Below, in pieces: positions 1 to 64,000 of a DNA stretch of 64,000 nt; position 1 is the first letter of the stretch; each line of letters opens with the position of its first letter. The DNA comes from Candidatus Marsarchaeota archaeon (lineage in GTDB: Archaea > Micrarchaeota > Micrarchaeia > Micrarchaeales > Micrarchaeaceae), in the NCBI GenBank assembly GCA_023485295.1, contig JAMCZQ010000006.1:1-64000 (forward strand), read 5' to 3'. The notes under the pieces are model-generated. The model worked only from the letters and a program-made list of their open reading frames with translations, did no database searches and was not told the origin of the DNA. The translations under genes and the position numbers were made by a program.

Positions 1-214
1 GCCTGGGGAGTACGGCCGCAAGGTTGAAACTTAAAGCAATTGGCGGGGGAGCACACAAGGGGTGGATGCTGCGGTTTAATTGAATCCAACGTCGGAAATA
101 TTACCAGAAGCGACGGCAGGGTGAAGGTCAGACTGAAGATCTTACCTGACGAGCCGAGAGGTAGTGCATGGCGACCGTCAGCTCGTGGTGTGAACTGTCC
201 GGTTAAGTCCGGTA

Positions 215-733
215 AGTCTATGAGTGATGCAATGACACAAAAATTAAGGCTAACACCAGAAACAAGCTATATGCTTGGAATATACAGGTGCAATGCAGGA
301 AAGCGCATTGAGCTTGCCTCAAGCGACGATGATATGATTGCGAGGTTCGCCAAGCTCGCTATGCAAGAGTTTGGCGTAGAGCCTAACAGGATACTCATCG
401 AGAGCGAGGGCAGGCGCAAAAGGGCTTTCTTCTACAATTCCACATTAGTCAAGCGTTTTGAGAAAGCGCTTGAAAGAAGGCCGAATATATTCAAGTATGC
501 TAACGCATACTCAGGCAGCTATTTCGCAGCGCTGTTCGACTGCATGGGCGGCAACGATGCAAAAGGCATCTTTATAAGCCGCCTTGACAGCGTTGACGAG
601 GTGGTGCTTGAGAGGCTTAACATACATACGGAGAAGAGAGGCAGCAAGTCGTATTTCATTAATACTTCATCGTTTATCATGCTGATAAAAGAATACAGCC
701 TTAAAATTGCGAGCATTGCTCATTGACCCGGAA
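215..733 (+). other. Archaeal bulge-helix-bulge intron in 16S rRNA
   Basis: A 519-nt insertion interrupts the conserved 16S stretch. The 5' side reads CCGG (209-212), TAA (213-215), GTC (216-218). The 3' side reads GAC (725-727), CCGG (728-731), AAA (732-734). CCGG pairs with CCGG as the 4-bp central helix, TAA and AAA are the two 3-nt bulges, and GTC-T-ATGAG pairs with CTCAT-T-GAC as the intron stem with one U-U mismatch. Cutting each bulge after its second base joins ...CCGGTA to ACGAGCG..., which restores the standard archaeal 16S sequence around E. coli 1100-1103. The insertion therefore falls after about E. coli 1101. It holds one ORF that fills almost all of it. Confidence 0.93.
220..726 (+). 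CDS. Degenerate LAGLIDADG-type intron-encoded protein
   Basis: The 168-residue protein starts at ATG 220 just inside the intron; the reading frame upstream of this is rRNA and not coding. Two segments resemble LAGLIDADG helices: residues 16-27 (SYMLGIYRCNAG) and 100-111 (SYFAALFDCMGG), spaced as in single-chain two-motif homing endonucleases. The residue that is Asp/Glu in active enzymes is not acidic in either copy (N/A in the first, M in the second). This suggests loss of DNA cleavage, leaving a possible RNA-maturase role or decay. The rest is basic and helical. Start alternatives are ATG 232 and 271. The ATG lies within the predicted intron stem, so splicing and translation may compete. 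Family assignment is by motif spacing and location. Confidence 0.75.
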   Translation: MSDAMTQKLRLTPETSYMLGIYRCNAGKRIELASSDDDMIARFAKLAMQEFGVEPNRILIESEGRRKRAFFYNSTLVKRFEKALERRPNIFKYANAYSGSYFAALFDCMGGNDAKGIFISRLDSVDEVVLERLNIHTEKRGSKSYFINTSSFIMLIKEYSLKIASIAH

Positions 734-1007
734 ACGAGCGAGACCCTTACTAACAGTTGCCATCTGTCTAGAGATAGGCAGAGCACCCTGTTAGGACCGC
801 CTTCGTTTAAGGAGGAGGAAGGAGAGGGCGACGATACGTCAGTATGCTCTGAATCTTCTGGGCTACACGCGGCATACAAAGGTCGGCACAATGAGATGCA
901 ACACCGAAAGGTGAAGCTAATCCCCTAAAACCGGCCCAAGTTCGGATTGAGGGCTGAAACTCGCCCTCATGAAGCTGGAATCCCTAGTAATCGCTTGTCA
1001 CTATCGA

Positions 1008-1043
<36 letters not shown>

Positions 1044-1305
1044 TACCAAGCCACCCAAGTGAGGTCTTAGTGAGGCAGCGCCGCTGGCGTTTTCGAACTA
1101 AGGTTTCGCAAGGTGGGCTAAGGTATAACAAGGTATCCGTAGGGGAACCTGCGGATAGATCACCTCAACAATATAAGTGTGCGGGCCATATATCGGTACC
1201 TGCATAAATCCTCAAGACTGCAATTTTTGCTTCCCAGCGCGAGCCATTTTCTTTTTTCGAAACGTTTTTAGCTATTTAAAACAATAAATGCACGCAAGTG
1301 ATAGA

Positions 1306-1812
1306 ATGAACTTCTCAAAGCAGACGGACAATTTCCCGGAGACGTTTTACGCGTTCATAGAGATACCGCAGGGCAGCGGCATAAAGTATGAGTACAAGGA
1401 GGACCTCGAAGCGGTGGTTGTCGACAGGTTCCTTTTCACCTCGATGACGTATCCCACAAACTATGGATTTGCGCTTGGAACTAAGGGAAAGGACGGAGAT
1501 CCCCTTGACGTGCTTGTAATGTCGCAGGTGCCGATATCAAGCGGCATGGTGATAAAAGTCAGGGCGATAGGCATCGCGGTGATGAGCGACGAGGAGGGCT
1601 CCGACAACAAGGTAATAGCCGTGCCTGTAGAAAAAGTTGATCCTTCGTTCGCTTCGTACAAGGACGCCCAGGACATACCTGAATTCATGAAGAACAGGAT
1701 AAAGCATTTCTTCGAGCACTACAAGGAGCTTGAGAAGGGAAAATTCATGAAGTTCGAGAAGTTCGAGGGCAAGGAGGAAGCGATGAAAGAACTAAAGGAA
1801 TCAAGAGTCTAA
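1306..1812 (+). CDS. ppa: Inorganic pyrophosphatase, family I
   Basis: A soluble 168-residue enzyme that hydrolyses pyrophosphate to phosphate and drives biosynthetic reactions forward. The family I signature DGDPLDV is at residues 63-69, with the metal-binding Asp residues at 63, 65 and 68. Length matches bacterial and archaeal PpaA proteins (about 170-180). ATG 1306 is preferred because family members begin close to the 'PETFYAFIEIP' segment; an in-frame ATG at 1288 would add six residues. A TATA-like TATTTAAAACAATAAA lies about 30 bases upstream, so the transcript is probably nearly leaderless. It is monocistronic, next to the 16S gene. Confidence 0.95.
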   Translation: MNFSKQTDNFPETFYAFIEIPQGSGIKYEYKEDLEAVVVDRFLFTSMTYPTNYGFALGTKGKDGDPLDVLVMSQVPISSGMVIKVRAIGIAVMSDEEGSDNKVIAVPVEKVDPSFASYKDAQDIPEFMKNRIKHFFEHYKELEKGKFMKFEKFEGKEEAMKELKESRV

Positions 1813-1864
1813 AGGGATTGAAGAACGCCATCTCCTATTTATTCTTTCTTTTCCAATTTGGCTT

Positions 1865-2272
1865 ATGGCATTGGTTCTTTTCGTATGCAAGGAAAACACC
1901 TACAGGAGCCAGATTGCCGAAGCGTTGTTCAACAGCATGGCAAAGAGGGATTCGGCAATCAGCGCTTCAGGAGCAGAGCCGGCCAAAGAAATAAGCCACG
2001 ATGCTATAATGCTACTCAAGAAAACGTATGGAATAGATATGAGCGGGCAGAAGCCGAAGATGCTCACGGAAAAGATGCTCAAGTCTGCCTCAAGGATAAT
2101 AACAGTATGCGATCCCAAGGACTGTGTGCTTCTTCCTAAGAGTTACAACGCAGAGCACTGGAGCATACCTAAATTCGAAGGAATGAACGACGAAGAAAAG
2201 GAAAAGAACCTTAAAAATTTATATGAAAAGGTAAAGAAGTTGGTGAACGAGTTGGAAGCTGGTTCACCTTGA
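1865..2272 (+). CDS. Low-molecular-weight phosphatase / arsenate reductase (ArsC) family protein
   Basis: A 135-residue protein with the P-loop C-x5-R-S at residues 8-15 near the N-terminus, the catalytic signature shared by low-molecular-weight tyrosine phosphatases and thioredoxin-linked arsenate reductases. A second pair, Cys82 and Cys87, sits where ArsC enzymes carry the resolving cysteines, and a WSIP segment near residue 99 replaces the usual W-G-L-P-D. This favours an ArsC-like redox role over a plain phosphatase, but the Asp is missing and the Cys spacing differs by two, so substrate is uncertain. The 3' end overlaps the convergent HxlR-type gene by nine bases. The position beside a mercury-type locus fits a metal/metalloid-stress setting. 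Confidence 0.78.
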   Translation: MALVLFVCKENTYRSQIAEALFNSMAKRDSAISASGAEPAKEISHDAIMLLKKTYGIDMSGQKPKMLTEKMLKSASRIITVCDPKDCVLLPKSYNAEHWSIPKFEGMNDEEKEKNLKNLYEKVKKLVNELEAGSP

Positions 2273-2614
2273 TCGCGAAAGCTGCCCGTCCATTTCTACT
2301 GCAACACTGCAGTTTTTGTCCCTGCAGAAAGGCCTTGACCACTTCAGCAGCGGCAGCGCCGCCCTGTCCAGATCGCTGCCTTTGGCTGTAATAACGTAAT
2401 GCACCGAATCGTTATCTTTGCGTATCAGCCCGTTGCTCTCCATCAGCTTTAATACATCAGCTAGGCCCTTTGGGCTTATCGGCGACAGCCTTTCCAAGAG
2501 TTGGTTATACCTTGAAGGGCCATAAACTGCTATGCTATTAAGCGCTATAAGAAGCCATTTCTTCGAGACCAGCGACAATGCTTCCTGTGCAGCGCATGCG
2601 CCTGAATTTTTCAT
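2264..2614 (-). CDS. HxlR-family winged-helix transcriptional regulator
   Basis: A 116-residue DNA-binding protein. The segment ALSLVSKKWLLIALNSIAV, then the helix pair around RYNQLLERL, SPISPKGLADVLKLMESNGLI and a wing ending in YVITAKG match the HxlR winged-helix pattern. ATG 2614 is chosen because GGTGAT sits just upstream; longer frames run into the promoter. Four cysteines (two near the N-terminus, two in FCRDKNC near the C-terminus) could sense thiols or metals, which is inference. It is divergent from the membrane-Cys / thioredoxin / MerA-like operon and separated by an imperfect palindrome, the arrangement expected of a local regulator. Confidence 0.85.
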   Translation of the reverse strand: MKNSGACAAQEALSLVSKKWLLIALNSIAVYGPSRYNQLLERLSPISPKGLADVLKLMESNGLIRKDNDSVHYVITAKGSDLDRAALPLLKWSRPFCRDKNCSVAVEMDGQLSRSR

Positions 2615-2690
2615 TGCATCACCTTTCACTTTATAACTATAAAGTTTGTAGTTTAAATACCTTATTTGCTTATATTTAACAGTAGATTGC
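2615..2690. promoter_or_regulatory. Divergent promoter with palindromic candidate operator of the mer-like locus
   Basis: The 76-bp gap between the HxlR-type gene and the membrane protein holds CTTTATAACTATAAAG at 2629-2644, an inverted repeat broken only at its centre, and TTTAAATA at 2652-2659. The latter is a good archaeal TATA box about 36 bases before ATG 2691. Its reverse (TATTTAAA) can serve the regulator. The palindrome lies between the two start sites and is the likeliest regulator-binding site. Nothing here shows what the inducer is. Confidence 0.55.
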
Positions 2691-3209
2691 ATGAACAGCT
2701 ATGCGCAAGGCAGCAGTTTTGAAGCATTTGAAAGTACGACCGCAATCCTTAAGACGCTTAAAGTAAGGTTTCTGGCATTCTTCGCAGTTCTGTTCGTATT
2801 TTACTACGTCATTTTTTCATATTTCCATTTCGGCCTGGCGCTTTTCGGGATAGGCTATTATTTTTACTATATATTGGCATCTTCATTTGTGCTCTCAATA
2901 CTTGCAGCTTTCTCCTTGGTCATAGGGCTTTATTCTCAAAAAGCCTTCAGTAGCGGCGCGAAGAGCAGCAGTAATGGTATTTATGCATTCATAATAAGCC
3001 TTGTGCCTTCCACAATGTGCTGCACCCCGGTCATACCTTCTATCCTTGTTGCAGTATTCGGATCAGGCGGCATTGCCCTCGCGTCAGGTGCAATACAAGG
3101 ACTTCTTTCAGATTTTAGCCCTGTGTTCATAGTATTTGCAGCGCTGCTCCTTTATTATTCAATCTATGTTTCGTTAAAGAGGCTGAAGAAACCTTCGTGC
3201 AAATGTTAG
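2691..3209 (+). CDS. Multi-pass membrane protein with an intramembrane Cys-Cys pair (MerT-like)
   Basis: A 172-residue protein with about four to five hydrophobic helices. In a helix near residues 105-125 it carries STMCCTPVIPS, with Cys110-Cys111 followed by prolines, and it ends in a second pair, Cys170 and Cys172. MerT-type mercury importers also carry a Cys-Cys pair followed by Pro in a membrane helix, so mercuric-ion or thiol transport is plausible. The overall sequence is not clearly MerT. It is the first gene of an operon with a thioredoxin-fold protein and a MerA-like reductase. A similar-sized protein with Cys-x-Cys in a membrane helix occurs at 38241-38762. Start ATG is leaderless-type, with TATA about 35 bases upstream. 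Confidence 0.7.
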   Translation: MNSYAQGSSFEAFESTTAILKTLKVRFLAFFAVLFVFYYVIFSYFHFGLALFGIGYYFYYILASSFVLSILAAFSLVIGLYSQKAFSSGAKSSSNGIYAFIISLVPSTMCCTPVIPSILVAVFGSGGIALASGAIQGLLSDFSPVFIVFAALLLYYSIYVSLKRLKKPSCKC

Positions 3210-3220
3210 CTGGTGAAAAA

Positions 3221-3793
3221 ATGCAAAAAAAGAGAGTTATCTATGTATTTGCGGCAATATTAATTGCAATTGCTCTTGTATATTTCTTTGGGATAAATCG
3301 AAGCGCAGGAGCTTCGCAGTCGTTCATGCCGGCAGTGGGGGCAAAGGCTCCGAATTATTCCTTTATATACGCTTCTAATGGCACAGTGGCGAATGTTTCA
3401 TCGTTGACAGGCAAGCCAGTGCTTCTTTGGTTTGTCGCAACGTGGTGCAGCGGATGCGCAGTAGGAAACGAAATGCTAAATGACAACATCAGTTACTTCA
3501 AAAATAAAGGCATAAATGTAATCGAAGTTGAGCTCTATAAAGACTTGGGATATAGCGGCGCACCCATAAACACATTCGTAAATGATTATGCGCCGGATGT
3601 GACTTCCTACAGCAACTTCAGAAGCGCCATTTCAGGTTATAACTTATCTCTTGCATACGATAAAGACGGTTATCTTGACATATATTATTTGATAGGACCA
3701 AATGGAAAGATACTTTACGAGAATGACGGCAGCCTTGCAGCCACGATGAAAAATCTTAAAAGTAAAATAAACTCCCTATCTAGTTCATTGTGA
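3221..3793 (+). CDS. Membrane-anchored thioredoxin-fold protein (TlpA/ResA-like)
   Basis: A 190-residue protein: an N-terminal membrane anchor at residues 5-24, then an extracytoplasmic thioredoxin-like domain. The redox motif WCSGC places Cys76 and Cys79 at the start of the first helix, and PVLLWFVATWC matches the strand before it. ATG 3221 is preferred to 3197 because TGGTGAAA lies just upstream and the upstream in-frame codons overlap the previous gene. Probable role: reducing or oxidising thiols outside the membrane, perhaps on the Cys-rich membrane partner encoded upstream or handing metal-thiolate to it (inference). It is in operon with the MerA-like gene 17 bases downstream. Confidence 0.82.
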   Translation: MQKKRVIYVFAAILIAIALVYFFGINRSAGASQSFMPAVGAKAPNYSFIYASNGTVANVSSLTGKPVLLWFVATWCSGCAVGNEMLNDNISYFKNKGINVIEVELYKDLGYSGAPINTFVNDYAPDVTSYSNFRSAISGYNLSLAYDKDGYLDIYYLIGPNGKILYENDGSLAATMKNLKSKINSLSSSL

Positions 3794-3810
3794 TAAAACA
3801 GGTTTTATAA

Positions 3811-5226
3811 ATGGAAAAATTCGACTATGCGATAATCGGGCAAGGAGCAGCTGCGTTCGCCGCAGCAATCAAAGCAAACGAGCTAGGTAAAAATACGGTA
3901 ATGATAGGCAAGAATGCGACCGAAGGGGCAACGCTTGGAGGAACGTGTGTAAATGTAGGATGCGTGCCTAGCAAACGCATGATAACAGTTGCAAGATTCG
4001 CAAGAGAGCTGAAGGTCAAGCGCTTCAGAGGGTTCGACTATGATAAAGGCAGCCTGAAATACAAAGAGATAGTTCAGGAGAAAGATGACCTGGTAAAAGG
4101 ATTCCACGAATCCAAATACGAGAACGTGATGGATTCGCTTGAAAAAGTCACCTATTTGAACGAGTTCGGCTCGCTACAGGGGGCTGGCAGGATAAAGGCA
4201 GGTTCCAAGGAGATTGAAGCAGGCAAGATACTGATAGCCACAGGGGCAAGGTCGTTCATACCGAAAGTCCAGGGCATTGAAACGGTAAAATGCCTGGACA
4301 ACGAAAGCGCCCTGTCTCTAAAGGAGCTTCCGGAAAGCATGGTTGTCATTGGCGGCAGGGCAATAGGATTGGAATTCGCACAGATGTTCTCCATGTTCGG
4401 CACGAAGGTGACAGTATTGCAAAGGAGCCCTACAATACTCCCGAATTGGGAGCCTACGATATCAAAGCATTTGGACAAATACCTGCGAGATGACGGAATA
4501 GACATAAGAACCAATGTAGAGGTTAAATCCGTTGCTGGGAGTAGCGGCAGGACTGAAGTGAAAGCGCTGGTTAACGGCAAGGAAGAAAGCTTCGTTGCGG
4601 ACAAATTGCTTATGGCTACAGGAAGAACGCCGAATACCGAAAAGCTAGGGCTAAAAAACGTAAACCTTGAGACTAATGATAAAGGTTTCATAAAAATAGA
4701 CGGTATGATGCAGACAAACGTGAAGGGCATTTATGCGGCAGGTGATGTGACCGGCAATCCGATGCTTGAAACGCTTGCTGCCAAAGAGGGGAACATAGCT
4801 ACGCAGAACATGTTCGGGAATAAGAAGGTGAAGATAGATTTAAACGAAGTTCCAAGCGCAGTGTTCACGGAGCCAGAAGCAGCAATGGTCGGCAGAACAG
4901 AGGAGCAAGTAATAAAGGACCTTAATAACTGCGGATGCAACGCACTTCCAATGGCGCTCGTTCCAAAAGCAGGCATAATATCTGATACAAGAGGTGTAAT
5001 AAAAGTGGTAATAAACCCAAAAACGCATGAGATACTTGGAGCCCATATGCTTGGACACGGAGCTGCAGACCTTATACACGAAGCAGTAATGGCAGTAAAG
5101 TTCCATATGAAACTGGAAGACATAATAGACACGGTGCACGTATTTCCAACGATGAGTGAGGGATTCAAGCTTGCGTGCCAGTCGTTTTTTGCAGATGTAT
5201 CCAAACAGAGCTGCTGCACGGTATAA
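3811..5226 (+). CDS. merA: Mercuric reductase-like flavoprotein disulfide reductase
   Basis: A 471-residue FAD/NAD(P)H enzyme. The FAD motif is at residues 8-20, the redox pair is GGTCVNVGC (Cys46 and Cys51), the NAD(P) motif is around residue 180 (VVIGGRAIGLEFAQ), and the second FAD motif ATGRTPNT and AAGDVTG follow. The C-terminus is SCCTV, so Cys468-Cys469 match the vicinal pair that passes Hg(II) into the MerA active site. The dihydrolipoamide dehydrogenase His is absent: HVFPTMSEG has Phe at that place. The N-terminal NmerA metal-binding domain is missing, as in other compact MerA enzymes. The Tyr near the C-terminal end in bacterial MerA is Phe here. It is the last gene of the operon. 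It reduces Hg(II) to Hg(0) if true MerA. Confidence 0.85.
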   Translation: MEKFDYAIIGQGAAAFAAAIKANELGKNTVMIGKNATEGATLGGTCVNVGCVPSKRMITVARFARELKVKRFRGFDYDKGSLKYKEIVQEKDDLVKGFHESKYENVMDSLEKVTYLNEFGSLQGAGRIKAGSKEIEAGKILIATGARSFIPKVQGIETVKCLDNESALSLKELPESMVVIGGRAIGLEFAQMFSMFGTKVTVLQRSPTILPNWEPTISKHLDKYLRDDGIDIRTNVEVKSVAGSSGRTEVKALVNGKEESFVADKLLMATGRTPNTEKLGLKNVNLETNDKGFIKIDGMMQTNVKGIYAAGDVTGNPMLETLAAKEGNIATQNMFGNKKVKIDLNEVPSAVFTEPEAAMVGRTEEQVIKDLNNCGCNALPMALVPKAGIISDTRGVIKVVINPKTHEILGAHMLGHGAADLIHEAVMAVKFHMKLEDIIDTVHVFPTMSEGFKLACQSFFADVSKQSCCTV

Positions 5227-5286
5227 CTTGCACAAAGCTGGATGGAATTAATTTATACTTTGGCTGCTAAAATTGACTGTGATAGC

Positions 5287-6501
5287 ATGGACGAGAATAA
5301 AAGCAGCCTTATTTCGATTATAGAAAAGTATAGGGACGACATGGTAAGCACTATGTCAAAGATGGTCTCAATACCTTCGATTTCGCCGATGAGCGACGGA
5401 AAGGGCGAAGGCGCAAGGGCTGATTTCCTTGAAGGAAAGCTCAAGGAATGGGGATTCGAAGTAAAGAGGTATGAGTATACCGATGAGACAAGCACAAAAA
5501 GGCCGAACCTTGTAGCTAGGCATGGGAATGCTCCAAGCACAGTATGGTTTGTGGCGCACATGGACACAGTCGCGCCAGGCGACAGGGCTTTGTGGCTTAC
5601 CGATCCTTTCAAGGCTGAGATAAAGGAAGGCAAAATTTACGGCAGAGGAACCAATGACAATGGGCAGGACTTAATAGCGTCGATGTACGCGCTAAGGGCG
5701 CTCAAGGAATTTGGCAAGGAAACGGCCTTCAACATAGGCGTTGCATTGGTGGCGGACGAGGAACTCGGAAGCAGGTACGGTATACAGAAACTTTTGCAGG
5801 AGCAGGGAATATTCGGTGATAAAGACATGTTCGTAGTTCCAGACTATCTTAGCGAAGGAGGAGGCATGGTTGAAATAGCGGAAAAAGGCTCGCTTTGGCT
5901 GAGGATAAAGGTCAACGGGAAGCAGGTGCACGCGAGCACGCCTGCATTAGGGGTCAACGCCAACAGAAATGCATCCAAGCTCATAACCAAGATTGACGAG
6001 GTGCTGCACCAGAAGTACAATGCAACGGATGGGCTCTACCAGCCGCCGTATTCGACTTTCGAGCCTACAAAGAGGGAGAAAAACGTAGACAGCGTTAATA
6101 TAATACCAGGTTCGGATGTTTTCTATTTTGATTGCAGAGTGCTGCCAAAATACAAGCTGGACGATGTGCTCAATGATGTCAGAGCCGTATGCAATTCGGA
6201 TGAATTCAAAGCAGTTAAAGTAGAAATAGAAACGTTCAGCAGGGAGGATCCGGCCTCGCCCACAAGCATGGATTCTGATGTGGTGAAACGCCTTCTCAAA
6301 AGCATAAAAGAGGTAATGGGAGTCGAGGCAAAGCCCATGGGCGTAGGCGGAGGCACGTGCGCAGCATTCTTCAGGCATAAAGGATTCCCTGCGGTTGCTT
6401 GGGGCACCGAAGCGGAGGACATGGCACACCAGCCCAACGAATACTGCAGGATAGACGACATGGTAAACGATGCAAAGGTATTCGCCAACATGTGCTTATA
6501 A
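5287..6501 (+). CDS. M20-family metallopeptidase (ArgE/DapE/dipeptidase type)
   Basis: A 404-residue cytoplasmic zinc hydrolase. Metal ligands are visible as HMD (91-93), the RGTNDNGQD segment, DEELGSRYG with the catalytic Glu, and a C-terminal HQPNEY. An inserted dimerisation domain starts near KVNGKQVHASTP. These enzymes cleave N-acyl amino acids or dipeptides; the substrate cannot be told from sequence. ATG 5287 is chosen over ATG 5242 because the latter lies in a TATA-like element (AATTTATAC, about 5250-5258) whose start site would fall just before 5287. It follows the MerA-like gene in the same direction but has its own promoter, so it is probably not part of that operon. Confidence 0.88.
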   Translation: MDENKSSLISIIEKYRDDMVSTMSKMVSIPSISPMSDGKGEGARADFLEGKLKEWGFEVKRYEYTDETSTKRPNLVARHGNAPSTVWFVAHMDTVAPGDRALWLTDPFKAEIKEGKIYGRGTNDNGQDLIASMYALRALKEFGKETAFNIGVALVADEELGSRYGIQKLLQEQGIFGDKDMFVVPDYLSEGGGMVEIAEKGSLWLRIKVNGKQVHASTPALGVNANRNASKLITKIDEVLHQKYNATDGLYQPPYSTFEPTKREKNVDSVNIIPGSDVFYFDCRVLPKYKLDDVLNDVRAVCNSDEFKAVKVEIETFSREDPASPTSMDSDVVKRLLKSIKEVMGVEAKPMGVGGGTCAAFFRHKGFPAVAWGTEAEDMAHQPNEYCRIDDMVNDAKVFANMCL

Positions 6502-6520
6502 ATTTTAGCGTGGCATTGCT

Positions 6521-9199
6521 TTATTTTATTAGCATGCCCTGGGCTATGCGCTTTGAGCCGCCGCCCCTGAATTCCTTTGCCTTTAGCTTAGCAAGGCTTG
6601 ACTTAATGAATTCGCTTGCATCCTTTCCTGAATCGTTTCCTGATATGCATACCACGTTTCCAGATTTATTATGGAGTATTATTATCCTTGATGAATCAGT
6701 ATCGACAACCTTTGTGGCGATCTGCCTAAGCATGTCGATGTCGTAATCCATTTCATAAATCATCGATTTTTCATTCGAGGATAGAAGCTTTTCCGCAGCC
6801 TGTGACACTTTCTCTGATTTCATTGATTCTATTGCGCTTTTATATTCAGAGAGCTGCTTGGACATCTGCGACAGCGTGTCTGTCAGCTTGGAGCTGTCGG
6901 TGCCGAGTATCCTTTCCGCTTCCAAAAGTTTTTCTTCCATAGAGTTTATGTGCTTGTATGATGCAAGACCAGCTACGTACTCAAGCCTGTCTATGCCGTC
7001 GTGTATCCTTTGTGAGCCTATTATTTTTATCGTTCCTATTATAGATTCTATGCCCATAGCGTGTATCCCGCCGCACGCTTCCGCGTCTATCATATTGCCC
7101 TCCATGTCGGTTATCTCCACAATCCTTGGCCGTGCTACAGGGATCCCATGGCCCTGGTATATTGAAAACCCGAATTTTGACTCGGCTTCATTCCTGTCCA
7201 TCTCTTTCATGGTTACGCGTATCCCGTTCTGGAGGTATGAATTTGCTGTGGCTTCTATCTCTTTAATCTGCTTGTCGCTAAGCTTTTCATAATGCGCTAT
7301 GTCTATATGCGCCTTTGCAACACCTTTGTGCGCACCTTCCTGCCAAGCATGCTTTCCTAGCACGCTTCTTGCAGCTGCGCTTATAAGGTGCGTAGCAGTA
7401 TGGTGCGCTATAAGCTGCATCCTCCTTTTCCTGTCAACCAAGCAATGCACTTTCGAACCAACCTTGAAGTTGGGCCTTCCTTCAAGGAGATGTACTATCA
7501 CGCCGTTCTGCGACTGCACATCCTTGACCTTTATGCCGTCAATTGTGCCGTGGTCAGCTTCCTGGCCGCCGCTTTCAGCATAGAACGGCGTCTTGTCCAG
7601 AACCACCATGTCAGAGCTGCACAGAAGCACCTTTGAATCAGATTCCAATGCGAAATTGTAGAAAAGCTTCTCGGTTTTCTTTATTCCGGAAACGTCAAGA
7701 TCAAAACGGTCCTTTTTATTGGGCTTTTCTGTAAAATCGCCCTTTATTATGCTTGAGTACGAGCTTTCCGGAAGCTCAAGGGTAACGCCTCTTGAAGCTG
7801 CCACGCCGTTTACAAGGTCTGGAGTTATACCATTGCTCTCGTACAGCACCCTCATCCTTTCCGGAGTTATCTTTTCGTGCCTGTCTATTATCCCGTTTAT
7901 CGTCTTTATTGCAGATGCCATCGTGTTTTCATAGCGCTCCTTCTCAACCCTGATTACGTCTTCTAGCTCATCTATGCTGCTGCTAAGCTCCGGATACATA
8001 TGCGACATGGATTTTGCTATGATCTCCATGAGTTCCCTCATGTCGAAGCTCATGCGGTACCTTGAGCGGAAATCGAATATGCGCCTCAATATCACCCTGA
8101 GGTTGTAGCCACCCCCTACATTGCTTGGCAATGCGCCATCGGTTATGGCAAACAGCAGGGTTTTTGCATGGTCAGCTATGGCATATGCAGCTTGCATAGG
8201 CTTTATTATAGAAGTATACTCTTCCATGCTTATGCCTGCTGCCTTGGCTACTTTTAGTTCCACGTCTTCGAAGGATTTGCTCTCGCTGAGGTCTATCTTT
8301 CCGAATTGGCCTGCCACCTTTGAGTAAAGCGCTGTGTTCGGCCTTATGCCGCTTTCTTTATGGATATAGTCTAAGGCTTCCTTGAATACCTGGTCGTAAG
8401 CGGTCTGGGAACCGCTTTTGAACCATACTAGCCTCTCGAGCCCCCAGCCCACATCAACAACCTTCCCTGAAAGTTCGCGCCTCACCTCATTATTATACTC
8501 GAATTGTGTGAAGACGTTGTTGACCATTTCCAGGCCTCCGGAAAAGGCTTCGATACTTGGCCCAAACTCCGAGAAATCCCCCATAGCCCATACGTCTTCC
8601 ACGTATGTCAGGTCCTTCTTTTTTACGCCGACGATTTTCGTAAGCACTTCGTAGTTAAGCTCCATCGTCCTGTCCCTCCAGTAGCCTTCCTTTGGGTAAT
8701 TGAAGGCGGTCTGGCCTGCCATGATGAACGAAGTAAAGTGGCGCCCGGTAACCCCGACATTTGGTATGTCGTTAAACCTAAGGCACATCTGCGGCACTAG
8801 CAAAGGGTTTGCGTTGTATTCGAAGCTCATAACTCCGTTCTCTATCCTTTGGAAATCCTGTATGCTTGCAATTGTAAAATAAAGGTCCTGGCGCCACCTG
8901 CTTACGACAGGATAGCGCTCTATAACTGCGTGGCCGTTGTCCTCGAAGAATTTTGAGAATTTTGACCAGAATTTTTCAAGCGACACCTCTTCAGGGTCCT
9001 TTTTCATAAAACTGTATCCTTCATGTTCGGAATCCCCGCAGTATTCACGGCTTTCGTCAGCTGTCCAGAAGAATTTGCCGCAGCCCTTGCATTGCTTGCG
9101 AATAAAGCCTTCCCTTTCGAATAGTTTTGTGCTGTAATAGAGCTCTGGCTTCTCCGAAAATTCCTTCCTGAGCGATTCTTTGTCAAGCATTTCGATCAC
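6521..9199 (-). CDS. alaS: Alanyl-tRNA synthetase, archaeal type
   Basis: An 892-residue class II enzyme that charges tRNA-Ala. The N-terminal zinc-like segment CKGCGKFFW...CGD is typical of archaeal AlaRS, followed by the catalytic core (PVVSRWRQDLYFTIASIQDF, VGWGLERLVWFKSG). The editing domain carries AHHTATHL, with the later Cys and His in ACGGIHAMG forming the zinc site that hydrolyses mischarged Ser/Gly. The C-terminal region is helical with a DHHA1-like end (GNVVCISGNDSG...RGGGSKRIAQG). The first codon is GTG 9199, touching the stop of the upstream nuclease gene; ATG 9190 is an alternative. The two genes are probably co-transcribed. Confidence 0.97.
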   Translation of the reverse strand: MIEMLDKESLRKEFSEKPELYYSTKLFEREGFIRKQCKGCGKFFWTADESREYCGDSEHEGYSFMKKDPEEVSLEKFWSKFSKFFEDNGHAVIERYPVVSRWRQDLYFTIASIQDFQRIENGVMSFEYNANPLLVPQMCLRFNDIPNVGVTGRHFTSFIMAGQTAFNYPKEGYWRDRTMELNYEVLTKIVGVKKKDLTYVEDVWAMGDFSEFGPSIEAFSGGLEMVNNVFTQFEYNNEVRRELSGKVVDVGWGLERLVWFKSGSQTAYDQVFKEALDYIHKESGIRPNTALYSKVAGQFGKIDLSESKSFEDVELKVAKAAGISMEEYTSIIKPMQAAYAIADHAKTLLFAITDGALPSNVGGGYNLRVILRRIFDFRSRYRMSFDMRELMEIIAKSMSHMYPELSSSIDELEDVIRVEKERYENTMASAIKTINGIIDRHEKITPERMRVLYESNGITPDLVNGVAASRGVTLELPESSYSSIIKGDFTEKPNKKDRFDLDVSGIKKTEKLFYNFALESDSKVLLCSSDMVVLDKTPFYAESGGQEADHGTIDGIKVKDVQSQNGVIVHLLEGRPNFKVGSKVHCLVDRKRRMQLIAHHTATHLISAAARSVLGKHAWQEGAHKGVAKAHIDIAHYEKLSDKQIKEIEATANSYLQNGIRVTMKEMDRNEAESKFGFSIYQGHGIPVARPRIVEITDMEGNMIDAEACGGIHAMGIESIIGTIKIIGSQRIHDGIDRLEYVAGLASYKHINSMEEKLLEAERILGTDSSKLTDTLSQMSKQLSEYKSAIESMKSEKVSQAAEKLLSSNEKSMIYEMDYDIDMLRQIATKVVDTDSSRIIILHNKSGNVVCISGNDSGKDASEFIKSSLAKLKAKEFRGGGSKRIAQGMLIK

Positions 9200-10093
9200 T
9201 TACAGTGTTTTTTGCCCGAACCACACTTTGCACTCTTTCCCGAAGAAAATGCAGTATTCGCATTTCCATTTTTCCTCATACGGCACCGGGAGGGCCTGCC
9301 TTTCGCCTTTCCAGTATTTTAGGGCGAAGTCTATGGTTCCGTTCAATTCTTCTTCGGTTATCCTGAATTTATAGTTGTCTATCCGCTTGCCAGTGTATTG
9401 GTTTATGTACCTGATTACCATGGTGTCGCTCAGGTGGCCTATGCTCCTGTATGCATTGAAGAATTTTTTGGTTATTTCTGCAAGATTCTGGGCAAGCTTG
9501 GCTATATTCAGTGCATCGAGCTGCCTTTCAAACTCTTTTGTGATGCTAAGCCTGTGTATGCCGTATTCCTTTGCAAAAATATCCTCGTTATAAGCGCCGG
9601 ATATGATGTCTCCTAGCAGTTTTTTATAAAGGATCACCTGGGCCCTATGGGATCTGATCTGCGCTTCCGAAGGCATCTTGTCCGTGGCTCGCGTCTTATC
9701 CTCTATTATTACAACGCTCCCTCCTGATACGAGTAGCTCGTCCATCTTTCCTACTGTTTTGTAGCTTCCGAGGTTTCCATAAAGCAGCAGCTCCCTGGAT
9801 TTCCTGTTCTTCTTAAGGGTCTCAAGCGCTTCATATGTTGTATAAAGGCTTTTGTACATGAAATCCGCATAGCTTTTCGGCTGCAGCACTATCGGTACGT
9901 TTGTTTCATTTTCCAGCTCTTCGTGTATCTCCTTCCCTTTTATTATCTCCCTTGTTATCTCTGGACCGTGGAGATAGTTTAGCTCCATCTGCTTTTCACA
10001 CCAGTATTGCGCAGCTATGTCTGTTGCACGAATGCTTTTCTTTCCCAATCTTTGCAAAGCGTCCAATAAATCAGCCCGCCTACCTATCGTCAT
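9200..10093 (-). CDS. RecB-fold iron-sulfur exonuclease (EXO5/Cas4-like)
   Basis: A 297-residue nuclease of the PD-(D/E)XK class. Order of motifs: ATDIAAQYWCEKQMEL with an N-terminal Cys, KGKEIHEEL (His of motif I), VGKMDELLV (Asp), VIIEDKTRA (Glu and Lys of the active site), QVILYKKLL (Gln motif), and a C-terminal CEYCIFFGKEC that supplies the other three cysteines of a 4Fe-4S cluster. This order is shared by Cas4 and EXO5/Dem1 single-strand exonucleases; length and the lack of any CRISPR array or cas genes nearby favour an EXO5-like repair role. It is immediately upstream of alaS. Confidence 0.82.
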   Translation of the reverse strand: MTIGRRADLLDALQRLGKKSIRATDIAAQYWCEKQMELNYLHGPEITREIIKGKEIHEELENETNVPIVLQPKSYADFMYKSLYTTYEALETLKKNRKSRELLLYGNLGSYKTVGKMDELLVSGGSVVIIEDKTRATDKMPSEAQIRSHRAQVILYKKLLGDIISGAYNEDIFAKEYGIHRLSITKEFERQLDALNIAKLAQNLAEITKKFFNAYRSIGHLSDTMVIRYINQYTGKRIDNYKFRITEEELNGTIDFALKYWKGERQALPVPYEEKWKCEYCIFFGKECKVWFGQKTL

Positions 10094-10177
10094 AGCCTTA
10101 GCTCAGCGATTACCTCAATCATCACATAAAGGTTTTCTGATTAAGGTTATAAATAGCTTTTGAATGCACAAAAGCAG

Positions 10178-10801
10178 TCACTTTTGCATGCGGGTCATGG
10201 CGATTTTGTATATTGCGTATAAGACTATGGCAAATGCGCCTATCGCAGCAAACGTTAATGCGATATGGCTTGTGGAAATCGCCTTCATCCCGAATATTAT
10301 GAGGATTATGTCGTATATTCCAGTCCCTAGTATAGAGTATGCATAAAATTTTTTCTGGGACATTCTGGCAAAGCCGGCAGGGAAGCTCATTATGGTCCTC
10401 AATACAGGTATGAATCTTGTGAAAAATACTGAAGCGACGCCGTTTTTTTCAAACCATTTGTCAAATGCATCGAGCCTTTCCTGCTTTATGTGGAAAAGGC
10501 GCAGGTGCTTGTAGACTACGTCTTTGCCCAGGTAATAGCCTATATAGTAATCGACTGCCAGACCGCCTATGCTTCCTAAAAGCGCCGCTATATAAACAAG
10601 GAAGAAATTCATGGACCCGTTCGCCACAAAAAAGCCGGCCAAGGGCAAAACAACTTCACTTGGTACAGGCAATGACGAGCCCTCCATAAACATGAGCGCA
10701 AATATGCCAAAATAGCCGTAACCCTTGACTATGGCTACGACTTCTGATGAGGTGTGGCTTATAAGCGCGCCTATTGAGGCAAGTATTGAAAGTTCAATCA
10801 T
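10178..10801 (-). CDS. DedA/VTT-domain membrane protein
   Basis: A 207-residue integral membrane protein. Characteristic stretches are the re-entrant segment MFMEGSSLPVPSEVVLPLAGF, the GSIGGLAVDYYIGYYLGKD segment and FTRFIPVLRTIMSFPAGFARM, all diagnostic of the DedA/VTT family, which flips phospholipids or carrier lipids and supports membrane homeostasis. ATG 10801 has GGTG upstream; a longer frame starting inside the upstream gene adds 11 unlikely residues. The promoterless gap and overlap region suggest co-transcription with the secreted protein gene upstream (10819-11706). The exact lipid is unknown. Confidence 0.88.
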   Translation of the reverse strand: MIELSILASIGALISHTSSEVVAIVKGYGYFGIFALMFMEGSSLPVPSEVVLPLAGFFVANGSMNFFLVYIAALLGSIGGLAVDYYIGYYLGKDVVYKHLRLFHIKQERLDAFDKWFEKNGVASVFFTRFIPVLRTIMSFPAGFARMSQKKFYAYSILGTGIYDIILIIFGMKAISTSHIALTFAAIGAFAIVLYAIYKIAMTRMQK

Positions 10802-10818
10802 TTGTGCACCGCATGTTC

Positions 10819-11706
10819 TTATGCAACAGGGCATGGTATGGGGCGCGTCTTTACTATTTTAAAGAACGCAAGCTGGTTTGCATAGCTTGAATTTTCATAA
10901 TATGCAAATAATCCAGAGCATAGGAACCCCGCAACTTCGCCTTTTTTTATTACTTCTGCAATTGCATTCGTTTGATTAAGCATTGCCTGAATATACCTGT
11001 ATGAATATATCGTTATTGTCCCGTTCCTGTTTATTGATTTTAATGCAAAGTTGTAAAGACGCTGGTCTGGGCTGCATACAGCTGTAGTGCTGTTGTTTTC
11101 CGTGATGTAGGATTGGGTGCACGGGGCATACGATGCAAGCGAGCTGTTTGCAATCACATTCGTGGTGTTTGAGGTTATTCCTAAATTGTTTAGTGTAATG
11201 TTGATTGTAGAGCCATTCGGGCCTGTAGTGATGTTAAAGACTTTGTATATTTTAACTATGAACATCGCGCATGCTAGCCCAGGAAAGCAATATGGCGAGC
11301 TAGAGCCGTTGACTGTAATTGTGTACTTTGTCTGGGGCTTTAAGCCTGTAAATAACAGCTTGTACCTTGTATAGTTTGGGACTTGCAGCGTCTCGTTTGG
11401 CAGGACCGGACCAGTCACTTCGCCCCCTATGCCATATGTGGCTATGCCCAGGCTTACAGGCACAGTGGTGCTGTAGCCGCTGCCGTTCAGCGTTATTTTC
11501 ATGCTGCTTGTCATATATTGCGATGGGATTATAAGCAGCGCTATGGAAGCGTAGCCATGCGGCTCTTGGCTCAGTACTGCTATTGCATGCTCGGAATTGT
11601 ATAGTGCAAATGCGGTTACCATTAACGCTATTGCAAGCACTGCTACAAGCGCGACAAGCGCATACGCCATGTGTTTGTCGTAGTTATGGTTCTGATTGCC
11701 ATGCAT
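10819..11706 (-). CDS. Membrane-anchored, Asn/Thr-rich surface protein, unknown
   Basis: A 295-residue protein that I do not recognise. A basic and His-rich N-terminus is followed by one strong membrane helix at residues 14-36, then an extracytoplasmic region with many N-x-S/T sites (for example NGSG, NETL, NYTR, NGSS, NITT, NITL, NNST), consistent with an N-glycosylated surface protein. Cys residues occur in two pairs in the ectodomain (YCFPGLAC; PC...VC) and may form disulfides. The middle (LLFTGLKPQTKYTITVNG) resembles a fibronectin-III-like strand pattern. It lies directly upstream of the DedA gene. A TATA-like run lies beyond its start, shared with the divergent pelota gene. Confidence 0.75.
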   Translation of the reverse strand: MHGNQNHNYDKHMAYALVALVAVLAIALMVTAFALYNSEHAIAVLSQEPHGYASIALLIIPSQYMTSSMKITLNGSGYSTTVPVSLGIATYGIGGEVTGPVLPNETLQVPNYTRYKLLFTGLKPQTKYTITVNGSSSPYCFPGLACAMFIVKIYKVFNITTGPNGSTINITLNNLGITSNTTNVIANSSLASYAPCTQSYITENNSTTAVCSPDQRLYNFALKSINRNGTITIYSYRYIQAMLNQTNAIAEVIKKGEVAGFLCSGLFAYYENSSYANQLAFFKIVKTRPIPCPVA

Positions 11707-11788
11707 ATTGATTCAGCCATTTAATTTATTTTGATTATTATATTTATACTATTAAAGCTTAATCCCCAAAGTAAGTGCAGTGCATATA

Positions 11789-12823
11789 ATGAAGATGGTC
11801 AAGTTCTACCAGAATGAAGGCTTGATGAGGCTCAAGCTTGAAGGGACAGAGGATTTGTGGACCGCCCAAAGAATAATATTTTCAAACGACATAGTAAGGT
11901 CGAAGAGCTTGAGGCGCTTCAAAGCGAACGAAAGCGACACTGGCGAGCTTAAGGAGGTTGTAGTTTCCTTGCGCGTTGAAAAGACGGAGCTCGACAAGAC
12001 CGCCATGAGGCTTCGCATAACAGGCAAGATAGTTGAAGGAAAGCCGGAGCAGTATATAAAGTTGAACAGTTACCACACTTTGAATGTTGCCTCATTGGAT
12101 ACCATAGATATAATCAAGCAGAAGTGGCCCGAATACCTTGTAGGCGTAGTTAAAGAGGCGGTAAAGGATACCAAGAAGCCAAGGCTCGGCATAATAGTGG
12201 TTGATGACGAAAAGGCTTTGCCGGCTTATCTTCTAGGGTATGGGGTTGAATTTAAAAGCGAGATTTACAGCAACCTGAGCAAGCGCATGAGTCAAAAGGA
12301 TTTCCAGGAGCAGCAAAAAAAGTACTATGAAGCAGTGATAAATGCAATAGAGGGCATGGACGCAGAAAGCGTGATACTTGCCGGCCCAGGCTTCACGAAA
12401 GACGATATAAAATCGTATTTGGAAGCAAAGCAGGAGAGGATTGGTAAAAACATAATTTATATGCAAGCGAGCAATACGGAACGGTCAGGCATTTACGAAA
12501 TAATAAAAAGCCCTGACGTGGCAAATCTGCTGCGGAGGGAGAGGATAAGGCACGAATTTATGCTTATGGAGGAATTCCTCAGGGGTCTTGCGGTCGGCAC
12601 GTCTAAATACGGGCTAGCAGGAGTTAAGGATGCAATAGAAGCGTATCAGGCCACAATAGTACTTGTAAATGATTCTGTGCTAGGCGAACCGTCGATACAA
12701 AGCTTATTGGCTGCGGCAGAGGAAAAGCATTTGCGCATAGAGGTATTTAACTCTGGCGACGAGGTCGGGCAGCAGCTTGCGTCATTTAAGGAGATTGCCT
12801 CACTGGTCAGCATGTCACCATAG
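11789..12823 (+). CDS. pelA: Pelota (Dom34/aPelota) ribosome-rescue factor
   Basis: A 344-residue protein of mRNA surveillance: with aEF1A/ABCE1 it recognises stalled ribosomes and splits them. Three domains are visible: an N-terminal Sm-like domain (LKLEGTEDLWTAQRIIFSNDIVRSKSLRRF, then LRITGKIVE), a central domain (LGIIVVDDEKA through AGPGFTKDDIKSYL) and a C-terminal eL30-like domain ending in FNSGDEVGQQLASFKEIASLV. It lacks the GGQ of release factors, as expected. ATG 11789 is chosen; GTG 11780 and ATG 11798 are alternatives. A TATA box near 11738 suggests a short leader. The 3' end overlaps the convergent gene by nine bases. Confidence 0.95.
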   Translation: MKMVKFYQNEGLMRLKLEGTEDLWTAQRIIFSNDIVRSKSLRRFKANESDTGELKEVVVSLRVEKTELDKTAMRLRITGKIVEGKPEQYIKLNSYHTLNVASLDTIDIIKQKWPEYLVGVVKEAVKDTKKPRLGIIVVDDEKALPAYLLGYGVEFKSEIYSNLSKRMSQKDFQEQQKKYYEAVINAIEGMDAESVILAGPGFTKDDIKSYLEAKQERIGKNIIYMQASNTERSGIYEIIKSPDVANLLRRERIRHEFMLMEEFLRGLAVGTSKYGLAGVKDAIEAYQATIVLVNDSVLGEPSIQSLLAAAEEKHLRIEVFNSGDEVGQQLASFKEIASLVSMSP

Positions 12824-13843
12824 GTATTCTGCTTCCCTGATTGCTGCAGTGTAGTCGTTGTTGTAGAAATCCTGCAATATCCATTGTATGCCTGCGCTGG
12901 CCCAGTCATCAGGCGTGAGCTTGAAAATTTTCTTGTGCACCTTTTGGGCAAGCCACATAGTCGACTGCTTTCGCATTTTTGCCCCCCTGAAAAGGGATTT
13001 CGGAGGGTCTACCGAATCAAGCATGTTAAAGTTGCTTATCGCCTCTGACAGTGCCAAGCCTGACAGAAGACGGCCAGTATCTGATGCATCGATCTTAGAT
13101 ACTGCCAGGTCATGTTTATAGTAGTCAAGGAGCGGCAAAAAGCCATAGGCTTCAAAATCTTCATATCTTACGGCATTGGGCGAACCCTTAATGCCCACAA
13201 TGAATCTCACTGCTGATTTCCTATTTGCCGGGTTGCTTGCAAAGTTGCTGTTCATGTACAATCCTGCAAGATGCTTCATCGACCCGCTGCTTATGCCTGT
13301 TGCACGTGCAGATATTACAGCCTCAAAAATATTAGGGTAGAATAAAAGCACAAACGATAAATTTTCATTCACAAGATCAGAGTTGTCCTGTATTATGCCG
13401 TTCCTCTTTTTAACAAGCCATAGTACGGCATCGTCAGCGGCGTCTTTGTTCCTGACGACAGACTTGCTCAGGGTTTTGAGGTCCCATATATGGAAATCCC
13501 TTTCTGGGTACGCATCCTGCAGTATCCTTAACATTGCTGGCGCAGATTTGACGCTTCTGGATGAATATGATTGAAAAAGGCTGAAAACTCCGAATTTAAG
13601 AAAATCATCGCTGCGCAAATCTATTGGATCGATTTGCAGCGTTTCAACCAGCTTTTTTATAACTTTTACCCTATCCTCCCTTGAGTTCCATTTGGTTTTG
13701 GGTTTATACCTGTCGTTATCAACATGCATGTATCCTTCATGCTCTAGCCAGCGCATGAAATTCAGCTTGGCATTTTTATCGTCAGTGCGCAGCATGCCGG
13801 AATTCGGAGCGCGCAGCACATTCTGTTCCTTGCTTATTGTCAT
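12815..13843 (-). CDS. Conserved-looking protein of unknown function
   Basis: A 342-residue soluble, largely helical protein with no signal peptide or membrane segment and no family that I recognise. It has many Lys/Arg, several Trp in helical contexts (WLEHEGY, WDLKTLSKS, VLWLVKKRNG, MWLAQKVHKK, WASAGIQWILQDFYNN) and no clustered Cys or nucleotide-binding loop. The repeated pairs of amphipathic helices could be an alpha-solenoid, which would suit protein or nucleic-acid binding (inference). It is convergent with pelota and overlaps its stop. Start ATG 13843 is preceded by an AT-rich region with TATA-like sequence. Confidence 0.7.
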   Translation of the reverse strand: MTISKEQNVLRAPNSGMLRTDDKNAKLNFMRWLEHEGYMHVDNDRYKPKTKWNSREDRVKVIKKLVETLQIDPIDLRSDDFLKFGVFSLFQSYSSRSVKSAPAMLRILQDAYPERDFHIWDLKTLSKSVVRNKDAADDAVLWLVKKRNGIIQDNSDLVNENLSFVLLFYPNIFEAVISARATGISSGSMKHLAGLYMNSNFASNPANRKSAVRFIVGIKGSPNAVRYEDFEAYGFLPLLDYYKHDLAVSKIDASDTGRLLSGLALSEAISNFNMLDSVDPPKSLFRGAKMRKQSTMWLAQKVHKKIFKLTPDDWASAGIQWILQDFYNNDYTAAIREAEYLW

Positions 13844-14153
13844 AAAACCGCGAGAATTTGTGTGCTATATTAGATATTTATTAGTATGCTATTTTATTCC
13901 TTGCAATAGGCGTACTTGTACATAAGCTTTAAATATTATTCTGCATCTCTAAACTTAAGAACAAAAAGCGAGAACGCTTTTATAGAAGCAGCAAATGATA
14001 TATGGTGTGATAATGCAAGCTGGGCTACTCTGGAATGTTTCAAGAGTCTCATCCTTTGTTGGTAGCTGCAGCATTACAGATCCAATAATTAAGTACACAC
14101 CATTGAATCATCTGGCTGCATAAACCTCTTTAAAAAATTTTTGGGTGGTTTAT
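13844..14153. other. 310-bp AT-rich intergenic region with a doubtful 36-codon ORF
   Basis: This gap separates the start of the minus-strand 12815-13843 gene from the plus-strand HTH gene. It holds TATA-like runs for both directions (GCTTTAAATATTA near 13929; TTTAAAAAATTTTT near 14130). A small plus-strand ORF, ATG 14013 to stop 14123 (36 residues, MQAGLLWNVSRVSSFVGS at its start), follows GGTGTGATA; it resembles no known family and may be chance. GTGATAA near 14006 looks like a C box, but no matching D box is visible, so a C/D guide RNA is not supported. Nothing else is seen. Confidence 0.35.
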
Positions 14154-14534
14154 GTGCGCCAGATGGTAGATAGTAGGTATGAGAATTATGAAAGGCTTAC
14201 TCAGCGTGAGCAGCTGATCATAGTCGAAATAGGGGCCGACAAGATAGACAGCGCCAGCAGTTTCGTTATTTACATGAGCGAGGCTTATGGCATATCAAAG
14301 AGTTCGGTTTGGTATGCGCTGAACAGGCTGAAGGAGCGCAGGCTGGTAGATTTCGCAAGTAAGGACGATCCTGGAAGGCAGCTTGCGCTTACTGAGCAGG
14401 GGAATGCTGTGCTCCACAAACTTGCGGGGATGAGAAATAGGCTCTTGGAGAGCTATGCGACTGCATACTTGAATGGGAATGGGATTGTTACAGACAGAGT
14501 GTATAAGGAGTTTAGTAGCGTGCCAGGGCATTAA
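14154..14534 (+). CDS. Winged-helix (MarR/PadR-like) DNA-binding protein
   Basis: A protein of about 126 residues. The segment LTQREQLIIVEIGADKIDSASSFVIYMSEAYGISKSSVWYALNRLKERRLVDFASKDDPGRQLALTEQG, read in parts, is a winged helix: recognition helix KSSVWYALNRLKERR, wing with GRQLALTEQG. It is most like MarR/PadR regulators. GTG 14154 fits best as start because GGTGG lies five bases before it; ATG 14163 and GTG 14145 are also in frame. The target is unknown; it stands alone, with the MGMT gene convergent downstream. Confidence 0.7.
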   Translation: MRQMVDSRYENYERLTQREQLIIVEIGADKIDSASSFVIYMSEAYGISKSSVWYALNRLKERRLVDFASKDDPGRQLALTEQGNAVLHKLAGMRNRLLESYATAYLNGNGIVTDRVYKEFSSVPGH

Positions 14535-14568
14535 ATGCCCTGGCCTGCCAACTAGACACTGCCCTTAG

Positions 14569-14871
14569 CTAAAGCTTTGCACCTTCAGCATTCAGCAAAG
14601 CGCGCTTTGCCTTTTTGCCGCCTGCTGCAGAGTAATTTCCTATGTCTCCGTTGCTTCTTATCACCCTGTGGCACGGCACTGCTGGAGCAAATGGATTTTT
14701 AGCCAGGGCGCTGCCCACTGCCCTGTAGGCCCTTGGATGCCCTATCATGATCGCTATTTCCTTGTATGTGCGCGTTTGGCCTTTAGGTATGGTCGCAGTC
14801 GCTATAAGAACGCTTTTCTGAAATTCCGTAAGGCCTGACCTTGAAAGCATTGCCGTAATGCGCTTATTCAT
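14569..14871 (-). CDS. ogt: Methylated-DNA-[protein]-cysteine S-methyltransferase, single-domain
   Basis: A 100-residue suicide repair protein that moves the methyl group from O6-methylguanine to its own cysteine. The acceptor motif VPCHRVI has Cys67; the upstream DNA-binding helix-turn-helix holds the Arg finger in RAYRAVGSALAKNP, and SNGDIGNYSAAGG follows. The N-terminal domain present in most Ogt/MGMT proteins (total about 150-170) is missing, so this is a minimal version. ATG 14871 is preceded by GGGTG six bases away; ATG 14889 is an alternative and would suit a leaderless transcript from the TATA box near 14900-14912. Confidence 0.92.
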   Translation of the reverse strand: MNKRITAMLSRSGLTEFQKSVLIATATIPKGQTRTYKEIAIMIGHPRAYRAVGSALAKNPFAPAVPCHRVIRSNGDIGNYSAAGGKKAKRALLNAEGAKL

Positions 14872-14945
14872 TTTATGCACCCTGCGCATAGAATTAATGC
14901 ATATAATTAATATTATCCTTTGCATTATTAATTTATGATGAGAGC

Positions 14946-15857
14946 ATGAAGGACAAAAATTTTAATGTCTGGCTTGACGGCAAACTTGTGCCTTACGGAT
15001 CTGCGGTTGTGCCCATATTAACGCATTCGTTGCAGTATGGATCAGGCATCTTTGAAGGGATAAGGTCTTACAGCACCCCTAAAGGCGCTGCAATATTCAG
15101 GTTGCCGGAGCATTTAAAGCGCTTCATGCAGACTGCAAAAATTTACTCCATGGATTTAAACCGGACTGAACGCGAACTGGCCGACGCGATCAAAAGCGTA
15201 ATACGCTCGAATAAACTAGAGCAGTCTTATATAAGGCCTTTTGCGTTCTATAACGAGGATGAGATAGGCATAAACGCTTATGGCAAGAAGGTAAGCGTTT
15301 TTATTGCTGCAGTGCCGTTTGGAAAATATTTCGGGAGCGGCATGGATAAGGGGATAAGGTGCAAGGTTTCTTCATGGCGCAGGATAAATTCCGAAATACT
15401 CCCAGTAAGGGCCAAGGCGAGTGGTAATTACATTAATTCAATAATCGCCAGCAACGAGGCGAAGGCCGCTGGCTTCGACGAAGCGATACTATTATCTGGC
15501 GAGTATATAGCCGAGGGCCCTGGGGAAAACATATTTCTGGTACGGGACGGCAAGCTATTCACTCCTAACCAGGAATCAGACATACTGCTGGGCATAACAA
15601 GGTATACCCTAATCACCATAGCTCGAGATTTGGGGATAGAGGTTGTGGAATCCAAATTGCACAGGGAGGAGCTTTATACTGCAGATGAAGTCTTTTTTTC
15701 CGGAACGGCTGCAGAAATAACTCCGATAACAAGCGTAGACGGCATACCTGTAAGCGATGGGAAGGTCGGGCCGATAACAAAGAAACTGGCAGCTGCATAT
15801 ATGAACGTAGTAACAGGCAAAGATAAGAAATATGCAAAATGGCTCACGTTTGCTTGA
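14946..15857 (+). CDS. ilvE: Branched-chain amino-acid aminotransferase
   Basis: A 303-residue class IV PLP-dependent transaminase that interconverts Leu, Ile and Val with their 2-oxo acids. Family stretches: VWLDGKLVPYGSA, HSLQYGSGIFEGIRSY, RLPEHLKRF, then the PLP Lys in VRAKASGNYINSI, EAILLSGEYIAEGPGENIF and FFSGTAAEITPI near the C-terminus. Length is normal for IlvE. It is divergent from the MGMT gene, with a 74-bp promoter gap. D-amino-acid aminotransferase is the main alternative in this fold, but the EGIRSY and GTAAEITPI signatures favour IlvE. Confidence 0.94.
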   Translation: MKDKNFNVWLDGKLVPYGSAVVPILTHSLQYGSGIFEGIRSYSTPKGAAIFRLPEHLKRFMQTAKIYSMDLNRTERELADAIKSVIRSNKLEQSYIRPFAFYNEDEIGINAYGKKVSVFIAAVPFGKYFGSGMDKGIRCKVSSWRRINSEILPVRAKASGNYINSIIASNEAKAAGFDEAILLSGEYIAEGPGENIFLVRDGKLFTPNQESDILLGITRYTLITIARDLGIEVVESKLHREELYTADEVFFSGTAAEITPITSVDGIPVSDGKVGPITKKLAAAYMNVVTGKDKKYAKWLTFA

Positions 15858-15862
15858 GCTTT

Positions 15863-16222
15863 TCAAAGGAGCTTCAAGCCTCTGGTAAAAACGTCTATTT
15901 CGCCGCTTTTCCATGGGCCTATGCCTAAGGCTGTCTTGCTTCCTTTCGGAACTTCCGTTAGCCCGGCGTCAGTTACAAGTGCGCATGGGACCTTTTTGAA
16001 TTTAAACGCATTATACAGCTTTATTAGCGCTTCCTCATTGCTTACCTTCAGCACTATCTTTTTTTCTCCGGTTTCAAGCCACTCTTTTGCCAGCTCCGGG
16101 TCCTGCCTTTCGGCTTCAAAATAGCTCATAAGCGATGCGTGGGCTGCTTGCGCGGCTATCTTGCCCTTGCTCATCTCTAGGTCTAAGCGCACGATTATTG
16201 CCTGCTTGAGCTCCTCTTCCAA
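15863..16222 (-). CDS. pth2: Peptidyl-tRNA hydrolase, Pth2 type
   Basis: A 119-residue enzyme that frees tRNAs from prematurely released peptidyl-tRNA. The Pth2 pattern is complete: QAIIVRLDLEMSKGKIAAQAAHASL near the N-terminus, KIVLKVSNEEAL, ALVTDAGLTEVPKGSKTALGIGP and the C-terminal strand. Length fits archaeal Pth2 (about 115-120). The start is TTG 16222, preceded by GGTG five bases upstream; no ATG is suitably placed. It is convergent with ilvE, with only five bases between the stops. Confidence 0.95.
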   Translation of the reverse strand: MEEELKQAIIVRLDLEMSKGKIAAQAAHASLMSYFEAERQDPELAKEWLETGEKKIVLKVSNEEALIKLYNAFKFKKVPCALVTDAGLTEVPKGSKTALGIGPWKSGEIDVFTRGLKLL

Positions 16223-16267
16223 TGCAACACCATTGTTTTTAATTATTCACGGCTATTTTTATATTGG

Positions 16268-16834
16268 TTGCTGTACATCATTATCTGCAATGCATTTGTG
16301 GCCTTGGCCAGTGGTGTTCTTGTGTCTGTATTGGTATTCCTATATTCGCTATTTATATATCCGATAATTTACATATTCCCTGCCTACGCGGCAAATGGCG
16401 CGCCGGTGCTGTTTGGTGGTGGGAAGCCCCTTGATTTCAAGGCCAAAATAAGGAATAGAAGGGTCTTTGGAGACCACAAGACAATCAGAGGAACGGTCTC
16501 AAGCTTCTTGGCAGGCATAGCTATCGGCCTTATAGAATATCCGTTCCTTCATTACATGCTCCCTGTGGCCATACTCTTGACGGTAGGGGCTAACTTCGGC
16601 GACCTGCTCGGCAGCTTTATAAAAAGGCAATTGGGAATTGGTTCAGGGCGCAGTTTTCCTGTAATGGACCAGTATGGCTTTTTTGTATTTGCTGTGATAT
16701 TCGCGTATGTTTTCAAACCTGGCGTATTTCCCGCACCGCTAGGCTTTCTATTCCTAGTCGTATTGACAGGGCTGATGCACGTGCTCACAAACAGGGGCGC
16801 TTATAAACTGAAGCTTAAGGAAGTTCCATGGTAG
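16268..16834 (+). CDS. carS: CDP-archaeol synthase
   Basis: A 188-residue membrane enzyme that attaches CTP to digeranylgeranylglycerol phosphate, making CDP-archaeol for archaeal polar lipids. About five hydrophobic helices; the conserved loop segments are NGAPVLFGGGKPLDF, RRVFGDHKTIRG and GSGRSFPVMDQYGF, all typical of the CarS family. The start is TTG 16268 (no in-frame ATG is near), with a TATA-like element immediately before, so the transcript is probably leaderless. It is divergent from pth2. Its presence supports an archaeon with its own lipid synthesis. Confidence 0.93.
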   Translation: MLYIIICNAFVALASGVLVSVLVFLYSLFIYPIIYIFPAYAANGAPVLFGGGKPLDFKAKIRNRRVFGDHKTIRGTVSSFLAGIAIGLIEYPFLHYMLPVAILLTVGANFGDLLGSFIKRQLGIGSGRSFPVMDQYGFFVFAVIFAYVFKPGVFPAPLGFLFLVVLTGLMHVLTNRGAYKLKLKEVPW

Positions 16835-16928
16835 TTGCACAGGAGCGCGCAGATAAATTAAGTATATAAACCTGAATAGCAATAACTTAATCGATGTAAT
16901 TGCTTTATTGCACAAAAGCGGATACAAA

Positions 16929-19667
16929 ATGGCTACGACAAAAGATGCGCGGAGCGCCAGGGTTCAGCAGATAATAAAGCAAACTCATAGGGTGCCTATA
17001 TGGGTTTATAGGTTAAAAGACATAGTGCTCAGGATTACAGAAAACAATAACTTTGTAGACGCCCTGTTAATTGCTGCTGCTTTCCTGCTTATAGCGTATG
17101 TATTCCCGTTTTACCCGTATCTGCTGGCTTTGCTGGTTCTGGTATTCTTGTTTGCATCTACGGAATACCACCCATTCCTAGGATTTATATTTTTCATGCT
17201 AGCAATACTTCCGATCTTCATATACCAAACTCCTGCGCTGGCATGGATATTTTTGTTCATACTCAGCTTTTCGCTTGTTTATGGCTACATGCATTATAGG
17301 ACGATAATTTTTACTTATATACTTATAGCGGCATCCCTGTCGCTGCTGGGCTTTATTGTGGCCATACCTGCAGCGATATTCGCAATACTCACTGTAGGAT
17401 TCAAAAGAGCATCAATAATGTTCATCCTTGTGATATTGGGTGTCGCAGCATTTTCCGGCACTACCGGCTTGAACGCCGTAGGCATTACTTCGTATAATGG
17501 CGCTGCGCACTACGCAAAGATTTCCGCGGGAAACGCGAACCTGCTAACCAACCTTAAGCTCGGGCAGCTTTCGCTAGTCAATTTCGTGCCGGCTTTTTCC
17601 AAATCAATAAACCTCTTCCTCTCTTCTGCAGCAATGGGCAGCATCGACAATACGTTTGTAATATTGGTCGGGGCCATAACTTCGGAGCTTTCATACCTCA
17701 TAGCGCTGCCTATTGCGATACTGGCTGCATTTGTTATAGAATATTTGGCAATAAACAGCAGGTCTAAGTACAAAGGGAGCAAGGCGAGCCTTGCCGGAAT
17801 AATATTCCCAGTAGGATACGAGATAGTTGCATACTTCCAAGGCTCTGGAATAAGCCCCTTTCCGTTCATTGGATTTGCCATTGCGCCTCTCCTCCTTGTA
17901 GTGATGGAGCTATATAACGTGCACGTTGTCAAGGCTCTTGATGTTAAAAAGCAGGATACCAGGATGAAATTCGGCGAAGCGTTTGAGGATCTGCAGCAGG
18001 GCAATGTACACGAAACGTTTGATGACATAGGCAACTATGAAAATACAAAGGAGGAGCTGAAGGAAGCCGTAATTGGCCCGCTCGAGAAGCACGGCATATC
18101 AAGGGCCTATAACATAAAGCCGCTGAAGGGGCTGCTGTTTTTCGGACCGCCGGGAACCGGAAAAACGATGATGATGAGGGCATTAGCAAATGAGATACAT
18201 GCTAACTTTTTCTATGTAAAGGCGACAAACCTCATATCGGCATACACAGGCGAATCAGAGAAGCTTGTGAGCAACATATTTGCAACTGCAAAAAAGAATA
18301 CGCCGTGCATATTGTTTATTGATGAAATAGATTCAATTGCACAGAGCCGCGAAGGCGAAATAGATGAAACGCACAGGCATGCATTGTCGCAGCTTCTTGT
18401 AGAGCTTGACGGATTCCAGAGGCTGGACAATGTTATCGTTGTTGGTGCAACCAACGCACCAGACAAGCTTGACCCTGCAATACTGAGGCCAGGTAGGATG
18501 GACAGGGCGATATACATGCAGCTGCCAGACTTCAATGGCAGGAAGAAGATTTTTGAAATTTATTTGAAGGGCTTGCCGCTTGCAAGCGATTTGGATCTTG
18601 ACAAGATTGCAGAAAGCACACCAAGGTACTCAGGAGCCGATATAAAAGCGGTATGCGAAAGCGTTGCACAGATTGTCGCACAAGAGGCTGCAAACGAACA
18701 CAAGATACTTGAGATAACTATGGACGACATACTAAGTGTGATTAGGGCGACAAAGCCTTCAACGTCTCTTGCGCAGATAGAAAAGTATAATAGGTTCAAG
18801 ATAGATTTCGAAAGGCGCATGGGAAACGAAACGAATGCCAAGAATGATTCTGACGAAGTAACAATGGACAAGGTGATTGGCCTAGATTCAGCTAAAAAGG
18901 CGATAGTTGAAGCCATACAGCTGCCGCTCATGCATCCTGACCTTTTGGACAAATATGACATAAAGACAATAAACGGCATGCTATTGTTCGGGCCTCCAGG
19001 AACCGGAAAGACGATGCTTATGAGGGCTGTAGCTAACGAACTGAACGGCGTCACAATGCTTGAAATAGACGCGCCGGCATTGCAGGAGGAAGGCGTTGAA
19101 AACGCTAACAAGAAGATAAAGGAGATATTCTATAGGGCTATGGAAAACAAGCCTGCAATAATATTCATAGACGAAATTGACGGGCTTGTGGTGAACAGGC
19201 AGGGGGCCAGCGAGTTAAGTGCGCAGATAACGACTGAAGTGCTTAAGGACATGGACAGCCTAAAGAAAATGAACGATGTGATTGTAGTAGGCGCAACAAA
19301 CAGACCTGACGTTCTTGACCCTGCAATACTGAGGCCCGGGAGGTTCGACAAACTGGTTTTCGTTAAGCCTCCGGATGCTGATTCCAGGGCAAAAATATTC
19401 GATGAATATCTTGAAAAGGCGCCGAAGGAAAACGATATAGACACGAAGAAGCTTGCGGACATGACGCCTAACTTCACTGGCGCCGACATCGCAAATGTAT
19501 GCAGAGAAGCAAAGACCATGGCACTGCATAGGGCCATAAAAAGCGGAAGCGAATCCAAGATTTCCATGAGCGACCTTCAGACAGTTATAGGCAACATGAA
19601 ACCTTCAGCGCCAGACATCGTAATGAGCAGGTATCTGGCGTTTTATTCAAAATACGGCCAGCGGTAA
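16929..19667 (+). CDS. Membrane-embedded tandem AAA+ ATPase (Cdc48/VAT-like motor)
   Basis: A 912-residue protein. The first 45 or so residues are basic and soluble, followed to about residue 340 by eight to ten hydrophobic segments, and then two AAA+ domains. D1: Walker A FGPPGTGKT near residue 405, Walker B ILFIDEIDS, and an arginine-finger segment LRPGRMDRA. D2: Walker A FGPPGTGKT near residue 690, Walker B IIFIDEIDG, LRPGRFDKL. The double ring motor resembles Cdc48/VAT, but the usual N-terminal substrate-binding domains are replaced by a membrane domain. No HExxH protease motif is present, so it is not FtsH. A role in extracting membrane proteins is inference. ATG 16929 is chosen; TTG 16908 is an alternative. 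Confidence 0.85.
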   Translation: MATTKDARSARVQQIIKQTHRVPIWVYRLKDIVLRITENNNFVDALLIAAAFLLIAYVFPFYPYLLALLVLVFLFASTEYHPFLGFIFFMLAILPIFIYQTPALAWIFLFILSFSLVYGYMHYRTIIFTYILIAASLSLLGFIVAIPAAIFAILTVGFKRASIMFILVILGVAAFSGTTGLNAVGITSYNGAAHYAKISAGNANLLTNLKLGQLSLVNFVPAFSKSINLFLSSAAMGSIDNTFVILVGAITSELSYLIALPIAILAAFVIEYLAINSRSKYKGSKASLAGIIFPVGYEIVAYFQGSGISPFPFIGFAIAPLLLVVMELYNVHVVKALDVKKQDTRMKFGEAFEDLQQGNVHETFDDIGNYENTKEELKEAVIGPLEKHGISRAYNIKPLKGLLFFGPPGTGKTMMMRALANEIHANFFYVKATNLISAYTGESEKLVSNIFATAKKNTPCILFIDEIDSIAQSREGEIDETHRHALSQLLVELDGFQRLDNVIVVGATNAPDKLDPAILRPGRMDRAIYMQLPDFNGRKKIFEIYLKGLPLASDLDLDKIAESTPRYSGADIKAVCESVAQIVAQEAANEHKILEITMDDILSVIRATKPSTSLAQIEKYNRFKIDFERRMGNETNAKNDSDEVTMDKVIGLDSAKKAIVEAIQLPLMHPDLLDKYDIKTINGMLLFGPPGTGKTMLMRAVANELNGVTMLEIDAPALQEEGVENANKKIKEIFYRAMENKPAIIFIDEIDGLVVNRQGASELSAQITTEVLKDMDSLKKMNDVIVVGATNRPDVLDPAILRPGRFDKLVFVKPPDADSRAKIFDEYLEKAPKENDIDTKKLADMTPNFTGADIANVCREAKTMALHRAIKSGSESKISMSDLQTVIGNMKPSAPDIVMSRYLAFYSKYGQR

Positions 19668-19681
19668 TGCATGCACATTGT

Positions 19682-20179
19682 TCAGTGCTTTTCGGAACTG
19701 GCATTGCCTTGCAGTTCCGGCATGCATTCTATTTCCGTCTCTTTTGTACATTCTATTACAAAATGCCTGAGATCTATGCTTATGTTGCTTATTCGTACAA
19801 TAGCCTGAGTCCGGCATTTGAGAAGCTTAAGCCGTGCGCTTTGCTTTTTGTATAAGATTATCGGTATCTGCTCCTTGCGCCCGATGAACATTATTGCCTT
19901 GGGCTTTCGGTTATTGAATTTTATCCCATCAACTTCCTCGTTTATTGCGTATATGCTGTCTTCTATCGAAACGCTTCCCAAGTAAAATTTGCATATGTAT
20001 TTTGCAGCAAGAGCATTATCCCTTCCCAGATCGAAAAGCCCTCTGACTGCGTCGGCATTAATTACAGGCCAGGCAAGGCTTTTGCCGTATTTATCTTCAA
20101 GCCATGCCTTGACATTTCTTGCAGCGCTTTTTGAAAGCATTCCGTCGAAATAGTCTATCGTGTCGCCCAAATCCTGCAT
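19682..20179 (-). CDS. Protein of unknown function
   Basis: A 165-residue soluble protein that I do not recognise. N-terminal half helical (residues 1-60), C-terminal half with alternating strands (KPKAIMFIGRKEQIPIILYKK, then QAIVRISNISIDLRHFVIECT). There are three cysteines with no clear metal motif. It is convergent with the membrane AAA+ gene (14-base gap). The 209-bp gap on its 5' side, toward the tRNA-Lys gene, has TATA-like sequence in both directions and a 7-bp hairpin (CCTGCAC, loop, GTGCAGG at 20238-20258). Confidence 0.65.
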   Translation of the reverse strand: MQDLGDTIDYFDGMLSKSAARNVKAWLEDKYGKSLAWPVINADAVRGLFDLGRDNALAAKYICKFYLGSVSIEDSIYAINEEVDGIKFNNRKPKAIMFIGRKEQIPIILYKKQSARLKLLKCRTQAIVRISNISIDLRHFVIECTKETEIECMPELQGNASSEKH

Positions 20180-20388
20180 GGTATTGATTGCGCTTTACCT
20201 AATTAAGATTTTCCCAAAAAGCGCTTTTATTACAATTCCTGCACATATCCAGTGCAGGCTTTATATCAGCTGGCTTGCTACTGCAGCAGGCAAACTGCGC
20301 TTTTTTAGTTGGATGGGCGCTGCAACACGAACCCCTAATTATTGAAAATCTTTATATACTTTCGATTTAAATGCTTTTTAATTTTTAA

Positions 20389-20463
20389 GGGCCCGTAACT
20401 CAGTTTGGCCAGAGTGGGAGGCTTTTAACCTCTAAGTCGTGGGTCCAAATCCCACCGGGCCCG
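20389..20463 (+). tRNA. tRNA-Lys (TTT anticodon)
   Basis: The full cloverleaf reads acceptor GGGCCCG / CGGGCCC, D stem ACTC / GAGT, anticodon stem GGAGG / CCTCT with loop CTTTTAA (anticodon TTT), a five-base variable loop AAGTC, T stem GTGGG / CCCAC and discriminator G. No intron. The T loop is TCCAAAT, so position 55, almost always T (pseudouridine), is C. A TATA box (TTTATATA near 20351) lies about 38 bases upstream. CCA is not encoded. Confidence 0.95.
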
Positions 20464-20525
20464 CCTTTTCTCGGAGAATGCAGAAAGGTGTAAGAATATG
20501 GATTGCAATTTATTTCTGTGGTTTT

Positions 20526-21107
20526 ATGGATGGCAAAAAATTCAAATTCAGCGAGACTGCATTGGTCATCATTGATCTTCAGAAAGGTATTGCTGCGTCC
20601 GGGGCGGAGACCAAGCCCAATAAAACATCAACAGTGATTGCAAATGCAGCAAGGCTTGCAGCAAAGTTCAGGGAGCAAAAGGCACCTGTGTTCTTGGTGC
20701 ATGTATCTTCTATAGACGGCAAGGACATGCTTAACCCTGTTGTAGACAATACTCCTAATTGGGGTGGGGCAAGGCCTGCGGACTGGGACGCATTTGTACC
20801 TGAGCTTAATGCACAGAGGAACGACATAATAATAACGAAAAGGCATTGGGGCGCATTTCACGGGACAGAACTTGACCTGCAGCTACGCAGAAGGGGAATC
20901 AGGAACATAGTGCTCTGTGGCATAGCCACCAACATGGGAGTTGAGTCGACAGCAAGGGAGGCGTACCAATATGGGTATAACCAGATATTTGCTGAAGACG
21001 CAATGGGCGCAATGAGCAATGAAGAGCACGACGCTACAGTAAAAAACATATTTCCAAGGATTGGGCTTGTAAGGAAGACGAACGAAGCGTTGGCTATGCT
21101 TTCCTGA
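20526..21107 (+). CDS. Isochorismatase-family cysteine hydrolase
   Basis: A 193-residue alpha/beta hydrolase. The catalytic triad is visible: Asp17 in LVIIDLQKG, Lys in IIITKRHWGAFHGTELD, and Cys in NIVLCGIATNMGVESTAR, preceded by the usual cis-peptide region. The family includes isochorismatases, nicotinamidases and N-carbamoyl hydrolases; lack of the nicotinamidase metal motif (DxHxxxH) argues against PncA, so the substrate is open. ATG 20526 is preferred because upstream in-frame codons overlap the tRNA-Lys gene. Confidence 0.9.
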   Translation: MDGKKFKFSETALVIIDLQKGIAASGAETKPNKTSTVIANAARLAAKFREQKAPVFLVHVSSIDGKDMLNPVVDNTPNWGGARPADWDAFVPELNAQRNDIIITKRHWGAFHGTELDLQLRRRGIRNIVLCGIATNMGVESTAREAYQYGYNQIFAEDAMGAMSNEEHDATVKNIFPRIGLVRKTNEALAMLS

Positions 21108-21151
21108 ATGCAGCAGCGCAGGCGTGCGCTTGAAAGCTGAAAGAACATGAG

Positions 21152-21253
21152 CGCCGGGGGTGGGAATCGAACCCACGAAGGCTTATTCGGCCAAACAGCT
21201 TAGCAGGCTGCCGCCCTTTAGAGTGTTTTAACATACCTCTAGGCGACCCCGGC
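21152..21253 (-). tRNA. tRNA-Ser (GCT anticodon) with a D-loop intron
   Basis: Minus-strand class II tRNA: acceptor GCCGGGG / CCCCGGC, D stem GCCT / GGGC, anticodon stem GCAGC / GCTGT with loop CTGCTAA (anticodon GCT, Ser), a long variable arm with GGC / GCC stem, T stem GTGGG / CCCAC around TTCGATT, discriminator G. The D loop as encoded is 24 nt, far too long. Removing 21218-21234 leaves AGAGGTA, a canonical loop with A14, R15, G18-G19 and A21. This makes it an intron-bearing tRNA with the intron between positions 20 and 21. Confidence 0.95.
21218..21234 (-). other. 17-nt bulge-helix-bulge intron in the D loop of tRNA-Ser
   Basis: In tRNA sense the arm reads GCCT AGAG GTA TGT TAAA ACA CTCT AAA GGGC. 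AGAG/CTCT is the 4-bp central helix, GTA and AAA are the 3-nt bulges, TGT/ACA closes the intron hairpin over TAAA, and GCCT/GGGC (one G-T) is the outer helix. Cutting after the second base of each bulge removes 17 nt and gives GCCT-AGAGGTA-GGGC. Geometry is identical to the 16S intron. Standard tRNA introns lie at 37/38, so this position is noncanonical. Confidence 0.9.
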
Positions 21254-21290
21254 ACGAGTATTTTTTATCAACGCACTAATTTAAATATAG

Positions 21291-21566
21291 TGGCGGAAGC
21301 CGGCCCTGCCATTTGGCCTTTTGCTGCGTTTGCCATACTTTGACTCAGCCCTGTATCCTTGGAGCGTAGCTTAATTGCACGCTAATCGCAGTATGCTTAA
21401 GGTTGCTCCTTCCGGCCTGGCCTGGTTCACATACCAAGCTACCGCCGAGGGCATGACCTCATAGTTTCCGCATGGGCGCAACAAAAAGCCGAACGACTCA
21501 ACCGGCATTGGCTCGCCTGAAAGGGATTTGCGAACGGGAAACCCTTAGCTTCCCCGCCTATCCGCC
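21291..21566 (-). ncRNA. Signal recognition particle 7S RNA
   Basis: The minus strand carries the SRP54-binding S-domain motif GTGAACCAGGCCAGG followed by CCGGAAGGAGCAACC, the near-invariant helix 8 with its GGAA loop. The transcript ends pair with each other: GGCGGA at the 5' end (from 21566) and TCCGCC at the 3' end (21292-21297), as in helix 5/helix 1 closure of archaeal SRP RNA. Length about 276 nt, near the archaeal norm of about 300. A TATA box (TTTATAAG on the minus strand, near 21588-21595) lies about 25 bases before the start. The protein partner SRP54 is at 42584-43882. Ends are good to a few bases. Confidence 0.92.
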
Positions 21567-21736
21567 AAAAGTATATTTGATAAAGACTTATAAATAGGTT
21601 TGTTGATTATTATCAATTGACCTCTGCGCAATACTGCAAGGCGTGCCATACAATATATTAAATATTTTTTATACGTTATTATCTATGGCTTCTTAGAGAT
21701 ATTGGTGATTTAATAAACGACGAAGAATACGAAAGA

Positions 21737-22129
21737 TTGCTTGACAGGGCCCTGTCAAAATTGCCTGTTCTTGAAACTGAAAAGTCGGATTTCGTGATAC
21801 CGAAAGTAGACTCAATAGTACAGGGAAACAAAACGATAATCAGGAATATAGGGGCAATTGCCGACAAGGCTCGCAGAAATGTCCAGGATATAGCCAGGTA
21901 CATAAGCAAGGAGTTCGGAGTTCCGGTTGGAATGGAAGAACAGAGGCTAGTAATCACAGGCAGGTTTTCAGCTGACGACCTTGACAAACGCATAGCTAGA
22001 TACTTTGAGATTTATGTGATTTGCAGGGAGTGCCATAAACCGGATACGCATCTGGAAAATGCCGGCAGGGGCATGTTTTATATCGTATGCGAGGCTTGTG
22101 GAGCGCGATACGGGGTAAAAAGTTACTGA
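21737..22129 (+). CDS. Translation initiation factor aIF2, beta subunit
   Basis: A protein of about 130 residues; the beta subunit of the factor that brings initiator tRNA to the ribosome. It shows the helical core (KTIIRNIGAIADKARRNVQDIARYISKEFGVP), GRFSADDLDKRIARYFEIYVICREC and the C-terminal zinc ribbon (CREC...CEAC). The start is unclear: conserved sequence continues upstream in frame (DEEYER before LLDRALSKLP) but has no ATG, GTG or TTG before TTG 21737. GGTGAT at 21704-21709 is a good Shine-Dalgarno, and ATA 21713 or ATT 21701 may be the true start. Next gene, aIF1A, begins one base after the stop. Confidence 0.92.
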   Translation: MLDRALSKLPVLETEKSDFVIPKVDSIVQGNKTIIRNIGAIADKARRNVQDIARYISKEFGVPVGMEEQRLVITGRFSADDLDKRIARYFEIYVICRECHKPDTHLENAGRGMFYIVCEACGARYGVKSY

Positions 22130-22130
22130 G

Positions 22131-22460
22131 ATGCATAGAATGGGAAGAAATGACGGAAGAATGCATGACAGCAGGCGCGGGGCGCCAGTAACACATTCTA
22201 CGAAGCTGCCTTCCGATGGCGAGGTCGTTGGGAAGGTGACAAAGCTTGTTGGCGCAACCAGATTCGTAGTTGACTGCAGCGACGGCAATCAGCGCATTTG
22301 CATAATACCAGGAAGGCTAAGGAGGATGTTCTGGATAAAGGAAAACGATGTTGTACTTGTAAAACCGTGGATAGTCCAGACGAACGAAAGGGGAGACATA
22401 ATATGGCGATACAGCCTTATGGACATAGGAAGGCTTAAGGAGAAGGGCTATATAAATTAA
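22131..22460 (+). CDS. Translation initiation factor aIF1A
   Basis: A 109-residue OB-fold protein that binds the ribosomal A site during initiation. Basic N-terminal tail, then EVVGKVTKLVGATRFVVDC, DGNQRICIIPGRLRRMFWIKENDVVLVKPW and a C-terminal helix, matching archaeal eIF1A throughout. Co-transcribed with aIF2-beta (one base gap). It is followed by Orc1/Cdc6 after a short gap with its own TATA-like TATATAAATTAA near 22449. Confidence 0.95.
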   Translation: MHRMGRNDGRMHDSRRGAPVTHSTKLPSDGEVVGKVTKLVGATRFVVDCSDGNQRICIIPGRLRRMFWIKENDVVLVKPWIVQTNERGDIIWRYSLMDIGRLKEKGYIN

Positions 22461-22497
22461 TAGTTAATGCTTGTGCAGTGTTTAATTGGGGGGTCAG

Positions 22498-23721
22498 ATG
22501 CAGACACTTAATGACCTGATGAAGGAATCAAAGATATTTGCAAAGCGCGAAGTCCTTTCGCCCCATTATACCCCTGAAAAACTTGTGTTCAGGGAGAGAG
22601 AGATAAACAGCATAGAAAGGGCAATAGCCCCTGCGCTCAAGGGCGAAAGGGGAAGAAACCTGTTTATTTATGGCCGCACAGGGACCGGAAAAACCACCTG
22701 CACAAAGTATGTCATAAACGAGATAAAAGAGATTCCAAACACAAAGGCCAAAGTGTCATACATAAACTGCAGGCTATACAATACGAGATTCAGGGTATTC
22801 AACAAGATAATAGCAGACCACATGCCAAACTATGCACGCAGGGGCTACGGGACCGTAGACCTGTACGAAAAGCTTACCAATTGGATAGAAGAGGACAACA
22901 AGATATTGATGCTTGCGCTCGATGAGATAGATATGATAAAGGATCTTGATGATCTGGTCTACACAATGACGCGAATAAACAGCGACATAAGGTATGGGGG
23001 CGTTGCACTCATAGGCATATCGAACAAGGTTTCTTTCAAGGAGGAGCTTGACCCAAGAAGTCTTTCGGCGCTATACGAAAGCGAGCTTGTGTTCCCGCCA
23101 TATTATTCGGACGAGATATATGCAATAATAAAGGATAGGGCTGCTGCGGGCTTTAAACGGGGTGTTATCAGCGACGACATACTTCATTTTATTGCGGCTG
23201 CAGCCGCAAAGGAGGGCGGAGATGCAAGGCTGTCGCTCAAAGTCCTCTCGAAGTGCGGCGAACTTGCTGAAGAAAGCAACGCAGATAAGATAACCATGGA
23301 AGAAGCTGAGAAGGCAGCGAAGATAGCAGAGAGCGAGATCGTTTATGAGTCAATTTCATTCCTGCCTGAGCACCAGAAGCTTGTGCTTTATTCCATTGTT
23401 CTTCTTGCGCAAAGCGGCGGTTCCTATAAAAAGCTTACAGACGGGATAGACACCTACCTGTTCAGCGGGGAAGTCTACAACCGCTATAAATCAATAGCCG
23501 AAAGCCTAAAAAAGGCCCCGAAGAGCGAGAGATGGTACAGGAACTACATATCAGAGCTTGAAACCCAGGGCCTGATCGCATCGTTTGACTCCGGCAGAGG
23601 CATACGGGGGCATACGAAATTGATCAAGCTGTTATATCCGACACAGAAGACACGCAGCATACTTGAGAAGGACATCTTCGGGCTTGAGCCTGACGGTGCT
23701 GCGGCTGCCGGGCAAACTTAG
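22498..23721 (+). CDS. orc1/cdc6: Orc1/Cdc6 replication initiator
   Basis: A 407-residue AAA+ initiator that binds origin DNA and loads MCM. Walker A is IYGRTGTGKTTC, Walker B is MLALDEIDMI, sensor 1 is ALIGISNKV, and the Orc-specific helical insertion and the C-terminal winged helix (LYSIVLLAQSG... then ISELETQGLIASFDSGRGIRGHTKLIKL) are present. ATG 22498 follows a G-rich Shine-Dalgarno-like run; TTG 22486 is an alternative. Archaeal origins often adjoin this gene, but no ORB-like repeats are visible in the 37-bp gap upstream or the few bases downstream. Confidence 0.95.
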   Translation: MQTLNDLMKESKIFAKREVLSPHYTPEKLVFREREINSIERAIAPALKGERGRNLFIYGRTGTGKTTCTKYVINEIKEIPNTKAKVSYINCRLYNTRFRVFNKIIADHMPNYARRGYGTVDLYEKLTNWIEEDNKILMLALDEIDMIKDLDDLVYTMTRINSDIRYGGVALIGISNKVSFKEELDPRSLSALYESELVFPPYYSDEIYAIIKDRAAAGFKRGVISDDILHFIAAAAAKEGGDARLSLKVLSKCGELAEESNADKITMEEAEKAAKIAESEIVYESISFLPEHQKLVLYSIVLLAQSGGSYKKLTDGIDTYLFSGEVYNRYKSIAESLKKAPKSERWYRNYISELETQGLIASFDSGRGIRGHTKLIKLLYPTQKTRSILEKDIFGLEPDGAAAAGQT

Positions 23722-23727
23722 ATATTT

Positions 23728-24252
23728 ATGATGCAGTTTTTTGACGCAGTGAAATTTAATCCTGGACAGCATAGTGGACTCGACGCAAAGCTCGGATTCG
23801 GCCGCATATACGTTGGCGGATCTGATTTTAGGCTTGTGGGAGCGCAGCCAGGACAGGCAAAAGGCGCAGTAATTGAATTCAAAGGCAATGAAAACGCAGC
23901 TGCATGCATTAGGAACGGTGCAAAGGCCATAATTCCAGCAGAACCGGACATGTGGATTAAGCATAAGTTTGAGTTCGGATTGCTTAGGGAGTTCGACTGC
24001 GCTATCCTCATAGCAGCAAGCGTGCTGGAGAATGCAAATGGTTTCTACAGGCCTAAAGTCTTGTACAGCATATCCAAAATAATTAAGGCGGCACGGGCTT
24101 CAAAGGCAGACATAGGGCTCATAAGCCTAGCGTCAAGGCCTGAAGAGCTGCTTTCAAGCATGCAGCTCCTTGAGATCGGGATGCTTGTAGGGCTGAGCGA
24201 GCTCGAGGCAAAGACTGCATTGTCAAAGGTCAACCGTAAAGCGCTGGTGTAA
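23728..24252 (+). CDS. rnp3: RNase P protein component 3 (Rpp30)
   Basis: A 174-residue TIM-barrel-like subunit of archaeal RNase P, which trims tRNA 5' leaders. Recognised by the C-terminal pattern DIGLISLASRPEELLSSMQLLEIGMLVGLSELEAKTALS and by the internal strands VIEFKGNENAAACIRNGAKAI and FDCAILIAASVL. It is shorter than most Rpp30 proteins (about 210). Start ATG 23728 or 23731. It follows Orc1/Cdc6 by six bases and precedes the Pop5 subunit by two, so the two RNase P proteins are co-transcribed. Confidence 0.82.
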   Translation: MMQFFDAVKFNPGQHSGLDAKLGFGRIYVGGSDFRLVGAQPGQAKGAVIEFKGNENAAACIRNGAKAIIPAEPDMWIKHKFEFGLLREFDCAILIAASVLENANGFYRPKVLYSISKIIKAARASKADIGLISLASRPEELLSSMQLLEIGMLVGLSELEAKTALSKVNRKALV

Positions 24253-24254
24253 AA

Positions 24255-24584
24255 ATGATATCAGAAAAGCACAGGTACCTGCTTGTCGAATCCACTGCAC
24301 AGATTTCAGGAAGCAGCTACGATTTTGAGAAGAAGCTTAAAAAGGCCATAATTGCAGTAGTTGGGCAGCTTGAATATGCTGAGGTAAACCCAAGGCTGCT
24401 GAACATAGTTGATGACAGGCATTTCGTAGTCAAATGCAATCTCAAAGGCTACAAAAGGCTTATCGTCGCCTTGGCGCTGATAAAGGACATGGAAGGATTG
24501 AGCTTCGGGCTTTACACGCTGAAAAGTTCCGGGACTTTGAGGGCGCTCCTAAAGGGATTTGGCACTGGAATGGCTTCTGGCTAG
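24255..24584 (+). CDS. rnp2: RNase P protein component 2 (Pop5)
   Basis: A 109-residue RNA-binding subunit of RNase P that pairs with Rpp30. Features: RYLLVEST at the N-terminus, helix FEKKLKKAIIAVVGQLEYAEVNP, HFVVKCNLKGYKRLIVALALI, and a Gly-rich end (TLRALLKGFG). Translationally linked to the Rpp30 gene (stop and start two bases apart). The 3' end overlaps the convergent rhodanese-like gene by four bases. Confidence 0.85.
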   Translation: MISEKHRYLLVESTAQISGSSYDFEKKLKKAIIAVVGQLEYAEVNPRLLNIVDDRHFVVKCNLKGYKRLIVALALIKDMEGLSFGLYTLKSSGTLRALLKGFGTGMASG

Positions 24585-24895
24585 AATATCTCCCCTGCCA
24601 CGCTGGTTATTCCGCCTTCCATGTTAAAGCTTTCAATGCCGTGCTTGTTCTTTAGGTGGTTTACGATGAATGCAGATGTGTTGCCGTGGTAGCATACGAA
24701 TACGTGCCCTTCCAGCTTCCTTGCCTTATCAGCTTCCATTGTCAATATTTCCATTGGATCCAGCGAAATCATGCTCGACTCTTCAACCCCTATAAGCCTG
24801 CATATGTAATCCGCAGGCTCGCTGCCGAGCCATATGAATTTTACGCCCTCAGCGCCAACAAGCTCTTTCGCTTTTTCAAAACTTATGTCGCCCAT
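24581..24895 (-). CDS. Rhodanese-like sulfurtransferase domain protein
   Basis: A 104-residue single-domain protein. The active-site loop FVCYHGNTSAFIVNHL holds the persulfide-forming Cys68 within C-x-x-G-x-x-S, preceded by the strand HVFVC and followed by a helix and NMEGGITSV, all rhodanese-like. It probably carries sulfane sulfur; the acceptor is unknown. Antisense and convergent to the Pop5 gene. Confidence 0.82.
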   Translation of the reverse strand: MGDISFEKAKELVGAEGVKFIWLGSEPADYICRLIGVEESSMISLDPMEILTMEADKARKLEGHVFVCYHGNTSAFIVNHLKNKHGIESFNMEGGITSVAGEIF

Positions 24896-25095
24896 CTAAA
24901 CACCGCTGCATTGTTTTGGCACAGATAGCTCTAAAAACTTATTACACCAAATATATGTAAAGTTGAATGTGCCAACAAGTTTAAATACCATATTTTGCGC
25001 ACAGGCCGTGTAGTTTTGTTTATTTTTCTAACCAACATATTTAAAATCAAGTAAAATAGAATAAAAGCAGTTTGCTTTATAGATATGGTGAAAAT
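24896..25095. promoter_or_regulatory. 200-bp divergent promoter region before psmA and the rhodanese gene
   Basis: AT-rich spacer with TATA-like runs for the minus gene (TTTGGTGTAATAAG near 24938-24951, with ACATATATTT beyond it) and for psmA (AACATATTTAAAATC near 25034). An earlier TTTAAATACC near 24980 may be a second psmA promoter. GGTGA at 25087-25091 is the psmA ribosome-binding site. No ORF of note. Confidence 0.45.
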
Positions 25096-25791
25096 ATGTA
25101 CCCAAATATACAGGCATATGATAGAGGAGTGATGTTCAGTCCGGATGGCAGACTATTCCAAGTTGAATATGCAAAAGAAGCAGTTAGAAAGGGCGCAACT
25201 TCCATAGGGATGGTTGTTGCTGAAGGAGTAGTTTTTGTGGCACACAAGAACATAGTAGAGCCGCTGATAATACCAAGCACAGTGCAAAAAATATTCAAAG
25301 TTGACTCTTTTATAGGCACGACGTACAGCGGGCTTGTGGCAGACGGACTGCACGTAGTCAACATGATGCGCTCGAAAACGCAGACGCACAGGATGGTTTA
25401 TGATGAAACAGAATCTGTAGAAACGATCTCCAGGGAGATATCAGAAGAAATGCAGATGGCAACGCAGTATGGCGGGCTGAGGCCTTATGCGGTTTCTTTG
25501 CTCGTAGGCGGGATCGACACCGAAAACAGACTTTTTGAAGTGGAGCCCGGAGCCTCATTTTCAGGATACAAAGCGGATGCAATAGGGGCAGGGAAAAAGG
25601 TAGCAGAAGAGATCCTTATTAAAGAATACAACGAAAACATGAAGATGAATGACGCAATAGCATTAGGCGTGCGAATACTGCAAAAGATAAATGAGAAGAA
25701 GCTGTCCCCTGATAACGTTGACGTTTCCGTGATAACAAGGGCAAAGGGGTACGTTCCTTTGACAGGCAAGGAAATAAGCTCTTTTGTATGA
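25096..25791 (+). CDS. psmA: 20S proteasome alpha subunit
   Basis: A 231-residue subunit of the outer proteasome rings. The family N-terminus YDRGVMFSPDGRLFQVEYAKEAV is present, then GATSIGMVVAEGVVFVAHKN and the conserved YGGLRPYAVSLLVGGID and GAGKKVAEEIL blocks. ATG 25096 gives the usual short gating tail and has GGTGA four bases upstream. It heads the archaeal exosome superoperon: SBDS, Rrp4, Rrp41, Rrp42, L37Ae and RpoP follow in the same direction. Confidence 0.97.
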   Translation: MYPNIQAYDRGVMFSPDGRLFQVEYAKEAVRKGATSIGMVVAEGVVFVAHKNIVEPLIIPSTVQKIFKVDSFIGTTYSGLVADGLHVVNMMRSKTQTHRMVYDETESVETISREISEEMQMATQYGGLRPYAVSLLVGGIDTENRLFEVEPGASFSGYKADAIGAGKKVAEEILIKEYNENMKMNDAIALGVRILQKINEKKLSPDNVDVSVITRAKGYVPLTGKEISSFV

Positions 25792-25806
25792 CATGCAAGT
25801 GGTTAA

Positions 25807-26493
25807 TTGGCAGCGAAAACGGTTATAGCCAAATACGCGGTCGGCAAGGACGATTTTGAGATACTTGTCGACGCAGATATGGCATACGAATACATAACCG
25901 GCAAGAGAAAGGACCCTATGAGTGTTCTTGAAGCTGAGGAGATATTTAAGGACGCAAAAAAAGGCGAGAGGCAGTCGGAGGAAAAGGTGAAAAAGGCGTT
26001 CGGAACTTCTGATTTGGCTGCTGTAGTAGATATAATACTTAAGAAGGGAGATGTGCCAATAACTACCGAGCAGAGGGCGCGCATGACTGAAGAGAAAAGG
26101 AAACAGATAATAGACATAATAGCGCGCAATTCCATAGACCCAAGGACAAAAGCACCCACGCCTGCCCTGAGGGTTGAAAACGCCATGCGCGAAGCCAAGG
26201 TGTCTATAGACCCGTTCAAGAGCGCAAACGAGCAGGTTGAGGCCATAGTGAAGAAGATAAGCATGATACTGCCCATCAAGTTCACAAACATAACCATAGA
26301 GGTTATCATACCTGCTGATGCGGCGAACAGATGCTATGGAATACTAAAGCAGTTCGGCACCAGGTCCGAGGACTGGCTTGGCGACGGCTCGCTCAAGGCG
26401 GTTGTGGAATTCCCTGCAGGAATGCAGAATGAATTCTACGAAAGGATAAACAATGCGACGCAAGGAAGGGCGGTGACAAAGATTATAAGCTGA
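25807..26493 (+). CDS. SBDS/Sdo1 ribosome-maturation protein
   Basis: A 228-residue protein with the three SBDS domains: N-terminal FYSH domain ([15 protein letters not shown] through [18 protein letters not shown]), central helical domain ([34 protein letters not shown] read in parts) and C-terminal ferredoxin-like domain ([18 protein letters not shown] onward). It releases the anti-association factor aIF6 from 50S subunits. Start is TTG 25807; no in-frame ATG is upstream. Part of the exosome superoperon. Confidence 0.96.
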
Positions 26494-26497
26494 TTTA

Positions 26498-27121
26498 ATG
26501 AGACGTTTAGTAACCCCTGGCGAAAGCGTGCCCAGGGAGACAAGGAAAAACGATTATGTTTATTATGATAACGAAAGTCCGTATTCTACGATCCTCGGCT
26601 TTTATGACGATGACAAAAATGAGGTGATACCGCTTGAGGGCACCTGGAAGCCGAGAATAGGCGATAGCGTAATAGGGATAGTTTCAGGGATAAGCAAGAC
26701 CGAATTGTACACTATTAATCTTACCGACTTTGTAAGAGGCATTATAGCTCCGACGCGCTTCGAAAGCCAGAGATTCGCCATGGGCGATGTAATCGAAGCT
26801 ACTGTAGAAGATGTTGAAAGGAAGCGCATAGCTGTTTTGTCACGGCCCAGGAAGCTCGCAAACGGCAGGCTCGTATCTGTAAAACCAGTAAGGATCCCAA
26901 GGATAATAGGAAGGAACGATACGATGATTGAGCAGATATCCAGGTTCACCAACACGATGGTGCGTGTGGGTCGCAACGGCATCATATGGCTAAGCGGGGG
27001 CAACATAGGCGTAGCCATAGAGATGATCAAGCTTGTAGAAAAAGAGGCGCATACCCACGGGCTTACTGAAAGGATAAGGCGTGAATTGGAGAGCAGGAAA
27101 TCCGCTGATGGGCATTTATAA
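26498..27121 (+). CDS. rrp4: Exosome cap subunit Rrp4
   Basis: A 207-residue RNA-binding cap protein of the archaeal exosome. N-terminal domain (RLVTPGESVP), S1 domain (PRIGDSVIGIVSGISKTELYTINL) and KH domain (RIIGRNDTMIEQISRFTNTMVRVGRNGIIWL in parts) are all present. Four bases downstream of the SBDS stop. It feeds RNA into the Rrp41-Rrp42 hexamer encoded downstream. Confidence 0.96.
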   Translation: MRRLVTPGESVPRETRKNDYVYYDNESPYSTILGFYDDDKNEVIPLEGTWKPRIGDSVIGIVSGISKTELYTINLTDFVRGIIAPTRFESQRFAMGDVIEATVEDVERKRIAVLSRPRKLANGRLVSVKPVRIPRIIGRNDTMIEQISRFTNTMVRVGRNGIIWLSGGNIGVAIEMIKLVEKEAHTHGLTERIRRELESRKSADGHL

Positions 27122-27241
27122 AAAGTTTATTATATTATTGCACAAGAATAGAATATTGTTAATCGAATATCGCTAAGTCTGCCTCATTTGCAGGCGCTTG
27201 CTGATTAAATAAGGAATTAGGTTTTTGATGTAAGTGATTTT

Positions 27242-27967
27242 ATGGCTTCTTCGTTGAACAAACCAGAGCTTATAGTGAACGGAAAAAGGCTTGACGGGAG
27301 GGACTTTGACGAGCTCCGCGAGCTGAGGATAGAGGCTAACGTGCTGAAGAATGCAGAGGGTTCGGCATACCTTGAATGGGGCAATAACCGTGTGCTCGCA
27401 GCAGTATACGGTCCAAAGGAGGCGATGCCCAAGCACATGGCCGACCCGACAAAAGCAATAATAAAATGCAGGTATTCCATGGCTCCGTTCTCGTCACTGG
27501 AAGAGCACAGCAGGAGCGGTCCGAACAGGAGGGCGATAGAGATATCGAAGGTTACGAAGGAGGTGTTCGAGAACGTTATAATGCTGAATGACTTCCCGGG
27601 AAGTGAAATAGACATATTTATAGAGATACTGCAGAGCGACGGTGGCACCAGGGCCGCAGGCATCACTGCCGCTTCGGTCGCATTGGCAAATGCTGGAATA
27701 AAGATGCGGGACCTTGTATATGCTGTCAGCGCAGGCAGGATAGGCGAGCACGTGGTGCTTGATGTCAACATGATAGAGGACAACTATTCAGATGCAGACA
27801 TGCCAATGGCCATAGGTCCGAGAAACAACGACGTGCTGCTGCTGCAGATGGACGGCGGGCTGACAAAGGAGGAATTTAACAAGGCAGTTGCAATGATATT
27901 GAAAGCAGGGGAAAAGATTTCAAGCGTGCAGAGGGACGCGCTGAAGAAAATATACGTAGAGGAATGA
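27242..27967 (+). CDS. rrp41: Exosome catalytic subunit Rrp41
   Basis: A 241-residue RNase PH-fold subunit that degrades RNA 3' to 5' with phosphate. RLDGRDFDELRELRIEANVL, GSAYLEWGNNRVLAAVYGP, the phosphate/RNA-binding SGPNRRAIEIS and the SDGGTRAAGITAASVAL blocks are intact, with the catalytic Asp in the DVNMIEDNYSDADMPMAI region. A 120-bp gap separates it from rrp4 and contains an AT-rich run, so an internal promoter is possible. Four bases to rrp42. Confidence 0.97.
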   Translation: MASSLNKPELIVNGKRLDGRDFDELRELRIEANVLKNAEGSAYLEWGNNRVLAAVYGPKEAMPKHMADPTKAIIKCRYSMAPFSSLEEHSRSGPNRRAIEISKVTKEVFENVIMLNDFPGSEIDIFIEILQSDGGTRAAGITAASVALANAGIKMRDLVYAVSAGRIGEHVVLDVNMIEDNYSDADMPMAIGPRNNDVLLLQMDGGLTKEEFNKAVAMILKAGEKISSVQRDALKKIYVEE

Positions 27968-27971
27968 TTTT

Positions 27972-28757
27972 ATGGGAGCATTAAGCCTTATAAAAAGCGA
28001 ATACATCAAGGATATCCTAGACAAGGGCGAGCGCACTGACGGCAGGGGATTTTTCGATTTCAGGAATGTCAAGATAGTGCCAGGAATAATAGACCATGCA
28101 GAGGGCTCTGCCCAGGTGGACCTCGGCAATACGAGGGTGCTTGCAGGGTCTAAGATAGTTGTGGACGATGTGCATTCTGATACGCCCGACCAGGGCAATA
28201 TAGTGGTTTCCGCAGAGCTGCTGCCGCTCGCGGCCGCAGAGTACGAAGCAGGGCCGCCGAGCCCCGAAGCCATAGAGCTGGCAAGGGTGGTTGACAGAGG
28301 CATACGCGCGGGCAATTGCATAAGCCTAGAAAAGCTTTTCATAGGCGAAGGCAAGGCCTGGACAGTCTATGTTGACGTTTACGTACTGAATTACGACGGC
28401 AACCTATTCGACGCGAGCAGCATTGCTGCGATGGCGGCCATAGCAAACTCCAGGCTGCCGTCATACAACGATGGCAATCCTGATTACAAAAACAGAAGCA
28501 ATGGGATCGAGATAGAAAACGTTGTGACCTCTACAACCTTTGCAAAAATAGGCAAAAATATCGTGATAGACCCGAATGCTGAGGAAGAATCAGCAATGGA
28601 TGCCAGGATAACGATAACGACCGATGGCAAGCTCGTCAGGGCAATGCAAAAGGGCCTGAGCGGAAGCTTCAGCATTGACGAAGTGAGCAAGCTTATAGAT
28701 GTTTCTTTTGAAAAGCATAAGGAACTTAGGGGCATCATAGAAAAGACAAAGAGGTGA
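27972..28757 (+). CDS. rrp42: Exosome non-catalytic subunit Rrp42
   Basis: A 261-residue RNase PH-fold partner of Rrp41. GERTDGRGFFDFRNVKI, GSAQVDLGNTRVLAGSKI, PPSPEAIELARVVDRGIRAG and the AWTVYVDVYVLNYDGNLFDASSIAA segment match archaeal Rrp42. The phosphate-binding Arg pair of Rrp41 is missing, as expected for the structural subunit. It overlaps the GTG that begins the longest L37Ae frame. Confidence 0.97.
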   Translation: MGALSLIKSEYIKDILDKGERTDGRGFFDFRNVKIVPGIIDHAEGSAQVDLGNTRVLAGSKIVVDDVHSDTPDQGNIVVSAELLPLAAAEYEAGPPSPEAIELARVVDRGIRAGNCISLEKLFIGEGKAWTVYVDVYVLNYDGNLFDASSIAAMAAIANSRLPSYNDGNPDYKNRSNGIEIENVVTSTTFAKIGKNIVIDPNAEEESAMDARITITTDGKLVRAMQKGLSGSFSIDEVSKLIDVSFEKHKELRGIIEKTKR

Positions 28758-28762
28758 TTTGC

Positions 28763-29002
28763 ATGGCAAGCCCGAATATAAGATATGGAGCGCGCATCAG
28801 AAAAAGGCAGCGAGCCATAAAGAGCGAAAAGATAGCAAAGTACAAATGCGAACGGTGCGGCGCTATAGCTGTAAAGAGGATAAGCACTAGCATATGGGAG
28901 TGCAGGCACTGCAAGACTGTTTATGCAGGCGGGGCGTATACAATGACTACGGCAGCAGGAGAGGTCGCAAAGCGCCAGATAGATGCATTGGCCAAAAGCT
29001 AA
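28763..29002 (+). CDS. rpl37ae: Ribosomal protein eL43 (L37Ae)
   Basis: A 79-residue large-subunit protein with a zinc ribbon: Cys29, Cys32, Cys47 and Cys50 in CERCG and CRHC. The N-terminal PNIRYGARIRKRQRAI is typical. ATG 28763 gives the family-length protein; GTG 28754 would add three residues. Its place after rrp42 is conserved in archaeal exosome superoperons. Confidence 0.96.
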   Translation: MASPNIRYGARIRKRQRAIKSEKIAKYKCERCGAIAVKRISTSIWECRHCKTVYAGGAYTMTTAAGEVAKRQIDALAKS

Positions 29003-29011
29003 GGTAATTTT

Positions 29012-29392
29012 ATGGTAAAGATAAGCTACTCGCCAATAAGCGAGCTGGTTGTTCATGAAGTCGTAAAGGTAGGGCTGGACGACCTTATGAGGGAAAGGAT
29101 CACCCCTGCAGGCACTATGCCGCTTTACTGGTGCAACGGCGTAATATTCAGCTTCTCCTCAGTTCCACTGAACGAAAAGGTCATGGACGACTACATGCAG
29201 GGAAGAATACACTGGATGGAAGTGCATTTCGCAGAAATGGATAAATATATGGAAGTGGTAGAATTAAACGATGAGCATTATAACGGAGCCATGAAAGTGA
29301 GGGTTATAGACACCAGCAGGTCCCCGTTGCACATAGAATTTGTAAAGTGGCTTAAGAAGAATGGCAAGCCTAGCGCTTCTAAAAATGCTTGA
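29012..29392 (+). CDS. Unknown protein within the exosome superoperon
   Basis: A 126-residue soluble protein that I do not recognise, sitting between eL43 and RpoP with ten- and fifteen-base gaps, so clearly co-transcribed. Two halves: an N-terminal part (SPISELVVHEVVKVGLDDLMRERI, then PLYWCNGVIFSFS) and a C-terminal part with MHW-type aromatic segments and KVRVIDTSRSPLHIEFVKWLK. No signal peptide, membrane helix or metal motif. Operon position suggests RNA or ribosome work; that is inference. Confidence 0.8.
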   Translation: MVKISYSPISELVVHEVVKVGLDDLMRERITPAGTMPLYWCNGVIFSFSSVPLNEKVMDDYMQGRIHWMEVHFAEMDKYMEVVELNDEHYNGAMKVRVIDTSRSPLHIEFVKWLKKNGKPSASKNA

Positions 29393-29407
29393 AAAAGGTG
29401 TGTATAA

Positions 29408-29539
29408 ATGAGTTATGTTTGCGTAAACTGCGGAAAGGAAATAGATAAGCTTGAGAGTTTCATAAGATGCCCATACTGCGGAGGCAGGAGGCTCGTAAAG
29501 AAGAGGCCAAACGTGCCGCGCGAAATAAGCACAGACTGA
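29408..29539 (+). CDS. rpoP: DNA-directed RNA polymerase subunit P (Rpo12/Rpb12)
   Basis: A 43-residue zinc-ribbon subunit of archaeal RNA polymerase. MSYVCVNCGKEI and IRCPYCGGRRLVKKRPN give Cys5, Cys8, Cys21 and Cys24, with the RPNVPREIS tail like other Rpo12 proteins. It closes the superoperon that starts at psmA. The preceding bases AAAAGGTGTGTATAAATG include a GGTG ribosome site. Confidence 0.93.
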   Translation: MSYVCVNCGKEIDKLESFIRCPYCGGRRLVKKRPNVPREISTD

Positions 29540-29546
29540 TCGCCTT

Positions 29547-29807
29547 CTAGCGCGTTGCAGGAGCAGGCTTTTCCAAAGAGCTTACTATTATGGTTTCTGA
29601 AACGTTTTTGACGCGCTCATAGTTTATGCTGTTTTTCTTAAGCATCTGCGCAGTGTTTTCGCTTTTTATCAGGTTGTCGATTTTTGTAGTAAGCAGGCTT
29701 GCAACCACGCCTTTCTCAAAATCCAATATTATGTCCTCTACGCCGCCAAGGCGCTTGCCGTCATTGCTTATTATCTGCTTTCCGTAAAGTTCTGATACCA
29801 ATACCAT
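29547..29807 (-). CDS. PRC-barrel domain protein
   Basis: An 86-residue protein made of one PRC barrel: SELYGKQIISNDGKRLGGVEDIILDFEKGVVASLL, read in parts, is the signature strand-turn pattern (GK.I.s.dG..lG.v.D...d...g.v). Such proteins act as small adaptors in RNA processing and, in archaea, cell division. The partner here is unknown. Convergent with rpoP (seven bases between stops); it follows the zinc-finger and histone genes on the minus strand. Confidence 0.85.
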   Translation of the reverse strand: MVLVSELYGKQIISNDGKRLGGVEDIILDFEKGVVASLLTTKIDNLIKSENTAQMLKKNSINYERVKNVSETIIVSSLEKPAPATR

Positions 29808-29819
29808 TTACACGCACCG

Positions 29820-30365
29820 TCATCTTATGCTAGGGATATGCTTGGAAGCGTATATCCTTACTATATAGGCTTTAATCTCATTTATAAACTTTTGCTCGTC
29901 TTTTTCCATTTCGCTTAGCTCGTCGGCTTCAAAAAGCTCTTTTTTTGTCTTTGCAAGCCTGCTTAAATACTCGTCAGTCAGATAGTAGGATTTTTTGCCG
30001 CACGACCTGCATACGTATATTGGCATAACTGGTATCTTTGACGCGTCAGATACAAGCTCTGCATACCTCTGCAAGCCGTAAGAGTTGCATGACGGGCATG
30101 CACGCGCAAAGGCGATATCCTCATAGACGCTTTCCTTCGGCTCTATGCCATTTTCGCTGAGATACGCTTCGACTGCCTCTTTTATCCCATGCCCCCCTAT
30201 ATTTAGCAGGTGCTGATCCACTATTGCACCGTCTCCATTGAAAAATGTCTGCAGAAGCCTTGAGCCTGCTTTGGGCTCCCATAGCACTGTTACTGCGCTA
30301 TCCCCGTCTCCGTAATGGAGCTTTATCTTGTGTTGCGGACTTTCAGATATCTCTCCTGAAACCAT
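29820..30365 (-). CDS. Zinc-ribbon protein of unknown function
   Basis: A 181-residue protein. The N-terminal half is strand-rich (HKIKLHYGDGDSAVTVLWEP), the middle holds a zinc site formed by CPSC and, after about 25 residues, CRSCGKKSYYLTDEY, and the C-terminus is a charged helix. I do not recognise the family. It directly abuts the histone gene (start one base after its stop), so the histone, this gene and the PRC-barrel gene form one operon. A nucleic-acid role is plausible from context only. Confidence 0.75.
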   Translation of the reverse strand: MVSGEISESPQHKIKLHYGDGDSAVTVLWEPKAGSRLLQTFFNGDGAIVDQHLLNIGGHGIKEAVEAYLSENGIEPKESVYEDIAFARACPSCNSYGLQRYAELVSDASKIPVMPIYVCRSCGKKSYYLTDEYLSRLAKTKKELFEADELSEMEKDEQKFINEIKAYIVRIYASKHIPSIR

Positions 30366-30575
30366 TCAATCTCCAGATTTCAGCCTGTATGACTCTATGT
30401 CGTCAGATATTACCCTTTTCCTGTTGTTGGACTTGGCATTTAGCACTGCGTGCTTTGCGACCTTTGACATCTTTTCCTCGAGCGCCTGTGCCATCTTTTC
30501 GGCGGCGGCATCGTCCATGTTCATGCCAAATTTTGTCTTAACGAACCGCTTCACCATGCTCTTTGATATTCGCAA
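30366..30575 (-). CDS. Archaeal histone
   Basis: A 69-residue histone-fold protein. A basic first helix (SKSMVKRFVKTKFG) is followed by the long central helix (DDAAAEKMAQALEEKMSKVAKHAVLNAKS), a loop with Arg-Lys-Arg and the short last helix (SDDIESYRLKS). The pattern AxxMAxALEExMxxxAxHAVxxAKxxxRKxVxxxDI is that of HMf-type histones, though the N-terminal PxAPxxR is absent. Start is TTG 30575 with GTGAT just upstream, or ATG 30557. It is divergent from thioredoxin. Confidence 0.85.
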   Translation of the reverse strand: MRISKSMVKRFVKTKFGMNMDDAAAEKMAQALEEKMSKVAKHAVLNAKSNNRKRVISDDIESYRLKSGD

Positions 30576-30792
30576 GGAATCACTTCAGCACTCAAGATCA
30601 ACATCATAGCAATTGCTCAGCGCGCTTGAATCATCATTTAGCTTTATTTGCGCATTAATATATAAAAATATACCTCAGCAACGCATATTTTTCCAATAAA
30701 AGAGTTTTATCTTTATACAAACTACATATAAAAACATTTTAATATATTAAACAATGAAATTAATAACTAGCTTATTAATGCTTGGTGAACAT
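30576..30792. promoter_or_regulatory. 217-bp divergent promoter region between histone and thioredoxin genes
   Basis: AT-rich region with several TATA-like elements: TATATAAAAATATA near 30657-30670 (usable on either strand) and ACATATAAAAACATTTTAATATATTAAAC near 30723-30751, read in parts, for the thioredoxin gene, whose ribosome site GGTGAAC lies before ATG 30793. The histone side has a leader of up to about 80 bases. No ORF of note and no clear hairpin. Confidence 0.4.
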
Positions 30793-31113
30793 ATGGAAGT
30801 AAAAGATGTAAATTCGGCTAATTTCGAAGAAGAAGTGCTAAAGTCCAAAAAGCCAGTTGTAGTTGATGTATGGGCTGAATGGTGCGGGCCGTGCAGGATA
30901 TACTCCCCGATAGTAGAGGAGGCTGCAAAGGACTTTGGCGAAAAGGTGAAGTTCGTCAAGGTTGATGCAGATGCAAATGAGGATATAGCTGCAAAATACG
31001 GCATAATGAGCATACCGACAACCCTGCTTATAGTCAACGGCAAGCTCAAGGCGCAGAATGTCGGTGCAGTGCCTAAGGAGGTACTTAAGAAATGGATAGA
31101 CCAGAACCTCTGA
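30793..31113 (+). CDS. trxA: Thioredoxin
   Basis: A 106-residue cytoplasmic thioredoxin with WAEWCGPCRIY (Cys31, Cys34), VDVWAEWC strand and the cis-Pro segment GIMSIPTTLLIVNGK. Length and motif are textbook. ATG 30793 has GGTGA upstream; the longer frame has a non-coding look. It could serve the ArsC-like protein and ribonucleotide reduction; no reductase gene is adjacent. Confidence 0.96.
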   Translation: MEVKDVNSANFEEEVLKSKKPVVVDVWAEWCGPCRIYSPIVEEAAKDFGEKVKFVKVDADANEDIAAKYGIMSIPTTLLIVNGKLKAQNVGAVPKEVLKKWIDQNL

Positions 31114-31202
31114 GCTATCCAGACTAGCGCTGCACATAACTTTTTTATTTTGTTGTATCTCTAATTCTGCTAGAGCCTGTACTTGCCCATTTAAGTGATT
31201 TT

Positions 31203-32486
31203 GTGGCTGACATACCATTCCCGAGAGGAGTAAGAGACTTTATGCCTAACGAGGCAATATTCAGGAATCGGTTAATAGAGCGCATAGAAGGCGTATACAG
31301 GGGCTTCGGCTTCCTGCCCATATACACGCCTGCCATCGAAGCGCTTGCAGTATTGAGGGCAAAAGACGTCATAGGCGAAGAGAACAAGCTTATATTTGAA
31401 CTGAAGGACCAGGAGGGCGGCTTGCGCTACGACCACACGGTAGGGCTTGCGAGATACATAAGCATGCACAGCAGCATGCCGCTGCCGTTCAAGAGATATG
31501 CCATAGGGCCGGTGTGGAGGATGGACGAGCCACAGCGACTTCGCTATAGGGAATTCTCCCAGGCTGACGTTGACATACTTGGCGGCGACCCTTACAAGGC
31601 AAATGCAGAAATTATCGGGGCTGTTGGAAAGGCGATGGACGCTATCGGCCTCAACTACAGGATAAGGCTAAACAGCAGGCTTGCCGTAGACAGATTCCTT
31701 GAAGGCATTGGGATCAAGAAAGGCCTGGAAAAAGCGATTATGCGCGCAATAGACAAACGCGACAAGATAGGGCTCGAAGGCGTTGAGAAAGAGCTTGAGG
31801 AGGCTGGGCTTGCCAGGGCTGCAATTGAAAAGATTCTGGAATTCATAAGCTTCAAAGGCAGCAATAAGGAAAAGCTTGATTTCCTTGAGCACCATTCCGG
31901 TAGCAAGGAAGCCGTTGAGGAAATCGAGGAGACATTGAGGCTCGCGGAAGTGTACAAGATAAAGGGCGCCATATCAATAGACTTCTCTGTTGTAAGGGGA
32001 ATCGACTATTATACAGGAATGGTGATGGAGACCGTAGACAGTAATAATCCTAATGACTTGACTTCGCTTTGCTCTGGGGGCAGATACGACAATCTTGTAT
32101 CGACTTTTGGCAGTGCAAAACTGCCAGGCGTTGGTGCCTCAATAGGAGTAGACCGCGTTATGGATGCCTTAGGGTTTAGGGAAAGCAAGCAGAAAAGCTA
32201 TGCAGAGGTTTTCGTGGCGTTTATAAAGGACAAGAATTACGGCTACGCCCTGAAAGTTGCAAACTACATGCGCGATAAAGGGATTGCTGTGGACTTGAAC
32301 ATAGCGGCAAGGAATATATCAAACCAGCTGTCATACGCATCGTCGCTGTCTATTCCGTATGCTGCAATAATAGGTGACGACGAGGAGCGCAATAATATTT
32401 TAAAGCTAAGGGACATGGGCACCGGGGCTGAAAAGAAGCTCACTATGGAAGATGCGTGCAAGGAGATAATTGGAGCAGTAGGCTAA
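31203..32486 (+). CDS. hisS: Histidyl-tRNA synthetase
   Basis: A 427-residue class II enzyme. Motif 1 region PRGVRDFMPNEA; motif 2 region GPVWRMDEPQRLRYREFSQADVDILG; the His-specific loop VVRGIDYYTGMVMET and GGRYDNLVSTFG; motif 3 GASIGVDRVMDAL; C-terminal anticodon-binding domain from about residue 335. Start is GTG 31203 (GTGGCTGACATACC). Monocistronic after thioredoxin. Confidence 0.96.
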   Translation: MADIPFPRGVRDFMPNEAIFRNRLIERIEGVYRGFGFLPIYTPAIEALAVLRAKDVIGEENKLIFELKDQEGGLRYDHTVGLARYISMHSSMPLPFKRYAIGPVWRMDEPQRLRYREFSQADVDILGGDPYKANAEIIGAVGKAMDAIGLNYRIRLNSRLAVDRFLEGIGIKKGLEKAIMRAIDKRDKIGLEGVEKELEEAGLARAAIEKILEFISFKGSNKEKLDFLEHHSGSKEAVEEIEETLRLAEVYKIKGAISIDFSVVRGIDYYTGMVMETVDSNNPNDLTSLCSGGRYDNLVSTFGSAKLPGVGASIGVDRVMDALGFRESKQKSYAEVFVAFIKDKNYGYALKVANYMRDKGIAVDLNIAARNISNQLSYASSLSIPYAAIIGDDEERNNILKLRDMGTGAEKKLTMEDACKEIIGAVG

Positions 32487-32583
32487 GATAAGCCAGTGCG
32501 TTGTGGGCAATGCCCAAAAGCTAAGCTCTTTAATCTTTTAAGTCTAACTATTACCTGCAATCAAATCAGTTATAGGGATATTT

Positions 32584-33093
32584 ATGGGAAAATCGGATCT
32601 TGACAAGGTCACTGACGAGAAAATCGCAAAAGGCGGGGTGCTTGTAAAGCTTTACTTTGACATGCAGCATAAGGACAAGGACAAGCTGCAGCCGCTGATG
32701 GCAGACCTGATAAATGAGAGACTGATGAAGGAAAAGGGAATCGTATACTGCTATGGAAGCATAGAGGAGCCAATAGAAAAGGATGGCCTTTTCATAACAA
32801 GCGCAATTATAACCGTGCTGTTTGACAGCTTCATGCCGCTTATAGGCGTTGCATTCAATTACGCTCCTGCAGGGCTTGAGATACTCAGGCCTGAGAAGGA
32901 AATGCGGTTCACCACAGCAGAATTGCAGAGCATGATACTGGAGCTTTCACAGATCTCAGTGACATACTCCAAGTACATATTGGAGCATGTGCTGAAACCA
33001 GATGAGGTAGAAGCCATAGGGAAGACGCTTGATGTGCGCTCTGAGATAGGCAAGAAATTCATTGGCAAGCAGCAGGATGACAAAGCCGCATGA
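32584..33093 (+). CDS. Protein of unknown function
   Basis: A 169-residue soluble protein that I do not recognise. It starts with a charged helix, then VLVKLYFDMQHKDKDKLQPLMADLINERL and a strand-rich centre (GIVYCYGSIEEPIEKDGLFITSAIITVLFD) that ends in MPLIGVAFNYAPAGLEIL. The C-terminal half is helical (ELQSMILELSQISVTYSKYILEHVL). No metal site or nucleotide loop. TATA-like sequence precedes it (TTTAATCTTTTAAG near 32530). Convergent with the DUF763 gene. Confidence 0.75.
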   Translation: MGKSDLDKVTDEKIAKGGVLVKLYFDMQHKDKDKLQPLMADLINERLMKEKGIVYCYGSIEEPIEKDGLFITSAIITVLFDSFMPLIGVAFNYAPAGLEILRPEKEMRFTTAELQSMILELSQISVTYSKYILEHVLKPDEVEAIGKTLDVRSEIGKKFIGKQQDDKAA

Positions 33094-33104
33094 GCGGCAC
33101 AGCG

Positions 33105-34208
33105 TTATTGCATTGCGGCCTTTCGCCCTGCAATAGAGTAATGCGATTCCATTTCCCTGGCAAGGCGCAATAATGCATTGCTTGAATCGCTGCTCGACAT
33201 GTCTGAAGACTGCACTATCTCGCGCATGGAGCTTATGACGCTGTCGTATTCCTTTAAGTTTATCTCGTATGGTATGCCGTCTTTTCCCCCGACATTGTAT
33301 GCGTATAGTATCGGGTCCCTGTAGTATACCTCCTCTTCGTACAAAAGCGTTGATATAAGCGCAAGCGACCTGAGGGTTTTCCTTCCAATGCCCTTTATGC
33401 CAAGAAGCTCCTCATAGTTCTGCGGCTGGAGCCCGTTGGCATACTCTAGCAATGCCCTGCCGCGTTTTGTAAGGTCTATGCCTTGCAGGATCTCATGCCT
33501 TTTAGGAAGCTTGAATGTCAAGGGGCTGAAATTAAGCACCTTCCTTATGTCTGTGTTTACTGCCTCGACGCTTAGTTTTTTAACAGGCTCGTTTTTGTGA
33601 AATGTCAGGTCCAATGAATTTTTCTTGAAATCCGCCACTATGGCGTTGTTCGGCTCGTTTGTCATGTCGTCACTGCTTACGGAATCAAGGCTTGCCTGAA
33701 AGCGTATGGCATTCTGCGAAGCACCGTGCATGGCCTGCTGTATAACGCACCAGGCTCCGCCTTTGGAGAAGATGAATGCATGATGGTAAATGCTTACATC
33801 ATCATATACGAGCGCGGCGTCAGTTTTTGCAAGCATTCTGCTGTAGTTGGAGTACTCGCCGATTTTTGATTGGGAGGAAAAATATTCTAGGCCCTCTGCT
33901 ATCTGCGCGGGCGTAGATGTGCCCTGCTTGCCTTTGCCGCCTGCGATGAAAATGTTGGAGTTGTAGTTGAGCGCCTCTTTCAAAGCCCCGACAGTCACTG
34001 TTGTAGTGCCGCTGCTGTGCCAGTCATATCCGATTGCACATGCAAGCGCCTGGAACCAATAGGGATTGGAAAGTCTGTTTATCAGCTCTCGCTCGCCATA
34101 CATGCTTATTATCGAATCGCTTATCAATTTTGCAAGCTTCACCATCCTTGGGAAAAGCCATTTCGGGGCTCTTCCATTGTGAAGCGGCAATATGCTTATG
34201 CTCTGCAT
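33105..34208 (-). CDS. DUF763-family protein with helix-hairpin-helix
   Basis: A 367-residue protein. The opening ILPLHNGRAPKWLFPRMVKLAKLISDSI (in parts) and YWFQALACAIGYDWHSSGTTTVTVGALKEAL are typical of the DUF763 family of archaea and thermophilic bacteria. Near residue 270 LLGIKGIGRKTLRSLALIS is a helix-hairpin-helix, a non-specific DNA-binding element. DUF763 proteins are suspected DNA-repair or nuclease factors; function is not established to my knowledge. It follows the secreted-protein gene at 34216 on the same strand by seven bases. Confidence 0.85.
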   Translation of the reverse strand: MQSISILPLHNGRAPKWLFPRMVKLAKLISDSIISMYGERELINRLSNPYWFQALACAIGYDWHSSGTTTVTVGALKEALNYNSNIFIAGGKGKQGTSTPAQIAEGLEYFSSQSKIGEYSNYSRMLAKTDAALVYDDVSIYHHAFIFSKGGAWCVIQQAMHGASQNAIRFQASLDSVSSDDMTNEPNNAIVADFKKNSLDLTFHKNEPVKKLSVEAVNTDIRKVLNFSPLTFKLPKRHEILQGIDLTKRGRALLEYANGLQPQNYEELLGIKGIGRKTLRSLALISTLLYEEEVYYRDPILYAYNVGGKDGIPYEINLKEYDSVISSMREIVQSSDMSSSDSSNALLRLAREMESHYSIAGRKAAMQ

Positions 34209-34215
34209 TAGCGTA

Positions 34216-35277
34216 TCATGTGCTGGTATTCAAAGTGATGTTAAGAAGAATGCCTGGCGTCTCGATAGGGGTATTGGAGAGATAAAAGTCCGATACTGCT
34301 ATGAAATTCTGGTGCTTTAGGGTATCAGCAACTACCCTGACAGACACTGGCTGCCCAGGTATTGTAAGCAATGGTATGCTGGCGTTCCTGAATGTATACG
34401 GTGCCGTAGAGCCAAAGTTAGAGATATTGTAAGTGTTGTAATGCGCTATGGCATAAGGCACGCCGTTGTGAAGCACCTCCACATAGAGCCCAGCGTTGTC
34501 AGGGCTTATTATCTTGAAATTCAGGAATGGCTCATTGACATAGAACTGGCTTGATGTGAGGTTGCCTGGGGAAACGCTTATGCCGCAATTGTACGTCGTG
34601 GCTATGAAGTTGGCAGATGCGCCTGTCCATGGGCTTGTAAGATAGCAGCCTTCCTGGTCAGCCTTTGTTATATTGAGCGGTGCGCTGCCGAAGCCTGTGC
34701 CTGTCCTTGTCCATCCTGAGTATTCGCCTGTGCCGAAGTTGCCGTTATAAACTGTTGGATAGATGAAACCCGAAGGAACCGTAGTTGTGCTATTCAGCTT
34801 TAATATTGAATATTGGTTGGAGCATGTGCCTCCGGGAACGCCTGTAGAAAGGCTCACGTTGTACATGTTGCCTGCCACGAAAGTATAGTTCTCCAAGAAG
34901 GTTATGCAGCTGTAGCTGAAGTTGCTGTTTACGGCTATGGAATTTGCGCTTACGTCTTTTATGCGTACTTGGCCGCTCTTCTTAGAGCCGCTTGCGACCC
35001 ATATGCCAAGAGTAGTATTGCTCGATACGTCGCAGTATTCCGAAACTATAGAATTGCTAGAGTCATTGAATATTGCAAGGTTAGAGCAGCTGCTGAAATA
35101 TTCTATTGTAGACTTTGTGGTTGTTGTAGATGTGTTCTTTGAAACATTTCTTGGGCTTACTGTTGTAGTGGCGTGTACAGGCAGTATGCTCTTTGGCACG
35201 CGCAGACCGGTAGCCAAGTACCAAATAAGTATTATTACAACTATCAGTATGATATAGCCTATGATTGCTTTTTTCAT
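34216..35277 (-). CDS. Membrane-anchored secreted protein, unknown
   Basis: A 353-residue protein with an N-terminal membrane helix (residues 4-24, IIGYIILIVVIILIWYLATG) and a Ser/Thr/Asn-rich ectodomain with many N-x-S/T sites and several Cys. The segment YPTVYNGNFGTGEYSGWTRTG through the following beta-rich 130 residues looks like a carbohydrate-binding or lectin-like jelly roll (inference from the N-terminal 'nGnF.tG.ysgWt' pattern). Probably displayed on the cell surface. Confidence 0.78.
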   Translation of the reverse strand: MKKAIIGYIILIVVIILIWYLATGLRVPKSILPVHATTTVSPRNVSKNTSTTTTKSTIEYFSSCSNLAIFNDSSNSIVSEYCDVSSNTTLGIWVASGSKKSGQVRIKDVSANSIAVNSNFSYSCITFLENYTFVAGNMYNVSLSTGVPGGTCSNQYSILKLNSTTTVPSGFIYPTVYNGNFGTGEYSGWTRTGTGFGSAPLNITKADQEGCYLTSPWTGASANFIATTYNCGISVSPGNLTSSQFYVNEPFLNFKIISPDNAGLYVEVLHNGVPYAIAHYNTYNISNFGSTAPYTFRNASIPLLTIPGQPVSVRVVADTLKHQNFIAVSDFYLSNTPIETPGILLNITLNTST

Positions 35278-35569
35278 GACATCAGGCCTTGCGCCACTAC
35301 CAAGGTGCTTACATATAGCTTATGACAGAATATATTTAAAATATGATGACTAATAATAGGTATTGCTGTGTCTGATCGCAGCCATACAATTTTTAAGGTG
35401 AAATTTTGGGAAGCATACCTAGGAAATGGAAAAAGAAAGGAAGAATGCGCTGGAAATGGAAAAAGAAAAGAAGGAAACGCTTGAAAAGAGCCCAGAAAAG
35501 GCGTGTAGGAGAGCTCTGAGCAGGAGCATTAATGCAATGCAGGGGTTTCCCTGCATTTTACTTATTTTA
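35278..35569. other. 292-bp region with a hairpin and a possible small ORF
   Basis: This gap separates the secreted-protein start from the secY stop. A plus-strand TATA-like TATATTTAAAATATG lies near 35330. A 54-codon plus-strand ORF (ATG 35426 to stop 35590, overlapping secY antisense) begins with a 30-nt direct repeat in which GAAATGGAAAAAGAAA appears twice and codes for charged EMEKE-type repeats. A perfect 9-bp hairpin, AATGCAGGG-GTTT-CCCTGCATT at 35536-35557, is followed by TTTTA. The hairpin could end a short plus-strand RNA or stand at the 3' end of secY. Coding status of the ORF is doubtful. Confidence 0.35.
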
Positions 35570-37024
35570 TTATTTTGCTATTCTGTCTAGCAGCGGGTAT
35601 GTTTCGAATAGGTTTTCCTGCTCGAGCTGCTGATACAGCATGTATATTATTCCGACGGTAAGCAGTATCCCTATGCCTGTGCCTATCGCACCGGTAAGGT
35701 TGGCTACTGCCGCAAGAAGCCCGACAAAAATGCTGCCCATCACGGTTATTGTCGGTATGTATTTGTTAAGCACATTCTCCACGATTCTTGGGTCCCTTCT
35801 GAAGCCAGGTATCTGCCAGCCCATGCTGCCGAGCTGCTCTGCCATGTTTTTCGGGCTCTGACCTGTCATTTCGACCCAAAACTTGCCAAATACAACACAT
35901 AAGGCTACGAAAACGAGTATGTATATGATCATGTGTATCCATTCCGGAACAAGTACGAAGCCACCCCATGGCATGAATAGCTGCGTGGTATGCGTTGCAA
36001 GATATGTGAAGTAGGTGGCATAATTGCCTATCCCGTAAGGCGCGGCGTACGGAAGCGGAAAGTCAGGCGATATCAGGTATAGCAGTCCGCCATTCAGGGT
36101 TACGGTGCCTCCGACATTCTGGTATAGGCCAATGAACTTTGCTATGTTCCCTATCGAGCCGCCGACGTTGTAGAGCAATGGCTTGAACCATACGCTTAGG
36201 CTTTCCTCCAAAGCCGTAGCAAGTATTACAGGCAGCACGCTGACATACAGGAAAGGTATTGGAAGCCTTCCTCCGACTCCCCTAAGCTGCTCGAAGCTCA
36301 AAGGCAGTTCGATCTTCATCCCGTACGCGTATATGCTTATCAGGAATATTATTATGGCAAAAAACAGCGGGCCGAATGCCATAATTGCATTTGAAAGCGC
36401 TGCGGCGCCGCCAGCTTGTATGGCGCTTATCGCTTCCGGTATCAGTATCTTTATAGTTCCCGCAACTATTGCGAATGAAACGCCTGATGCTATAAACATG
36501 TTTATTCCTGAGGTTATTCCGTATTTCGTCATAGTCTCGTCAAGGAATATTATGATTATTGCGCCTATTGCAAGCTGCAATATGACTATGCCTATCTGTG
36601 CGCTGCTTATCACAGGCACGTAGCCGCTTATGACGAATACTGCGGATTCTATTACGGCGATGCTTATTGCAGCGAGCTTCTGCAAGGCCTGGAAGCGCGA
36701 CTTTTGGGCCATGTCGTTCATGTCCATTTTCAGGATGCCAGAGCCGCTAAGGAGCTGCAGTATTATGCTTGACAGCACTATCGGGCCTATTCCGACAGTT
36801 ATAAGGCTGCCGATTTTTGCCGCGAATATTATGCTTATAAGCTGCAGCACCGGCTCTGATACCGCGCTTGGGTTTACGCCTATTGCATATGCATTGTACA
36901 GCAGGAAGTATATGGCTATTATGCCTCCTGTCCAGTACATCTTCTCCCTTAGGGAGAGCGGCCTCTTCGGGCCTTTTATAGATGGTATGTAAGGGGCGAT
37001 CTTGTCCATGAATTCTAGGGCCAT
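35570..37024 (-). CDS. secY: Preprotein translocase subunit SecY
   Basis: A protein of 484 residues with about ten membrane helices, the pore of the Sec channel. SecY-type segments: IGPIVLSSIILQLLSGSG (helix 2 region), FLDETMTKYGITSGINMFIA, ELPLSFEQLRGVGGRLPIPFLYVSVLPVILA with the cytoplasmic loop, and the C-terminal WQIPGFRRDPRIVENVLNKYI loop before the last helices. ATG 37024 follows an alternative TTG codon. Cognate to the SRP54 gene at 42584 and the SRP RNA at 21291. Confidence 0.96.
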   Translation of the reverse strand: MALEFMDKIAPYIPSIKGPKRPLSLREKMYWTGGIIAIYFLLYNAYAIGVNPSAVSEPVLQLISIIFAAKIGSLITVGIGPIVLSSIILQLLSGSGILKMDMNDMAQKSRFQALQKLAAISIAVIESAVFVISGYVPVISSAQIGIVILQLAIGAIIIIFLDETMTKYGITSGINMFIASGVSFAIVAGTIKILIPEAISAIQAGGAAALSNAIMAFGPLFFAIIIFLISIYAYGMKIELPLSFEQLRGVGGRLPIPFLYVSVLPVILATALEESLSVWFKPLLYNVGGSIGNIAKFIGLYQNVGGTVTLNGGLLYLISPDFPLPYAAPYGIGNYATYFTYLATHTTQLFMPWGGFVLVPEWIHMIIYILVFVALCVVFGKFWVEMTGQSPKNMAEQLGSMGWQIPGFRRDPRIVENVLNKYIPTITVMGSIFVGLLAAVANLTGAIGTGIGILLTVGIIYMLYQQLEQENLFETYPLLDRIAK

Positions 37025-37092
37025 CAAGCATCAACTGTTTGCAATATTCACACTCGGTACAAATAAACTTTACAAGCCATACCTATTTATTG

Positions 37093-38244
37093 TTAGACTT
37101 TTAAACTTTTGCTTAAATTAAGGCTGAGCGAGTATGCCAGGCCTGATTCCGAAAGCTCGCGCCTTATGGCGCAATGCCCGCCAAGCAGGCCTTCTATGAA
37201 TGATTTTACGCTGTTTATATAACTGCTTGTTGAATTCCATGCAGCAAACTCGATCTTTATGCTGCTGCCCTTGACGTATACGTTTTCCGAAGCCACGAAC
37301 CTTTTTATCAGGTTAGCAAGCCATTTTGGGTTTTGGTAAGCCTGTGGGTCGTTGCTCAGCTTTTTGAAGAATTGCCTGCCGAGTTCTGCGACCTTTTTAT
37401 ATTCTTCCTGGCTCATGTGCTGGGGAATTATTATGCTGTTGTATAAGCTTGAAAACTTAAGGGCATCTGATGATGCATGCTGATTTGAGGCGCTTGCGAA
37501 TCTTGCAGCAGCTGACTGCCAGCCATTATATGCATTTGGCTGCCTTCCACTAACGAACCTGCATGTTTCCCCGCCATTGTACACGCACTCTTCTTCGTGC
37601 ATTGGCATGTACGCGCCTTTGGCCGCGCTGAAAAAGCCGGTCATTAGCCCTGCTTCAAAAATGTGCATCGGCATGCCGATGTAGAGCTGATGGCCGAAAT
37701 CCATGTATATTTGCGGCCCGTTAGGCTCAAATGCATTATATTTTACGTTGTAGCCTGCCTTTTCCAAAAATTCAACAAGCTTTGGTATTGAATCTTCATA
37801 CCATTTTGGCCTTTCATTGCCGAATATTGAAGCATAGACTATTTTACCAGCGGCCATGCCGTCCCGGTATGTCTCTTCAGGGCCTTCTGAAATGCTTGAT
37901 ATGATTTTTGTAAGTATTATGCTGTCTTCGCTTGTGGTATTGGCGCTTCCAGAAAGTATAATGCTTTTTATTATGGCGTCCTTTGGTGAAAAATAGTTTA
38001 TTGCTTTTGGTATGGACTTTAGTATGCTTTGCTTGCTGGGATTTTTGCGGGTGCGCTTTGGCTGTACTTTGGATTTCATACGCTTTGGCGCTGCTTTATC
38101 TGTTTTGTGGCTTGTTTTTCGCGCTGCGGATTTGATCCTCTTCCTGCGCGATTTGCCAGCGCCTGCGCTTTTCACAACTGCACGCTCTGGTTTTGCGTGC
38201 CTTCTTTGACGCGGTGCGCTTTTCTTTTTCATCTTGGAAATCAC
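37093..38244 (-). CDS. V4R-domain protein with a long Lys/Arg-rich N-terminal tail
   Basis: A 383-residue protein. Residues 1-72 are extremely basic (runs such as KMKKKS, RRKRIK, KRTRKN), suggesting contact with nucleic acid or acidic lipid heads. After about residue 120 a V4R-like domain appears: GPEETYRDGMAAGKIVYASIFG, PNGPQIYMDFGHQLYIG and MPMHEEEC through GGETCRFVSG, with Cys220 and Cys228 in the position of the V4R small-molecule/zinc cluster. V4R domains bind hydrocarbon-like ligands in some proteins. The first codon GTG overlaps the previous stop (GTGA), so it is translationally coupled to the membrane Cys protein. ATG 38232 is an alternative. Confidence 0.72.
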   Translation of the reverse strand: MISKMKKKSAPRQRRHAKPERAVVKSAGAGKSRRKRIKSAARKTSHKTDKAAPKRMKSKVQPKRTRKNPSKQSILKSIPKAINYFSPKDAIIKSIILSGSANTTSEDSIILTKIISSISEGPEETYRDGMAAGKIVYASIFGNERPKWYEDSIPKLVEFLEKAGYNVKYNAFEPNGPQIYMDFGHQLYIGMPMHIFEAGLMTGFFSAAKGAYMPMHEEECVYNGGETCRFVSGRQPNAYNGWQSAAARFASASNQHASSDALKFSSLYNSIIIPQHMSQEEYKKVAELGRQFFKKLSNDPQAYQNPKWLANLIKRFVASENVYVKGSSIKIEFAAWNSTSSYINSVKSFIEGLLGGHCAIRRELSESGLAYSLSLNLSKSLKV

Positions 38245-38762
38245 TTTTTGCGTTTACTGCGTGTGCTTTTTGGCTTCATAAAGCACTGCCTGCGCACGTT
38301 TCCGGCATAATATATTATTAGCACGAAATTTATAAAAACTGCAAGCAGCAGTATCGGCGTCTCGTATGCCGCTATGAATGTATTTAACGATATCAGTTCG
38401 CTGCTGCTCAAGCCTATTACGGCAAGGTTAAAGATGAGCGAGAAGCTGCAGCCGCAGCTTACCGCTGCGCTGCCTGCGAATGCTGTTATGCTACCGAAAA
38501 TAGGCGCAGGCACGCTCGCCCTTTTGATCCTTGAATTTGCAATGCCGTAAATAGCGATAGTTATGAGCATTGAAGACGTGACTGCAAGGGCATAAAAGGC
38601 ATATTCGGATATGACTCCGTTAAAAAGCACGATATGGCTGTTCAATAGTATTATGTTTTGCATTATCACGTAGTACAATGCAAAAACCACTACATTAAGC
38701 GCAATGTACCTCGGTTTGTATATCCTGCGAAGCGTATCTGGTATGGAGGCAAGCGATATCAT
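38241..38762 (-). CDS. Multi-pass membrane protein with intramembrane Cys-x-Cys
   Basis: A 173-residue protein with about five hydrophobic helices. One helix holds SAAVSCGCSFSLIF (Cys103 and Cys105); another Cys (160) is near the basic C-terminus. Layout, size and position of the Cys pair parallel the MerT-like protein at 2691-3209. It overlaps the DUF929 gene upstream (ATGA, 38759-38762) and the V4R gene downstream (GTGA, 38241-38244), so the three are one operon. Transport or thiol relay is inferred, not shown. Confidence 0.7.
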   Translation of the reverse strand: MISLASIPDTLRRIYKPRYIALNVVVFALYYVIMQNIILLNSHIVLFNGVISEYAFYALAVTSSMLITIAIYGIANSRIKRASVPAPIFGSITAFAGSAAVSCGCSFSLIFNLAVIGLSSSELISLNTFIAAYETPILLLAVFINFVLIIYYAGNVRRQCFMKPKSTRSKRKK

Positions 38763-39772
38763 TGCAATCCCATTTCACTTTCTAGCTCCTTTATGCCAGG
38801 CAGCTGGCATACTGAAGGGGTATTGTTAAGCGTGGGGCATAGATATGCTATATAAACGTCTGCGGCTGCGTATTCGCCCCAGGCGAACTGGTCGTTAAAG
38901 TTCTTCAGTTGCGAAAGCACTTGGGCATGCGTCTCGTTGGTAAGCGGAAGCACTGCAGTTTCCGGAGTGGTGTTGCCGAATACTATCCCAGTTGCACCCT
39001 GAGCTATCACATTGCCCCAAAAAGTGAACGGCGTTCCTTCAAAATCGTTTGTAGAGTTCATAAACGACATCGCAGACCTGTAGGTCGCATTTGGGGCCTG
39101 GCTTACAAAATAGGATATGGGCTGTACCTCAAAACCGTCAACTATCGGCGATTCATAGTCTGCCGATATGAAGTTGATGTACTTGCTTTGGTAGTAGTTG
39201 CCAAATCCTACGCCTTCAGGGGTTGTGTAGTTGTCCATATTCCAATATATGGTAGGCACGTCATGATCACCAAAGCTGCTATAGCCTTCGTAAAGCTTTG
39301 AAAAATTGCCGAAGCGTGAAAGGGCAAGAGCCATGGCCCAGCGGCTTTCTCCACAGAATACGCATGAGATTGCGCCGATGTATATCACGCTTGGCTTTCC
39401 GTTCGCAACAAAGCTGTGATTTGCTAGGGTGGTTGGTGGGGAATAAAGTATCTGATCTGTCAGCGAGCCGTTGAGCATCTTCAGAGCTGCGGTATTGAAG
39501 TTGGAATTCGGAGCGTTATTTATTACGGAAAGCTCCTGCTGGCTAAGCGGTACGTCTATGTTTGTGAGCCTTGAGCCGAAATGCAGATTTGCAGGCTTGA
39601 AAGGGTTGGAAAGGGCAAGCGCAAGTATTATTACTACGAAAAACAGCACAACGGTGCTCGCCTTGTAATAATTTTTCTGCCTTGAAAGCTTTTCTATGGT
39701 CCTTTTATTGGCTGCATTCCCGCTCTTGGAAGTCATTGCTGCCTTACCTTTAGCTGACATTACGAAAACCAT
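38759..39772 (-). CDS. DUF929-like membrane-anchored thioredoxin-fold protein
   Basis: A 337-residue protein: basic N-terminus, membrane helix at about 38-57, then an ectodomain. KPSVIYIGAISCVFCGESRWAMALALSRFGNF (in parts) puts Cys137 and Cys140 in a thioredoxin-type C-x-x-C, and the flanking FYW-rich strands match DUF929 proteins known in thermoacidophilic archaea. Many N-x-S/T sites suggest glycosylation. First gene of the three-gene overlapping operon; a TATA-like AATATATAATATAC precedes ATG 39772 (ATG 39760 is an alternative). Likely an extracytoplasmic disulfide enzyme. Confidence 0.78.
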   Translation of the reverse strand: MVFVMSAKGKAAMTSKSGNAANKRTIEKLSRQKNYYKASTVVLFFVVIILALALSNPFKPANLHFGSRLTNIDVPLSQQELSVINNAPNSNFNTAALKMLNGSLTDQILYSPPTTLANHSFVANGKPSVIYIGAISCVFCGESRWAMALALSRFGNFSKLYEGYSSFGDHDVPTIYWNMDNYTTPEGVGFGNYYQSKYINFISADYESPIVDGFEVQPISYFVSQAPNATYRSAMSFMNSTNDFEGTPFTFWGNVIAQGATGIVFGNTTPETAVLPLTNETHAQVLSQLKNFNDQFAWGEYAAADVYIAYLCPTLNNTPSVCQLPGIKELESEMGLQ

Positions 39773-39843
39773 TATTAAGTATATTATATATTAAAAATAA
39801 GGATATATATGCTTTTGTTAGCTTTTTAGCCGGTCGATATAAA

Positions 39844-40638
39844 ATGGCATTTGCACAACTCAGTGTGGACAATAAAAGCATACAGTATAAGCAGAAGCTA
39901 GAATTCATAGATGCACATTGTCATGAGGACATGCTTGACGATGAAGAACTTGAAAGAGCTTCGAGGCTTGGAGTTACTGCAATAATAGTGAATGGAGTAG
40001 ATACGAAGTCGAATATTGCAATAGCGAGCATGCCAAGAGGTAAAATGGTTTTTGCTGCCCTGGGAATTCACCCGGATAATGCAGTAAAGGCAAGTGATGA
40101 TGAAATAAATTATAATATGGAGCTCATACGCTCCAATAGCAAGGATATCGTAGCGATAGGCGAGATAGGGCTCGACTTTAAATCTGCAACGACAGATAGT
40201 GAAAGGGAGAGGCAAAAACAGGTGTTTAAGAAATTCGTGAGCCTTGCAATGGAGCTTGACAAGCCTGTCAGTGTCCATTCGCGCGAAGCGATTGATGAGA
40301 CGCTAGACATACTCGGTTCAATAGGGATAAAGAAGGTGCACATACATTTCTTCGAGGGCAACGAATCCCAGGCACAGAGGGCTGCAGGCATGGGATTTAT
40401 GATGTCAGTACCACCAATGCATTCTGCTAAGAGGCTTAAGGCAATAGCCAATGTGCCGATATCAAATATAATGGCAGAAACAGATTCCCCAACTGCAGGC
40501 ATGCACATATATGACATAGACAAATCGGTCATGCTCATAGCAAAGGCAAAAGGCATTGAATTCGATGAATGCGCTGTTGCGCTTGCAAATAACACAAAAA
40601 GGTTCTTTAATATTGGCGTCCACAATCTTATTCGATAA
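39844..40638 (+). CDS. tatD: TatD-family metal-dependent hydrolase/DNase
   Basis: A 264-residue TIM-barrel metalloenzyme. FIDAHCH (His25, His27), GEIGLDF with the bridging Glu, PVSVHSREA and KVHIHFFEG supply His ligands, and MAETDSP gives the last Asp. TatD proteins act as 3'-5' exonucleases on DNA/RNA. It is the gene just before tRNA-Arg (three bases between stop and tRNA), so the tRNA may be co-transcribed with it. Confidence 0.92.
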   Translation: MAFAQLSVDNKSIQYKQKLEFIDAHCHEDMLDDEELERASRLGVTAIIVNGVDTKSNIAIASMPRGKMVFAALGIHPDNAVKASDDEINYNMELIRSNSKDIVAIGEIGLDFKSATTDSERERQKQVFKKFVSLAMELDKPVSVHSREAIDETLDILGSIGIKKVHIHFFEGNESQAQRAAGMGFMMSVPPMHSAKRLKAIANVPISNIMAETDSPTAGMHIYDIDKSVMLIAKAKGIEFDECAVALANNTKRFFNIGVHNLIR

Positions 40639-40641
40639 AAA

Positions 40642-40743
40642 GGGCTCGTAGCTCAGCTTGGACAGAGCAGCAGCCTTCTAAGCTGATGGTCGCGGGTTCA
40701 AAACGGTTTCTTTTTAGCGGCCGTGAAAATCCCGCCGAGCCCG
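40642..40743 (+). tRNA. tRNA-Arg (TCT anticodon) with a T-loop intron
   Basis: Acceptor GGGCTCG / CGAGCCC, D stem GCTC / GAGC, anticodon stem GCAGC / GCTGA (27-43 is a G-A mismatch) with loop CTTCTAA (anticodon TCT, Arg), variable loop TGGTC, T stem GCGGG / CCCGC, discriminator G. As encoded, the T loop is 34 nt long. Removing 40703-40729 gives TTCAAAT, a perfect T loop. No anticodon-loop intron. It sits three bases after tatD. Confidence 0.95.
40703..40729 (+). other. 27-nt bulge-helix-bulge intron in the T loop of tRNA-Arg
   Basis: The T arm reads GCGGG TTCA AAA CGG ... CCG TGAA AAT CCCGC. TTCA/TGAA is the 4-bp central helix, AAA (40701-40703) and AAT (40728-40730) are the bulges, CGG/CCG begins the intron hairpin and the 5-bp T stem is the outer helix. 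Cutting after the second base of each bulge removes 40703-40729 and restores GCGGG-TTCAAAT-CCCGC, placing the intron between tRNA positions 59 and 60. Confidence 0.92.
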
Positions 40744-40745
40744 AA

Positions 40746-41186
40746 TTATTCAGTTGCAGGCTGGTCCTGCTTCTGCTGCCTCCCGCCGCGCTTGATTTGC
40801 CTATCCCTGCTTGCAGTCACAAATTCCATGGCCAAATCCTCATCGTTTTGCGATTCGGACCATGCTTTTATATAGGCCGCAATATTGCGCATTGGCTTTG
40901 TATACCTGTCGGTGATCTCGTATACTGTGCTCTCATGCTTTAATAGGCCTATTTGTACAGCGTAGTCCAGATAGCGCTTAGCTGTTGCAACTGGTATGTT
41001 TTTTGGCACATCCTTAAGCCTTAACCCGCCGGTTTTCTTTGCAAGCAGAAGCAATGACGCAAATCTGTAAGCCTCGTTCTCGTTGTCGAAGAATATCCTG
41101 GCTATGTCGCTGACTTTTGGATTTTTTATCTTCTCTTTAAGCGGAGCGTCCTCGTATTCCCAGTATTTTATTCCCATTTGTTCCAC
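40746..41186 (-). CDS. Winged-helix-like DNA-binding protein, unknown target
   Basis: A 146-residue protein. KVSDIARIFFDNENEAYRFASLLLLAKKTGGLRLKDV, then PVATAKRYLDYAVQIGLLKHE and VYEITDRYTKPMRNI form a likely winged helix (recognition helix ATAKRYLDYAVQIGLL, wing ending in YEITDRY). The C-terminus is polar and Gln-rich. The stop lies three bases beyond the tRNA-Arg 3' end, antisense to it. Start is GTG 41186 or ATG 41177. No regulon is evident. Confidence 0.68.
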   Translation of the reverse strand: MEQMGIKYWEYEDAPLKEKIKNPKVSDIARIFFDNENEAYRFASLLLLAKKTGGLRLKDVPKNIPVATAKRYLDYAVQIGLLKHESTVYEITDRYTKPMRNIAAYIKAWSESQNDEDLAMEFVTASRDRQIKRGGRQQKQDQPATE

Positions 41187-41225
41187 GCCTTGGATTAAAC
41201 AATAGTTAATGCACGCTAAGATTTA

Positions 41226-42326
41226 TCATTTTTCCCTTATGAATGTTATTACATCGCCTTCTTCAACAACATGGTTTACTCCGACTCGCTGGTTCTGGAA
41301 CTTGACACTGGAGCCTGTGACATAAGCGCATTTCAGCGTGTTAAGCACCTCTGCATGCACCATTTTTGCTATTGCGCCTATGGTTGTGCCTGTCTTTACT
41401 ATCATCGGCTCCGCCCTTGAAAATCTTGGCTTTGTGTAAATCCTTATAATGCCTAGATTCCTGTATATGCCTGCCTTAAGCTCTTCAAGGCCTGCGCCGG
41501 TGCTTGCGCTTACCGGAAACACCTCGATAGATTGCTTGGAGCTTATCTGCGATGCTATCTTGGGGCTTTCTTTTTCCAGATCTATCTTGTTAAGGGCAAC
41601 TATAGCTTTGACATAATACGAATTTTTTGACAAGAAGCTTATCAGATCGTTCTCGTCTATGCGGTCCCATATGCTTACGCTTGCCTTATAAATGCCGAAT
41701 GCGTTCAGGACAGCCCTTATGTTCTCACTGCCCATTGCTGATTTGTTGACCTCTATGCTTATCCCGTTTGCATTGTCTTTTTCTATAATTGATATTCTGG
41801 GGGGGATTTTGTTAATGTGTATGTTCAGCTTCTCAAGCTCGTCGAGCAGCCTGGCAAGCTGCCAAGTCTCTTTTATGTCTATCACAAAAACAACCAACTC
41901 AGAGATCTTCATTTGCGCTATGACGCTCCTGCCCCCGCCTTTGCCAAGATGGGCATCCTCTATTATACCCGGCATGTCCAGTATCTGTATATGTGCGTCG
42001 TTATAGAGCATTGTGCCTGGTATGATCTCTGTGGTTGTAAAAGCATATGCTGCAGTTTTCGACCTTGAATTTGTAAGCGCATTTAGCAATGAAGACTTGC
42101 CTGCGCTCGGAAAGCCCAAAAGGGACACTGTTGCATCCCCCATCTTCTTGACGAAGAAGCCCTTGCCCTTTTGGTGCTTGCCTGCCTCTACGAGCTCTTT
42201 TTTCGCAAGTGCGACCTTCGACCTGAGCTTTGCCAAATGCTTGTTTGTCGCCTTGTTGTCCTTTGTTTTTTTAAGCTCCTCTTCCAGCTCCTCGAGGCGT
42301 TTGCTAATCCTTTCCTTTTCCGCCAT
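41226..42326 (-). CDS. DRG/Obg-family GTPase with TGS domain
   Basis: A 366-residue GTPase. The N-terminal helical hairpin (about 1-60) precedes G1 GFPSAGKSSLLNAL, switch segments FTTTEIIPGTM, G3 DMPGIIEDAHLGKGGGRSV, G4 LNKIDL and G5 VSASTG; an inserted S5D2L-like segment and a C-terminal TGS domain (PMIVKTGTTIGAIAKMVH through VEEGDVITFI) follow. DRG proteins associate with translating ribosomes in archaea and eukaryotes. Start ATG 42326 is solid. Faces away from the microprotein gene. Confidence 0.94.
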   Translation of the reverse strand: MAEKERISKRLEELEEELKKTKDNKATNKHLAKLRSKVALAKKELVEAGKHQKGKGFFVKKMGDATVSLLGFPSAGKSSLLNALTNSRSKTAAYAFTTTEIIPGTMLYNDAHIQILDMPGIIEDAHLGKGGGRSVIAQMKISELVVFVIDIKETWQLARLLDELEKLNIHINKIPPRISIIEKDNANGISIEVNKSAMGSENIRAVLNAFGIYKASVSIWDRIDENDLISFLSKNSYYVKAIVALNKIDLEKESPKIASQISSKQSIEVFPVSASTGAGLEELKAGIYRNLGIIRIYTKPRFSRAEPMIVKTGTTIGAIAKMVHAEVLNTLKCAYVTGSSVKFQNQRVGVNHVVEEGDVITFIREK

Positions 42327-42451
42327 CGTTCCACTTTTATCTGAATAAAAAAATTTTATTTTTATATTAAATGATTTACTAATTAATTAATTTTATTAAC
42401 CATAGTTTTTATAACTTATTAATCAATTATTGGTAGGTTAAAGTGAGACAA

Positions 42452-42514
42452 ATGGCTAAGAAAAAATCATCAAAGAAGGCCAGCAAGAAAAAGTCAAGCA
42501 AGAAAAAGAGATAA
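42452..42514 (+). CDS. Lys/Ser-rich 20-residue microprotein
   Basis: A tiny ORF of 20 residues, MAKKKSSKKASKKKSSKKKR, made only of Lys, Ser, Ala, Arg and the Met. It has its own TATA-like element (TTTTTATAAC, about 42408), GTGAG seven bases before ATG, and a terminator-like hairpin right after the stop, so it looks like an independent transcription unit. The sequence resembles histone H1-type or archaeal small basic tails and could bind DNA, RNA or polyphosphate; function is unknown. Low complexity also permits a chance ORF, but the full signal set argues against that. Confidence 0.6.
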   Translation: MAKKKSSKKASKKKSSKKKR

Positions 42515-42560
42515 GGCATTCGCCTTAAATTTCTTTTTCCTTTATTTTTCTTTTCTTTTT
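42512..42560 (+). terminator. Hairpin plus long T-rich tract after the microprotein gene
   Basis: AAGGC-ATTC-GCCTT (42513-42526) forms a 5-bp hairpin, directly followed by a pyrimidine run of T tracts (TTTCTTTTTCC, TTTATTTTTCTTTTC and TTTTTATTTG to about 42570). Archaeal termination is driven by such T tracts. On the other strand the same run lies just past the end of the SRP54 gene. Confidence 0.6.
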
Positions 42561-42583
42561 ATTTGTTTTTTATTTTTCCGGTT

Positions 42584-43882
42584 TTATTGATCGAACTTTG
42601 ACAAGAACTTTTTCATGTTCCTGTCATTCTTCATCATTCCGTACGATTTTTTCATCTTTGAGAAGTCAGAAAGTAGCTCTCTCACGTCTTTTTCCGTCGT
42701 GCCGCTTCCAAGGGCTATGCGCCTTATCCGGCTTTCTTGATGCACTAGTTTCTCGTCTTTTCTCTCTGCGTCAGTCATTGAAGATATTATATACTTGTAT
42801 TTGTTCAGCTTTTCCTCGCTTTTTTCTATCGTGTCTTTTGGCACGTCGTTGGCGCCAAGCATGCCGAACAGGTTCTTCAGCGGACCCATCTTGTTTAGCG
42901 CTTTAAGCTGCTTGTAGAATGTGTCAAAATTTAGCTTTGTCAGGTCTACCTCTTCGGGGTTTATTTCCGCTTCGGCTATTGCGCTTTTGACCTTGCTCAC
43001 CAGCTTCTCTATGTCGGGAATTCCCAAAAGCGAGCCTATGAACTGCTCTGAATTGTACGGCTCTATGTCTTGCAGCTTTTCCCCTGTGCCTATAAACATT
43101 ACTTTTGCTTTTGCTTCGTTCGCGGCGCTGAGCGCACCTCCGCCCTTACCTGAGCCGTCCATCCTGGTTACTACAAGGCCGCTTATGCTTACATCCTTAT
43201 TAAACTCCTTTGCAAGCCTGCCTGCGACCTGGCCTATGTCAGCGCTTATCACAAGAACAGTGTTGTCCGGATCAAAAGCGCCGTTTATTCCCTTGAGCTC
43301 TTCTATCAGGCGCTGGTCTAGGGAGCTCCTGCCGCTAGTGTCGCATATTATTACCTGTTTGCTTTTCAGGGCCTCCAGGCCCTGCCTGACTATTGTTACC
43401 GGATCCTTTGACCCTTTAATCCCGAAAAATGCAACCCCTGCCTGCGAAGCGAGTGTTTCAAGCTGCTCATACGCTGACGGCCTCGATACATCGCAACATA
43501 TCAGTCCTGCGCTGAGACCCCTGTCCTGGTAGAATTTGGCAAGCTTTGCTGCAGTTGTCGTCTTGCCGGAACCGTACAAGCCGATAAGCATTATTCTCTG
43601 CTTTTCAAGCTTTGGCTCGTACGTGCCACCCATGAGGCTTACCAGTTCCTCATACACTATGTTCGTTATGTAGTCCCTTGTCGGAACTCCTGCAGGGGGC
43701 TTGCTTTTTATGGCTTGCTGCTCTATGGACTCTGTAAGTTTGAGGACCAGGCTGACGTCTACGTCATTGCTTATCAAGACCTTCTGCAGCTCCTTATTGA
43801 ATTCCTTTATGGTCTTTGCATCTATTATAGTAGCGCGTGACAGCTTGGCGATTGCCTGTCTTAGCCCTTCTCCGAGATCCAT
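42584..43882 (-). CDS. srp54: Signal recognition particle protein SRP54
   Basis: A 432-residue GTPase that binds SRP RNA and signal peptides. N domain (MDLGEGLRQAIAKL...), G domain with G1 LIGLYGSGKTTTAAKL, the SRP-type CDVSRPSAYEQL segment, G3-like DTSGRSSLDQ, G4 VVTRMDGSGKGGGALS, then the M domain with the helix-turn-helix RNA-binding part (RIRRIALGSGTTEKDVRELL) and a Met-rich end (KMKKSYGMMKNDRNMKKFL). ATG 43882 is preferred; the longer frame adds four residues. Works with the 7S RNA and SecY elsewhere in the window. Confidence 0.97.
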   Translation of the reverse strand: MDLGEGLRQAIAKLSRATIIDAKTIKEFNKELQKVLISNDVDVSLVLKLTESIEQQAIKSKPPAGVPTRDYITNIVYEELVSLMGGTYEPKLEKQRIMLIGLYGSGKTTTAAKLAKFYQDRGLSAGLICCDVSRPSAYEQLETLASQAGVAFFGIKGSKDPVTIVRQGLEALKSKQVIICDTSGRSSLDQRLIEELKGINGAFDPDNTVLVISADIGQVAGRLAKEFNKDVSISGLVVTRMDGSGKGGGALSAANEAKAKVMFIGTGEKLQDIEPYNSEQFIGSLLGIPDIEKLVSKVKSAIAEAEINPEEVDLTKLNFDTFYKQLKALNKMGPLKNLFGMLGANDVPKDTIEKSEEKLNKYKYIISSMTDAERKDEKLVHQESRIRRIALGSGTTEKDVRELLSDFSKMKKSYGMMKNDRNMKKFLSKFDQ

Positions 43883-44026
43883 GATAACGCACACTCTACA
43901 AGTCGGTTTTCCATGCGCATTTTAGCATTTAGCGTATACGCGTTAGATATTATATTTATTGCCTTCATATTTAAATGCATACTCTGGCAAATAGCTTAAT
44001 GGAATTCAAGATTGCAGCGTGGTACA

Positions 44027-45154
44027 TTGAAATTGCTTATAACCCAGGCAAACTTGACCCTTTTTGGGGGGGCGGAACGAGTTGTACTTAAAATAGCGCA
44101 GCATTACAGGGCAAAAATAATAACTGCCGAGTACAGCAGGGTCGAAACTTTCAGGGAGTTTGCAAAATTAGACATAGAGGTGATAGGCAGGGGCAAAGGC
44201 GTTCTGCCTTACGGGAGGGTAATGCAGGGGCTCAAATACGGGCTGGGATTCTATAATTTTAAGGTTGATGATGATTACGACGTAATAAACGCGCATATCG
44301 CGCCGAGCCACTGGATAAGGAACAGGAACGAGCACGTGCTGTGGTATTGCCATACGCCGCTTAGGGACGTTTACGACCTATATGCCTTAAGGATGGCAAG
44401 GAAGAAGGCTTATCAAAAACCGCTGCATTTTATCGGCATAAAGGCTGTCAAACGCATAGACCAGTCGATAGTAAAAAGGATAGAGTACATAGTGGCAAAC
44501 AGTGAAAACACTAAATCGCGCATAGAAAAGTATTTCGGCAGAAACGATGCATTTGTCCTTGGAGGAGGGGTTGAGTACGAAAAATACGCATCGAAAGGCG
44601 ATTCACAGTATTTCCTTTACCCTTCTCGTATATCCCCGAATAAACGCCAGGAGTTTGCAATAACGGCTTTTAAGATATTCAGCATGTCAAAAAAGGGGTA
44701 TAAGCTCATAATAACCGGTGCAGTGTCAAAAGACCCATTCTATTATGACTATTACAAGCGCGTATTGCAGCTAGCAGGCAACGACCCCAACATAATAATA
44801 ATGGACAGTGTGGGAGAAAAAAGATTAGCTGAACTCTATTCGAAGGCAACAGCAGTGCTTTACCCCCCGATAAACGAGGATTACGGCCTGGTTCCGCTTG
44901 AGGCTATGGCAAGCTCTAAGCCGGTTATAGCAGTGAACGAAGGCGGGCCTAGGGAAACCGTTGTAAATGGGGTAACCGGGTACCTTGTAGACAGCGAAGA
45001 TGATATGGCTAAAATGATGCTAAAAATAGCAAGCGATGATGCGCTTGCTGAGAGGCTAGGAAAAAACGGCCGCAGGCTCGCTGTGAGCAAATACTCATGG
45101 AGCAGATTCTTCAAGGAGTTCGACAAAAAGCTAAAGAAAGTTGCTTCGATGTAG
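44027..45154 (+). CDS. GT4-family glycosyltransferase
   Basis: A 375-residue GT-B enzyme that moves a sugar from a nucleotide donor to a surface glycan or lipid. N-terminal strand KLLITQANLTLFGGAERVVLKIAQHY, middle FLYPSRISPNKRQEFAI, donor-site GVEYEKY, AVLYPPINEDYGLVPLEAMASSKPVIAVNEGGPRETV (in parts, with the E-x7-E motif). The start is probably TTG 44027; TTG 44012 is possible. An ATG at 43999 is in another frame and stops early. Acceptor unknown. Confidence 0.88.
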   Translation: MKLLITQANLTLFGGAERVVLKIAQHYRAKIITAEYSRVETFREFAKLDIEVIGRGKGVLPYGRVMQGLKYGLGFYNFKVDDDYDVINAHIAPSHWIRNRNEHVLWYCHTPLRDVYDLYALRMARKKAYQKPLHFIGIKAVKRIDQSIVKRIEYIVANSENTKSRIEKYFGRNDAFVLGGGVEYEKYASKGDSQYFLYPSRISPNKRQEFAITAFKIFSMSKKGYKLIITGAVSKDPFYYDYYKRVLQLAGNDPNIIIMDSVGEKRLAELYSKATAVLYPPINEDYGLVPLEAMASSKPVIAVNEGGPRETVVNGVTGYLVDSEDDMAKMMLKIASDDALAERLGKNGRRLAVSKYSWSRFFKEFDKKLKKVASM

Positions 45155-45157
45155 CGG

Positions 45158-45406
45158 CTATTTGGCATTTACTGATATCACGTACTTTGACATTACCTTG
45201 GCCACATAGTCAAGTATGTGCTTGACCTCGTCTTCGGTCCTTGCGCCTGTGCATATCATTTTGCCGTTCTTGAACAGTATTACTGTTCTTGATTTTGATA
45301 TCTTAAAAATCGCGCCTGGAAACTGCTCTGGCTCATAATCCACGGCTTTGACCTCCCTTGAAAGCGCGTAAAGATCAACAACAGCGTGCAGGTCAGCGCT
45401 TACCAC
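45158..45406 (-). CDS. Single-repeat TATA-binding-protein-like protein (half TBP)
   Basis: At least 82 residues that match one TBP repeat almost end to end: YEPEQFPGAIFKI, VILFKNGKMICTGARTEDEV and a final helix. Both DNA-intercalating Phe positions are kept (QFPG and ILF). A normal archaeal TBP has two such repeats in about 180 residues; here only one is present and a stop follows the first. Homology extends upstream in frame (KISIYNIVVSADL with a basic Lys-rich lead to about 45502), but that stretch has no ATG, GTG or TTG, so GTG 45406 is only a minimal start and the true start may be non-canonical or frame-shifted. A homodimer could rebuild the DNA saddle (inference). Follows the GT4 gene, convergent. 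Confidence 0.8.
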   Translation of the reverse strand: MVSADLHAVVDLYALSREVKAVDYEPEQFPGAIFKISKSRTVILFKNGKMICTGARTEDEVKHILDYVAKVMSKYVISVNAK

Positions 45407-45563
45407 GATGTTGTATATTGATATCTTCGGATTGTCTAAGCTTCCAGTCCTTTCCTCCTTCTCATTGCTAACCTTTTTATCAGGTTTCTTTTTTGCCGTT
45501 AAACCACCATAACTATAATAAGTTTAAAAGGGAAAGCTATAAATACTAATGTTGGTGCCTGCA

Positions 45564-46670
45564 ATGAAAAGAATAGCGATTGTCGGTGCAGGGGTGATAG
45601 GGTTGAGCTTGGCGCATGACTTGTCGGCCCTTGGCTTCGAAGTAGACGTATTTGACGGTAAAAAAAGCGTGGAAGAGGGCGCAGAAAAGGCTTCCGGCAT
45701 ACTATCAAAAAAAGGCTTAGAATTATCCGGTCTGGAATACAGCAGCGCCATAGTGAACACGCTTAACGGCGCGACGCTGCATTTTGGGGATGAAACCCTC
45801 AGGGTAAAGTCTGCTGCAGTGCAAGCCTATATACTTGACAGGGGCATTTTGGCTAAAAATTGCGCGGCCATGGCCATAGGCGCAGGAGCAGTGCTGAAGC
45901 TCGGGACCAGGCAGGATATTGCTGCCATAAGGAGGCTTGCTGATGAATACGACGTGGTGGTAGGAGCTGATGGTGCCACGTCCTACACCGCAAGCGCATA
46001 CGGTTTCCCTGCAATAGGCAGTTATGTGCTCACGTACAAGGCAGAATATTCGGGCGCCGAGATAAAGGATTGGCATTCCGTAGACCTGCTATTTTCAAAA
46101 AAATTCGCAGATGGCTTTTTTGGGTGGGTCGCGCCTTATTCCAAGGAGCTTGTGGAGCTTGGCATAGGGATCATGCAGAACAGGGGAATGCACAGCTATG
46201 CAGCGTTTCAGAAGTTCTTGGCAGACACTTACGTGAGCACCTTGCTGAACGGAGCCAGGAGGCTCGCAGGGCATGCAAGCATAATACCTATAGAAAATCG
46301 CAGGCGCACAGTGCTTAAAAATGTGCTGCTGGTCGGCGATGCAGCCGGGCAGACGAAGGCCACGACAGGCGGCGGCATCATATTCGGGATTGCGTGCGCA
46401 AAGGTTGCTGCGCATGACATAAACGCTTATCTGGCGAATGGCGTGAGCCTTGCCAGGTATGAAAAGAATTGGAGAAAGAGGTATGGGATTGATCTGAAGC
46501 TGCACGGCATGCTTCACGCATATTATTCAGCGGTGTCTGAGCACAGCATGCAGAGGTTTATAAAGGTGGCAAAGGTCCTGGGAGCAGAAAGCTTCTTCTC
46601 GAAATACGGCGACATGGACAGCCCGACCCTCATGCTTAAAAGATTTTTCGTCAGGAGCAAGGCTAGCTGA
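45564..46670 (+). CDS. Geranylgeranyl-reductase-family flavoprotein
   Basis: A 368-residue FAD enzyme of the geranylgeranyl reductase / digeranylgeranylglycerophospholipid reductase group, which saturates archaeal lipid chains. FAD motif RIAIVGAGVIGLSLAHDLSALGFEVDVFD (in parts), the conserved YDVVVGADGATS, and LLVGDAAGQTKATTGGGIIFGIACAKVAAHDI, typical of GGR. ATG 45564 has GGTG upstream, with TATA TATAAATAC just before. It could act on CarS products. Substrate is inferred from family. Confidence 0.87.
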   Translation: MKRIAIVGAGVIGLSLAHDLSALGFEVDVFDGKKSVEEGAEKASGILSKKGLELSGLEYSSAIVNTLNGATLHFGDETLRVKSAAVQAYILDRGILAKNCAAMAIGAGAVLKLGTRQDIAAIRRLADEYDVVVGADGATSYTASAYGFPAIGSYVLTYKAEYSGAEIKDWHSVDLLFSKKFADGFFGWVAPYSKELVELGIGIMQNRGMHSYAAFQKFLADTYVSTLLNGARRLAGHASIIPIENRRRTVLKNVLLVGDAAGQTKATTGGGIIFGIACAKVAAHDINAYLANGVSLARYEKNWRKRYGIDLKLHGMLHAYYSAVSEHSMQRFIKVAKVLGAESFFSKYGDMDSPTLMLKRFFVRSKAS

Positions 46671-46673
46671 CTG

Positions 46674-48074
46674 TCATGCAAAGCCTGCAAGAGACGTTGC
46701 AGCGGCCTTGGCGGCAATGATAAGCGGTTCTGGATATACGCCGAATGCTATTATTACTGCAAGTATTGCGCCGATTACAAAATAGGCGCTTTTAGTAAGC
46801 GCTATGCTTCTTTGGTCTGAAGCGCCGTACATTGAGCTTATCAGGCGTCCGTAATAGTATATCGAAATGAAGCTGTTCAATATGCCTATTATTGCGAGTG
46901 CTATAAGCCCTGAGCTTATGGCGCTTGAGAACAGTAGGAACTTGCCAACAAAGCCTATGAGAGGCGGTATGCCTGCCAGCGACAGCATTATTATGGTAAG
47001 ACCTGCAGCTGCAAGCCCGTTCCTTCTGCTTAAGCCTGAATAATCTTTCACTGTGGCGAGGCCGTAGGCCTCAAGCAAGCCTATTATTATGAATGCACCG
47101 ACTATCATGAATGAGTGCGCGAATATCTGGAATAGGCTGGCTTCAATGCCAAAGCTGTTCGCGGCAGCTATTCCTACGCTTATATAGCCTGCCTGCGATA
47201 TTGAGGAATAGGCGAACATTCGCTTTACGCTTGTTTGCGTCATTGCTCCGAGGTTTCCGAAAAACATCGTAAGGATTGCAACAACGGATAATATTACAGA
47301 AATCGTTCCAGTATAAGCTGCGAAAAGCGTGAAAAGCACTTCTATCAGGGCGATGAACGCCACCTTCTTGTTTAAGCCGGCAATCATTGCGGTAATGTGT
47401 GATGGGGCGCCTTGGTATACGTCAGGTATCCAAAAGTTGAAAGGGAACAGTGCGGCTTCCGTTCCGAATGCGACAACGAACAGGCCGAGCGAAAGCATGA
47501 GCAGGTATCCTGAATTAAACGGATTCGCCGTAGAGGCAGCATGAAGCGAAAGCGTAACGTCATATGGAAATGCCAGTGCTATTGCAAATGCCAACACCGA
47601 TACCGATATTGCTGACAGCAAAAACATCTTTGTCGCAGGCTCTGCATAGCGCTTGCCTCCGAACGCTATAAGCAGTATAGTAGGCGCTGACATCAGCTCT
47701 ATAGCTATTATTATCGTTATGAGCGAATTTGCCATTGGAACAGTGAATATGCCTATTGCAAGCACCGACATTATGAAGTTCAGCTTGAAATAGTCGCTAG
47801 CTGAGCTGTAGGCAAACCAGTTTATTATCAAAAATATCGAGGAGAACAGTACAAGCAGGTATGAGGAAAATGGGCTTATGCTGTAAGCGCTGAACAGGAG
47901 GGCATTGCTTCCATAAGCCATGTTGCTAAGGCTCGCAGCAAAAATCCCGGCAAGCAGTATAGATGTTGCTGCAAATGCGACCCTTTTATTCCTGTGAAAA
48001 AGGGATAGCAGGCCGAACAGCACCAATGCAAACATTAGCGCGGGAATTGAATAGTAAGTTGCATCAAAGACCAT
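46674..48074 (-). CDS. nuoN: NADH-quinone-oxidoreductase-type subunit NuoN
   Basis: A 466-residue antiporter-like membrane subunit, last gene of the nuoHIJKLMN cluster. Contains the proton-pump core: IELMSAPTILLIA, FPFNFWIPDVYQGAPSHITAMIAGLNKKVAF, MTQTSVKRMFAYSSISQAGY and the C-terminal GIPPLIGFVGKFLLF segment. About fourteen helices; length near NuoN of other prokaryotes. Ten-base gap from nuoM. Confidence 0.94.
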   Translation of the reverse strand: MVFDATYYSIPALMFALVLFGLLSLFHRNKRVAFAATSILLAGIFAASLSNMAYGSNALLFSAYSISPFSSYLLVLFSSIFLIINWFAYSSASDYFKLNFIMSVLAIGIFTVPMANSLITIIIAIELMSAPTILLIAFGGKRYAEPATKMFLLSAISVSVLAFAIALAFPYDVTLSLHAASTANPFNSGYLLMLSLGLFVVAFGTEAALFPFNFWIPDVYQGAPSHITAMIAGLNKKVAFIALIEVLFTLFAAYTGTISVILSVVAILTMFFGNLGAMTQTSVKRMFAYSSISQAGYISVGIAAANSFGIEASLFQIFAHSFMIVGAFIIIGLLEAYGLATVKDYSGLSRRNGLAAAGLTIIMLSLAGIPPLIGFVGKFLLFSSAISSGLIALAIIGILNSFISIYYYGRLISSMYGASDQRSIALTKSAYFVIGAILAVIIAFGVYPEPLIIAAKAAATSLAGFA

Positions 48075-48083
48075 GATTCACAC

Positions 48084-49502
48084 CTAGACGTTGAAAAGAC
48101 CCATTAATATGGATGGGAACACCCCAAACAGGAATATGGATGCAGCTAAAAGCACATACGCTGCAGTTGCTTCAAATGGAACCTTTGAAATGCTCTGGCT
48201 CGTTTCCTTTGTTGAAAGAAACGACCTGTTTACAACCCAGTACAGGTAGAACCCTACGACCATTATGCTGAACAACGGGATTATTCCGTATATTCCGAAG
48301 CTTTTTATTGCGCCTATAAATACCAGAACGTCTGCTATGAATCCTGCAGTAAGCGGGATTCCAGTAGATGCAAACACTGCTATCAGGAACGAATACGCCG
48401 AGCCCATAGCGTCCTTTACTACGCCCTTGAGCACACTTATATTCCTTTCTCCAAATGCTATTTCTATGCCCCCGATTATTGCAAACGTAAGTGCTATGAC
48501 GAGGCCATGTGCCAGCATCAGGTAAATTGCGCCGTCGGTGCCGAACGAATTCAGGGATGCAATGCCTATTAGTATTATGCCAGCCTCTACCATGCTCGTA
48601 TAAGCGGCAATCTTTTTCAGATCCGCTTGCCGCATAGCTACAAAGGCAGCATAGAACGCAGATATGCCGCCAATGGCAAATGCGTATTTAGAGAAGTCTG
48701 ATGACACAGACAGCATTGAAAATAGAAGCAGCATTCCATATGCACCGAACTTTGAAAGAACGCCTGCAATAACCATTGAGCCCTGCGTGGGTGCACTGGC
48801 ATACGCATTGCTTATCCACGAATGGAACGGGAATATGGGCATTTTTACCATAAAGGCTATGAAGAACAGCGCAAATATCATGGCCTGTATGCCCTGCGGT
48901 ATCATGTATGAATGGGCAGTTATGTAGGATATGCTGAAAGAATGCACAGGGGTATAGAAATAAATCATCATTATGCTGAACAGCAGAAGCGCGCTGGCAA
49001 AAATAGAATACACCAGGTAGGCGTTTGCCGCATGCTTAGCCTGCCCCTGCCCAAAAGAGCTTATCATGAAGTATGCAGCTATCACGCCCACGTCCCAGAA
49101 TATGTAGAATATGAACAGGTTGCCAGATGCGAAAAGGCCAATGGCAGAAAGCTCAAAGAGCATTATTAACGGATATAGGTTTTTGCTATTTTCGAATTTG
49201 CTTGATTTGACTATTGTAGCGCATAGCGAGACTATGGCGGCAAGCAGTATGAGTATGATTTGCACAGGCGCAGCGGTGAATGCAAGGTCTATGCCAAATT
49301 GGCTTATGTAGCTTACGGATTCTATGGAATTCAAAAAGCCGTGCACCTCGAGCCCGTAGTATACAAGAACGATTGAGAGTACGAGCACTATTCCTGAGAA
49401 TATGATTGCGAGCCTCTTCGCTGTCGCGTAATTCCTAGGAGCGTACGCTGCCAATACGCCAAATGCAGCTACAATCAAGATCAGGAATATTAAAGGCAGC
49501 AT
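48084..49502 (-). CDS. nuoM: NADH-quinone-oxidoreductase-type subunit NuoM
   Basis: A 472-residue antiporter-like subunit. NLFIFYIFWDVGVIAAYFMI, FHSWISNAYASAPTQGSMVIAGVLSKFGAYGML, MRQADLKKIAAYTSMVEAGIILIG and GIPLTAGFIADVLVF mark the pump core shared by NuoL/M/N. Five-base gap from nuoL. Confidence 0.94.
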   Translation of the reverse strand: MLPLIFLILIVAAFGVLAAYAPRNYATAKRLAIIFSGIVLVLSIVLVYYGLEVHGFLNSIESVSYISQFGIDLAFTAAPVQIILILLAAIVSLCATIVKSSKFENSKNLYPLIMLFELSAIGLFASGNLFIFYIFWDVGVIAAYFMISSFGQGQAKHAANAYLVYSIFASALLLFSIMMIYFYTPVHSFSISYITAHSYMIPQGIQAMIFALFFIAFMVKMPIFPFHSWISNAYASAPTQGSMVIAGVLSKFGAYGMLLLFSMLSVSSDFSKYAFAIGGISAFYAAFVAMRQADLKKIAAYTSMVEAGIILIGIASLNSFGTDGAIYLMLAHGLVIALTFAIIGGIEIAFGERNISVLKGVVKDAMGSAYSFLIAVFASTGIPLTAGFIADVLVFIGAIKSFGIYGIIPLFSIMVVGFYLYWVVNRSFLSTKETSQSISKVPFEATAAYVLLAASIFLFGVFPSILMGLFNV

Positions 49503-49506
49503 TTAC

Positions 49507-51282
49507 TCATCTTATCAAAAGCAAAATTATTATTATGCCGGCAACCAGAGCCGCGATGTAGACGTTTGTGGATCCGTTTACTGACTTGCGCATCAGGCTT
49601 GAAAGCTTAAGCACCCCACTACCGCCTGCGCTGAAAAATCCATATATGAGCTCGTCGAGCACTTCTATTCCCTCTGCAAAATATAAGACAGCTTTCGCTA
49701 GAAACGCATATGATGCGTTGACTGCTACACTATTGAATAGTATGTAATACGCCTTTTTCTTTATGGTGCCGGTGGGCTTTGCCAAGACAAATAGCTTGTA
49801 GGATATGAAGAGCCCCACGGCTATGGCTATGCTTTCTATTATGGAAGCTGCAATGCCTATCCCTGAAGCTGCGTAGTCATAGGATGCTGCAATGCCGTTC
49901 ACATACAACAGGCTTATCGCAGCAATTATTACGAATGCCGATGTTGTTGCACCTGCTATCAGCATTGTTTTTGGCAGGTCGCGATACGCAGTCCTCAGGC
50001 CTGACTCCTGCTTTAACGGAGCGCGCCTTGAATGAAGGAAAATCCACCTGAATATGTAAGCGCTTGTGGCAAAGTCTATCACAAGAAGCAGCAGGTACAC
50101 ATATATGTTCGACTGTGCACTTGTTTCTATGGCAACCTTGCCAAAGAAGCCGCTAAGCGGGAATATGCCGGCTATGGAAAGCACACCTATGAGCATTGGT
50201 ATGTATAGGAGCTTGTTGTACCTTGAGCCGAACGATTTATAGATATCCTCGCTTTCCCCGTTTGCTCGCATTATGGACCCTGCGCTCATGAAAAGAAGCG
50301 CCTTATAAAATGCCTGCACTATGAAAAACAGTATAGCAGCGGCAATTGCACCCATTCCTACTGCAACGAACATGAGGCCCAGGTCCTCTATCGTAGAATA
50401 TGCAAGAATGCGCTTTATGTGGTGCGAGGATATCGCATTCGAGGCGCCTATGAATGCAGAGATCAGGCCTATGGCAAGTATTACTTCCAACAGGCCAGCC
50501 TTAAGGAACAGGGGAAACAGGACTATTGCCAGGAAAACGCCAGCTTTAACCATAGTTGAAGAGTGCAAAAACGCAGACACTGGCGTGGGGCCTTCCATGG
50601 CGTCTGCTAGCCATTCATGAAACGGGAATTGCGCGGATTTGGTGAAGATGGCTACGAGTATGAGGCCCATTGCAATGGGCAGCACTGTGCTCTCCGGAGC
50701 TGCGATTATTGAGCTGAAATTGAAAGTGCCGTATGCAACCCATATCAAAAGCATTCCAGAAAGCATTGCAATGTCGCCAATTATTACAGTTGTTATCGCT
50801 TTCCTTGCAGCTGTTGGCGCCTTTTCCTTGCCATACCAGAACCCTATGAGCAAGTAGCTCGTTATGCCAAGCATTTCCCAGCCTATGAACATGGTTATGA
50901 AATTTGCCGACATTGCAAAGACCATCATTGCGGCTGCGAATATGCCCATCTCGAAATAGAACCGCGGTTTTTCCGTATTCACGCTTATGAACCCGATGGA
51001 GTACAGCAGTATTAGCGGGGTTATTATGCCAACGAGCCAGAGCAGCACTAGGTTAAACGGAAGCATGGAAACAGCTATGTGGTATGTGAAAGGCTTTATG
51101 GAAAACCACACGATTTGCTGGAATGCAACAATTTTCCCAAATGTAATGTACAGTATAAGCGCTAGGCTGCCCAAGCTTCCGGCAAGCGTTACCGGGCCTG
51201 CATATCTGGAATTGCGGCCGCTTAGCAGCGCCGCTATGATTGATGCAAGGACTAGCGGCGCAATAGCTATCAGGCCGAACAT
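49507..51282 (-). CDS. nuoL: NADH-quinone-oxidoreductase-type subunit NuoL
   Basis: A 591-residue subunit, the longest antiporter homologue, with C-terminal extension as in NuoL (lateral helix region, from about 460). Key segments: MFIGWEMLGITSYLLIGFW, FPFHEWLADAMEGPTPVSAFLHSSTMVKAGVFL, SHHIKRILAYSTIEDLGLMF and GIFPLSGFFGKVAI. One base from nuoK. Confidence 0.95.
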   Translation of the reverse strand: MFGLIAIAPLVLASIIAALLSGRNSRYAGPVTLAGSLGSLALILYITFGKIVAFQQIVWFSIKPFTYHIAVSMLPFNLVLLWLVGIITPLILLYSIGFISVNTEKPRFYFEMGIFAAAMMVFAMSANFITMFIGWEMLGITSYLLIGFWYGKEKAPTAARKAITTVIIGDIAMLSGMLLIWVAYGTFNFSSIIAAPESTVLPIAMGLILVAIFTKSAQFPFHEWLADAMEGPTPVSAFLHSSTMVKAGVFLAIVLFPLFLKAGLLEVILAIGLISAFIGASNAISSHHIKRILAYSTIEDLGLMFVAVGMGAIAAAILFFIVQAFYKALLFMSAGSIMRANGESEDIYKSFGSRYNKLLYIPMLIGVLSIAGIFPLSGFFGKVAIETSAQSNIYVYLLLLVIDFATSAYIFRWIFLHSRRAPLKQESGLRTAYRDLPKTMLIAGATTSAFVIIAAISLLYVNGIAASYDYAASGIGIAASIIESIAIAVGLFISYKLFVLAKPTGTIKKKAYYILFNSVAVNASYAFLAKAVLYFAEGIEVLDELIYGFFSAGGSGVLKLSSLMRKSVNGSTNVYIAALVAGIIIILLLIR

Positions 51283-51283
51283 T

Positions 51284-51589
51284 TTATTCCCTTAGTTTCT
51301 CCAGCCTTTGCACGTCCAGGCTGGTCTCGCTTCTTACAAGATATTTGTAGAACACTATTATCACAACGATTTCTGCTGCTGCAATGCTCCATATTGAGAA
51401 AAGCAATGGAAGGATTGCTGCCTGCGCGGAAGTATTGAAATAAAAGAATGTGACTGCAAGCAGGGCGGCTGCCATGAGTACGGCTTCTACGCTTAGCAGC
51501 ATTATGACTACATTCCTGCTTGAGGCTAGCCCAGCCACGCCCAGGGAGAATATCGCGAATGCAACTATTATCAGCACGTTTTCAATCAT
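51284..51589 (-). CDS. nuoK: NADH-quinone-oxidoreductase-type subunit NuoK
   Basis: A 101-residue three-helix subunit. The family pattern FSLGVAGLASSRNVVIMLLSVEAVLMAAALLAV (in parts) has the conserved Glu in the second helix (LLSVEAVL). The start overlaps the nuoJ stop by four bases (ATGA). Confidence 0.93.
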   Translation of the reverse strand: MIENVLIIVAFAIFSLGVAGLASSRNVVIMLLSVEAVLMAAALLAVTFFYFNTSAQAAILPLLFSIWSIAAAEIVVIIVFYKYLVRSETSLDVQRLEKLRE

Positions 51590-52068
51590 TTCATCCTGCC
51601 TATCTGCCTAAACATCAGTATAGCTGAAATGCTAATGCCAAAAAGCATTAGAGTTATGATGTAAAACTGCGCTATGTAGTTCTTCAGCCCATAGGTGATC
51701 TGGGGCGGCCCGAAAATGTTTGAATTTTGGGAAGCCGGCCTGAGCGAAAGCAATGGTATGGACAGAGCAACGAACAATACAAGGAAAATTATTACCAGTG
51801 CTAGCTTGTTCGTATGCTTGAACCTTGAAAAGCTTGCAGAGGCTACGCCTACGAGCGCATACGTTGAAATGCCTCCGACAAGTATGAAAAGCTGTATGAT
51901 TGCAAGCAGTGGCTGCTGAAGCACCAGAAAAAGCGCAGAATTTAGCACAAATGCAATTGTCAACGCAAGAACCGCATGAAGGAGCTGCCTGAAAATGAAT
52001 ATGCAGGCTATCGCTGACAGCTCTGCGGCTGCAATTATTACAGCTGTATACAAAGTTATGGCGTCCAT
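51586..52068 (-). CDS. nuoJ: NADH-quinone-oxidoreductase-type subunit NuoJ
   Basis: A 160-residue five-helix subunit, with LHAVLALTIAFVLNSALFLVLQQPLLAIIQLFILVGGISTYAL (in parts) typical of NuoJ helix 3 (unwound pi-bulge region). Seven bases after nuoI, overlapping nuoK. ATG 52068. Confidence 0.9.
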   Translation of the reverse strand: MDAITLYTAVIIAAAELSAIACIFIFRQLLHAVLALTIAFVLNSALFLVLQQPLLAIIQLFILVGGISTYALVGVASASFSRFKHTNKLALVIIFLVLFVALSIPLLSLRPASQNSNIFGPPQITYGLKNYIAQFYIITLMLFGISISAILMFRQIGRMK

Positions 52069-52075
52069 CTAAATC

Positions 52076-52441
52076 TTACTGCAAATCCTCAGGCCTGCGT
52101 ACGTATTCCCGCCTGTCATATGCTTCGAAATTATAGTCTTTTGTAAGTATGAGGCATTGCGGAGGGCACACTTCTTCGCAAAGCGCACAGAAAAGGCACC
52201 TCTCCAGATTTATCTGCGGCATCTTTTTTGTGCCTTTGTCAGTTTCTATGTCGACCATGTCAATCGTCTGGTTTGGGCATATCCTTGCGCAGGCGGCACA
52301 GCTTATGCAAGTCTTCATGTCCAGCTTGTGTATGCCCCTGTAGTTGTCTGCAAGGTCGTCCCTTTCTTCAGGGTACTGCAGCGTAGCAGGCTTCTCAAGC
52401 AGCTGCTTGCCGACTTTGTATACGCCTTTCAGTATGCTCAT
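52076..52441 (-). CDS. nuoI: Two-[4Fe-4S] ferredoxin-type subunit NuoI
   Basis: A 121-residue iron-sulfur subunit. Two clusters: Cys45, 48, 51, 55 in CISCAACARIC followed by P, and Cys82, 85, 88, 92 in CLFCALCEEVC followed by P. It passes electrons toward quinone. ATG 52441 follows the nuoH stop by one base; GTGG upstream is its ribosome site. It is the only soluble-arm-type subunit in this cluster. Confidence 0.94.
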   Translation of the reverse strand: MSILKGVYKVGKQLLEKPATLQYPEERDDLADNYRGIHKLDMKTCISCAACARICPNQTIDMVDIETDKGTKKMPQINLERCLFCALCEEVCPPQCLILTKDYNFEAYDRREYVRRPEDLQ

Positions 52442-52442
52442 T

Positions 52443-53495
52443 TTACCACGCAAATATCATATATGCAGCAAAAAGGTTTATTACAGCCAACGGTATGAAA
52501 TAAAGCCACCCTATCCTAAGCAGCCTGTCAAGGCGCATCCTAACCGTAGTGGCCCTTATGATAATTATGAACACTGTCAGTATTATCACCTTTATCATTA
52601 TCCATGCAAATGGAGGCAGCACAGGACCGTTCCACCCGCCCAGAAATAGTATTGATATTAAAAGCGTACCTACAAACATGCGCGTATAGTCAAGGAACAG
52701 CGCCAAGCCGTAATAAGGCGCACTTACGTCCGTAAGCCATCCAGCTATCAATTCGTTGTCGGCTTCCCTCAGGTCGAACGGCGGGCGCTCAAGCTCTGCC
52801 AGCATTATTATGAAGAACAGGACGAAGCCTATTGGCAATAGCACTGCATACCATAATGAGGACTGGTCTTTTACTATGCTCATGAAGGAAAAGCTTCCAG
52901 AAGCCAAAGCGATCGAAGCTATCACTAATATGAGCGGTATTTCATAGCTCAGGAACATCATCACGGACCTCTGCGCGCTTATCGAGCCGAACTTGTTCCC
53001 GCTGGTCCAGCCCGCAAGGAACAGCATGAACGGCATTGTTGAAAGCACCAGAAAAACCGCAACGAGCGCTACGCCTGTGTCTATCCCGACAAAAGAGCTT
53101 GTAATTGGTATGAATGCAAGGGCAAAAACAAACATGGCGTATATCGTTGGCAGCACCATTCCGAAAAGCGGATTGTCAGCGTTCTTAGGCACTACCTGCT
53201 CCTTGGTTATAAGCTTTACAAGATCTGCCATGTTCTGCAGAATTCCGAACGGCCCGACATATGTGGGCCCGTGCCTCGATTGCACCCTGCCCATTATCTT
53301 CCTTTCGCCCCATCCGAACATATATACAAAAAGCGATATCAGTATAACAAGCAATATGGCAAATATTACGAAGCTTATCAGAAATGAAAGCACATCCGCA
53401 ACTGCATGCGGCATTATTGGCTGCAAGGCATTATAGATTGCATAATAAAAGTGACCTATAAAGCTAGAACTTACCTTTAGCAAGCCAAACACCAC
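52443..53495 (-). CDS. nuoH: NADH-quinone-oxidoreductase-type subunit NuoH
   Basis: A 350-residue membrane subunit forming the quinone site with NuoB/D. ERKIMGRVQSRHGPTYVGPFGILQNMADLVKLITKE (in parts), SSLWYAVLLPIGFVLFFIIMLAELERPPFDLREADNELIAGW match NuoH. Start is GTG 53495. First gene of the cluster: its promoter is in the 58-bp gap shared with the plus-strand gene, so nuoA, B, C and D are not encoded next to it. Confidence 0.95.
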   Translation of the reverse strand: MVFGLLKVSSSFIGHFYYAIYNALQPIMPHAVADVLSFLISFVIFAILLVILISLFVYMFGWGERKIMGRVQSRHGPTYVGPFGILQNMADLVKLITKEQVVPKNADNPLFGMVLPTIYAMFVFALAFIPITSSFVGIDTGVALVAVFLVLSTMPFMLFLAGWTSGNKFGSISAQRSVMMFLSYEIPLILVIASIALASGSFSFMSIVKDQSSLWYAVLLPIGFVLFFIIMLAELERPPFDLREADNELIAGWLTDVSAPYYGLALFLDYTRMFVGTLLISILFLGGWNGPVLPPFAWIMIKVIILTVFIIIIRATTVRMRLDRLLRIGWLYFIPLAVINLFAAYMIFAW

Positions 53496-53553
53496 ACTTA
53501 TATTGCACCGAATTTTTATAACACTTGCGCAACAATATATTTTATGTGTTTAT

Positions 53554-53817
53554 ATGTTGAGCAGCAAAGCCGCAATGGTAATATCGAAGGGCAGCGTCAA
53601 GATAAGGGTCAAAAGGGCAGGCATGCTGCAGATGATAACGTTTTCGGTGAAGCGCGTAGAGATAGGAGGCGCAAAGTTCGTCGAGCTTTATAGCAGCAGG
53701 CACATAGAGCTTGACGAGCTCGCCAGAATCGCAAATGATGTTGGGCTGCCGGTAGAGGCGGAGGATAAAAGGGCATTCCCGAAGGGCACAGGCGCAAAGG
53801 ATTTTATAGGGCTATAG
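53554..53817 (+). CDS. Small protein of unknown function
   Basis: An 87-residue, likely beta-rich soluble protein that I do not recognise: VISKGSVKIRVKRAGMLQMITFSVKRVEIGGAKFVELYSS, read in parts, then a short helix and a basic end (EDKRAFPKGTGAKDFIGL). ATG 53554 with TATA-like ATATATTTTAT about 15-25 bases before it, so probably leaderless or with a very short leader. It shares the divergent gap with nuoH. Confidence 0.65.
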   Translation: MLSSKAAMVISKGSVKIRVKRAGMLQMITFSVKRVEIGGAKFVELYSSRHIELDELARIANDVGLPVEAEDKRAFPKGTGAKDFIGL

Positions 53818-53822
53818 CTGCG

Positions 53823-55532
53823 CTATATGTAAAAGTTTGCGAGTGTCAAAAATCCGACGGCCTTGTGCACCGTGTTGTTATACATGTATGTCATGTTCAT
53901 GTTGTAGACTGTCTCTGTAGCGCTCACCTGTATCGGAGTTGATAGCGAAGCGCAAGCGAAGCTTAGCTGAACGCTTGCGTTATGCACTACTGTTGCATTT
54001 ATTTTCGTGGAAGGCTGCACATTGGAATCGCTGCACGACACGTTTAATATCCTTATCTGGCCCGGGAGTTTGTTTGTTATGACTGCAGACGCTTTGCCAG
54101 AGCTGTAATTGAAGCTTTTGAATGTGCAATTTATTGGTGTACTGCCGAAATTGCATGTGCTGGTTATCTTAGGGGTCCATTTAGCATAGGCGCTGGTTAG
54201 ATTGAGCTTATACATAAGCTCTGCTGCGTTAAGCATTGCATAGGGTATGGTTGTGCGGTTTACGAAAGAGAATACTGTAAGGTTATAATTTGGGGTTGCT
54301 GCAACCGACTTTACCAGGCTGAGGTTGACGAATTCGGCGGAATTTTGGACGTACGCATATGAGCATGTGCTGAAGCCTGTTGAATTGTTTAGGTATACGA
54401 ATCCGTTGCAAGTGAAATTCTTTGATATGTTAATAGAAGGATGCGATGAGAATATTGTTGCAAAACTGCCGGCATTGTTCTGGAAAAGCCTGTATGTTGA
54501 ATAATTTGCTCTTGAGACTCCGACAGCCAGCCCTATCGTTGTAGAATTTATATAGCTGAAATTGTCAAGCTTTGTGTTTATTGCATTGTATGAATCTGCA
54601 AGGCTTTTCAGTTTTTGGTATTCTGAGGAGCTATAATTCTGCGCGACAACGTTTGCGCATGTTACATGCAGGCTGGAATTGTCATATACTGCAATCTTTG
54701 TCCAGCCGCCGCTTGAAAAACTGCACATGCTAGTCGTGTTGCTTATTTTCATGTACTGGACTTGATTGCCTGAAATGTTCATTTCATTGCCATGCAAACT
54801 GAACGTAGATTCGATAGCCTTTATGTCGGAATTGTTAAGCTCGCCCTCAAGCCAAAGCCCATACGCAGAGCTCCCGTTAGAGTATGTGGAATATACTCCG
54901 TTGGCTATGCTTGCCACGTTTGACAGGTCAAAAAGCATCTTTGACACTATGGATGGGGCCTGGCTTATGAACCTTAGGAATGTGCTTTGGTTGTATGTAA
55001 GGCCGGCAACAGAGACAAAGGCCATGCCTTTTGGGAATATGGAGAAGCTTAGCGTATTGTTTAAGCCGTTGTAAGGCAAGAATTCATACAGATTCGGCGT
55101 TTGCGGAGGCCTGACATGTATTTGCAGGCTTGCCTGCGTTACGGAACTATTCGAAATATCCATTATGTGGCCAGGATCAGCTATGACGGAAAAGTTGTAT
55201 GTGCCGTTTGCACCATAAATGTAGCTCTGGTTTATGTATGCGTGCTGATGCGGAGGTATGGACACGTTGTAATACTTTATGCCTTGCGCGTCCATGTAGA
55301 ACCCGACCTGCATGCCCTTTACGTAAGTGCTTCCAGTGTTATTTATGAGTATTTGGAATGTGGTAAAATTGAATGGGTATGTCGCGTTTGGATTATAGTT
55401 CAGCGGCAGCATTGAAACTTTTATTTCGTATGCGCCGTTTGGCGGAATTATGAGCAATATAGCTATGAAAACCGCTATGGTCACGACTATTGCTATGGCA
55501 CCGTATACCAGCACATTTTTGTTGATTGGCAT
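53823..55532 (-). CDS. Large membrane-anchored glycosylated surface protein, unknown
   Basis: A 569-residue protein with an N-terminal membrane helix (VLVYGAIAIVVTIAVFIAILLIIPP, about 5-29) and a long Ser/Thr/Asn-rich exterior with dozens of N-x-S/T sites and about ten Cys. Early part (KVSMLPLNYNPNATYPFNFTTFQILINNTGSTYVKGMQVGFYM, in parts) is an Ig-like/CARDB-like strand pattern. The type is similar to the products at 10819, 34216 and 59193. Function unknown; probably part of the cell envelope. Confidence 0.75.
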   Translation of the reverse strand: MPINKNVLVYGAIAIVVTIAVFIAILLIIPPNGAYEIKVSMLPLNYNPNATYPFNFTTFQILINNTGSTYVKGMQVGFYMDAQGIKYYNVSIPPHQHAYINQSYIYGANGTYNFSVIADPGHIMDISNSSVTQASLQIHVRPPQTPNLYEFLPYNGLNNTLSFSIFPKGMAFVSVAGLTYNQSTFLRFISQAPSIVSKMLFDLSNVASIANGVYSTYSNGSSAYGLWLEGELNNSDIKAIESTFSLHGNEMNISGNQVQYMKISNTTSMCSFSSGGWTKIAVYDNSSLHVTCANVVAQNYSSSEYQKLKSLADSYNAINTKLDNFSYINSTTIGLAVGVSRANYSTYRLFQNNAGSFATIFSSHPSINISKNFTCNGFVYLNNSTGFSTCSYAYVQNSAEFVNLSLVKSVAATPNYNLTVFSFVNRTTIPYAMLNAAELMYKLNLTSAYAKWTPKITSTCNFGSTPINCTFKSFNYSSGKASAVITNKLPGQIRILNVSCSDSNVQPSTKINATVVHNASVQLSFACASLSTPIQVSATETVYNMNMTYMYNNTVHKAVGFLTLANFYI

Positions 55533-55593
55533 AACCAGATCACTGTGGCCTTTTTGTTTAAGTTTTTTAGCTTTTTATCCGTTTCCGTTTATT

Positions 55594-56055
55594 TTACCTT
55601 TTCCTTATCTCCTTTATTACCGTTATGACCTTGTCCTTTATCGGGTCTATTTCCTTGGAGAAATACTCGTTTATCCATGCCTCAGGGTCATATTTGCCTG
55701 CAACGCCCTGCAACGACATGTAATACCTGCTTTTCGCATGCGCTATTATGCTTGCGTTTTGGAGCTGCAGTAGATGGTATCTCAGGGTCTTTTCATTTAT
55801 TGGAGCCCATGTCTTGCTTATGTATTCCGACAGCTCCGCAACTGTGGGGTCTTTGCGCTCCTGGAACTGGAAGTACAGCATGGCATCAAGCACATAGACT
55901 GCGCTTAGCCTGCTTTCACCAGGATTTATTACTCCCAGTGCCAGCGCAAGCCAGCGTACCATTGCACGGCGTGTTTCCACAACTTCGCCAGTTATCGAGA
56001 GGTTCCTTAGTATTATCTCCCTTTCTATAAGCTTCGATTCGTTAAGCTGTGCCAT
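55594..56055 (-). CDS. Helix-turn-helix protein, likely regulator
   Basis: A 153-residue protein. A helical N-terminal part is followed by ERKDPTVAELSEYISKTWAPINEKTLRYHLLQLQNASIIAHAKSRYYMSLQG (in parts), a winged helix with recognition helix NEKTLRYHLLQLQNASI. It precedes the surface-protein gene on the same strand (61-bp gap), which may be its target (inference). Confidence 0.68.
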   Translation of the reverse strand: MAQLNESKLIEREIILRNLSITGEVVETRRAMVRWLALALGVINPGESRLSAVYVLDAMLYFQFQERKDPTVAELSEYISKTWAPINEKTLRYHLLQLQNASIIAHAKSRYYMSLQGVAGKYDPEAWINEYFSKEIDPIKDKVITVIKEIRKR

Positions 56056-56126
56056 TTTATCTCATTGCAGTTTTATTAATTAAAGCTATAAATTACTTAA
56101 CATTTGAATTATGTAAGGTGTTTTAT

Positions 56127-56519
56127 ATGGGCGACATGCAGTTGGAAGCAAGTTTCGAGCCTGAATCGTTAAAGGCGTTTTCAAAGAACGAAGTCACGAT
56201 GGAGGTAAGCGTAGAGAACACGGAAGATTCTAATTTGTACTGGGGCGAATGCGAGATTTCCACAAAACCGCCTTTGTCGCTTGCACACGACATGCAGCTT
56301 GATACTGGGCGCATGCGCATTGGCATACTAAGGCCGAACTCAAAAATCAAAAAGCCAGTCAAGCTGTACACACTGCCGAACAATTTTCCTGAAGAATACC
56401 CGATAAAGATAATCGTGTACCTGTACGACGTTGACGGCGCCATACACAAGAGGCTTGAGCTTAACAAGTCTATAAGCTGCATACAGGCAGGCAAGGAAGA
56501 CGCAAAGGCCCATGTTTAA
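56127..56519 (+). CDS. Protein of unknown function
   Basis: A 130-residue, strand-rich soluble protein: QLEASFEPESLKAFSKNEVTMEVSVENTEDSNLYWGECEI, then GRMRIGILRPNSKIKKPVKLYTLPNNF and YPIKIIVYLYDVDGAIHKRLELNKSI. The pattern suggests an Ig-like beta sandwich lacking a signal peptide. ATG 56127 is chosen because AAGGTG lies seven bases upstream; a longer frame from 56049 has low coding quality. It overlaps the acylphosphatase stop by four bases. Confidence 0.7.
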   Translation: MGDMQLEASFEPESLKAFSKNEVTMEVSVENTEDSNLYWGECEISTKPPLSLAHDMQLDTGRMRIGILRPNSKIKKPVKLYTLPNNFPEEYPIKIIVYLYDVDGAIHKRLELNKSISCIQAGKEDAKAHV

Positions 56520-56788
56520 GCGATTATTTCGAAAGACGAGTATTGCCTTGTTTCTTTTATCTTTCTCGTTTCGATGTTTTTTACTTCCATTCCGCCAGGC
56601 ACGCTAATGCTTATCGCATTTTTGAACATCTCAAACTTTTCCGGAGTGCATGCAGCAACAACTTCAACGCTGCCGTCTGGCATGTTCCTCGCATAACCTT
56701 TCACGGACATCTCTGATGCGATTCCTTTTATAAAAGCCCTATAGCCAACCCCCTGCACGAACCCGTGGATTTTCAGCAGATAATGCAT
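56516..56788 (-). CDS. acyP: Acylphosphatase
   Basis: A 90-residue enzyme that hydrolyses acyl phosphates. The catalytic pattern KIHGFVQGVGYRAFIKGIASEMSVKGYARNMPDGSVEVVAAC (in parts) has the Arg in GYRAF and the Asn in ARNMPDGSVE. Length and pattern are normal. Convergent with the 56127 gene; divergent from the pilin-like gene. Confidence 0.94.
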   Translation of the reverse strand: MHYLLKIHGFVQGVGYRAFIKGIASEMSVKGYARNMPDGSVEVVAACTPEKFEMFKNAISISVPGGMEVKNIETRKIKETRQYSSFEIIA

Positions 56789-56836
56789 GGATATATTTGG
56801 GCATCACTATTTAAAATTTGTAAGGCATAACAAATT

Positions 56837-58396
56837 ATGCATAAAAGCCTTAAAGCGCAGAGTGCCATTGAATTTATAACGACGTATGGCACTGTGCTGC
56901 TGATAATAGCAATAGTAATATCTGTGCTTTTTCTATTCATTTCTCTCCCGAAATCGCTGCTGCCTACGGAATGCAATTTCTACAACACGTTTGGCTGCTA
57001 CGACTCGCTGTATGGGGATAACAGCTCTGGCACAATTCTTCTCGTTGTTGCAAATTTCCAGGAGCCAGGCATAGTCAATATAAGCAATTTCAGTGCAAAC
57101 ATAAACAGCGTAAGCAGCACATCCGGCTATTGCGCGCCGCGGGTTGCACTGCAGGGGCAGAAGGTTTACTGCCTGGCGTACTTTGCCGGAAAGAAGTTGG
57201 CACCAGGGGCAGTATATTCAGGCACGTTCAGCATGTTTGCGGATTACTGCGCAGTTGCGCCTAGCGAGATATCTACAGCTTATTGCCCTCCGCCCAACGC
57301 GACTAGCCATGCCAGCTTCGGCGGCTATATCAGGACCAACGGCGTAAACGAGGAAATAGGCGGAATTTATGCAGTGCCTGTCAACATAAACGTAAGCAAT
57401 TTCAACTTCTTCGATTATATATTGATGAATTTCATAGAGCCTGGATACCAGGTCAGGATAGATTTTAATCCGGAAAACGTATCGTATAAGCCCCATGAGG
57501 TGCCAAACCTGGGAAACATTAGGTTCTTTTACAAGAACGAAGAGCTTTATGACTGGTGCGAAAATTGCAACGAAAGCATGACCAGCAACGCAATATTCTG
57601 GGTTAAGCTGCCGCCTGGCACATTTAATACGCTGAACTGCTTCTTTGGCACGTGCCCGTCAAATGTGACCATTTTCATGTATTTCACGCCCTTGAGCACG
57701 CAGTTCACTGGTGTGCATTCAGGGCTTGCGCCGCAGCTGACGCCAGTGTACGGGCAATATGACAACGGAGAAGCGGTCTTCAATTATTACACCGATTTTG
57801 CAGGCACTGGCGTGCCTGCCAACTGGGTTGATGAACTAGGGGACAATTACACGATAGACAACGGGGCGTTCTTTTCAGGAACCACACTGCTTCAGAAGGT
57901 TAACGATTTCCCATTGGACCTGTATAACCTTACAGAGGCACGCATAACCCTTTTTAGTGCAGGCGCAGGTGGCATAATAAGCGGCATTAACGGAACCGGG
58001 AAGGACAATGACAGATGCGGCTTCGGGCCTTACAACGACACATGGATTTACGTAGGCCATGGCACTGGGCAGCTGTGCTATGGCGAAACCTTCGGCCTTG
58101 AAACCGGCAATTCCACTATAGCTTATTTTGGCACTCCTTCCGGAGTAAGCAGCGCTGTGCCAAGCACAGGCACTTTTACAATAGGCCTTGGCAATAGCTT
58201 TTCGTCAGCTTATTACTTCTACAACAGCTCACTGCAGACTGACGGCAGCCTGCCTGGGGGCATCTTCGGCTATTTTGGCATAGAAAACAAGAATGCCGAT
58301 TTCAAGGTTAGCTGGGTAAGGTCCATTACAATGCTAAGCGGAGGCGCAATGCCAACCATAACATTCGGGCCGATACAAAAAGAGCCATACACTTGA
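56837..58396 (+). CDS. Pilin-like surface protein with class III-type signal and DUF2341-like domain
   Basis: A 519-residue protein. Its N-terminus KAQSAIEFITTYGTVLLIIAIVISVLFLF (in parts) is the archaeal pilin/'QSAIEF' type: a basic start, QSAIEF and a hydrophobic helix at 14-40. Peptidase cleavage before Q or A would expose the helix for pilus-like assembly. Residues about 215-345 (PGYQVRIDFNPENVSYKP, WVKLPPGTFNTLNCFFG, YGQYDNGEAVFNYYTDFAGTGVPANWV) resemble DUF2341, a C-terminal carbohydrate-associated module, with a LamG-like end. Cys pairs suggest disulfides. Possible adhesin. Confidence 0.8.
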   Translation: MHKSLKAQSAIEFITTYGTVLLIIAIVISVLFLFISLPKSLLPTECNFYNTFGCYDSLYGDNSSGTILLVVANFQEPGIVNISNFSANINSVSSTSGYCAPRVALQGQKVYCLAYFAGKKLAPGAVYSGTFSMFADYCAVAPSEISTAYCPPPNATSHASFGGYIRTNGVNEEIGGIYAVPVNINVSNFNFFDYILMNFIEPGYQVRIDFNPENVSYKPHEVPNLGNIRFFYKNEELYDWCENCNESMTSNAIFWVKLPPGTFNTLNCFFGTCPSNVTIFMYFTPLSTQFTGVHSGLAPQLTPVYGQYDNGEAVFNYYTDFAGTGVPANWVDELGDNYTIDNGAFFSGTTLLQKVNDFPLDLYNLTEARITLFSAGAGGIISGINGTGKDNDRCGFGPYNDTWIYVGHGTGQLCYGETFGLETGNSTIAYFGTPSGVSSAVPSTGTFTIGLGNSFSSAYYFYNSSLQTDGSLPGGIFGYFGIENKNADFKVSWVRSITMLSGGAMPTITFGPIQKEPYT

Positions 58397-58402
58397 TTGC
58401 CC

Positions 58403-59140
58403 TCAGACCATTTTTGATGCAATCTCCTGGGCGGCTATGTCTATCGGGTTTATTATGTGGCTTACACCAACGCTCTTGAGATGCTTTTCCATGTCTGGCG
58501 TTTCGGCTATCACTGATATGGGCTTGCTAGGCGCAAGGTTCTTGGCTATTATCGCTGCGTAAAGGGAGCGCGCGCTGTCGCTTGTGTCAACGACTATGTA
58601 CTTTGACTTGTCAAGCTCGAACTGCTTCATGTCGTCTTCGAGCGTTTCGTCGGCTATGAACGCCTTGTATCCGTAGCTTTTTATCCTGTCAAGCGTTACC
58701 TTGTCCGAAACTATCACTATGAACCTTGATGCCTTCTTCTGCAGCATTTTGGCCAATGCGGCATTCGTCGATCCATAGCCTATGAGGATTATATGGTTCT
58801 TTAACGCCCTGCGCTCAAGCGCAGACACTCTTCCAGTCATATTTTCTATTCTCGAATTCACAAAACCACTTGATATTATGGTTACGGCGCTAAGAAACAC
58901 GCTTAGGCCCACCAGTATCAGTATTATGACAAACGCCCTTGCTATGGGCGCAACTGGCACTATGTCGCCATATCCGACGGTCCCTAGCGTAACCACTGTA
59001 AAGTATAATGCAGTTAGAAGCGAATGTATTGGCACGTTGAAGTCTCCCCTGCTGCCCAGCTCGTAAGTTATTATTGTCCCTGAAAACAGCACTGCAAGGA
59101 TTATTAGTCCGTAAACTAAAACCTGCGCTTCTATTTTCAT
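58403..59140 (-). CDS. Potassium channel with RCK/TrkA-N domain
   Basis: A 245-residue protein: helix 1 (about 6-28), pore loop with selectivity filter TVGYGD at 54-59, helix 2 (about 65-95), then an RCK-type Rossmann domain (HIILIGYGSTNAALAKMLQKKASRFIVIVSD through VSHIINPIDIAAQEI). It conducts K+ with gating by a bound nucleotide or ion. Convergent with the pilin-like gene. Confidence 0.93.
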   Translation of the reverse strand: MKIEAQVLVYGLIILAVLFSGTIITYELGSRGDFNVPIHSLLTALYFTVVTLGTVGYGDIVPVAPIARAFVIILILVGLSVFLSAVTIISSGFVNSRIENMTGRVSALERRALKNHIILIGYGSTNAALAKMLQKKASRFIVIVSDKVTLDRIKSYGYKAFIADETLEDDMKQFELDKSKYIVVDTSDSARSLYAAIIAKNLAPSKPISVIAETPDMEKHLKSVGVSHIINPIDIAAQEIASKMV

Positions 59141-59192
59141 TTTATGCCAGCCCCACGCAAATCTTTTTATAACAAAAGCTTAATTTATTTAT

Positions 59193-60491
59193 GTGACTTG
59201 GCTTAAATATCTTTTTGCTGGGATCGCAGCAGCGCTCATAATCGCAATAATTGCAGCGTTTGTTGTCGCATCGCAAAGCAGCGGCCATGGGGAAAAGGCT
59301 GCAAGCCCTGTTCCAGTACTGCTTTATACTGTTGGATTCCCTGAAGAGTTTGGCTCGGTCTATGTGGGCAGTGCTGATCTTAGCGCCAAGTACTTAAATC
59401 ACAGCGCGTACGGGCCTAAGCTTAGCTTCGAACCGCTGCACGATAGTATTTCTTTTGTTGCAAATATTAACAAGAGTGAAACGCCATACGAGCTGGAATA
59501 TAATTTTTCTAGCGTGAATTTTTCAGTAAGAGGCGAGCCAGTATCGGCCAGGCCAAGCTCTTTTTACTTTAATTACTCTTTGCCTAGGCATGCGCAATAC
59601 AACGCAATCGCGATAAAATTGGCTTTCTTGCCGCTTGAAATTTACGGTAAGAACACAAGCTTTTACCTAGTGCCTGCTACTTATTTCAGGCAGTATATGG
59701 GAAACGTATCTGACGCATACATAAGCATGCAGAATGCAAGTTTTATTCCGCTGCAGAACTATTCGAAATTTTTAAGGGCTAATCTCAGCCTTGCAGATAA
59801 CGGCTCTGCAATGCGCATAAGCATAAGCAACAATGGCAGCGCGCCGTTCAACTTGAAATATGTGCTTATATCCGGGCCGTTCTTAATGCAAGGCAATGCT
59901 GCTGCACTACCTGCTGCAAACTACTCCAAGTCCCAGGAAAGCTTCCTTTATTTGATAGATGGAATAAGCAGGCTCGGAATAAACATGAGCTCCAACACCA
60001 CTTTGTCTTATATACAGACCAATGGTTCCAGGATTGGCAGATTAGAAGACTATGTGAAAAGCGCACCTTATATGCAGGATAATATTTCAGCAATGTTCAA
60101 CGCCACGCTTAATGTGTCTAGGCTTGCATACCTTGAGCAGATAATGGAAAACAGCGGCTATTACTATGCAATGCATGCGCTGAACGACTTTGACCCGTAT
60201 AATTATACCGTAAGGGTTTATGCATCAGGGCTGAATGCCTGGTTTGATTCCTACCATGGCATTCTGGCTTTATACGCAGCTAAAAACACGACTTTGCAGA
60301 CGCCAATATCAGAAAGCGAGCTTGAAGGCCAGGCATTCGCCATTCAGCCTTCAGGGAGCAGGGACCTTACAGTAGCGCTTGGAAATTTAAGCGGCATAGG
60401 AAAGCTGAAAGCCCTGCAAGGCAGCTATTATTCGACGCTTGTTTTCGGGTCTGGCGGGCAGTATGCAATAGAGACTAACGCAAGCGCATAA
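59193..60491 (+). CDS. Membrane-anchored surface protein, unknown
   Basis: A 432-residue protein with N-terminal helix (WLKYLFAGIAAALIIAIIAAFVVA, 3-26) and an N-x-S/T-rich exterior that lacks Cys. The strand-rich first half (VPVLLYTVGFPEEFGSVYVGSADLSAKYLN...) is followed by a helical part near SQESFLYLIDGISRLG. The start is GTG 59193; the ATG two bases earlier meets a stop at once. Unknown function; it resembles the other glycosylated envelope proteins in this window. Confidence 0.75.
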   Translation: MTWLKYLFAGIAAALIIAIIAAFVVASQSSGHGEKAASPVPVLLYTVGFPEEFGSVYVGSADLSAKYLNHSAYGPKLSFEPLHDSISFVANINKSETPYELEYNFSSVNFSVRGEPVSARPSSFYFNYSLPRHAQYNAIAIKLAFLPLEIYGKNTSFYLVPATYFRQYMGNVSDAYISMQNASFIPLQNYSKFLRANLSLADNGSAMRISISNNGSAPFNLKYVLISGPFLMQGNAAALPAANYSKSQESFLYLIDGISRLGINMSSNTTLSYIQTNGSRIGRLEDYVKSAPYMQDNISAMFNATLNVSRLAYLEQIMENSGYYYAMHALNDFDPYNYTVRVYASGLNAWFDSYHGILALYAAKNTTLQTPISESELEGQAFAIQPSGSRDLTVALGNLSGIGKLKALQGSYYSTLVFGSGGQYAIETNASA

Positions 60492-61247
60492 TCAACTTCG
60501 CAGCAATGGGTTTTTGCCTTGGTGCAGTATTTTGCTTGCTGAATACCTTATTTCCTTGTATTTGCTGTTTTTTGAAAGCCACTGTATTGCCTCCATATCA
60601 TGCCAGTGGTAGAGCCCAGTGGCCTGCGTGACAATATCCTGCTCTTCGAATATGCGTATTAGGGTTCCGTGTCTTGGCTCCGAAGTCACGGCGCCCATAT
60701 ATATCACTATGCTGTATTTTCTCTTATAGCCAGAGCCAAAAAGCATATCGTCCAGCACAGCGTCGACTTCCGGCGTTTTCGTGTCTATGTTCCTGTTGAG
60801 CAGCGCAAGGGCTACCGCATACGGATTGTCCCAGTTGGCAATGGCATGCAGTATGAAATCCTTGTTATTCGCAACTAGTGCCATGTACTCGATTATCTCG
60901 CTATAATTGGAGTACTGTATGCTCACGGACTGCAGTTCACGTTCATCTTCAGAATACAGCCTTGGCAGCACCCTTTGGAATTGCTCGTAGGTTGCAACAT
61001 TTTTTCGCATCATGAAGATGCTTGACCTGTCATCTGTGTTGTGCTGGTCTATCCTCTGGTATATTATCTGCTCGAATGGGTGTTCCGAACGCATGCCCCG
61101 CCCGTATAGGTTTTGCGCTTTGTAGTCGTACCTTACTTTTGACTCTGCCATGCGGTAAAATGAGCGCGACACGTCTTCGAAGACCTGCTCTTTTGTGTAT
61201 GGCTTTGGATCGATGCGTGAAAAATCCTTAAACACTTCGTTGAACAT
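60492..61247 (-). CDS. Helical protein of unknown function, possible alpha-solenoid
   Basis: A 251-residue soluble protein. Rich in amphipathic helices with repeated pattern (NKDFILHAIANWDNPYAVALALLNRN, EVDAVLDDMLFGSGYKRKY, AIQWLSKNSKYKEIRYSASKIL), which looks like HEAT/ARM-type packing and may hold partners together. No catalytic motif. The stop codon directly abuts that of the secreted protein gene. Confidence 0.66.
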   Translation of the reverse strand: MFNEVFKDFSRIDPKPYTKEQVFEDVSRSFYRMAESKVRYDYKAQNLYGRGMRSEHPFEQIIYQRIDQHNTDDRSSIFMMRKNVATYEQFQRVLPRLYSEDERELQSVSIQYSNYSEIIEYMALVANNKDFILHAIANWDNPYAVALALLNRNIDTKTPEVDAVLDDMLFGSGYKRKYSIVIYMGAVTSEPRHGTLIRIFEEQDIVTQATGLYHWHDMEAIQWLSKNSKYKEIRYSASKILHQGKNPLLRS

Positions 61248-61580
61248 ACTATACCAATACGCAAATCAATTATTTATTATTAGCTTTCCGGCTTTTTGAC
61301 AATTAAGTTGACAGCATTTGACTGGCGGCAGGCTGCAAAACCTTCAATCAGCAAGGCACCTAAAGCATTTTTGAATGCTTGCAAAAAGCGGCAAAGCCAT
61401 AATTGCAGTTCCTGCGGCTATCCAATCATAGGCAATTTGGGAAAATGCTGTGGAAACTGGCACAGGCCTGTGCCTGCGCGTATTGCCGCATGGCAAAGAG
61501 GCATTATTTGTACAAAAGTAATAAATAATTGAAATAGTCCTTCTTAAAGCTAAAAGTTAGAATAGCTTGGGTGAAAAAAG
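61248..61580. other. 333-bp intergenic region with a doubtful Cys-rich ORF and a 16-bp palindrome
   Basis: TATA-like TTATTTATTATTAG (near 61270) and ATTATTTGTAC (near 61503) lie toward the two flanking start sites. A 78-codon plus-strand ORF from TTG 61296 to 61532 has NCSSCGYP and KCCGNWHRP, a possible zinc ribbon, but no good start or ribosome site. Within it GGCACAGGCCTGTGCC at 61459-61474 is a perfect palindrome, and its neighbourhood could fold as RNA. I see no support for a known ncRNA. Confidence 0.3.
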
Positions 61581-62120
61581 ATGCCAGTAGAATTGAAGAA
61601 CAGGGAAACTGCAAGGAAGGAAACGAAAAACACAATATCTGACAGGAGCGAGATAGAAAACGCACAAAGACTCGCAGACAGAATCATATACCTTAAAAAT
61701 CATAATATCAAAAAATATGAGGATGGCGCAAGCGAAGCGGTGCTCGACAACGTTAAGATTTGGCTCAGTTGGATAGCTAAGGTGAACAAAGGCAGCCTGC
61801 ATGAGCTTGAAATGCTTAAAGCTGCTGCGAGCTCTTCAAACTTCCTAAACATGAAAGAAGAACACGTCAGGGATTACGGAGTGCTGGACCACATTATAAG
61901 GCTCGAAGAAAGGAAGATTGACCTGCGTGACCCAGCAGCGAACTTTATGGTTGCAATACGCGACCAGGACGATCTCATCAGAACGCTTGCACTGATGAAA
62001 GAGGAGTACAAAGGCACAACGATAGGCAAGCTCGCTGCACATGCGATTGATGTGGAGACAAAGATAAAGAACACCATATCAAACAAGCTAGACGACCTGA
62101 TGGAGCACTCCATGAGGTGA
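61581..62120 (+). CDS. Helical protein of unknown function
   Basis: A 179-residue charged, largely helical soluble protein, RETARKETKNTISDRSEIENAQRLADRIIYLKNHNIKKY at the start (in parts) and a C-terminal helix (TKIKNTISNKLDDLMEHSMR). Two similar helical stretches (KNTISDR near 16 and KNTISNK near 168) suggest an internal repeat or coiled coil. Four bases before the HIT gene, so co-transcribed with it. Unknown role. Confidence 0.72.
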   Translation: MPVELKNRETARKETKNTISDRSEIENAQRLADRIIYLKNHNIKKYEDGASEAVLDNVKIWLSWIAKVNKGSLHELEMLKAAASSSNFLNMKEEHVRDYGVLDHIIRLEERKIDLRDPAANFMVAIRDQDDLIRTLALMKEEYKGTTIGKLAAHAIDVETKIKNTISNKLDDLMEHSMR

Positions 62121-62124
62121 GCCT

Positions 62125-62520
62125 GTGCAATGCGTATTCTGTACGCTTGCGGCTGAGCATGAAAAACACCTGTTCGACGGACGACATTGTTATGCCGTCC
62201 TGGACATAAATCCTGCTTCGAGAGGGCATATGCTTGTCATAACGGACGAGCATTATGAGACCCTGCTTGAAGTTCCGGATGACGTTGTAGCTGAGCTTTT
62301 TATAGTGGCAAAGGCCCTTGGGGCCAAAGCTGTCGAAAGGCTTGGCGCGTCAGGCCTGAACATAGGCACCAACATAGGCAGGATTGCCGGCCAGGAGATA
62401 ATGCATACGCACGTCCATATAATACCAAGATATACAAATTCGTGGCCGCATGGAAGGAAGCGCCTTTCCGATGCAGAAGGGGGCGAGCTTTTTAATCTTT
62501 TGAAAATTGATAGCATTTAA
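62125..62520 (+). CDS. HIT-family nucleotide hydrolase/transferase
   Basis: A 131-residue histidine-triad protein. N-terminal CVFCTLAAEHEKHLFDGRHCYAVLDINPASRGHMLVITDEHYETL (in parts) and the active site IMHTHVHIIPRY with the His-x-His-x-His triad. Likely a Hint/adenylate hydrolase or related Ap4A-like enzyme. A Cys pair at residues 3 and 6 (CVFC) with His near 34 may bind zinc, as in many archaeal HIT proteins. Start is GTG 62125 with GAGGTGA upstream. Confidence 0.92.
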   Translation: MQCVFCTLAAEHEKHLFDGRHCYAVLDINPASRGHMLVITDEHYETLLEVPDDVVAELFIVAKALGAKAVERLGASGLNIGTNIGRIAGQEIMHTHVHIIPRYTNSWPHGRKRLSDAEGGELFNLLKIDSI

Positions 62521-62585
62521 ATGGCTTTCTGGAAGCTTGGAAATGTTTAAATAGGCTGAAAGCCGTATAATAGAGTGGTGATACA

Positions 62586-62765
62586 ATGGCCAAAAAAACT
62601 TTTGCGTGCAAGGACATAGGGATGCAGTGCGGATTCACAGCTGAAGCGCAGAACGAGAAGGATCTGATGCAGAAGATTGCAAAGCATGCCAAAGAAGCAC
62701 ATGGCATGAACAAGATTGACGATGCAACCATGAAGAAGGTGCAGGCTGCTATAAAGACTGTTTAA
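62586..62765 (+). CDS. DUF1059-family small protein
   Basis: A 59-residue protein. CKDIGMQCGFTAEAQNEKDLMQKIAKHAKEAHGM (in parts) matches DUF1059, a small family with Cys near the N-terminus and a C-terminal helix; it may bind metal, but function is unknown. It begins after a TTTAAATA box (62546) and GTGGTGATAC upstream. Stands alone between HIT and Taw1. Confidence 0.82.
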   Translation: MAKKTFACKDIGMQCGFTAEAQNEKDLMQKIAKHAKEAHGMNKIDDATMKKVQAAIKTV

Positions 62766-62847
62766 AGCTGTTTCTCTGTTTTTAATTTTTCTTGTTTTTA
62801 TATTTTTCTGATTGATATAGTATTGTTTTAGGTTTAGAGGTGTCAAT

Positions 62848-63840
62848 TTGGCCAAAATGCCCAAGCAACTGCAGGACCATATGGAAAAGCAAGGCTACCA
62901 TTTTGTAGGGCAGCATTCTGCAGTGAAGATATGCGAATACACCGCTAACGGCCTTCGCGGGGAAACGCTGTGCTACAAATACGCTTTTTACGGGATAAAG
63001 AGCTGGCAGTGCATACAGGGCACCCCTGCAATAGGCTGCGACATAGGCTGCAGGTTCTGCTGGAGGCTTATCCCTGAGGAGGAGGGTTTCAAGTGGAACG
63101 AGCTCAATGCAGTGAGCGAATGGGACGACCCGGAATTCATAGTGGAGAACATGATAAAGGAGCAGCGCAGGATTGTAAGCGGTTTCAAGTCCATAGCAAA
63201 CAACGATTTGAGGATGAAAAGGTGGAATGAGGCAAACGACCCAAAGCACGTTGCAATAAGCCTTACAGGCGAGCCGACGTTCTATCCAAAGCTCAGCGCC
63301 CTTCTTAGGGCCTTCCACAAGCGCGGCATAAGCACGTTCTTGGTCAGCAATGGCACGCTGCCCGAAGCGATTGCAAGGCTTGACCCGCTCCCTACACAGC
63401 TCTACATATCTCTGCAGGCCCCTGACGAAGAAAGCTACATTTATGTGACTAGGCCAAAGATAGCGAATACGTGGGAGAGGTTCCTGAAATCCCTTGAAAT
63501 GCTCTCAAAGCTTAATACGCGCACTGTGCTAAGGATGACGCTCATAAAAGGGCTCAACATGACAAATCCTGAAGGCTATGCAAAGCTCATATCGCTTGCA
63601 AGGGCCAATTACGTAGAGGTAAAGGGCTTTTCATACGTTGGAGGGGCCAGATCGCCTGAAAGGGGCCTGAGCCTGGCAAGCATGCCAAAGCATGATGAGA
63701 TAAAGGCGTTTGCAGGCGAGCTTGCTAAGCTGACAGGCTATATGTACACAGCGGAGCACGCTCCAAGCAGAGTAGTGCTTCTGTCAAGGGATGAGCCCTC
63801 CGCAAAGAGCAGGATAATAGATTTCAGCAAAATACACTGA
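62848..63840 (+). CDS. taw1: tRNA 4-demethylwyosine synthase Taw1 (TYW1)
   Basis: A 330-residue radical-SAM enzyme that builds the tricyclic base at position 37 of archaeal tRNA-Phe. Cluster motif CDIGCRFC (Cys64, 68, 71) sits with QGTPAIGCD and RLIPEEEG; ISLTGEPTFYPKL, LFVSNGTLP-like LVSNGTLPEA and LYISLQAPDEESY are typical of Taw1/TYW1. Other Cys (29, 42, 55) may bind the second cluster. Start is TTG 62848 with GAGGTG five bases before it; ATG 62857 is an alternative. Confidence 0.95.
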   Translation: MAKMPKQLQDHMEKQGYHFVGQHSAVKICEYTANGLRGETLCYKYAFYGIKSWQCIQGTPAIGCDIGCRFCWRLIPEEEGFKWNELNAVSEWDDPEFIVENMIKEQRRIVSGFKSIANNDLRMKRWNEANDPKHVAISLTGEPTFYPKLSALLRAFHKRGISTFLVSNGTLPEAIARLDPLPTQLYISLQAPDEESYIYVTRPKIANTWERFLKSLEMLSKLNTRTVLRMTLIKGLNMTNPEGYAKLISLARANYVEVKGFSYVGGARSPERGLSLASMPKHDEIKAFAGELAKLTGYMYTAEHAPSRVVLLSRDEPSAKSRIIDFSKIH

Positions 63841-63848
63841 TTGCTTGC

Positions 63849-64000
63849 TCAGCTCTTTTTTGCAGTATTCTCCTGGCCCTGCAGGTATATCTCGGTTGAC
63901 AGCTTGAACCTGGATACCGAATGTGCAACAACTTTGCCGTTGCCGTTGAATTTTGCAAGGAAAAGGCCTACGCCCCCGAACATCGCGGTCTTTATGTTGT
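63849..64000 (-). CDS. AIM24-family protein, 3' end only
   Basis: Minus-strand reading frame, truncated by the window edge; the last 50 codons are seen. The end ...TAMFGGVGLFLAKFNGNGKVVAHSVSRF... matches the C-terminal AIM24/TIGR00266 signature (FtGvG-glFlakftGpGkv). Function is not established beyond a role near membranes in yeast mitochondria. Convergent with taw1. Confidence 0.7.
   Translation of the reverse strand, partial: NIKTAMFGGVGLFLAKFNGNGKVVAHSVSRFKLSTEIYLQGQENTAKKS

Follow-up and report, generated by a model that had tools for sequence, protein, structure and literature searches.

Pairing is kept while the bases change at three decoding-site base pairs of 16S rRNA in an order of Micrarchaeota

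In every ribosome the pairs G1405-C1496 and U1406-U1495 in helix 44 (h44) of 16S rRNA and the pair C18-G917 in the central pseudoknot (h2) are commonly treated as near-invariant (E. coli numbering is used throughout). Elsewhere in rRNA, classical helix covariation is well described: both strands of a helix change together, and single-pair steps are visible in relatives. At the decoding site itself the closest described systems are A-site mutants made in the laboratory. In the passages of PMC3140962 that deal with them, U1406 and U1495 are aminoglycoside contacts, the double mutants include U1406C/U1495G and U1406C/U1495A, and the first of these is reported, citing Hobbie et al., to have almost no effect on the MIC. 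For the DPANN archaea, mismatches of their 16S to 25 primers, and hence taxa missed by PCR, have already been published (PMC8407392). That report concerns the same gene and the same practical consequence as the 16S considered here, and its passages on the subject describe mismatches rather than a compensated structural change at the decoding site. A literature search in which few subscription journals were covered returned no earlier report of a compensated change in decoding-site h44 in DPANN and none of a change in the C18/G917 pseudoknot pair.

The window, i.e. the whole stretch of 64,000 nucleotides that was analysed, begins inside a 16S gene in which all three upper h44 pairs are replaced. 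The features referred to below are the following.

1 to 1168, + strand: 3' portion of an archaeal 16S rRNA gene, spanning positions 826-1478 of model RF01959 (577 bits and E 9e-169 with cmscan)
37, + strand: C at E. coli position 917, G elsewhere (C917 in 76/76 order members, G917 in 21/21 other Micrarchaeota)
213 to 731, + strand: intron of the 16S gene, about 519 nt long and holding an ORF, boundaries ambiguous inside a CCGG repeat (from length, place and a 520-nt insert in the Rfam alignment)
1041 to 1128, + strand: helix 44, a canonical stem in the fold (MFE -36.9 kcal/mol, z -3.58)
1044 to 1046, + strand: E. coli 1404-1406, UAC and not CGU, 5' strand of upper h44
1123 to 1125, + strand: E. 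coli 1495-1497, GUA and not UCG, the 3' strand of upper h44 and partner of 1044-1046
1158 to 1167, + strand: 3' tail GAUCACCUCA, with A for E. coli C1539 (A or G in 66/66 order members, C in 32/32 of the outgroup)

The score of 577 bits is well above the RF01959 gathering score of 50, with the 5' side of the gene lost at the contig start (model position 826) and the remainder split by the intron. For comparison, the complete 16S of Candidatus Micrarchaeum sp. A_DKE scores 1333.5 bits across model positions 1-1478. A search of the whole 885-kb source genome gave a single SSU match, the window 16S, and this status as the sole SSU suggests that it is expressed and used in the ribosome. We consider it probable that the gene encodes the functional rRNA of an archaeon of the genus Micrarchaeum, phylum Micrarchaeota, and that its h44 pairs drift by compensatory change. 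Many genera carry an intron at the same place in 16S, and further 16S introns occur at other sites; the ORF in the window intron (166 aa) has no Pfam match, and its segments YMLGIYRCNAG and YFAALFDCMGG are reminiscent of a LAGLIDADG endonuclease in degenerate form.

The original prediction was that T-A-C at 1044-1046 and G-T-A at 1123-1125 replace the C-G, G-C and U-U pairs by U-A, A-U and C-G with pairing kept. Both the sequence and the model alignment give exactly these bases, and the three pairs are the same in the fold and in the alignment. In the covariance-model alignment (RF01959) both h44 arms are gap-free around the changed bases, and the free fold of 1041-1128 pairs U1044-A1125, A1045-U1124, C1046-G1123 and C1047-G1122; together, these two results rule out a register shift by one. 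A1408 (window 1048) faces A1492/A1493 (1120-1121) in the fold, which is the usual arrangement. The changed pairs are thus close to the decoding adenines, but they do not directly adjoin them as had been stated: the intact pair 1407-1494 separates 1406-1495 from A1492/A1493.

The same site is replaced in relatives. The closed genome of A_DKE (NZ_CP060530.1), which belongs to the same genus and was assembled from a co-culture with PacBio and Illumina data into a chromosome of 989,838 bp (PMC8975820), carries TAC/GTA, as does a relative with a single contig of 952,257 bp. In the genus, the six genomes whose site could be read are all UAC/GUA, this state is common to 21 sampled genomes from eight genera and both families of the order, and the exact sequence ACACACCGCCTACCA is present in 20 of 301 Micrarchaeota genomes. 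A survey of the order, comprising the 89 genomes in which both h44 strands were read (267 pair cells), gave the states UGC/GCA (37 genomes), UAC/GUA (21), CGC/GCG (16), UGU/UCA (13), CGG/CCG (1) and CGU/UCG (1). Every one of the 267 cells for the three pairs is either Watson-Crick or the ancestral U-U; when the 3' strands were dealt anew in 2000 shuffles, canonical cells averaged 181 and never exceeded 203. Pairing, and not base identity, is conserved at 1404-1497, 1405-1496 and 1406-1495 in this order. The claim that the change is compensated and lineage-wide, and reflects neither error nor decay, is thereby borne out. Among the 89 genomes the three pairs show neither G-U nor any other intermediate, suggesting that fixation is fast or that the intermediates are harmful, a point that tells against neutrality.

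The change at 1406-1495, a pair that is Watson-Crick in 75 of the 89 genomes and in both families, has come close to fixation in the order. In the wider Micrarchaeota survey nearly all families outside the order have CGU, with a single UGU. A maximum-likelihood 16S tree from which the six h44 columns were left out requires no fewer than 20 state changes, with 12 at 1404, 6 at 1405 and 4 at 1406; since several family-level forks are weak, these counts are a minimum on one tree. A strict order of steps, in which A1405 arises only after U1404 and C1406, agrees with 21/21 order members, but only some six changes underlie it and it does not hold outside the order, so we do not claim it. Genome G031, which has a very long 16S branch, has G1406-C1495 and not C-G, so that here the pair reached a Watson-Crick state independently. 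Around the changed pairs, A1408, A1492, A1493, 1402-1403, 1407-1494 and 1498-1501 are invariant in the order members read. Further compensated pair swaps are found in the order 16S at E. coli 252-274, 341-348, 963-972, 1069-1106 and 1265-1270, positions at which all other Micrarchaeota read have the E. coli base.

To place these states among other organisms, 84,980 species genomes were scanned for loci with intact flanks and a base other than G at 1405; the scan covers assembled 16S, and 1406-C together with G1405 in other phyla does not enter its counts. It returned 81 loci, five of which are chance matches outside rRNA and 76 real 16S, and 75 of the 76 are compensated, the lone uncompensated locus being AAC/UCG. 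CAU/UUG accounts for 55 of the 76 (Diapherotrites, other archaeal MAGs, Amesbacteria, Cardinium and a few more bacteria), UAC/GUA for 17, UAU/UUA for two (Huberarchaeum and one bacterium) and CAC/GUG for one, a Diapherotrites MAG. All UAC/GUA records that can be placed are Micrarchaeota, including some MAGs labelled Marsarchaeota. Because compensated non-G1405 loci occur in several phyla, G1405-C1496 is not strictly universal: an A-U pair at 1405-1496 is rare but not unique, and the universality of the standard pair had been overstated, given that 55 other species genomes have A-U there and leave 1404 and 1406 as they were. In the Diapherotrites, Amesbacteria, Cardinium and the others, G1405-C1496 is exchanged for A-U with full compensation, as in the order; these variants keep C1404-G1497 and U1406-U1495, whereas the order replaces all three pairs. 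None of the variants outside Micrarchaeota, UAU/UUA and CAC/GUG included, has all three replaced, so that within the non-G1405 loci with intact flanks in the 84,980 genomes the joint replacement appears confined to Micrarchaeota.

The order also differs elsewhere in the ribosome. Position 18 lies outside the window and was read from relatives with a complete 5' end: it is G and not C in every order member with a readable 5' end (GTCGATGCTGC versus GTTGATCCTGC; G031 reads GTTGATGCCGC). Together with C917, this G18 means that the central-pseudoknot pair C18-G917 is flipped to G18-C917 across the order, and the flipped pair is present even in G168, which retains the ancestral h44. U14 is changed to C in nearly all order members. 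In the 530 loop, G527A is found in 65/65 order members read and in some of the outgroup, and C518G in 63/65 and in most of the outgroup; C522-A527 is an uncompensated mismatch with no Watson-Crick pair. The usual motif of the uS12 decoding loop is PNSA; the Micrarchaeota sampled, outgroups included, mostly have PHSG and in places PSSG or PNSG. At the 3' end, the anti-Shine-Dalgarno core CCUCC is shortened in the whole order to CCUC followed by A or G (window 1163-1167), and SD-dependent initiation may therefore be weakened. Some genera end in CACCTA or CACCTT.

We suggest that 1404-1497, 1405-1496 and 1406-1495 may change identity in this order provided that pairing is kept. The ancestral C-G, G-C and U-U have become U-A, A-U and C-G, and single-pair steps between these states survive in living relatives. 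The ribosome would need a regular short stem that places A1492/A1493 and the P-site mRNA backbone, and not particular bases. The decoding adenines and the flanking bases are constant, and the loop of 23S H69, the bridge partner, is the same in the order and the outgroup, which argues that the stem is kept as a stem. Exchanging U-U for C-G would stiffen this stem and make up for one or two lost G-C pairs: nearest-neighbour energies of model hairpins are -9.0 kcal/mol for CGU/UCG, -13.6 for UGC/GCA and -11.6 for UAC/GUA, so that the exchange more than pays for the lost G-C pairs. The route of change would be near-neutral compensatory substitution, fixed in small-genome, host-dependent lineages. 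Beside H69, CTTAAGGTAGCG is intact in the outgroup, whereas several members of the order have CTTGAGG or CTTTAGG (A1927, our own count).

A possible sign of coordinated adaptation, as opposed to drift, is that 1406-1495 is nearly fixed and that C518G, G527A and the uS12 PHSG loop also differ. In its strongest form, this reading holds that the decoding and initiation centre of the order has been remodelled as a whole, by a Watson-Crick h44 where the U-U platform had been, G18-C917, C518G, C522-A527, the uS12 loop and the shortened anti-SD, with different fidelity or start-site choice and measurably different decoding or initiation rules. Several independent conserved parts have indeed changed together in or near the order, and Watson-Crick 1406-1495 extends to both families. 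However, the uS12 change and C518G predate the h44 change, being already present in outgroup Micrarchaeota, the decoding loop of uS12 shows no change particular to the order that follows the h44 state, and 1404-1497 keeps switching, with its 12 changes, as it would under drift; we regard coordinated remodelling as unlikely. Protein partners as drivers were rejected because the uS12 loop differs in outgroups too and aIF1A and Dim1 are retained. Constraint might instead have relaxed once a factor, or an enzyme modifying rRNA, that recognised G1405 or U-U had been lost; the small genomes and the order-wide change would suit this. The two factors tested, the Dim1/KsgA family and aIF1A, are however each present in 14/14 genomes, no candidate enzyme was identified, and such a loss seems to us distinctly improbable.

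The pair 1404-1497, the most changed of the three, is not the main aminoglycoside contact, and this speaks against selection by natural aminoglycosides, which the role of U1406 and U1495 in drug contact would favor. The engineered U1406C/U1495G pair, which is the same C-G pair as in the order, reportedly leaves the MIC nearly unchanged in the passages cited above (PMC3140962), so that drug tolerance cannot be claimed for the order and is doubtful, and such selection is very improbable as the cause. The comparison also sets a single engineered pair against a natural change of three pairs in a lineage. As for sequencing error, a chimera or a pseudogene, the window 16S does lie at a contig edge without its 5' half. 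Yet independent assemblies and genera agree, the compensation is perfect and no second 16S was found in the source genome; for the lineage, the TAC/GTA shared between the closed A_DKE genome and other relatives excludes sequencing error, an rRNA pseudogene was rejected since the helix pairs are kept and no intact second copy was found, and there is next to no chance that an artefact of this kind explains the site. We therefore favor compensatory drift under conserved pairing. What is new is not the kind of change, since compensatory covariation is known in rRNA, but the sites at which it occurs, which are usually taken as invariant: the order differs from usual rRNA covariation in that the pairs are those of h44 next to the decoding adenines and in that the non-canonical U1406-U1495 becomes C-G or G-C.

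In this tiny acid-loving archaeon and throughout its order, evolution protects pairing rather than the exact letters at these h44 pairs. A living order that changes such pairs, those of h44 repeatedly, with pairing kept serves as a mutagenesis experiment, done by nature, on the requirements of the decoding site, and the co-cultured A_DKE provides an organism for work on structure and fidelity. The 16S of A_DKE also identifies the 'universal' primers that fail on these archaea, together with the reason. It had been expected that the 1406 primer would miss them; the three mismatches to 1392R/1406R are there, but they lie at the 5' end of the primer (13-15 from its 3' end) and should be less harmful than those to 1492R, at 4, 5, 6 and 17 from the 3' end. 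Arch915R has one mismatch, third from the 3' end, Arch21F has four, and 515F and 806R have two each. Judged by these positions, the damaging mismatches are predicted to be those to 1492R, Arch915R and Arch21F, and not those to 1392R/1406R. In genome G000 the LSU gene was found only as a 308-nt piece at a contig end; the rRNA genes of the A_DKE chromosome are unlinked, with SSU at about 204 kb and LSU at about 972 kb.
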